A stretch of 32,098 bases of DNA, taken from Anaerolineae bacterium. GTDB lineage: Bacteria > Chloroflexota > Anaerolineae > Aggregatilineales > Phototrophicaceae. Position numbers and translations under genes: made by a program. Shown piece after piece: positions 1 through 32,098 of this stretch (position 1 is the stretch's first letter; each line of letters opens with the position of its first letter). Below the pieces are notes generated by a model. It saw nothing but the letters and a program-made list of their open reading frames with translations. It did not search any database and was not told where the DNA came from. The stretch lies in the NCBI GenBank assembly GCA_013821665.1, contig JACDGI010000011.1:1-32098 (forward strand). The letters are read 5' to 3'.

Positions 1-530
1 TGTATGTATGGGATAGTGCTGAGGGTAAGCTGATCCAGAGTCTCAAGGGGCACAGGGGCGCGGTCAAAAGCGTGGCGTGGAGCCTTGATGGAAGGTGGTT
101 GGCTTCGGGTGGCGGTCAAGAGGGTGGCGAACTGTTCGTATGGGATGTGGTGCGAGGAGAACTTCTGCATCGGTTGGGTGGGCATACAGGAATTATCAAT
201 GCAGTGGCTTGGGGTTCGAGTGAGGAAACGATCATCAGTGGGGACAATGATGGCAGCCTGAACTGGTGGAACATGCAGAGCGGGGCCTATATACAAGTGG
301 GCGAAGCTCATCAGGGGGCAGTGCAGTCTCTTAGACGCAGTCCCGACAAGACGAAGTTGGCAAGCTGTGGTAACGACGGCGCGATTATGGTCTGGGATAT
401 ACAAAGCGGTCAGCACTTGCAAACGCTGCGGAGTGACCGACCCTACGAACGGCTGAACATCACTAGAATTCAAGGCTTGACCGTGACACAAAAAGCGACG
501 TTGTTCGCTTTAGGAGCGATTGAAGATTGA
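1..530 (+). CDS. WD40-repeat protein, C-terminal part (5' end outside window)
   Basis: Frame 3 is open from the window edge (YVWDSAEGKLIQSLKGHRGAVKSVAWSLDGRWLASGG...) and continues into the listed ORF; repeated GH...V..VAWS.D...ASG..DG.I.VWD motifs. Confidence 0.88.
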   Translation, partial: YVWDSAEGKLIQSLKGHRGAVKSVAWSLDGRWLASGGGQEGGELFVWDVVRGELLHRLGGHTGIINAVAWGSSEETIISGDNDGSLNWWNMQSGAYIQVGEAHQGAVQSLRRSPDKTKLASCGNDGAIMVWDIQSGQHLQTLRSDRPYERLNITRIQGLTVTQKATLFALGAIED

Positions 531-600
531 TTAGCCTTCAAATTAGGTCATAAGTCAGGCTTTTTTTGATGCCTATAGGTTGTGATAGAATATGGCGCTA

Positions 601-1724
601 TGAAAAGAACAACATTTATTCTCTTTCTGCTGTTGTGCTTCAGCCGTATTGCAAGTGCGCAGGATGATGGTGGACTTGTGCAACGGATGAATGCTCTTCG
701 CAGCGGCAAGGGATTACCTGCCTATACGGTCAATAGTTCGTTGACAGCCGCCGCCCAGAGCCAAGCGCAGTGGTTGGTGGATAACGGCTGTGCGATTGCG
801 CATACCCATCCTGACGGATCGAATCCGGCCAGCCGTGCCCGTGCGGCGGGTTATATCACCGAGTGGGTCGGCGAGAATATTTACTGCGGTGGCATGGCGA
901 AAGCCGACAACGCATGGACGTTCTTTATGAATTCGCCCATCCACTATGCCGGACTCGTGAACACCCGTTATAAAGAAGTGGGTACGGCGGTCGGGCATGG
1001 CGCGGCGGGAACCAGTTTCGTCATCGTGTTTGGTGATCCGGGTGGGCCAGCCTATGTGCCACCGGCAGCGGTTGGTGGAAAAGGCTCTGCCGATGATGCG
1101 CCCAAAGCACCACCCTCTTATGTGGTGGGTGTGGATGCACATGGCAATATCGAGCATCAAATCCAATCGGGTGATACGTTGGGGCAAATCGCGCTGATTT
1201 ACGGCTATACATGGGATGACATTCCGCGTATGTTGGCGCTCAACGGCATGTCGGAGGCCGATTACCGTAAGCTGAAGGAAGGCCAAATCTTCCTCGTTCC
1301 GCCCAAAGCTGGAACTTTCACGCCGACACCTGATAGTCCGGTTGCGAACGGTTCGCCTGATCCTGCCGCCGCGACCCCGAATTCCAATATCCCGACTCCG
1401 TATCCCGAAGAAACGCTCAGCCTGATACCCGATCCAGCAGCGAACGCGGCCACAATTGAACCCACGCTGACCGCCGTGGTGATGGTTGCTACCTCCAACA
1501 GCGTGCCGGATGGTATGGTGGCTTTCCAACCCACCTCGGCTCCCAGTCCGACGACCAACCAATCAATCGCGATGGTCAGTACGGGTGCGCCCGTGGTGAT
1601 GGAGTCAGGTGTTTTGCCGCCGACATCCAGTACGCCACCGTGGTTGATCATCGCGCTGGGTGTGCAGATGGTGGTGCTGGTCGGTGCGGGTGTGGAATAT
1701 ATCCGCCGTCACTGGAAGCGTTAA
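601..1724 (+). CDS. Secreted CAP/SCP-domain protein with LysM domain and C-terminal TM segment
   Basis: Signal peptide MKRTTFILFLLLCFSRIASAQ; CAP features (MNALRSGKGLPAYTVNSSLTAAAQSQAQWL, HTHPDGSNPASRARAAGY, VGENIY); LysM-like IQSGDTLGQIALIYGYTWDDIPRMLALNG; Pro/Thr-rich linker; C-terminal hydrophobic helix. Confidence 0.9.
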
Positions 1725-2176
1725 TGCTGATGCTGCGCCGTTACTTTCGCGCCTTCCGGGGTGCGCTCCAGATGACTCTTCAAGGCAAGCCTTATACCGC
1801 GCCCACGACTCCGTCTTCGCCACTAGCGGCGTGGATTAGCCAATATGCCATCTTAGTCGATAACGTCCTGCGGGCAGCTAACCTGAATGGTGTTGACCAA
1901 GCCACCCGCAAAAATGTGAAGCTGCGCTTGGATGGGCGGCAGATGAACCTCGAAACGGCTTTGATGACCCTCAAATTTCATGCGGTGGAAGAATATCCCT
2001 CGCTGGTGCGTGCTGGGACGGGACGTGGTGTTCAGGCCACGCTGTACGCCACCAATCTGAACGACCGCTACTGGATTTCACGCATGGTCGAAGCCCCTGA
2101 GTTGCAAAAACCCGATGTGCAAAAAGCACTTTCGGCTCTAGATGCCCACCTCGACGCGATTCCCAAACTCGATTAA
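1724..2176 (+). CDS. Hypothetical protein
   Basis: ATG overlaps the upstream stop (TAATG), suggesting translational coupling; open to 2176. Confidence 0.7.
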   Translation: MLMLRRYFRAFRGALQMTLQGKPYTAPTTPSSPLAAWISQYAILVDNVLRAANLNGVDQATRKNVKLRLDGRQMNLETALMTLKFHAVEEYPSLVRAGTGRGVQATLYATNLNDRYWISRMVEAPELQKPDVQKALSALDAHLDAIPKLD

Positions 2177-2312
2177 TACCAAATAAGCCCAGAATTGTTA
2201 AAGCGTTAATTTTGTTGGTTGACCCATACTTTAAAATCATGCTACCATTGGTCTATTAAGGATTTTATCTGTTCCTTTATCGTTCCAATTTCCATTATTT
2301 AGGAGTAACCGC

Positions 2313-2459
2313 ATGATTTATCAACCCCGTGAAGCGGGTCAAGGACTGGTTGAATACGCACTCATTCTGGTGTTGGTGGCAGTGGTTGTGATCGTGATTT
2401 TAGCACTGCTGGGTCCGGCAATTGGCAATATTTTCTCGAACTTGGTCAGAAAGCTTTAA
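2313..2459 (+). CDS. Flp/Fap-type pilin, 48 aa
   Basis: RBS AGGAG before ATG 2313; MIYQPREAGQGLVEYALILVLVAVVVIVILALLGPAIGNIFSNLVRKL; G|xGLVEYALIL prepilin motif. Not in the ORF track because it is under 60 aa. Confidence 0.88.
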   Translation: MIYQPREAGQGLVEYALILVLVAVVVIVILALLGPAIGNIFSNLVRKL

Positions 2460-2480
2460 TTAACTGTGATTGACTTCTTA

Positions 2481-2508
2481 GAGACAGCTTGGCTGTCTCT
2501 TTTTATTT
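2481..2508 (+). terminator. Intrinsic terminator after first pilin
   Basis: GAGACAGC-TTG-GCTGTCTC followed by TTTTTATTT. Confidence 0.88.
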
Positions 2509-2628
2509 GGCTTGGGGGGAAAATAGTACTATTTTGCGAATCCTTAATTCTTAACGTATTGACGTACAATTGATATTGATGCTATCGTAATGATAGTCGT
2601 TTATTCAATTCATTCAGGAGAAGTTCTC

Positions 2629-2775
2629 ATGTTGTACATGCCCCGTGAAGAAGGCCAAGGCTTGGTCGAATACGCTCTGATTTTGGTTCTGGTCGCCGTC
2701 GTCGTCATCGTCATTCTGGCGCTGCTTGGCCCGGCCATTGGTAACATTTTCTCGAACTTGGTCAAGAACCTGTAA
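2629..2775 (+). CDS. Flp/Fap-type pilin, 48 aa (paralog of 2313..2459)
   Basis: MLYMPREEGQGLVEYALILVLVAVVVIVILALLGPAIGNIFSNLVKNL; RBS CAGGAG upstream of ATG 2629; 43/48 identical to the first pilin. Confidence 0.92.
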   Translation: MLYMPREEGQGLVEYALILVLVAVVVIVILALLGPAIGNIFSNLVKNL

Positions 2776-2798
2776 TTCTGTCTCGTTCATCGTTGTTG

Positions 2799-2831
2799 AG
2801 GGCGGCTGCGATAAGCCGCCCTTAACTTTTT
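2799..2831 (+). terminator. Intrinsic terminator after second pilin
   Basis: AGGGCGGCT-GCGATA-AGCCGCCCT then TAACTTTTTCT. Confidence 0.85.
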
Positions 2832-2933
2832 CTAATATTTCAGATCATGAGTATCATTGTTCCCTAATGTAAGTTTGTCGCAAGGGAACGGGCATATGTT
2901 ATAATATGTCAATTCAATAATGGTATTCATACA

Positions 2934-3260
2934 ATGATGGACACTTATAACGATCCCTCGCTTGAGCGCTTTCACAAGACGCTTCGAATCGCGATGAAGA
3001 ATGAAGCACTGCTCATGATTATGGACACACTGATCAAAATGGCCGAAGTGATGGTCGATAAGGGCGAGAAGGAACGCGCTGTCGAAATATTAACGATAGC
3101 GATGCAATATCCGATGCGCCAGACCACCCGCGTTCGTGCCGAAGAAATTTATACCGGCCTTGAGACTGAGCTTTGCCCACGCGCGATTGTGGATGCCAAG
3201 TCATTAGCGGAAGAGATTACGCTGGATGATTTGATGGAAGCCATTCTCGGTAAAGAATAA
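2934..3260 (+). CDS. Small helical hypothetical protein (TPR-like C-terminal segment)
   Basis: Own intergenic promoter region; sequence MAEVMVDKGEKERAVEILTIAMQYPMRQTTRVRAEEIY looks like a helical repeat. Confidence 0.7.
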   Translation: MMDTYNDPSLERFHKTLRIAMKNEALLMIMDTLIKMAEVMVDKGEKERAVEILTIAMQYPMRQTTRVRAEEIYTGLETELCPRAIVDAKSLAEEITLDDLMEAILGKE

Positions 3261-3435
3261 CCGCTTCACACTTCTCATAAGATCGACATTTAAAGGCCAT
3301 TGAGCCTTGTTTTGATTTTGTCCACTTGTCACCCTTTCGCTTGGCGGATACCCCAATCTGCTGTATAGTCTCCATAGATTCTGTTATCCACCTTCATAGC
3401 ATTGTTTAGGTGAGTGTGGCTCGACTATCTTTACG

Positions 3436-3460
3436 TTAGGGAGTATCTGACGCTCCCCTA
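3436..3460. repeat. Degenerate dispersed palindrome
   Basis: TTAGGGAGTATCTGACGCTCCCCTA; GGGAG/CTCCC arms; becomes a 9-bp-arm palindrome if TA at 3444-3445 is restored to CG. Confidence 0.5.
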
Positions 3461-3479
3461 GCATCATCAAAAAGCTATT

Positions 3480-4118
3480 ATGCCAAATCCAGCCGAACGC
3501 AACCGTATTTCCCAATTGACCTCGACTTACGGGCCAGATGAACCGCCGCGTTTGCCACTCGATTTCGGAGACTTTTTGTCGCTGCTGTGGCGCATTGATA
3601 AACATGCGGATGACGCGGCAAGGGTGCGTTATTACCGGAAGTGTGCGCTGTCATTAGGTGCTGGATTGGGGTTGACGGGGCGCAGCTTATTCCGCATGGT
3701 GGAACTGACCGCGCCGGGACAAATGTACGTACAGCTCCCGAACGCGCCCTATCGGGGAACGAACCGTTTGGTTGATGCACAAGATCGCAAGGCCGCTATT
3801 TCCCAACTGGCAACATTGCGCTTGGATGTGCTGAGGATCGGCACCTACCACGATCAATGGACGGTCAGTTGGCCGGGAAGCGGCATTATGGATGCCGAGC
3901 TGCGTGACCGTGTGTTCGCGGTGTTGTTCGCGGCGCTGCAAGGTCAATACGAAAACTTCGGGCGGATGCTGCTGGTGGTGGATATTGTGCTAGGTGATTT
4001 GTTGATCGGCATGGAACACAGCCGCGAGATCAGCTTGCATCAACTGATGGCCGAGTATGATTATCCCAACTTCAATGATGTCAAAGTACGCGCCGGATTT
4101 TATAGCAGTACCGCGTAA
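3480..4118 (+). CDS. Hypothetical protein, 212 aa
   Basis: Long ORF in the strand context of its neighbours; no recognised family. Confidence 0.75.
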   Translation: MPNPAERNRISQLTSTYGPDEPPRLPLDFGDFLSLLWRIDKHADDAARVRYYRKCALSLGAGLGLTGRSLFRMVELTAPGQMYVQLPNAPYRGTNRLVDAQDRKAAISQLATLRLDVLRIGTYHDQWTVSWPGSGIMDAELRDRVFAVLFAALQGQYENFGRMLLVVDIVLGDLLIGMEHSREISLHQLMAEYDYPNFNDVKVRAGFYSSTA

Positions 4119-4121
4119 ACA

Positions 4122-4140
4122 CAGGGATTTTGAACCCCTG
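4122..4140. repeat. Dispersed palindrome CAGGGATTTTGAACCCCTG
   Basis: Near-identical to CAGGGGTTTGAACCCCTG at 29622..29639; immediately after the stop codon at 4118. Confidence 0.55.
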
Positions 4141-4251
4141 ACTCTTTCCCCTAAAGTTACATGTTACCTGCAAAATATCCTACATTGTAGGATATTTAAG
4201 CTACAAATAAGCATAAACTGTAGATACGGTAAGTGACTGGAAGCACAAAAT

Positions 4252-4929
4252 ATGAACAACTTACTCGCGAAATCGTTTGGTGGCCTGATCTTTCTGCTGG
4301 TATTTTTGGGAGCGATTCTATTCGCGTCGGCTGGCTCCTTGAGTTATTGGCAAGCGTGGCTTTATATCGCGGTTTTCGGGATTTCGACGCTGTTCGTCAC
4401 GCTGTACTTGGTCAAATATGATCAAAAATTGTTAGAAAGCCGCGTGGCCGCTGGGCCAACCGCTGAGGTTGAAAAGACGCAGAAGGTCATCCAAAGTCTC
4501 GCCAGCCTGTTCTTCATGCTGACTTTCATCATCGCCGGATTGGACTTTCGCAATCACTGGTCGAATGTGCCATCCGTTTTGAGCATTATCGGTGATGTGT
4601 TTGTCGCTTTGGGCTATTATATCGTGTTCCGCGTGTTCAGAGAAAATACCTACACCAGCGCGGTTATTGAAGTCAAGGAAGACCAGAAGGTGATTAGCAC
4701 AGGGCCATATGGCATCGTGCGACATCCGATGTATATGGGCGCTGGCCTATTGCTGATTTTTACACCGCTGGCCTTGGCCTCGTGGGTGGCCTTGCCGTTT
4801 CCGCTGCTGTTGATAGTCGTTATCGCTTTCCGTGCGGTTGAGGAAGAAAAGTTTCTCGCCACCAACCTCACCGGCTATGATGCCTACCGCCAGAAAGTCC
4901 ATTACCGCATTATTCCGTATGTGTGGTAA
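4252..4929 (+). CDS. Isoprenylcysteine carboxyl methyltransferase (ICMT)/PEMT-family membrane protein
   Basis: Multi-TM; GPYGIVRHPMYMGAGLLLI...EEEKFLATNLTGYDAYRQKVHYRIIPYVW signature. Confidence 0.87.
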   Translation: MNNLLAKSFGGLIFLLVFLGAILFASAGSLSYWQAWLYIAVFGISTLFVTLYLVKYDQKLLESRVAAGPTAEVEKTQKVIQSLASLFFMLTFIIAGLDFRNHWSNVPSVLSIIGDVFVALGYYIVFRVFRENTYTSAVIEVKEDQKVISTGPYGIVRHPMYMGAGLLLIFTPLALASWVALPFPLLLIVVIAFRAVEEEKFLATNLTGYDAYRQKVHYRIIPYVW

Positions 4930-4956
4930 TGACCCACAACTAATCCGACAATAAGA

Positions 4957-5385
4957 TCACTGAGCCGCGAAAATGCGTGAGGCAATAGCCGTCATTTGCT
5001 TCCGTTCATCATCACTCAGTCCTGCGACCAATGTATGAATCTCGCCTTCGATTTCAGCGGTCACTTCGGCGATGAGTTCGCGTCCGTTTGCGGTGACGCT
5101 GACGCGGATAGCGCGACCATCTTCGGGTGTGGTGGTACGTTGAACCAATCCCCGCCGTTCGGCACGATCAACCAAACCGGTGACGCTCGATTTATCGAGG
5201 TTGAGAAATTTTGCCAGTTCCATCATCCCCGGTTCACGATCACGCAGCACACCGAGTAAACGGATCTGGATAATCGAGACATCGTGAGCCGTGCCAATCC
5301 GAAGTAAAACCGCCTGAATCAGAAACGATAACTGGACCAGACTATCCACAATCGTCAGGTCTTGGGATGGGGTGTTATGTGCCAT
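4957..5385 (-). CDS. MarR-family transcriptional regulator
   Basis: wHTH: IQIRLLGVLRDREPGMMELAKFLNLDKSSVTGLVDRAERRGLVQRTTTPEDGRAIRVSVTANGREL. Confidence 0.94.
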   Translation of the reverse strand: MAHNTPSQDLTIVDSLVQLSFLIQAVLLRIGTAHDVSIIQIRLLGVLRDREPGMMELAKFLNLDKSSVTGLVDRAERRGLVQRTTTPEDGRAIRVSVTANGRELIAEVTAEIEGEIHTLVAGLSDDERKQMTAIASRIFAAQ

Positions 5386-5407
5386 AAATTAAATTCCACT
5401 TGACTTT

Positions 5408-5443
5408 GTTTGTGATACAAACTATATTGTTTGTGTCACAAAC
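5408..5443. promoter_or_regulatory. Two tandem palindromic operators (probable MarR binding sites)
   Basis: GTTTGTGATACAAAC (5408-5422) and GTTTGTGTCACAAAC (5429-5443), centres 21 bp apart, in the divergent marR/oxidoreductase intergenic region. Confidence 0.8.
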
Positions 5444-5467
5444 TACTTGTCACGTCAGGAGTTTCCT

Positions 5468-6445
5468 ATGTATGCAGCCGTCGTTCGCTCTTTTGACCAT
5501 GCGCCACGCTACGAATCCTTTGATGACCCCATTGCTAAAGGGGAAAATGAAATCGTCGTGGATGTGTTGGCTGCGGGTTTACATCCTCGCGTTCGCGCCG
5601 GAGCGTCGGGTTCGCATTATACAAGCACCCAAGAGCTGCCGCTAATCCCCGGTGTGGATGGTGTGGGTCGCTTGCCCGATGGGAAGTTGGTGTATTTTGT
5701 CGCACCGGATACAGCGCTGGGCACAATGGCTGAGCAAGCGGTGATCGACTATCGCCAAAGTGTGCCATTACCCGATGGAGTCGATCCGGTTATGGTGGCG
5801 GCAGCCATGAATCCGGCCATGTCTTCATGGTTGGCGCTGCGGAAACGCATCACTTTCGAGGCCGGAAAGCGTGTGCTGGTCCTTGGAGCGACTGGCAGCG
5901 CGGGACAGATGGCGATCCAAATTGCCAAACGCTTGGGGGCAAGTCAGGTGATTGCGGCGGGTCGTGATGCCGACTTGCTCAATACACTTTCTAATTTGGG
6001 TGCGGATAGCGTTGTCAGCATGGCCGGTGATCCTGAAGAAATGGCGACTCAAGTGGGCGAAGCGGCGGCGGATGTCGATGTGGTGATTGATTATGTGTGG
6101 GGACAGCCCGCCGAATTGATTATGCCCGCGCTGCTCATGCGGCGTTCGGAGCGTGACCGTGCCATCGACTGGATTCATATTGGCTCAATGGCTGGCACGA
6201 CGATTGCGCTGCGTTCGGAGTTATTACGCGCTGCCAACTTTCGTATTCTGGGCAGTGGACAAGGCTCCATCTCAACGGCGGATATTGTGGCGGAACTGCC
6301 CGCGCTGGTGGCAGAACTCGCTGCTGGCAGACTGACGGTAAATGCCAAGGCTGTACCACTGTCCGCGGTTGAAGCCACTTGGAACGTACCCGCGCCGCGC
6401 AGCCAACGGATCGTCTTCACACCAACGGCGGCGGTGACACGTTAA
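5468..6445 (+). CDS. Zinc-type alcohol dehydrogenase-like / quinone oxidoreductase (MDR superfamily)
   Basis: Rossmann motif VLVLGATGSAGQMAIQIAKRLGASQVIAAGR; MDR N-domain; ATG 5468 with RBS CAGGAG. Confidence 0.9.
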   Translation: MYAAVVRSFDHAPRYESFDDPIAKGENEIVVDVLAAGLHPRVRAGASGSHYTSTQELPLIPGVDGVGRLPDGKLVYFVAPDTALGTMAEQAVIDYRQSVPLPDGVDPVMVAAAMNPAMSSWLALRKRITFEAGKRVLVLGATGSAGQMAIQIAKRLGASQVIAAGRDADLLNTLSNLGADSVVSMAGDPEEMATQVGEAAADVDVVIDYVWGQPAELIMPALLMRRSERDRAIDWIHIGSMAGTTIALRSELLRAANFRILGSGQGSISTADIVAELPALVAELAAGRLTVNAKAVPLSAVEATWNVPAPRSQRIVFTPTAAVTR

Positions 6446-6553
6446 CGACTCGAAAAGATGGTGATTATTTCTCCCAAACGGACATCACCCATTTTCCATT
6501 TCCTGAGTATGATATGGGCTGAGGCGGTTCAGCATTATTACGGGGGATTGAAC

Positions 6554-7027
6554 ATGAGCGACATCCGTATTACGCAAGAAGATCCAACCAGCGTGTCAGC
6601 CACCGGACTCATCCGCGACCTTTCGGCAGAACTCGCCGGACGTTATCCCAATTCGCACGGTGGCGACGGTGCAGGTGCCTTCAAACCAGCCGATGTCCAA
6701 ATCCCACGGGCGGCCTTTGTCGTGGCTTGGCTCAATGACGAGGCGGTAGGTTGCGGAGCCTTACGCCCGATGGATGAAGATGATACCGTCGAAGTCAAGC
6801 GCATGTTCGTGCGTCCGACTGCACGGCGGCAGGGCATCTCTCGCGTGATTTTAACGGCGTTGGAAAATTTGGCACGCGAGTTCGGTTTTCAAAAAGTGCG
6901 CTTGGAGACCGGCACCCGCAACCCTGAAGCCCTCGCCTTATACGGGGCATCCGGTTACGAACCGATTCCCTGCTACGGGATTTATGTGAATGAACCTCTG
7001 AGCCGCTGCTTCGAGAAAATGCTATAA
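6554..7027 (+). CDS. GNAT-family N-acetyltransferase
   Basis: VEVKRMFVRPTARRQGISRVILTALENLAREFGFQKVRLETGTRNPEALALYGASGYEPI; ATG 6554. Confidence 0.92.
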   Translation: MSDIRITQEDPTSVSATGLIRDLSAELAGRYPNSHGGDGAGAFKPADVQIPRAAFVVAWLNDEAVGCGALRPMDEDDTVEVKRMFVRPTARRQGISRVILTALENLAREFGFQKVRLETGTRNPEALALYGASGYEPIPCYGIYVNEPLSRCFEKML

Positions 7028-7059
7028 AGCCGTTTAAGCTCCTTTATTTGTTGAATAAC

Positions 7060-7079
7060 GGACGCGATATATCGCGTCC
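7060..7079. repeat. Perfect 20-bp palindrome at convergent gene junction
   Basis: GGACGCGATATATCGCGTCC followed by CTAC; between convergent genes ending at 7027 and 7101. Confidence 0.85.
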
Positions 7080-7100
7080 CTACACCTTGTCACAACGCCT

Positions 7101-7952
7101 TCATAAGCAAGTTCGGTTGGTGCTGCGTGGATCGTTGAGGTGGCGCGTTTTATACTTGTTGTTGGTGTCGATGCTTGAGCGCCACGGACGCGCTTTGCAG
7201 AGTGGAATATCCAGTTCCGGCGCGTTCTTGTCCATCGTATCAATGACCAGTCCTTCACGGGTCGTCATATGTTTGAGCGGCATCCCATAGGGGCTAATCA
7301 AACCGGACTGCATCAAATGAACCCTTTCGGAAGGCACCGATAAGCCCAACCAATAGTTATGAATAGCGGCGTAGGCACGGGCTTTGATGTAGAAGATTTC
7401 ATCCTCGGGATAGGCCGAAAGCAGCAGACAATCCACGCCGAGCTGGTCGTATTCGATGAAGAGCTGCGGGAAATTAATCTCGACACAAATAATACAACCG
7501 AAGCGAAAACCGTCTACATCGAAGACAACTGGCTCGTAACCGGGGGTGTAAAAACGGTTGACCTCGGTTGCCGAGCAGATGCGTTTATCATAACGGTTGA
7601 TGATCTGGCCTTCATCCGAGATGATATACAAACTGTTGTGCGGCCAATGGGGTGCTGTCAGCGGATGGGCTGATCCGAGGACGACCCAGAGTTTGAGTTC
7701 GGCAGCCAAACGCATGACGGCTTCCAGTTCTTCGCGCAGAATGTCCCAATCGACCTCTGCCCAACTTTGGATGGGACTCTTGGCGTAGCCGGATAAGGTG
7801 CCTTCAGGAAATTGGATGAGGCGGGCACCACCGGCTGCGGCTTCATGCATAAGCTGGCGAACCTTATTTCCGTTTATGCGTGCATCTCCGGTAATCGACA
7901 TTTGAGCAATAGCGATCTGAAATGGATTGGACGTGTGAGTTGTAGACTCCAT
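7101..7952 (-). CDS. Carbon-nitrogen hydrolase (nitrilase superfamily)
   Basis: IAIAQMSITGD..N, FPEGTLSGY (Glu), YDKRICSATE (Lys region), FGCIICVEINFPQL (Cys) in canonical order. Confidence 0.92.
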   Translation of the reverse strand: MESTTHTSNPFQIAIAQMSITGDARINGNKVRQLMHEAAAGGARLIQFPEGTLSGYAKSPIQSWAEVDWDILREELEAVMRLAAELKLWVVLGSAHPLTAPHWPHNSLYIISDEGQIINRYDKRICSATEVNRFYTPGYEPVVFDVDGFRFGCIICVEINFPQLFIEYDQLGVDCLLLSAYPEDEIFYIKARAYAAIHNYWLGLSVPSERVHLMQSGLISPYGMPLKHMTTREGLVIDTMDKNAPELDIPLCKARPWRSSIDTNNKYKTRHLNDPRSTNRTCL

Positions 7953-8028
7953 ATAAAGAAACGCTCCATTGTGCCAATAGGTTAGCCCAAAGTATAAACA
8001 GCCCGCAGCGGTGGTGCTATGCAGTCGA

Positions 8029-8544
8029 TTACCCGGCGAATATTGCAGCCATTTTATCGAGGCACTGCTCCATGCCCATCTTTGACATCTCTACCATTTG
8101 CCCAACAGGCCAGTCGTGTTCGGTCACGGTCAATTCGGTCTGGTTAGCGCCTAATACCTTAAAGGTTATGGTATGGCGCTGATCTTGCGGGAAATCCGGC
8201 GGCATATTAATCGTAACCGGATTAATTTTATGACCGTCCTTATCGGCTAAATTGTGGATATATTCGATGCGATCCATCGGCACGATTTTGCGGTAAGTCC
8301 ATATGCTATACAGGTCTTCATTACCGAATTCCTTCGGTGGACGCATGGCGAGAAGCGATGTGCTGCCCTCACGGAAATCGATTTTCACCATTGGGCATGA
8401 AAAGCCGGTCGGCCCCCACCAGCGCATAACATCATCCGTATTGCTCCACGCTTTCCAAACTTGCTCCACAGGTGCATCGAAAACGCGGGTTATCACGAGA
8501 TCTTTTTTCTCTATCTTGTTGGACGTATTTGTCTCCATGATCAA
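8029..8544 (-). CDS. SRPBCC / AHSA1-like domain protein
   Basis: LVITRVFDAPVEQVWKAWSNTDDVMRWWGPTGFSCPMVKIDFREGS. Confidence 0.93.
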   Translation of the reverse strand: MIMETNTSNKIEKKDLVITRVFDAPVEQVWKAWSNTDDVMRWWGPTGFSCPMVKIDFREGSTSLLAMRPPKEFGNEDLYSIWTYRKIVPMDRIEYIHNLADKDGHKINPVTINMPPDFPQDQRHTITFKVLGANQTELTVTEHDWPVGQMVEMSKMGMEQCLDKMAAIFAG

Positions 8545-8660
8545 TTTTCCTTCCTGATTTACCGGAGTTTGGTCTCACATTTACATATGCATCATAGACT
8601 GGCTACAGGATAATGTCTTGTAGAAAACGGCAAATGAATGATTAAACAAAAGGATGCCTG

Positions 8661-9125
8661 ATGACTGACCAACTTTTAGTCCGCCCCATCGTTCGTGACG
8701 ATTTTCCACAGTGGAAGCCGTTGTGGGATGGCTACAACGCTTTCTATGGACGACAGGGCGAAACCGCTTTGCCGGATGCCGTCACACAGATGACGTGGTC
8801 GCGCTTCTTTGATGCTTACGAACCGATACATGCACTGGTGGCCGAGAGCGATGGTCAGATTTTGGGCATCGTCCATTTCCTATTTCACCGGACGACGATT
8901 GCCATTGGCCCGACCTGCTACCTGCAAGATTTGTTCACCCTCGAAGCCGCGCGGGGCAAAGGCGTTGGTCGCGCACTGATTAACGCGGTCTATGAACGGG
9001 CCAAAGAAGGCGGCGCGAACCGCGTTTATTGGCTGACACAGGAAAGTAACAGGACTGCCCAACAGCTCTATGATAAGGTGGCTGAAAAATCGGATTTTCT
9101 GGTTTATCGCAAACCTCTAGCCTAA
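8661..9125 (+). CDS. GNAT-family N-acetyltransferase
   Basis: CYLQDLFTLEAARGKGVGRALINAVYERAKEGGANRVYWLTQESNRTAQQLYDKVAEKSDFLVYRK. Confidence 0.93.
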   Translation: MTDQLLVRPIVRDDFPQWKPLWDGYNAFYGRQGETALPDAVTQMTWSRFFDAYEPIHALVAESDGQILGIVHFLFHRTTIAIGPTCYLQDLFTLEAARGKGVGRALINAVYERAKEGGANRVYWLTQESNRTAQQLYDKVAEKSDFLVYRKPLA

Positions 9126-9141
9126 GTGAAAATACATTTTT

Positions 9142-9174
9142 AACGCAAAGGCGCGAAGGCGCAAGGACGCAAAG
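9142..9174. repeat. Short imperfect heptamer-like tandem repeat (AACGCAAAG-GCGCGAAG-GCGCAAG-GACGCAAAG)
   Basis: Four degenerate units of RMGCRAAG directly after the GNAT stop codon. Confidence 0.6.
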
Positions 9175-9318
9175 ATAGGTGCCTAAGCCCAATAGCATGA
9201 ACTTATAACGGTTATCCATTGGGTTGGACTTAGCGGTTTTGAAAGGTGCGCGTTATAGTGGACTTCTCAACATAACGATTAATCGCAAATTATTTCCGCA
9301 TTTGAGGAGAAGCTCACG

Positions 9319-10587
9319 ATGGCTTTTACCCTGATCGCAAACGCAACCCTCATTGATGGAACAGGCGCAGCACCCATCACCGACGCGGCTATTTTGATCG
9401 AAGACGGACGCATCCGTGCGGTGGGTCGTGCCGATTCAATTAAGCTGCCGGACAGCGACATTACCCGTATTGATGCGGGCGGCGGTTATATTCTGCCGGG
9501 GTTTATCGACGCTCATGTCCATATGTGGCACGACGATTTTGATGTGATGCGCGAGATGACCGATCCGCTATCGCTCAACTTTTTCCGTGCCATCGGCAAC
9601 ATGAAGCGCACGGTTGAGGCCGGAATCACCACCGTCCGTGATGCAGGTGGCAGTGATTTGGGCATGAAGATGGCGGTCGATAAAGGCTTAGTGGTCGGGC
9701 CGCGTATGCAAATCAGCATCACCGTGATGAGTACCACTGGCGGACACATCGACTACTGGCAGCCTTCGGGCGCGAATTTAGACGAGATGTTCCCCTATCC
9801 CGGTCGTCCAAGTGGGATCTCTGATGGTGTGGATGGTGTGCGGCATAAAGTCCGTGAAATCCTGCGTTCGGGCGCGGATATTATCAAGATTTGTACGACC
9901 GGCGGCGTGATGAGTCCGATGGACGATCCGCAGGACGCACAGTATTCAATGGATGAACTGCGCGCAATTGTCGAGGAAGCTAACGCCCGCCGCCACACCA
10001 AAGTGATGGCACACTCGCAAGGTGCGCAGGGTACGAAAAACGCGGTTCGTGCGGGCATTCATTCGATTGAACACGGTATTTTCCTCGATCAAGAAGCCAT
10101 TGATCTGATGTTGGAAGCGGGCACCTTCCTTGTACCAACCTTAATCGCCATCCCCGGCATTTTGGAAATGCACGAGACTAAACATAACATGCCGGAATGG
10201 GGTGTGCGTAAAGCCCGTGAACTGCTGGATGTTCACAAAGAGAGCATTGGCAAGGCTTATAAAGCCGGTGTCAAAATCGCGATGGGAACCGATGTGCCGG
10301 TGGTGCCGCACGGACAAAATCTGCGCGAGTTGTGTTTGATGAACGGCGTGGGCATGTCACCGATGGATGTGATCGTCGCCACCACACGCACTGCCGCCGA
10401 ATGTTTGGGCTGGCAGGACAAAATTGGAACCCTTGAAACGGGTAAGCTGGCGGATGTGGTCATCAGCAAGATTGATCCGCTGGCTGACCTGCGCTCACTC
10501 GAAAATGTGGATAACATTGCGCTGGTCATGAAGGAGGGCAACATCGTTAAAAATCAACTCGTCTCGCCTCATTCAAGTTCGACCTGA
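9319..10587 (+). CDS. Metal-dependent amidohydrolase (imidazolonepropionase-like / Xaa-Pro-dipeptidase-type)
   Basis: ILPGFIDAHVHMW, AGITTVRDAGG, IKICTTGGVMS, KVMAHSQGAQG, HSIEHGIFLD, MGTDVPVVPHG, GKLADVVI. Confidence 0.93.
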   Translation: MAFTLIANATLIDGTGAAPITDAAILIEDGRIRAVGRADSIKLPDSDITRIDAGGGYILPGFIDAHVHMWHDDFDVMREMTDPLSLNFFRAIGNMKRTVEAGITTVRDAGGSDLGMKMAVDKGLVVGPRMQISITVMSTTGGHIDYWQPSGANLDEMFPYPGRPSGISDGVDGVRHKVREILRSGADIIKICTTGGVMSPMDDPQDAQYSMDELRAIVEEANARRHTKVMAHSQGAQGTKNAVRAGIHSIEHGIFLDQEAIDLMLEAGTFLVPTLIAIPGILEMHETKHNMPEWGVRKARELLDVHKESIGKAYKAGVKIAMGTDVPVVPHGQNLRELCLMNGVGMSPMDVIVATTRTAAECLGWQDKIGTLETGKLADVVISKIDPLADLRSLENVDNIALVMKEGNIVKNQLVSPHSSST

Positions 10588-10605
10588 AGTTTTTAGGGAG
10601 TCTTT

Positions 10606-12264
10606 ATGAAACGCATATTTCGGTTTGCAGGTTGTTTAAGTTTGGCGGCGTTGGCTATCGGCCTGATGCCGGTTGCCGGACAAGATGCCAAGTTGATGTC
10701 CTTGGCCGCGCCCAATTGTGACTACGGCGGCGAAATCAAGAGCATCGAAGCAGTGGATATGGCAACGGTCAAATTCACACTGTGCTTCCCTGATCCGGCC
10801 TTTACCTCTAAAGTGGTGCAGGACGCGTTCGGTATCCAATCCTCGGATTATCTGGAAAAAACCGGCGGCAAGGGTGATCTGCTCACCACACCGATTGGCA
10901 CCGGCCCTTATAAGCTGGAAAAGTGGGATCGTGGCAACGAAATGGATATGACCCGCTTTGATGATTACTGGGGTGACAAAGCCAAGGCCAAGACACTGAT
11001 TTTCCGCTGGAATCCCGAAGCGACACAGCGTTTTACCGAGTTACAAGCCGGTAACATCGACGTGTTTGATAATCCCGCGCCCAACGACTTCGATGCGATT
11101 AAGAGCAATCCGGATTACGAACTGCTGACGCGCGAGGGTTTGAATACCTTGTACCTCGCCATGAACAACAACTTCCCGCCGTTTGATAACGTCAAAGTGC
11201 GGCAGGCGGTGTCGTATGCCATTGATACGCAGCGCATTGTCGATAACTTCTTCCCACCGGGATCGAGCGTGGCGACCCAACTCTTGCCAGAAGCCATCTT
11301 CGGCTATAGCAAGGAAGTTACCGGTTATAAACTGGATGCTCAGAAGGCGATGGACTTGCTCGACCAAGCCGCCAAAGATGACGGTGTGAAGCTGCCGATT
11401 GAATCGACCATCAGCTACCGTAATGTGGTGCGTGGTTATCTGCCGCAGCCGCCGGTTATCGCCCAAGATTTACAGGCACAGTTGAACGGCCTCGGCGATG
11501 GCAAATACTTCAATATCAAGGTGCAGGAAGTCGAATCTGGCACGTTCATTTCGGAAGCGCTCGGCGGTAAGTATCCGCTGCATCTGTTGGGCGGCGGCGC
11601 GGATTATCCCGATGCGAGCAACCTTTTCGGCTTCTGGTTCCAAGGTGCGCCTGCTTCCTTTGGTAAGGATTATAAGGACATCGAAGCAGCCGTTGCCGAA
11701 GGTGGACGTTCGACTGATGACGCAGCCCGCTCTGCCGCTTACTTGAAGGTCAACCAACTGGTGCAATCAGAAGCGCCAATGGTGCCGATTGCCCACGGTG
11801 GTTCGGCTATCGCTTACAAAGCTGGCATCGAAGGCGCACAGGCCAGCCCACTGCGCCGCGAGTTGTTCTATGTCACCAAGAATCCGAACAGCGACCAATT
11901 GGTGTTTATGCAAGGCGCGGAACCGATTATGCTGTACTGTGCCGATAACTCGGACGACGAAACCTCACGCGCTTGCGTGCAGATGTTCGAGTCGCTGACG
12001 GCCTTCAAAGTCGGCAGCACCGAGATCGTCCCGTCGCTGGCCGAAAGTTGGGATGTCAACACTGATGGCACCGAGTGGACATTCCACCTGCGCCAAGGTG
12101 TGAAGTTCCATGATGGTTCGACGCTGGATGCCAACGATGTGGTCGAAACCTATGTCGTCCAATGGGACGCATCCAATCCGCTGCATACCGGCAACGGTCA
12201 GGGCTTCACCTACTGGGCTGCTTACTTTGGCGCGTTCCTGAACGCTCCCAAAACCACGAGTTAA
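10606..12264 (+). CDS. Extracellular solute-binding protein family 5 (peptide/nickel type) with apparently permuted domain order
   Basis: Signal peptide; PIGTGPYKLEKWDRGNEMDMTRFDDYWG, FDNVKVRQAVSYAIDTQRIV, and C-terminally VPSLAESWDVNTDGTEWTFHLRQGVKFHDGSTLDANDVV. Confidence 0.93.
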   Translation: MKRIFRFAGCLSLAALAIGLMPVAGQDAKLMSLAAPNCDYGGEIKSIEAVDMATVKFTLCFPDPAFTSKVVQDAFGIQSSDYLEKTGGKGDLLTTPIGTGPYKLEKWDRGNEMDMTRFDDYWGDKAKAKTLIFRWNPEATQRFTELQAGNIDVFDNPAPNDFDAIKSNPDYELLTREGLNTLYLAMNNNFPPFDNVKVRQAVSYAIDTQRIVDNFFPPGSSVATQLLPEAIFGYSKEVTGYKLDAQKAMDLLDQAAKDDGVKLPIESTISYRNVVRGYLPQPPVIAQDLQAQLNGLGDGKYFNIKVQEVESGTFISEALGGKYPLHLLGGGADYPDASNLFGFWFQGAPASFGKDYKDIEAAVAEGGRSTDDAARSAAYLKVNQLVQSEAPMVPIAHGGSAIAYKAGIEGAQASPLRRELFYVTKNPNSDQLVFMQGAEPIMLYCADNSDDETSRACVQMFESLTAFKVGSTEIVPSLAESWDVNTDGTEWTFHLRQGVKFHDGSTLDANDVVETYVVQWDASNPLHTGNGQGFTYWAAYFGAFLNAPKTTS

Positions 12265-12292
12265 TTCACCACATCACTGATTTTGTTTGTAA

Positions 12293-12313
12293 GGGAGAGT
12301 CTCAGACTCTCCC
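12293..12313. repeat. Palindrome/bidirectional hairpin at convergent junction
   Basis: GGGAGAGTCT-C-AGACTCTCCC (10-bp perfect arms); genes converge at 12264 and 12328. Confidence 0.8.
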
Positions 12314-12327
12314 CACATCCCTCTCGG

Positions 12328-13161
12328 TTATGCCGACGAGTTTTCGGGTTTTACGCCTAACATACAGAATTGTCGATCATCAGCAGAGGCTGGATTCAAC
12401 TCAAACTGGTGGAAAAGTTGAATGTTGGTAAAGCCTGCTTCCTGATACATCTGGCGGGCTTCTGCCTGTGTATACCAACGCAGTTCAGGTGACTGCCTGT
12501 GTTCTTCACGGTCGATTATTTTGCCGTTCAGTTCAACCTCAAAGCGTTCTTCCATATGCCACCACTGCCGAGCCGGTTCACACCAACTGTGTACCCAACT
12601 GCGTACGACTGCGCCGTCTTCAGGTCGAACTTTCTCAAACCTCAATCGCCAATCGTAATCCGTCGGTTCCCCTTCTGCCCAGTCAAAATAGAAAGGCGTG
12701 ACGAACACGCCGCCCGGCTGTAAGTGGGCAAATAAATGTTGTACAGCTTCGAGAGCAGTGTCCCGATTTGTAAGTAGTTGCAGAACGCTCGACGGGCCGA
12801 TGATCGTTCGATACTTGCGCGGTAGGTCAAGCGTCTGCATCTCCTGCTGATACAGATTGGGTGACAGTTTCAGCGCCTCCGCTTTGGCCCGGCAGATGGC
12901 AATCATCTCAGGTGAATTATCCATCCCGTCAATGTCGATGCCCTGTTGCAGATAATCAAGAATTAGACGGCCTGTTCCGCAGCCAAGATCGAGAACAGGT
13001 TCGCCATACCGCCGAATGATTTCCAGATAGAAAGAGCGGTCAGGCCAGTTCGCTATATGACTGCGCCCCAAATCCCATGTGGAGGCAACCATTCCATAGT
13101 AATCATAATTGCGAGTTGTCATCGGGTTCATTTCCTTTTGTAGTTCGTTTATTCTGTTCAA
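12328..13161 (-). CDS. Class I SAM-dependent methyltransferase
   Basis: GEPVLDLGCGTGRLILDYLQQGIDIDGMDNSPEMIAICRAKA; start may be internal ATG (MNPMTTRNYDYYG). Confidence 0.9.
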   Translation of the reverse strand: MNRINELQKEMNPMTTRNYDYYGMVASTWDLGRSHIANWPDRSFYLEIIRRYGEPVLDLGCGTGRLILDYLQQGIDIDGMDNSPEMIAICRAKAEALKLSPNLYQQEMQTLDLPRKYRTIIGPSSVLQLLTNRDTALEAVQHLFAHLQPGGVFVTPFYFDWAEGEPTDYDWRLRFEKVRPEDGAVVRSWVHSWCEPARQWWHMEERFEVELNGKIIDREEHRQSPELRWYTQAEARQMYQEAGFTNIQLFHQFELNPASADDRQFCMLGVKPENSSA

Positions 13162-13232
13162 ATGTGTCCATTTCGATTGTTGCGAACGTTATTGAAGACT
13201 GTTTCATTCGGATAGACCGATCTATTCCAGCC

Positions 13233-15035
13233 TTATATCTCTACTTGCATATTCATGTTATATAAATTGGCATAGACACCGTTCTGTGCCAGCAGTTCCT
13301 CATGTGTACCTTCTTCATGCACACCGTCATCGGTCAGCACCACAATCCGTTGGGCGTTGCGGATGGTCGATAAGCGGTGGGCGATGACCAACATGGTGCG
13401 GTTGTCGGTCAGGCGATCCATTGAAGCTTTAACCTCCTTTTCACTCTCATTGTCCAAAGCGCTGGTGGCTTCATCAAAGATAATCACCGGCGGATCTTTG
13501 AGGAACACCCGCGCGATGCTCAAACGCTGTTTTTGGCCCCCTGAGAGCTTCACGCCACGCTGACCAATATCGGTGTCATAACCATTCGGTAGCCCCATGA
13601 TAAAGTCGTGGGCGTTGGCCTTCTTAGCCGCCGCGATGATCTCTTCGTGCGTGGCATCCAATTTGCCGTAGCGGATATTGTCGGCCACGTTTCCCGCAAA
13701 CAGATAAACATCCTGCTGTACGAGGCCGATGTTCTGCCGCAGCGAACGGGTACTCACATCTTTGATGTTGGTGCCGTCCAACAAAATTTTGCCTTCTGTC
13801 ACGTCATAAAAACGTGGAATAAGCGAGCAGAGTGTGGTCTTGCCCACACCCGATGACCCGACCAGCGCCACATATTCACCGGCTTTGATGTCCAGCGAAA
13901 TATTCTTGATGACGTAATTGTAGTCTTCCTTATACTTGAAGCTCACATCTCGAAATTCCACGTTGCCTTGAACCCGCGTCAGTTCAATTGCGTCCGACGC
14001 ATCTTGAATATCCGGCTGCACTTCCAGAATTTCCATGAAACGGGCAAATCCGGTTGAGCCTTCTTGATAGACCCGCGCGAAGTTCATGAAGCGTTTAATC
14101 GGCTCGATGAGGATGCCCACACCGAGTAAAAAGGTCAGTAAGTCGGCTAAATCCAGCGAGGCATGAACGATGGCGATGCCACCGAATATAATCACGGCAA
14201 CCGTGATGAGCTGGGTGAAAGCATCCATCCCATTAAAGAAATAGGCTTCACTCAGGTAACTTTCGCGCCGGCTTTGGACGAAGCGTTTGTTTTCATACGA
14301 CAGCTTGGACTTTTCCATCGCCTCGTTGGTGAAGGATTTAACCACCCGAATGCCAGCCAGCGTATCTTCCACCTGCGCGTTAATATCACCGATGCGATCT
14401 TTGCTTTTACGCAGGGCGATATTCATGCGCTTGTTGAAGTAAACGGCGTACACCGCGATGATCGGCAGAAACAGAAAGACAATCAGCGTCAGTTGAATGT
14501 TGATGCGAGCAAGGATGATGAACACACCCAGCCCCTTCAAGGCTCCGATGGCGAAATCCTCTGGCCCGTGATGGTAAAACTCCGACAGCGCGAACAAATC
14601 GTTGGTGATGCGCGTCATCAGTTGGCCGGTTTTTTGTTCGTCATAGAAGCTGAACGAGAGATTTTGTAGATGGTCAAATAACTCATCACGCATATCGCTT
14701 TCCATCTTCGCGCCCATCATATGACCCTGATAATCCACAAAGGCATTACAGATGGTCAGAATAATCACCAGCACCAACATCACCACGCCCATCATATAGA
14801 TTTGGTTGAGCGCATCGGGGTTACTGCCATCGAGGACATTCTTGGTGATATAGCCCGCGCACAGCGGCAGGATCACCGTTATGCCCGACACGATGAAAGC
14901 ACAGGCCAAGTCGGCAATCAGCAGTCCGATATGTGGGCGGTAGTACGACAGGAATTTCTTCATGCGTGCGTTCAAAAATTGGCGATCATCAATCGCCTTA
15001 TGGTCGATGAACGACTGTGTTTGTGCTTCAGTCAT
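13233..15035 (-). CDS. ABC exporter, fused TMD-NBD (MsbA/lipid A or multidrug type)
   Basis: Walker A GSSGVGKTT, signature LSGGQKQRLSIARV, Walker B PPVIIFDEATSALD, N-terminal TMD. Confidence 0.96.
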   Translation of the reverse strand: MTEAQTQSFIDHKAIDDRQFLNARMKKFLSYYRPHIGLLIADLACAFIVSGITVILPLCAGYITKNVLDGSNPDALNQIYMMGVVMLVLVIILTICNAFVDYQGHMMGAKMESDMRDELFDHLQNLSFSFYDEQKTGQLMTRITNDLFALSEFYHHGPEDFAIGALKGLGVFIILARINIQLTLIVFLFLPIIAVYAVYFNKRMNIALRKSKDRIGDINAQVEDTLAGIRVVKSFTNEAMEKSKLSYENKRFVQSRRESYLSEAYFFNGMDAFTQLITVAVIIFGGIAIVHASLDLADLLTFLLGVGILIEPIKRFMNFARVYQEGSTGFARFMEILEVQPDIQDASDAIELTRVQGNVEFRDVSFKYKEDYNYVIKNISLDIKAGEYVALVGSSGVGKTTLCSLIPRFYDVTEGKILLDGTNIKDVSTRSLRQNIGLVQQDVYLFAGNVADNIRYGKLDATHEEIIAAAKKANAHDFIMGLPNGYDTDIGQRGVKLSGGQKQRLSIARVFLKDPPVIIFDEATSALDNESEKEVKASMDRLTDNRTMLVIAHRLSTIRNAQRIVVLTDDGVHEEGTHEELLAQNGVYANLYNMNMQVEI

Positions 15036-15095
15036 GTCGATGTAACCTCCGTTTCAAAAACGGCTGCGAGGGTAATCAATAATTCAAATGGGTTT

Positions 15096-15140
15096 GGTAG
15101 GGACGCAAGGTCGTGGGGCGCACAGCCGTGCGCCCCTACC
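15096..15140. repeat. Nested dispersed palindrome
   Basis: GGTAGGG...GGGGCGCAC-AGCC-GTGCGCCCC...CCCTACC (inner stem 15115-15136, outer rim 15096-15102/15134-15140). Confidence 0.8.
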
Positions 15141-15168
15141 TTAGACAAAGATTTCAAATTGTTCATGG

Positions 15169-16455
15169 TTACACCTCCACCGAGGGTTGTACTTGAACCA
15201 CAGCCATCGCTGCTGCCGCTGCTGTACGATTATCCGCACGGATGATGCGGCTGTAGAGATACAGCACCGGACTCAAGATCAAGCCGCTGCACATCAGAGC
15301 CGCCCGGATGCCGAGTCGCTCACCAATGAAACCTACGGGTGGGCCACCCACGATTTGTCCGAACGCGTCAACCTGACTGGTCAAGGAGATGACCGTAGCC
15401 CGTACCGACGAATCGATGTGCTGGTTGATCCATGTGGTGTTGATCGGGCCGAGCAGGGTGCGGATCGTGCCGATGCCGATGTTGATGACCACCGCTATCA
15501 CAAAGTTCCCGGCCAAGGCAAACCCGAATAAACTGGCGACTAACAGCGCCGATAAAGCGAATGAGGCCCGTGCTAGCGTTTGACCGCGCTTCATATCGAG
15601 GCGCTTTTCCATCACACGCGTGGCGATACCATTGACCAAGTTGCCCACCAGACCGAGAGCGCCCAACCATACGACCGGTGGCAGCCCATGAAAGTCCGGC
15701 AGGACAAAACTCCGCAGCAAATGAGCATCACCGAGTCGGTCAAAACCCTCGCTGTACAAGCCGACGAAAAGACCGATACCAAGAATGGAGAGCAGCATAG
15801 GCCGCACGCGGATCAATTTCACACCCGCCCGCAGCGTATCCGCCATCTGGCCGAACGTGCTACGTTCCTCGGCTGGTGTGGGATGAAATCCGGTTTCCGG
15901 CATATACAAAACCATGCCGATGGCGATCACCAGAAACAACAAACCCGCCACCAAGATTGGCAGCGTGATCAGCAAGGTAGCAAGGATGATGCCGGTGATG
16001 CTGGCGACGATCCCTAGTAAACTGCTCAGGCGGCTGGAACGCAGGAACAAACCTCCGGCTTCTTCGGTACCAATTTCGTCGATGATCCACGCCTCGGTTG
16101 CCCCACTGGTGAAGGTATAACCGAAGCCCCACACGATATTAAACAGAAGCACACCCACGAAAGTCGGTGAGAAAGCCTGAAACACAAAGGCCGCGCTGAT
16201 GACGAAAAAGCCAATCACAATTGACAGTCGGCGGCTGTAGACATCAGCGATAATTCCGGTGGGAATCTCGCTGATAAAGATGGTGATTTCCAGCGCTGTA
16301 CCGGCTAATACCAATTGGATTGGTGACAGGCCAACAGTCTGAATGGTGAATACCATCATCACCAAGAAGCTCATGGAGAAGCAGATCGACATCCCCACGC
16401 TAAAAAAGAGATAAACATTTCGCGCGTCACGTTTGCGCGGATGAATTGAAAACAT
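15169..16455 (-). CDS. MFS transporter, DHA3-like drug efflux
   Basis: About 12 TM; EIPTGIIADVYSRRLSIVIGFFVISAAFVFQAFSPTF...FGYTFTSGATEAWIIDEIG motif A and flanks typical of DHA3 MFS exporters. Confidence 0.88.
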   Translation of the reverse strand: MFSIHPRKRDARNVYLFFSVGMSICFSMSFLVMMVFTIQTVGLSPIQLVLAGTALEITIFISEIPTGIIADVYSRRLSIVIGFFVISAAFVFQAFSPTFVGVLLFNIVWGFGYTFTSGATEAWIIDEIGTEEAGGLFLRSSRLSSLLGIVASITGIILATLLITLPILVAGLLFLVIAIGMVLYMPETGFHPTPAEERSTFGQMADTLRAGVKLIRVRPMLLSILGIGLFVGLYSEGFDRLGDAHLLRSFVLPDFHGLPPVVWLGALGLVGNLVNGIATRVMEKRLDMKRGQTLARASFALSALLVASLFGFALAGNFVIAVVINIGIGTIRTLLGPINTTWINQHIDSSVRATVISLTSQVDAFGQIVGGPPVGFIGERLGIRAALMCSGLILSPVLYLYSRIIRADNRTAAAAAMAVVQVQPSVEV

Positions 16456-16703
16456 ATCGGTTGTTACTCACTCGTGTTTGGAACAAGGCAGGCGCCCTGT
16501 TCGGCTGTTCATAAACTGAAAAGTCGCTACTCTGCCGGAAACCACGCGCGAAAAAGCAGCGGTCAGGCAGACTCAATAGGTTAGGTCATATCGAGGGTTG
16601 AAGCACGAGTGAGGAGACGAAGGCAGACGTTACGAAGCGGCACTCACAGGAGCGTATCCAAAGCCGATATGAAGTTGTAAGCGTATTGACATCGGAAGTC
16701 TCC
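16453..16703 (-). promoter_or_regulatory. Candidate translation-attenuation leader controlling the MFS gene
   Basis: mRNA-sense elements: leader SD GGAGAC (16703-16698); leader ORF 16692-16630; CTCACTCGTG (16613-16604) perfectly complementary to CACGAGTGAG (16476-16467) just before the MFS AUG; CATATCGG in leader codons (16671-16664) perfectly complementary to CCGATATG (16460-16453) containing the MFS AUG. Confidence 0.5.
16630..16692 (-). CDS. Putative 20-aa leader peptide MSIRLQLHIGFGYAPVSAAS
   Basis: ATG at 16692 with strong SD AAAGGAGAC five nt upstream; stop TAA at 16632-16630; 174 nt upstream of MFS start. Confidence 0.5.
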   Translation of the reverse strand: MSIRLQLHIGFGYAPVSAAS

Positions 16704-17038
16704 TTTCGTTACATAAATAGAAGTTTCGTATAGAACTATAACCGATTTTTGCGGCTGAGTCTATCAGCAAATTATTGATTGCTCATGACCTGTCACACTT
16801 GTCCATTTGTGATGACTCGAACAAACGCGAACATTTCAGCACATCCGCACAAATGCGAATATCATATGGCATAAGATTTTTTAGGTAAAGTCAACAATTT
16901 AACTGTAATAATTTCGTCATCTTAAGGCTAAAGAGGTGAAATGATTGCGCGCTGGCACGCGACGATGTAATATAAACTGCACAATCCTTAATGATTGTAA
17001 ATAAACTTTTTCAAGGACGGTTTTTTTAGGAGGCCAAT

Positions 17039-18775
17039 ATGTATCGTAAGTTGTCAGGAGTTTTAATAGCCCTGTCGGCGGTAATCATACTTGCCGCAGT
17101 AAGTTTGCCAATGGCAGGTGCTCAGGACGCAAACAAAGACGTTTACGGGCGTGATTTGCCAGCAAACGCCGCCCCATATGACCAACAAATTTATACTGGG
17201 TTATGTGATGCAACAGCTAAACAAATTTCATTTTCGTCTGTTATTACTGTCTACTCACGCATCTGCAACACTGATATGTTTGGCGACCCGCTGGTAAATT
17301 TGGATGAGAACCTCAACCTGATCCCCGGCGCAGCCGAAAAGTGGGAATCGTCAACCGATGGCTTGTCATGGTCTTTCCACCTTCGCCCCGGCCAGGTGTG
17401 GAGCGATGGTACCCCCTTGACCGCTAATGACTATGTTGCATCCTATCAATATATGGCTACTCCTTCGAGCGCCTATGACTTCGTGTGGATGTGGCAGGGC
17501 ACCATCAAGAACTGGTCGGAATCGGTTGCCGGTGAAGTCAAGCCGAGCGAAATCGGTGTGACCGCATCCGATGATAACACCGTTGTCGTCACCACCAATG
17601 GCCCGCGTCCTTACCTACCCGGTATGATGTACTTCTGGGCACCTATGCAGGCCAAGGCGCTGACCACCATCGGCCCTAACTATATTCTGGACCCGAAGAC
17701 CAGCGTTTCCTCCGGTCCATTCATGCTGTCAGAATTCAAACCGGGTGAAAGCATCAAGCTGGTTGCGAACCCGACCTACAATGGTTATCGCAAGCCATTT
17801 TTGAAAGAATTCAATTCCTTCTATGGTGACTTTCAAAATGGTAGCTTCCTCGCCTTCCAAAATCATGACATCGATACGGTCAATTACCAACAGCTTAGCA
17901 CTGCCGACTTTGATGTCATTTCCAAAGATCCGGTTCTGAGCGCCAACTATCGCCCGAACTTCGGTGATTTCCGTACCGACTATCTGCTGTTCGATACCTT
18001 CACCGCACCCTTCAATGATAAGAATGTTCGTTTGGCCTTCGCCAAGGCGGTTGATCGTGAATCCATCGTCAAGAACGTCATGGGTGCACAGGTCGCCATT
18101 CCGGCCCACTCGTACCTCGCTCCCGGCTTCCCTGCTTCGGATAGCGATGGTTCGCTGAAGGATATTCAGTCTTATGACTGTCCCGCTGCCAAGAAACTGC
18201 TGTCGGATGCGGGCTTCCCGGATGGTAAAGGTTTCCCGGCGCAGGAACTCGAACTACGTGGCGAAAATGATACACATCAGGCATGGTTCGTAGCCGTCGC
18301 CGGTTCGATCAGCCAATGTTTGGGTGTCACCATCACCACCAACAACATGGTTCAGAAGGATTACATGGACGGTTTGTTGGCACGTCCGACCACCGTTAAG
18401 TTCGGTGCCATCAGCTACGGCATGGACTACCTCGACCCCTCGAACATGTTGGGCGTATGGGTGTCCACAGGTCGTCAATCATGGGCAAATCCTGAGTTCG
18501 ACAAGCTGGTTAATGATGCCAACGTTTTGGTGGGTGATCCTGCCAAGCGCTTGGATATGTACAAGCAAGCCGAAAAGATCTTGGTTGAGGATGTCGGCGG
18601 TATCTTCATTGATCACCGCATTCTGGGTGACCTGTTCCAACCGTATGTCGCCGGTGACTGCTTCCGTCCTGATGCTCAGGGCGTAGGCGCTTGGCACTGG
18701 GGCAATGACTGGTGCTGGGGTTCAATCTACATCACCAAAGATGTAGCCAATTTCAAGACCTATCGCAATAAGTAA
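17039..18775 (+). CDS. Extracellular solute-binding protein family 5 (canonical order)
   Basis: Signal peptide; NLIPGAAEKWESSTDGLSWSFHLRPGQVWSDGTPLTANDYV, SGPFMLSEFKPGESIKLVANPTYNG, FNDKNVRLAFAKAVDRESIV; strong RBS AGGAGG. Confidence 0.95.
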   Translation: MYRKLSGVLIALSAVIILAAVSLPMAGAQDANKDVYGRDLPANAAPYDQQIYTGLCDATAKQISFSSVITVYSRICNTDMFGDPLVNLDENLNLIPGAAEKWESSTDGLSWSFHLRPGQVWSDGTPLTANDYVASYQYMATPSSAYDFVWMWQGTIKNWSESVAGEVKPSEIGVTASDDNTVVVTTNGPRPYLPGMMYFWAPMQAKALTTIGPNYILDPKTSVSSGPFMLSEFKPGESIKLVANPTYNGYRKPFLKEFNSFYGDFQNGSFLAFQNHDIDTVNYQQLSTADFDVISKDPVLSANYRPNFGDFRTDYLLFDTFTAPFNDKNVRLAFAKAVDRESIVKNVMGAQVAIPAHSYLAPGFPASDSDGSLKDIQSYDCPAAKKLLSDAGFPDGKGFPAQELELRGENDTHQAWFVAVAGSISQCLGVTITTNNMVQKDYMDGLLARPTTVKFGAISYGMDYLDPSNMLGVWVSTGRQSWANPEFDKLVNDANVLVGDPAKRLDMYKQAEKILVEDVGGIFIDHRILGDLFQPYVAGDCFRPDAQGVGAWHWGNDWCWGSIYITKDVANFKTYRNK

Positions 18776-18793
18776 GCTCTAAAAGCACACTTA

Positions 18794-18830
18794 AACGGGC
18801 AGGGTGGGAAATAATCCGCCTCTGCCCGTT
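18794..18830 (+). terminator. Stem-loop between SBP and permease genes (attenuator/mRNA stabiliser)
   Basis: AACGGGCAG ... CTGCCCGTT; weak T-tract, so may be partial termination or 3' stabilisation. Confidence 0.65.
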
Positions 18831-19008
18831 CCTTTAGATAAAACAGACAGTTCTCAAAAGATTTTTCGGAGGGACGTACCAAACCTTTTTGAAAAATGAA
18901 CTTGTATAGTCAGAGTAGGTTAAAAAATCTACCGACGCTTTATTTTAAACTTGATAAAATAGATCGACTGGTTTTTAAAATCGTTTTTTCACTGCTGTAG
19001 GAGCCTCA

Positions 19009-19980
19009 ATGACAGGCTATATCATCCGGCGACTCATCGCACTCTTCTTCGTACTCTTTGCTGTTGCAACCGTCGTTTTCTTCTTGATGAACGCGGTCCC
19101 GGGTGGGCCGTTTAGTTTGGGTGAGCGTGGCTACGACGCAGTCGCACTCGCCAATTTACAACGCAAATACGGTCTGGATATACCTGTATTCCAGCGCTAC
19201 ATCAATTATCTGATCAGCGTTTTACACCTCGATTTTGGTTATTCCTTCGCCGTTCCCGGCCAACCGACGGTCATCAGTGTCATCCTTCGCACATGGCCTG
19301 TCACCTTGCAGGTCGGTGTGTATACCATCGTGGTATCCTTTGGCATAGGCTTGATTATGGGCATTGTGGCGGCTTACCGGCGTAATAGCTGGATCGATAA
19401 CCTTGTGACCTTTACGGCCACGCTCGGTATTACATTGCCGAATTTTATTGTCGCCAGCCTATTACTGCTGATCTTTGGCTATCAAAACGGCTGGGGTGAT
19501 CCTAAAAAATGGATTATTGCGCCGTTGTGGCCCAACGGCCCTGCCTTGTTATCATGGGATTATTTCTTGCCGGTCATCACCTATGCGTTGGCTCCTTTAG
19601 CGCTGGTAGCGCGTTACACTCGTTCTAGCGTGGCGGACGCGCTCGGCGCGGATTACATTCGCACAGCCCGCGCCAAAGGCTTGAGCGAACGTGCCATTAT
19701 GGTTCGCCACGTCATGCGTAACGCCTTAATCCCCATGATTACCGTGCTGCTGCCTCAAATACCCAACCTGCTCACCGGTTCGATTTTTATTGAAGTCGTA
19801 TTTGGCATTCCCGGCTTGGGTAAATTCTTCGTGACCAGCATCTTTTCACACGACTACCCCATGATTATGGGTTTGGTGCTGTTGATTGCATTTTTTTGGG
19901 GGATCACCTACCTCATCACGGATATTTTATACACACTGATCGACCCGCGTGTACGTATAAGCGGATCGGGGATCAGCTAA
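19009..19980 (+). CDS. ABC transporter permease, DppB/OppB type
   Basis: MTGYIIRRLIALFFVLFAVATVVFFLMNAVPGGPF; ADALGADYIRTARAKGLSERAIMVRHVMRNALIPMITVL EAA loop. Confidence 0.96.
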   Translation: MTGYIIRRLIALFFVLFAVATVVFFLMNAVPGGPFSLGERGYDAVALANLQRKYGLDIPVFQRYINYLISVLHLDFGYSFAVPGQPTVISVILRTWPVTLQVGVYTIVVSFGIGLIMGIVAAYRRNSWIDNLVTFTATLGITLPNFIVASLLLLIFGYQNGWGDPKKWIIAPLWPNGPALLSWDYFLPVITYALAPLALVARYTRSSVADALGADYIRTARAKGLSERAIMVRHVMRNALIPMITVLLPQIPNLLTGSIFIEVVFGIPGLGKFFVTSIFSHDYPMIMGLVLLIAFFWGITYLITDILYTLIDPRVRISGSGIS

Positions 19981-19981
19981 T

Positions 19982-20908
19982 ATGGAAAATAAAGCGACCG
20001 TTGAAGGCACTGTGAAACCTGCTGCGCCTGTCACCTTGCGCGAAACCATCGTACAGCGTTCGCTTTGGATGGACGCTTTGCGACGTTTCCGCCGCAACCG
20101 TTTGGCAATGGCCGGTTTGGTTGTGCTGGCGATTTTGCTGCTGGTGGCAATCTTCGCTGATGTCATCACACCCTTCCCTTATGACCGCGTCTTTCTGAAC
20201 TTGCGCGCCAGTACTTTACCGGGGGTTGATCCTGCGCATCCGCTCGGCTTGGATACCTCCAGTCGTGATTATCTATCGCGCTTGATTTACGGTGCCCGAA
20301 CCTCCATGACCGTTGGCTTACTGGTTCCGATCATTGCCTTCTCGATTGGTATACCCTTGGGTTCGATTTCCGGTTACTTCGGTGGCAAGGTCGATTTCGG
20401 CATCCAACGGGTTATTGATATTGCTACCGCCGTTCCGCCGCTGCTGTTTGCGCTCTTTTTATTGAGCCTCCTCGGTAACGGCCTGCCCAACGTCATTTTT
20501 GTACTCGGTATCACGGGCTGGATTGAATCGACGCGTCTCACGCGAGCGCAGTTCTTGACCTACCGCGAAAAAGAATTTGTGACCGCCGCCCGCGCTTTGG
20601 GCGCAACTGGCCGCGAAATTATCACGCGGCATATTTTGCCAAACGCCATTTCACCCTTATTGATTAACTTCAGCATCGCCATTCCCTTAGCCATTTTTGC
20701 TGAAGCCGGCTTGAGCTTCCTCGGCATCGGCATTTCCGAACCCACGGCCAGTTGGGGCAAGATGGTCGGCGGCGGTATCGGTAATACCATTCGCGTTTAT
20801 TATCATCTGGCGCTCTTCCCAACACTCTTGGTGGCGCTCACGATGCTTGCATTCTCATTTGTCGGCGATGGCTTACAAGAAGCACTCGACCCGAACCGTT
20901 CGCAATAG
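19982..20908 (+). CDS. ABC transporter permease, DppC/OppC type
   Basis: FRRNRLAMAGLVVLAILLLVAIFADVI; HPLGLDTSSRDYLSRLIYGARTSMTVGL; EKEFVTAARALGATGREIITRHILPNAISPL; FVGDGLQEALDPNRS. Confidence 0.96.
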   Translation: MENKATVEGTVKPAAPVTLRETIVQRSLWMDALRRFRRNRLAMAGLVVLAILLLVAIFADVITPFPYDRVFLNLRASTLPGVDPAHPLGLDTSSRDYLSRLIYGARTSMTVGLLVPIIAFSIGIPLGSISGYFGGKVDFGIQRVIDIATAVPPLLFALFLLSLLGNGLPNVIFVLGITGWIESTRLTRAQFLTYREKEFVTAARALGATGREIITRHILPNAISPLLINFSIAIPLAIFAEAGLSFLGIGISEPTASWGKMVGGGIGNTIRVYYHLALFPTLLVALTMLAFSFVGDGLQEALDPNRSQ

Positions 20909-20930
20909 CTTAAAACGAGGAACAATTGAC

Positions 20931-21404
20931 ATGAAACACCCCTCCCTTTCATCCTCTCTGTTCGTCATTGTCTCGTTAATGCTGGCTTTGATATTGGCGG
21001 CTTGTGGCGGGGGCGGTGCTTCTGCCACAGCCATTCCAACCTCGACCATCATCCCGACCTATCGACTCTTGACGCGAACGCCTGTCGCGGCTATTGAAAC
21101 AGCGGTCGCTACCCAAGCTGCTGAAAGCGCAAGTGCCGAAGCAAACGCTGGACTTGATCCTGAAGTCGTGGCACGGGGCAAAGCCCGTTATGACGCTTTG
21201 GCCTGCGCAAGCTGCCACGGTGAGGGCGGTGTAGGCACCGACAAAGGCCCTTCGTTGATCACTAACACCCTCAGTGACGGTGATTTCATCGCCTTCATGC
21301 GCTCCGGTGGTAAACTTGGCGCGGCGCATCAGTACGCCACCAATAAACTGAGCATCACAGGCGGCGAAGCCCTTTACCAATATCTCTTATCCCTGCGTAA
21401 GTAG
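20931..21404 (+). CDS. c-type cytochrome lipoprotein
   Basis: Lipobox-like LAACGGGG; heme motif CASCH; distal Met region; ATG 20931 with RBS GAGGA. Confidence 0.88.
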   Translation: MKHPSLSSSLFVIVSLMLALILAACGGGGASATAIPTSTIIPTYRLLTRTPVAAIETAVATQAAESASAEANAGLDPEVVARGKARYDALACASCHGEGGVGTDKGPSLITNTLSDGDFIAFMRSGGKLGAAHQYATNKLSITGGEALYQYLLSLRK

Positions 21405-21415
21405 CCAAGCAATTT

Positions 21416-21994
21416 ATGAAGCTTCCTAACAAACTGCCGCCAGCAAGCAGAACCGATAAACGCTTATTGGCGGCCAGTGTCATCATTCTGCTCGCCAGTG
21501 CGGTCATCGCTGTTTTCGCCATCAGAAGTCGTATGGCACCCAGCCAGCCGACTTATGTGTCGGATTTCAATGGGGATAAGATCGAACAACCGCAAGGCAC
21601 CTTGGTACCCGGCGTTGCTGGATCAAGCGACCTCATCAACCGGATGACCGCCATAGCCAATTCCGAACCGCTGACAGGCCCCTTGGCTGATGAGGTTCAG
21701 GCGGTTGCCCAGATGGTGACCAATTGTCCTGATTATTCACAAGCCCGCCGTGACCAGATGAACTATCACATCGGCTGGTTGTTGCAACCCAATACCCTGC
21801 CTAAACAGATGTTGATCGCGCTCGGCAACAACGTCAACGGGCGTTTGATCCTCGGCATGTCGACCTTTACCTTGGAACAGTGGGGTGAGAAGCAGAAAGC
21901 TGCCAACTCCTGCTTGCTCCCCATCGGCAAAAAGCTCAACGATATGCTGGCTGCCAATGGCGAAGAACGCATTAAACAATTTGACGGCACATAA
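21416..21994 (+). CDS. Hypothetical single-TM protein
   Basis: 11 bp after the cytochrome stop; N-terminal TM (LLAASVIILLASAVIAVFAI). Confidence 0.75.
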   Translation: MKLPNKLPPASRTDKRLLAASVIILLASAVIAVFAIRSRMAPSQPTYVSDFNGDKIEQPQGTLVPGVAGSSDLINRMTAIANSEPLTGPLADEVQAVAQMVTNCPDYSQARRDQMNYHIGWLLQPNTLPKQMLIALGNNVNGRLILGMSTFTLEQWGEKQKAANSCLLPIGKKLNDMLAANGEERIKQFDGT

Positions 21995-22004
21995 AATACA
22001 AGAG

Positions 22005-22142
22005 TACCCTGATTGCTAGTTCGCGTCTTTCAACCATATGATTGAGGGAGAAAGGAGGATTTTTGAAGTCCCCTCTGCCATGAAATGGAGAGGGGATTTA
22101 GGGGTGAGGATTGCCTCACAAATGCAACTAGCAATCACGGTA
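22005..22142. mobile_element. MITE-like element
   Basis: 17-bp terminal inverted repeats with 16/17 matches (TACCCTGATTGCTAGTT 22005-22021 / AACTAGCAATCACGGTA 22126-22142), possible AGAG target duplication (22001-22004 / 22143-22146), internal hairpin TCCCCTCT...AGAGGGGA. Confidence 0.7.
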
Positions 22143-22189
22143 AGAGTGCTTTACCCTTCTGCTTGATGCAGAGCGCTCAATCGCCCATT

Positions 22190-23446
22190 TCAGGTAACCT
22201 TGACTGAACTAAGCCCCAGTTCCAGATGAATTTTGGCGCGGTTTGTCGCCGTTTCATAGTCACTGGAGCAGTACTCTGTTCCACCAGCCTCGACAATTGG
22301 GAAGCGGGCTAGATCGACTTCGAGGTTGCCTTGCCCTTTAAAGACTTGGATACGAGCGGCCACCCCGCTCGGAACCTGAATCGCTATTGAACCGATACCA
22401 GCTTGGATATGGACGGCAGTCTCTCCTGCGTTGTCAGGCAGTCGAAGACTAACGGAACCGTCGCCCATTTCGAGCCTGAAATCCGTGAGATGCGTTTTGG
22501 TGAAGTCAAGGTCAAGCTCGCCTCTGCCTTTTTCAATATGGAGCGCCAGTGGAATTCGCGGGTTCAGGCTCAAATTCCAATCGAACACCGGCACTTCCCA
22601 GGCCCAAGGATAACGCCAGCTCATGAAGCCCTGTCCTGATCGCGACATCAATCGGGTTTTCAGAAGGTGATTCTCGTGGGTAACATGCGATTCGACCTCA
22701 CCCCGGCATGTACCCTCTACCAGCGCGTCGTCTGTCGCATTGGACAGAATATTCAGAAGCCCCGCACCATGAAGTACCTCAACCCGCCCGCGTGCCGCAC
22801 CATCCAGCGGAATGGCGACCTGTGTCGTTTTAGTGACCTGCTGCCACGATAACCAGTCGGTCGTGAAGATGAAGACGAACAGGCTTATCCAGCCGACGTA
22901 GACCAGATTGGTGTTCACCACGACCAACACAACCGATAGCCCAAAGCATACTGCGCTGAGGATTAACCGACGGCCAATGCTGCGCACCACCCGCGGATCA
23001 AGTGACGCATTCAGTAAGCCATATTTGCTGGCATGTCGCCACAGCCAGAGAGCAGTCAACTGGATCAAGATCACATCAGCGGCAAACAAAACGATGGCAA
23101 TATACTCACTCGGAAATCTTCCCAGCAGGGCGGCGCTGGCTGGGAGCAGCGTGACAAATAAGAGGGATAACAAATTGAACCACACCAGCAGACCGTCGCC
23201 GCGTTTGATCTGGCTTAACATACGCTGATGGGAACCCCACGCGCCACCGATGGCGATAAAACTGATGAGATAAATCAACAGTTTGGGGGCAAGCGCAACG
23301 AGAGTGGTAGATAGCTCACCGGCCAACGTGTTATCAGGTATTCGAATGTCAAATGCAAGCAGCGTTAAGGCAATGGCATATACCCCATCGCTCAGCGCAT
23401 TCATACGACCGAGCTCAACGATTGTCTCACTAGCCTTGTTTGGCAT
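22190..23446 (-). CDS. TMEM175-like (DUF1211) membrane protein fused to toastrack/LiaF-like C-terminal domain
   Basis: N-term GRMNALSDGVYAIALTLLAFDIRIP resembles the TMEM175 R..xFSDGVFAIAITLL signature; C-term beta-rich IEKGRGELDLDFTKTHLTDFRLEMGDGSVSLRLPDNAGETAVHIQAGIGSIAIQVPSGVAARI. Confidence 0.82.
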   Translation of the reverse strand: MPNKASETIVELGRMNALSDGVYAIALTLLAFDIRIPDNTLAGELSTTLVALAPKLLIYLISFIAIGGAWGSHQRMLSQIKRGDGLLVWFNLLSLLFVTLLPASAALLGRFPSEYIAIVLFAADVILIQLTALWLWRHASKYGLLNASLDPRVVRSIGRRLILSAVCFGLSVVLVVVNTNLVYVGWISLFVFIFTTDWLSWQQVTKTTQVAIPLDGAARGRVEVLHGAGLLNILSNATDDALVEGTCRGEVESHVTHENHLLKTRLMSRSGQGFMSWRYPWAWEVPVFDWNLSLNPRIPLALHIEKGRGELDLDFTKTHLTDFRLEMGDGSVSLRLPDNAGETAVHIQAGIGSIAIQVPSGVAARIQVFKGQGNLEVDLARFPIVEAGGTEYCSSDYETATNRAKIHLELGLSSVKVT

Positions 23447-23983
23447 ATCAGTCTCCGGTCTAGATTATTTATATGCGTATAAGTATATGTATATTGATAA
23501 CGAAGTCAATCATCTTATTGCAAACAGGTAAGCCAATACTTTTGATGAGCGTCTAAATAACATCTGCAAACAATACCACTACCGCGCTTACATCATCTTA
23601 GAGTATGCCTTCTTATAGCCTCACGAATTGTAAGTAATCATCGTGTTATTTGAGTTATTGATACATTTCCCATATATAAAATCACATCCCTAACGGACTT
23701 TGCTCCTACTTAGGCGAATAAATGGTTTATTTTTCAACAAGTGTTAAGAAAAGTGTCTTGCCTATTCAATAAACATATGCTATAGTGCCAATTAAGGAAA
23801 CGACCACGCTTTTTCATCTACACACACTGAGTTATACATTCTAATAAAGTGATTTTGAACAGTCATTTGGCGTATCGGCGTGATAGTCGCCTTTCCACAC
23901 GTATCCCCCTCACTACCAATGGAATACGATTCGATCTGGTTATCTGTTTTGGGGATTAACCCCACCCCGGAGTCACACTGAAC

Positions 23984-25279
23984 ATGGACATTGCCCAATT
24001 AGAGCAAAAAACACTGGAAGATTTACGTCAGGTCGCCCGCGATAATAATGTAACGGGCTACAGTCGACTTAAAAAACCCGAACTCATATTATCACTGCTG
24101 CGTAACAATGCTGAAAAGCAGGGTTATCAATTACGCGGCGGCGTGCTGGAAATCGTTGATGATGGCATCGGCTTCCTGCGTGCAGAACATTATCTGCCGG
24201 GACCGAACGACATCTACGTCAGCCAGACGCAGATTAAACGCTTCAACCTGCGCACCGGTGACATGGTTATCGGGCAGGTGCGCTCACCCAAAGACTCGGA
24301 GAAGTATTTCGGCTTACTCCGTGTGGATGCGGTCAACGGCCTCAACCCTGAAGAAGCCAAGAACCGTCCCAACTTTGAAGATCTGACCCCCATTTATCCC
24401 AACGAACGTTATGACCTTGAAACCAGCCCTCGCATTCTTTCCACCCGTTTGCTCAACCTGATTGCTCCCATCGGGCGCGGTCAGCGTGGGTTGATCGTCT
24501 CGCCGCCCAAAGCCGGTAAGACGACGGTATTGAAGGAAATCGCCAACGCCATCAGCAAGAATTATCCCGAAGTTCATTTGATGATCGCCCTGATTGGCGA
24601 GCGCCCTGAAGAAGTGACGGATATGGATCGCTCGGTGGATGCCGAAGTCATCGCCTCAACCTTTGATGATCCCGTGCAGCATCACGTCCGCGTGGCCGAA
24701 ATGGCGATCAACCGCGCCAAGCGCCTCGTGGAAAGCAAGCAGCACGTCGTCGTCATGTTGGATAGCATCACCCGTTTGGCCCGCGCTTATAACCTTGTGG
24801 TGCCTAGCAGCGGTCGTACACTCTCCGGCGGTTTCGATCCGGCAGCCATCCACCCTCCGAAACGCATTTTCGGCGCAGGCCGTAATGTGGAAGAAGGCGG
24901 CAGCCTGACTATTATCGCCACCTGCTTGGTCAACACCGGCAGTAAGATGGACGATCTGATTTACGAAGAATTCAAAGGTACGGGTAACATGGAACTCATG
25001 TTGAACCGTAAGCTGCAAGAACGCCGTATATTCCCGGCCTTCGACATCGAACAGTCGTCAACCCGCCGTGAAGAATTGCTGCTGGGGCCGGATGTGCTGG
25101 CGCGTGCCTACACCATGCGAAATATGGTGTCGCGTCTCGCAGAAGATCCCGAAACGGGCGTGGTCGGTGCCTACGAACGCTTCATCAACCAGTTCCGCCT
25201 GACCGAAACCAACGAGGAATTTATGAACTCGCTGCCCGGTGCCGGAAGCAATAACAATCACCGCAACGGCTCCTTCTAA
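23984..25279 (+). CDS. rho: Transcription termination factor Rho
   Basis: Rho N/RNA-binding domains and [54 protein letters not shown]. Confidence 0.98.
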
Positions 25280-25353
25280 TCGCCATCCAAGACAATTTGC
25301 ATCGGTAGGGGAGCATTTGTATATGTTCCCGTATAAAACGACTCGCTATCAAA

Positions 25354-25398
25354 ATCAAAAAGCCCCGTTTCTACCTATAGAAGCAGGGCTTTTGATTT
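25354..25398 (+). terminator. Strong intrinsic terminator after rho
   Basis: ATCAAAAAGCCCcGtTTCTA-ccta-TAGAAgCaGGGCTTTTGAT. Confidence 0.82.
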
Positions 25399-25456
25399 AT
25401 CCTCGCACCGTGGCTATAGTATCCCCAAAATAGACCATACCAAAAAGAGTTTGATA

Positions 25457-25855
25457 ATGTCCGACATTCATAAACATGTGACCATTCCTGCGCCCATCGA
25501 TTGGGTTTGGGCAGCCTTGACCGATGCCACCACCATGAGTATTTGGATGCAGGATAACGCCGTTCAGGTTGATCTGCGCGAAGGCGGCAATTACACCTAT
25601 TTCGGTGGCGAAACCAGTGGGCATTTCACCCATGTTACGCCCTCGACTCTGCTCGAATACACATGGCGGCAAAAAAGTTGGCAGTCCTCATGGGAAGACT
25701 CGCTCGTGCGTTGGGAACTCTATCCCGAAGGTACCAGCACCCGCATTCACCTCATTCACAGCCGCTTCCCCAATGACACCGAACGTACAGGCCACGACGA
25801 AGGTTGGGATATGTATTGGCTCGCCCCCATGCAAGATTGGCTGGAGCATGGCTGA
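25457..25855 (+). CDS. SRPBCC-domain protein
   Basis: HKHVTIPAPIDWVWAALTDATTMSIWMQDNAVQVDLREGGNYTYFGGE; likely start ATG 25457. Confidence 0.87.
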   Translation: MSDIHKHVTIPAPIDWVWAALTDATTMSIWMQDNAVQVDLREGGNYTYFGGETSGHFTHVTPSTLLEYTWRQKSWQSSWEDSLVRWELYPEGTSTRIHLIHSRFPNDTERTGHDEGWDMYWLAPMQDWLEHG

Positions 25856-25859
25856 AAAA

Positions 25860-26177
25860 TCATTTTTGGTAAGCCAGTGTCGCAACGCCGTTATTAAAGA
25901 CTGCGGCGCTGTTATTTGCCCATACAATGATATGTATTTCACCGGTTTCGATAATCAAATACGGCTTATTTTTTTTGACGAGTGCGACCACTTCATATTT
26001 GGAACCAGCCGGAAAATCGTCGCCCATTCCCACAGGTTCGACGATAATGTAGGTATCATTAGAACTGTTAATGATTTCGAATCGAACAACCTGCTCATCC
26101 TTTTCCATGAGGCTTTCCAAATAATCTACAAATCGAGGTAAATCCTCTTGATCATATCGCGGCCAATCCTTAATCAT
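25860..26177 (-). CDS. Hypothetical protein, 105 aa
   Basis: Compact ORF with plausible composition, convergent with the SRPBCC gene. Confidence 0.7.
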   Translation of the reverse strand: MIKDWPRYDQEDLPRFVDYLESLMEKDEQVVRFEIINSSNDTYIIVEPVGMGDDFPAGSKYEVVALVKKNKPYLIIETGEIHIIVWANNSAAVFNNGVATLAYQK

Positions 26178-26477
26178 GAAGGTTATCTCCGCTAGATTGC
26201 TTTAAGCAAGCTTACGACCATTTAGTTTCCTGTTCTGCAACTTTTGTTGTTAACTCTGATTTGTAAACACATCCCCCAAATGACCGCCGAATGTCTCCTC
26301 CAAACTACAGCTTTCGGCGGATTACAACCACCCTTTCCCTCGCGTATAGTAATCCTGTAGCCGAAGAAGCCGCATTTCTCAAAGGTTGAAATGTCGCCTT
26401 TGGTGGAACGAAATGGCTGCACTGTACGTATTAAGCTGCATGAGCATCAATCAGGCGCTTTGTAGGGGGACAATGGT

Positions 26478-27500
26478 ATGCGTAGATTTTTCACTTTACT
26501 AATTTGGTTTGGCCTATTCTTTCCGTTGGCGTTGTCGGCCATGATCATGTCATCCATGCGCCCTTGGATTCTGGATCGCGCTTTCTATGAAGGCGTGGTC
26601 AATGATGACCGCGTGTATGATGTCCTCTTGAATGGCGAACTCGCTAATCAATTTAATCAGCAAATCTTCGCTGCCGACCAACTGCCCGTAGCAGCTTTGA
26701 ACAGCGCCCTACGCCAATTGATGACACCCAACGATCTACGAACACAATCCGCCTATGTGGTCAATGAACTGGTTGATTTCATTCAAGGGCGTGCCAGCAA
26801 GTTTGATATTTCAATTGATCTCGCCTCGGTTAAAACTGCCCTCAGCGGAGCAGCCGGTCAGCGTTTTGCCGCTACCTTGGCCGCGTCTTTGCCCTTCTGC
26901 CAGAGCGATCAAACGTCGATTGCGCCCGCTGGCACACTACCGCGCTGCATCAGTAGCCATATGTCGATTGCCGCCACAGCCGCTCAAATTGCCCATGCGC
27001 TGCCCGCCGCGCTGACAAATGCGCCTGACCGTTTGCTCTTGAGCAACACGCTCGATCTACAAACCGATTTGTCCTCGCTCGATTGGTTCTTGGGAGTAAC
27101 CGTTCGCAGCGGTTTGGATATGGCAATCGTGATGGTTATTCTCTTAACCGTTTTGGTCGGGATTCTGCTGTCTTACCTGCGTGGCAGCGATCTCTATGGC
27201 AGTTTGCGCTGGCTGAGTAAATCGCTTTTTGTTCCTGCTTCGATATTCCTGTTGGTCGGCATGATCTTAGCCAATCCTTTGGTTGCTAATGCCTTGCAAT
27301 CGACCGCTATTCAAGCCAGTGACGCTTTCAGCCAAGCCTTGGCGAATATGACCGTTTTGATCGTACAACGTGCGGGCAGCGGCCTTCTGCTGACAGGCGC
27401 TTTAACCGGTGTGATCGCTCTGGTGCTGTTTATGTTGTCGTGGCGTACCGATACCAATGAACGCTCGGCTGTGAAGATGGTACAGGTACAAATTAATTGA
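26478..27500 (+). CDS. Hypothetical membrane protein
   Basis: N-terminal TM, large soluble (probably extracytoplasmic) region, three further hydrophobic segments at the C-terminus. Confidence 0.8.
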   Translation: MRRFFTLLIWFGLFFPLALSAMIMSSMRPWILDRAFYEGVVNDDRVYDVLLNGELANQFNQQIFAADQLPVAALNSALRQLMTPNDLRTQSAYVVNELVDFIQGRASKFDISIDLASVKTALSGAAGQRFAATLAASLPFCQSDQTSIAPAGTLPRCISSHMSIAATAAQIAHALPAALTNAPDRLLLSNTLDLQTDLSSLDWFLGVTVRSGLDMAIVMVILLTVLVGILLSYLRGSDLYGSLRWLSKSLFVPASIFLLVGMILANPLVANALQSTAIQASDAFSQALANMTVLIVQRAGSGLLLTGALTGVIALVLFMLSWRTDTNERSAVKMVQVQIN

Positions 27501-27532
27501 ACCGTACAGTCGAAATTTGAGCCTGATTTCCC

Positions 27533-27563
27533 GTAGGGGCGTGGTCTCTGACCCGCCCTGTAC
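27533..27563. repeat. Dispersed palindrome with GTAGGG-type rim
   Basis: GTAGGGGCGtGGTC-tct-GACCcGCCCtGTAC, just after the stop at 27500. Confidence 0.7.
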
Positions 27564-27635
27564 AGAATGAATGGCCTCTAACACGTTTCACACATGCCGC
27601 TGGTTCAGATTTGTTCTTCACGCGAGAAATAAGAA

Positions 27636-27774
27636 TGCCCTGACACAATTTTGGTATTTTGTTGCTCACAACTTCGCCTTGTCTTTGAAGTCGCTTGAGC
27701 AGACTTGTCTGGCGATTAGCTGAGCGGCTTTAGCCCTCAGCGAGGCAAGCTGCGACATTATTAATTGTCAGACA
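27636..27774. mobile_element. Possible decayed MITE-like element
   Basis: Imperfect termini TGCCCTGACACAATT / AATTGTCAGACA with an internal hairpin CTGAGCGGCT-TT-AGCCCTCAG. Confidence 0.3.
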
Positions 27775-27792
27775 CACCATTATCCTCCGGCA

Positions 27793-28599
27793 TTAAGCGG
27801 GTCTCAACCTGACGAATAACAGCGGTGGCATGTCGTAATTCGCCCAATCGAACGCGTTCTTAATTGCGTCCGCCTCTGGCAGTTTTGGTTCCTCAATCCG
27901 ATCCATCACCAACCCACTCGCAAACGCGCTGTTCAACAGCACATGCAGCGGACGGTGCCAATAAAATTGCTCGCGCGGTTGCTCAGAAATCGCCAATCCT
28001 TTGCTGACATCCCACGACAAATAGCGCCGCACTTTGATCGCGTAGGTCGGCTTTTGAGCATAATCCGGCAGTTCCGGTTGCATCGCCATCGCCATCGCCA
28101 GCCCATTGAAACACGGATGCATCACCGTGAACACAAATCGACCTTCCGGCTTCAGCAGCTTGGCGACCGCCCGAAACAACGGCTCAATCGCAGGCATATC
28201 CATCAGCGCGTTATTGCACACCACCGCATCAAATCGCTGTTGATCCCCACCCGCCAGCGCCAACAGTTGCGCTTCATTGGTCGCATCAACAATATGATAA
28301 TCAATCCGCTCGTCCTGTTCGCTCGTCCGCGCCTTCGCCAGTTCGATCAACTTGGGACTGAAATCGGATGCCACCACCGTCGCACCCAACTCCGCTAATC
28401 TCCGGCTGAATTGACCGTTTCCACAGGCCACATCCAGCACCCGTTCACCCCCTTGGATGTTCAACATCTGTTCAACCATCGGCGCGATCAATGTCGTCTG
28501 CCAACCGCCACCACTGCCAATCCGTTTATCCCAAACCTCGGCGTTCGTATCCCAAATCTCACGCGACTCGTTGATCATTTTCTCGTCGTGTTCTTCCAT
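27793..28599 (-). CDS. Class I SAM-dependent methyltransferase
   Basis: GGERVLDVACGNGQFSRRLAELGATVVASDFSPKLIELAKARTSEQDERIDYHIVDATN. Confidence 0.94.
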   Translation of the reverse strand: MEEHDEKMINESREIWDTNAEVWDKRIGSGGGWQTTLIAPMVEQMLNIQGGERVLDVACGNGQFSRRLAELGATVVASDFSPKLIELAKARTSEQDERIDYHIVDATNEAQLLALAGGDQQRFDAVVCNNALMDMPAIEPLFRAVAKLLKPEGRFVFTVMHPCFNGLAMAMAMQPELPDYAQKPTYAIKVRRYLSWDVSKGLAISEQPREQFYWHRPLHVLLNSAFASGLVMDRIEEPKLPEADAIKNAFDWANYDMPPLLFVRLRPA

Positions 28600-28637
28600 A
28601 CTGTCCTCACTGATATTCGTATCCTAGAGCTTAATCT
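28547..28637. repeat. Direct repeat copy A (methyltransferase 5' end plus upstream region)
   Basis: Aligned to 29015..29104: GTATCCCAAAT(C/T)TCACGCGACTC(G/A)TTGATCATTTTCTCGTCGTGTTCTTCCATA..., nearly identical for about 55 bp then decaying. Confidence 0.9.
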
Positions 28638-28975
28638 GGCTGGCTCATTGTCACGATAATCGGGCCATTTAAATCAATGAAGCATCGTAAACGCGGGCTA
28701 TAGTCAAATAAAATTTCCAATTGTTTTTTGTGAGCATCCAACATCCGAATGATCTCACAATTGTTGATGTGCATCCATGAGGTTGCGACACCGCCCACCC
28801 GTACACTAATTGAAATATATCTATCCGGTTCATGCTGATTGAAACCCAGCGTGACAACGGTACCGTCATCACGCACATGTTTGTAATCGTGATAGCCGAA
28901 AGAAGCGTTACTGTCTTGAGCGGAATCAACAACCTCAAATAGAGTTAGCATTTCTGTTTCATCGAACTTTATCAT
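28631..28975 (-). CDS. Hypothetical protein, 114 aa
   Basis: ORF with plausible composition lying between two copies of a direct repeat; ATG overlaps the upstream mini-ORF stop (ATGA). Confidence 0.72.
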   Translation of the reverse strand: MIKFDETEMLTLFEVVDSAQDSNASFGYHDYKHVRDDGTVVTLGFNQHEPDRYISISVRVGGVATSWMHINNCEIIRMLDAHKKQLEILFDYSPRLRCFIDLNGPIIVTMSQPD

Positions 28976-29067
28976 GATCTTCTCTGGTTAGATTCAATTA
29001 TGGCTAGAGAATGTGTATCCCAAATTTCACGCGACTCATTGATCATTTTCTCGTCGTGTTCTTCCAT
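28972..29067 (-). pseudogene. Methyltransferase 5'-end duplicate, 31-codon mini-ORF
   Basis: MEEHDEKMINESREIWDTHSLAIIESNQRRS*; first 18 aa identical to the methyltransferase at 27793..28599. Confidence 0.75.
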
Positions 29068-29104
29068 AATGCCTCGCTGTTATTTTGGTATCTCGGCCTT
29101 AATC
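29015..29104. repeat. Direct repeat copy B
   Basis: See copy A at 28547..28637; offset 468 bp. Confidence 0.9.
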
Positions 29105-29490
29105 CATAAATGATTTATTCCCTCCGTAGTAAAAGAGAGGGTTAGGGTGGGGTGCGGCTCATAACTTGCGACTTCCAACTATTATCTTTTTGGTTTACTT
29201 TCGGTTAACCCGACAAACCATTTTATAACATACTACCAACCTTCACGCCTCTCTTGCTCTCTCAAAATGGTTAACGCCAATCGCTCCAAACAGTTACAAA
29301 ATGTTCTTCCAAATAGTAACCCGTTCGCCCTCGAAATCCCGTATCATATCGATAGGGTTGGGTGTACCCCTGTAGGGATTTGCCTTTGCTCCCTTTCCCC
29401 GTAGTAATAGGGCAAGGGTTGGGGTTAGGGTGCCTCCGCCGCACCTTAACATCCACCTACGCGCACAATCGGCACAAAATCCCATTGTGC

Positions 29491-29571
29491 CTGTGCCGTC
29501 TGTGCCGTCTGTGCCGTCTGTGCCGTCTGTGCCGTCTGTGCCGTCTGTGCCGCCTGTGCTGCTTGTTCCGC
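29491..29571. repeat. 9-bp tandem repeat (minisatellite)
   Basis: Six perfect CTGTGCCGT units followed by CTGTGCCGC, CTGTGCTGC, TTGTTCCGC. Confidence 0.95.
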
Positions 29572-29621
29572 TTATTGTGCCTGTTCGTGGAGTGCGCTTC
29601 AGCGCCCTTTTTATACTCAGG

Positions 29622-29639
29622 CAGGGGTTTGAACCCCTG
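29622..29639. repeat. Palindrome CAGGGGTT-TG-AACCCCTG
   Basis: 8-bp perfect arms; near-copy at 4122..4140. Confidence 0.75.
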
Positions 29640-29668
29640 ACGAGGCAGCACCATAAATTGGCATCATA

Positions 29669-29707
29669 CTGCCGCCGCCGCCACTGCCGCCGCCGCCACT
29701 GCCGCCA
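29669..29707. repeat. 15-bp tandem repeat
   Basis: CTGCCGCCGCCGCCA x2 then CTGCCGCCA. Confidence 0.9.
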
Positions 29708-29950
29708 TTAGAACGCCGATCACGCTTACTATTCCCTTGAGTCGCCTTCAGGCTATAGTCCCCTTATGGGGCGGCTTTATTCAACTTGCCGCAGGGTTTA
29801 TCCTGTGGCAAAACGCCGACACAAAATCCCAAATGTCACTGACAGCACTGACGACTATTCAGACATCTGAATCATTGAATCTGACGAATTTTCCGAATCA
29901 TGGTAGGCTTATCGTCTTGTAACTTGAAACTTGCATCTTGTGGCTAATCC

Positions 29951-31156
29951 ATGAAATTACTCGTCGTTTGCGCCTCACTCGATTTGACTCAGCCCTTCAG
30001 CGCCACCCCCGCATGGTGGCAATTGTTGAAAGCCTTCTACGAAATCGGTGTGGATGTCATCGCCACACCCTATCAAGGCCCTGCTATCGAGTCGCTCTGG
30101 TGGCGTGCCGCACCCAATCCCACCCAATGGCAGGGTGATTTATTCAAGGTGTTACGTGATGGAATGCGAACTGTAGGGATGAGGCAGGCCTCATCCGCCG
30201 CACCCGTTCCACCCGCTTCGCCATCTGACACCGAATCCGCCTCGGATAAACTGGTACGTCAAACCGTCCAAACCCTCATCACACCCGTTTGGGCACGTCA
30301 TCTCGACCGTCTCCTCACCCAGCAACCGGACATCGACGCGGTACTGATCCTCACCGCGCCTTTAAATCACTTGGTCGGTATCGCTTCCGAAATCCAACGC
30401 AAACATCACAAGCCCGTCTTTTATTATGACGGTGATGTTCCCGCCAGCTTGCCCAGCATGAGCGGTTTCGCCAGCGGCTTCCGTATTTATCAAGGGGCTG
30501 ATCCCGCTGAATACACCGCCATTATCAGCAACAGCAAAGGTGGCGAAGAACCTCTCAAAAAACTCGGCGCAAAAGCCGTTCATACCGTCTATTATGGTGC
30601 TGATCCTGAAGTCTTTAGCCCGATTCCGGTTCCCTCGCAGGACATTGATGTGCTGTTTTACGGGCATGGCCGTGAGTATCGCCAGCAGTGGGTTGAGGAT
30701 ATGCTGGCCGAACCTTCGCGCCAGATCACCGAAGCTCATTTCGCCGCCCGTGGTACTAAATTGGGCGATTTAGGCCACACCCAACTCTTGCCCTATCTCA
30801 GTTTTAGCAAGCTGCGCGAATACGCCTGCCGCACCAAGATCAACCTGTGCATCACCCGTCAAGCCCATGCCAGCGTCTATGGTTCGTCATCATCACGACC
30901 ATTTGAACTGTCGAGTATGGGTTGCTGTGTTGTCTCTAATCCCTATTTGGGCATCGAGGAATGGTTTGAACCCGGCAAAGAATTATTTGTGGTCAACTCA
31001 CGTGAGGAAGCCATCGACCGCTATCGTTATTTACTCGCCCACGACAGCGAACGTCAATCCATCGGCGCGGCGGCACGGGAACGTGTCCTCAAAGAACACA
31101 CCTTCCAGCACCGCGCCCGCCAGTTAGTCGGCATCATGCAGGGATATATTGGATGA
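29951..31156 (+). CDS. Glycosyltransferase (CgeB/GT4-like)
   Basis: VFYYDGDVPASLP, HTVYYGADPEVFSPIPVPSQDIDVLFYGHGREYR, SRPFELSSMGCCVVSNPYLGIEEWFEPGKELFVVNSREEAIDRYRYLLAHDSERQSIGAAARERVLKEHT. Confidence 0.9.
   Translation: MKLLVVCASLDLTQPFSATPAWWQLLKAFYEIGVDVIATPYQGPAIESLWWRAAPNPTQWQGDLFKVLRDGMRTVGMRQASSAAPVPPASPSDTESASDKLVRQTVQTLITPVWARHLDRLLTQQPDIDAVLILTAPLNHLVGIASEIQRKHHKPVFYYDGDVPASLPSMSGFASGFRIYQGADPAEYTAIISNSKGGEEPLKKLGAKAVHTVYYGADPEVFSPIPVPSQDIDVLFYGHGREYRQQWVEDMLAEPSRQITEAHFAARGTKLGDLGHTQLLPYLSFSKLREYACRTKINLCITRQAHASVYGSSSSRPFELSSMGCCVVSNPYLGIEEWFEPGKELFVVNSREEAIDRYRYLLAHDSERQSIGAAARERVLKEHTFQHRARQLVGIMQGYIG
30174..30196. repeat. Dispersed palindrome inside glycosyltransferase CDS
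   Basis: TGTAGGGATGAGG-CAGG-CCTCATCC; 8-bp perfect arms. Confidence 0.65.
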
Positions 31157-32034
31157 GCAAGGAATCGCTGCATATCGCGGCTATTCAGCGGGTTTACCCC
31201 AACCTTGAAATTCAAAGCGCTCAGCATCGCACTGGCGGTCAAAACAACGACATCCTGATCGTGAATAGTGCGCTCATTTTCCGCTTCCCACGCTATGCCG
31301 AAGCCTTCCAAGCGCTTACTGATGAAACCGCCATACTCAAACTGCTGCAAGCTAAATTACCGCTGCCCACACCCAATCCGATTTACGCCCACTTGGATGC
31401 ACTCGATTTCAATCAAGCGTTCGTCGGCTATCCCATGATCGCTGGTGAGAGCGTTGATATTTATCAGTTGGAATCGCGTTTCGATAGTCACACCTGTCAG
31501 CATTTAGCCGATCAACTGGCAGATTTTCTCAAAGCGCTGCATGGGATTTCACCGGCTCAATTGCCCATCAAACCTGCTCTCCATGATGATCGCGCCTATT
31601 GGACAGACCTCTACCAGCGCATCCATGCTAAGTTGTTCCCACTCATGCGCGCCGCTGGACGCGAACAGGTCATCAACCATTTTGAGCCGTATTTGGCCCT
31701 TGCTCAACATTTTGATTACACACCCGTTTTGCGTCATGGAGATTTTGGTACAGGTAACATCTTGTTTGATGCGACTGCCCAACAGTTTACAGGTGTGATT
31801 GATTTCGGGTCGGCGGCTCTGGGTGATCCGGCAACCGATCTCGCGGCGATTTATGGCTGGCGCGGACGCGGTGCAACCTTTGCTCGCCGTCTATTCAAGC
31901 GTTACCCTGAGCTTGAAGCTATGCTGTCCCGCGCTCAGTTTTACGCAGGTACATTTCTGCTTCAGGAAGCCTTATTTGGCTTAGAGAATAACGAGCCTGA
32001 ATTGATCGCTAGCGGCCTCGAACCGTATATTTAG
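31153..32034 (+). CDS. Aminoglycoside phosphotransferase (APH)-family kinase
   Basis: ATGA overlap with the glycosyltransferase; VLRHGDFGTGNILFDATAQQFTGVIDFGSAALGDPATDLAAIYGW kinase motifs. Confidence 0.93.
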   Translation: MSKESLHIAAIQRVYPNLEIQSAQHRTGGQNNDILIVNSALIFRFPRYAEAFQALTDETAILKLLQAKLPLPTPNPIYAHLDALDFNQAFVGYPMIAGESVDIYQLESRFDSHTCQHLADQLADFLKALHGISPAQLPIKPALHDDRAYWTDLYQRIHAKLFPLMRAAGREQVINHFEPYLALAQHFDYTPVLRHGDFGTGNILFDATAQQFTGVIDFGSAALGDPATDLAAIYGWRGRGATFARRLFKRYPELEAMLSRAQFYAGTFLLQEALFGLENNEPELIASGLEPYI

Positions 32035-32098
32035 CTGCAAATATCTGTATTGGGTGGCATGTGAGGAGGATTACGCAGGGGTATCATTTGGCCTCCTG

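Follow-up and report, generated by a model that had tools for sequence, protein, structure and literature searches.

The window, a stretch of 32,098 nucleotides from an Anaerolineae bacterium (contig JACDGI010000011.1), contains an MFS transporter gene on its minus strand that is preceded by a short leader ORF and by several segments that can pair with each other (Table 1). In NCBIfam, the encoded protein was nearest to TetA(P) (1.3e-90) and Tet(40). It scored 304 bits against TetA(P), for which the NCBIfam cut-off is 750, and shares about 37% identity with annotated TetA(P). Judged by its sequence, the MFS protein is homologous to the tetracycline pumps and stands outside the curated family. 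Close homologs share the start residue of the window gene (ATG at 16455). Genes for an MsbA-like ABC exporter and a methyltransferase follow on the same strand (12328-15035, minus), and the block of the three is flanked by two genes for family-5 solute-binding proteins and by genes for oligopeptide-type permeases (10606-12264 and 17039-20908, plus). L033, the closest relative, has a methyltransferase-like ORF directly after the MFS gene and no ABC exporter within the next 2.5 kb. Since the neighbourhood differs there, the leader appears to track the MFS gene and not a fixed operon.

Table 1. The MFS gene and the elements of its 5' leader in window coordinates
Feature	Position	Strand	Remarks
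MFS transporter gene related to TetA(P)/Tet(40)	15169..16455	minus	Pfam MFS_1 5.8e-16; NCBIfam TetA(P) 1.3e-90
Element A'', CCGATATG, includes the MFS start codon; can pair with leader element A	16453..16460	minus	
Arm 4, CACGAGTGAG, purine-rich MFS RBS, predicted to be masked by arm 3	16467..16476	minus	genus-wide covariation
Small hairpin GAACAGGGC-GCCT-GCCTTGTTC directly before arm 4	16481..16502	minus	2 compensated pairs, 4 species
Element A', CGATATGA, putative antisequester partner of A just 3' of arm 3	16586..16593	minus	kept in the 4 closest species
Arm 3, CTCACTCGTG	16604..16613	minus	predicted to pair with the RBS (OFF) or to be enclosed by the leader pairing (ON)
Leader ORF, MSIRLQLHIGFGYAPVSAAS and stop codon	16630..16692	minus	uORF in 14/15 genus homologs and 41 order homologs
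Leader element 2, GUGAGUG (codons 16-18), able to base-pair with arm 3	16639..16645	minus	weakly supported in the window's clade
Leader element A, CATATCGG, codons 8-10; can pair with A' or A''	16664..16671	minus	invariant in the 4 closest species
Conserved codons 1-3, AUG-UCA-AUA, proposed stall site	16684..16692	minus	order consensus AUG-NCA-RYC; codon 2 statistics
Leader Shine-Dalgarno, AAAGGAGAC	16698..16706	minus	strong SD equally placed in relatives
Candidate promoter of the leader transcript, TAGACT-17-TATAGT	16735..16763	minus	consensus scan

The leader ORF has 20 codons, from the ATG at 16692-16690 to the stop codon at 16632-16630 (minus strand), and its stop lies 174 nt before the MFS start codon. 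An earlier sequence-only reading of this DNA had described the ORF, its SD and this spacing, together with a 10-bp and an 8-bp pairing to the MFS start region, and all of these are exact as it gave them. The promoter scan returned two promoter-like sites against a chance expectation of 1.3. In the relatives, a box resembling TTGACG-17/18-TATGCT was found before the leader by sequence reading and scans, at a position matching the candidate promoter of the window.

The conservation of the leader was analysed in the MFS homologs, which are encoded by 104 of the 154 genomes of the order at the threshold used, the carriers being mostly Anaerolineae/Chloroflexi MAGs. Leaders were chosen by hand from mechanical lists of SD-preceded short ORFs upstream of the homologs. 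Within the genus, such a uORF was present about 60-300 nt upstream of the MFS gene in 14 of 15 homologs, and over the whole order 41 homologs had one. The leaders of the genus begin with MSV, MSA or MSI, and the remainder drifts. Where the window encodes MSIRLQLHIGFGYAPVSAAS, an 81%-identical homolog has MSIAQLHIGFEDAPVSSS, the 69%- and 66%-identical homologs have MSATIKIHIGSDYGWGVIAG and MSATINVHIGSEYGWGVLTG, and another genus member has MSVFSSFVAQPADEGVAGAR. Across the order, the conserved part is the start of the leader, AUG-NCA-RYC (M-S/T-V/I/A). Codon 2 was NCA, mostly TCA or ACA, in 34 of the 41 leaders but in none of the 67 long ORFs with an SD at the same loci, and codon 3 was mostly RYC. 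An R-L-Q-L-H motif, which had been suggested as the conserved part of the peptide, occurs in the window and is missing from the 81%-identical relative. Since codons 1-3 are conserved instead, nothing points to a nascent-peptide motif of the macrolide type, and the leaders have no conserved peptide motif of the R/K-x-R/K or RLR type. The residues H-I-G are found in the four closest species only, and the peptide near codons 4-7 is not conserved. Substitutions in the leaders of close pairs fell 15/10/15 on the three codon positions, which is not significant and gives no coding signature.

A strict pattern of GGAG, N3-10 and ATGTCAGTCTKC (SD plus AUGUCAGUCUKC) had five matches in the 17 genus genomes, all five before the MFS gene, and none in the control. 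Over the phylum, the SD plus AUG pattern had one match. When it was widened to the order, extra matches appeared that had no MFS gene downstream, and these were judged to be chance. Inspection of upstream regions showed that the leader motif is absent from the large g17 clade and from 20 members of the wider class, and that it is not common to the Paraclostridium tetA(P) or to a Deinococcus homolog; tet(40) is placed directly behind another tet gene. One record titled Bacteroidetes bacterium (JAPUDW010000138.1) has a 69%-identical MFS gene preceded by the leader of the Anaerolineae-type genomes and is probably a mislabelled MAG. In the f8 family, four leaders (L018, L020, L022 and L024) end in an invariant GGGGTGTTGGAGTGTGCC (GVLECA), whereas their second codon varies. 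This invariant end hints that a constraint on the late leader acts on the RNA and not on the peptide.

The masking of the MFS start region was then compared with shuffled sequences. A perfect 10-bp inverted repeat occurred in 1.5% of the 251-nt dinucleotide shuffles, and 0.3% of them had one that placed an arm in the start region; the earlier rough estimate was about 3%. An 8-bp repeat touched the start region in 5.5% of the shuffles and is unremarkable alone, as that reading had also said. The leader RNA folded better than its shuffles (z = -3.4). When the four closest species were aligned by sequence only, RNAalifold recovered both reported helices unguided. The CATATCG:CGATATG helix has seven invariant pairs that include the start codon, and the helix of arm 3 with arm 4 (CTCACTCGTG:CACGAGTGAG) shows compensatory changes. 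In these four species 95% of the helix cells were paired, as against 24-51% in slid controls.

The covariation of the arm 3:arm 4 helix, which the sequence-only reading had proposed to look for upstream of the homologs, extends across the genus. In 13 members, with the 5' arms picked by eye, 92.5% of the cells were paired and 5 of the 10 pairs had changed on both sides, and none of 500 shuffles reached the observed paired cells, changed cells or covariation score. As a measure that does not depend on the choice of arms by eye, the best helix without gaps that the RBS window can form with the UTR was compared with dinucleotide-shuffled UTRs, and this gave a combined p of 3e-8 for the genus and 0.006 for other families. 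Since the species are related and not independent, the shuffles overstate independence and the p values are too favourable. Duplex energies computed with internal loops allowed were also tried and were dropped as too noisy. Rfam returned no family match above the gathering score for the window or seven relatives. We conclude from the comparison of sequences that the conserved helix predicted to mask the MFS RBS is real and not due to chance. Leader and masking helix are both preserved within the genus; their absence from the orthologs would have spoken against a switch.

Pairings that could compete with this helix were analysed next. The alternative pairing of CATATCGG with CGATATGA (A:A') is present and exactly complementary, as described earlier, and persists through one G-U change among the four closest species. 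The start-codon helix CATATCGG:CCGATATG and its competitor CGATATGA were kept in these four species only, so this part of the earlier proposal holds for the window's nearest kin. Several other genus members have GGTGTTG or GGTGCTG in the leader instead, with a matching CAACACC or CAGTGCC just after arm 3. The GGTGTTG:CAACACC pairing covaries with compensatory changes and was equalled in 1 of 500 shuffles, the segments being hand-picked. Together with A:A', it suggests two sequence solutions for one layout, in which a leader element pairs beyond arm 3 and encloses it. The inner pairing of element 2 with arm 3 is weak in the window's clade, and by a simple helix score the leader-UTR pairing was not significant (p 0.09). 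A further proposed pairing, of the leader SD with GUCUCC, exists in the window and is not conserved.

The effect of the ribosome position was analysed by folding. The transcript was cut before the RBS, and a 30-nt ribosome footprint was set at each codon. In the mean of 13 species, the unpaired share of arm 3 rose from 26% for a ribosome at codons 1-3 to 32-36% for codons 4-8 and about 41-46% for codon 10 onwards. When the leaders were shuffled from codon 4, arm 3 was unpaired at a flat 44-47%, and none of 60 shuffled sets reached the observed difference between early and late positions. The difference was slightly reversed in 3 of the 13 species (G008, G006 and G014) and absent in two. Since the shuffles never match it, the leader looks as if it had been selected for holding arm 3 with an early ribosome only, which agrees with codons 1-3 being the conserved stretch. 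The modelling favours a very early stall, which would leave a leader segment free for the anti-SD arm region, over a ribosome that covers codons 8-10. In equilibrium folds of the full leader with the footprint at each codon, the RBS was masked throughout and no consistent opening was observed. Either the switch is kinetic and acts during transcription or the model is incomplete.

We consider it probable that the 5' leader of the MFS gene works as a translation attenuator, with a stall at the first codons as its trigger. When the drug is absent, ribosomes moving through the leader would occupy or unwind the RNA of its middle and late codons; arm 3, being available, would then sequester the RBS and keep the pump off. 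When a drug halts the ribosomes at AUG-NCA-RYC, the middle and late codons would be left free to pair with A' just 3' of arm 3, and also with arm 3, while the RBS is still to be transcribed. With arm 3 captured, the MFS RBS and start codon would be open and the pump would be made. The stalling, its kinetics, the inducer and the transport substrate are steps that we infer for this model. Start-codon arrest of ribosomes is known for tetracycline and retapamulin (PMC13410324; PMC12121999). Since the pump is TetA(P)-like, inhibitors that arrest at the start codon, for example tetracyclines, would be the most fitting inducers, and naming tetracycline-class compounds is our guess by analogy.

Other explanations were weighed against a stall at the first codons. 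The sequence-only reading had compared the locus with erm/msr/tet-type attenuators and had a ribosome stalled on the leader release the start codon. Its leader ORF and sequestered start site are strongly supported by the comparison of relatives, and a ribosome that simply covers codons 8-10 and a nascent-peptide motif are disfavoured. An erm/msr-like peptide arrest at codons 8-10 would free the start codon by covering CATATCGG, an element that does not vary among four species and is complementary to the start-codon segment. Such an arrest is nevertheless quite unlikely, because the peptide at codons 4-7 drifts, H-I-G is confined to the closest species, the order-wide constancy lies in codons 1-3, and a ribosome at codon 10 or later (>=10) leaves the anti-SD arm about as free as in shuffled leaders. 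A structured leader whose uORF is an ordinary one, tuning expression by reinitiation or coupling or sensing temperature or the general translation rate, would need no drug-specific stalling. The insensitivity of the equilibrium folds to the ribosome position and the lack of a coding signature in the leader substitutions are in line with it. We nonetheless regard it as unlikely, given the strong constraint on the first codons, the tuning of the leader to pair arm 3 only with an early ribosome, and the relation of the regulated gene to drug efflux.

The leader pairing might also govern an intrinsic terminator, with the RBS masking being secondary. In the relatives L056 (679-693) and L009 (2824-2807, minus), terminator-like hairpins with T-runs (often TTTGATTC) follow the leader ORF and precede the MFS gene, folding gave them in the leaders G063, G070 and G080, and a hairpin with a T-run precedes the gene in the tetA(P) record L137. 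A scan of the window leader detected no terminator-like site, however, the three closest relatives have weak hairpins only, and the covarying helix covers the RBS and not a T-tract. For the window, transcription attenuation has a low probability, whereas the hairpins of the relatives indicate that the output may differ between lineages, with transcription attenuation there. Chance complementarity beside a spurious uORF could draw on the ease with which shuffles yield the 8-bp match, but conservation and covariation across species already contradict it, and we give it next to no credence.

A stall at the first codons may have a wider meaning. We suggest, tentatively and as a possibility that we rate below even, that attenuators sensing start-codon arrest at AUG-NCA-RYC, and not a nascent peptide, occur throughout this order of the Chloroflexota, where the rest of the leader would be free to evolve as an antisequester, the outputs would be interchangeable, with RBS masking in some genera and a terminator in others, and tetracycline-like efflux would be controlled. 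If the attenuator holds true, it is a drug-responsive leader from a phylum for which our search of the open-access literature found no leader peptides. The leader is preserved across many uncultured genomes, which offer a natural set of variants for finding out how small a part of a leader, here three codons, suffices to sense start-codon arrest. It would also hint that ribosome inhibitors are encountered by environmental Chloroflexota so frequently that an inducible pump is retained.

The kind of attenuator is already known. The earlier reading knew no example of the present leader sequence, and we likewise found no published description of it in the open-access literature. The Clostridia tetA(P) encodes a homologous pump, about 37% identical to the window MFS protein, but the Paraclostridium gene has no M-S/T-V/I/A leader upstream and a terminator-like hairpin instead. 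The leader of the Bacteroides tetracycline-resistance element CTnDOT (Wang et al. 2005), likened here from its description in PMC12121999 and PMC5418344, is under translational control with a very short uORF that would fit start-codon stalling; it differs in having four codons and in belonging to another phylum. The ermC, cat, cmlA and fexA attenuators share the leader ORF and the RBS-sequestering hairpin and act on a downstream gene for resistance or export, which in cmlA and fexA is a phenicol exporter (PMC5418344). Their leader sequences and phylum are different, and in the present leader there is no sign of nascent-peptide arrest. In E. coli toiL-topAI, tetracycline and retapamulin halt ribosomes at the toiL start codon, and this arrest opens and derepresses the uORF-controlled RBS (PMC12121999). 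With toiL the present leader shares the uORF and a conserved N-terminus, and the coding RNA of toiL itself pairs to hide the downstream RBS. toiL, however, controls a toxin-antitoxin gene and involves Rho, whereas the gene controlled here codes for an efflux pump, the RBS would be hidden by a separate arm and the leader would serve as the antisequester. By analogy, the system appears to be most like toiL among the known systems and would work like the ermC, cat, cmlA and fexA attenuators.
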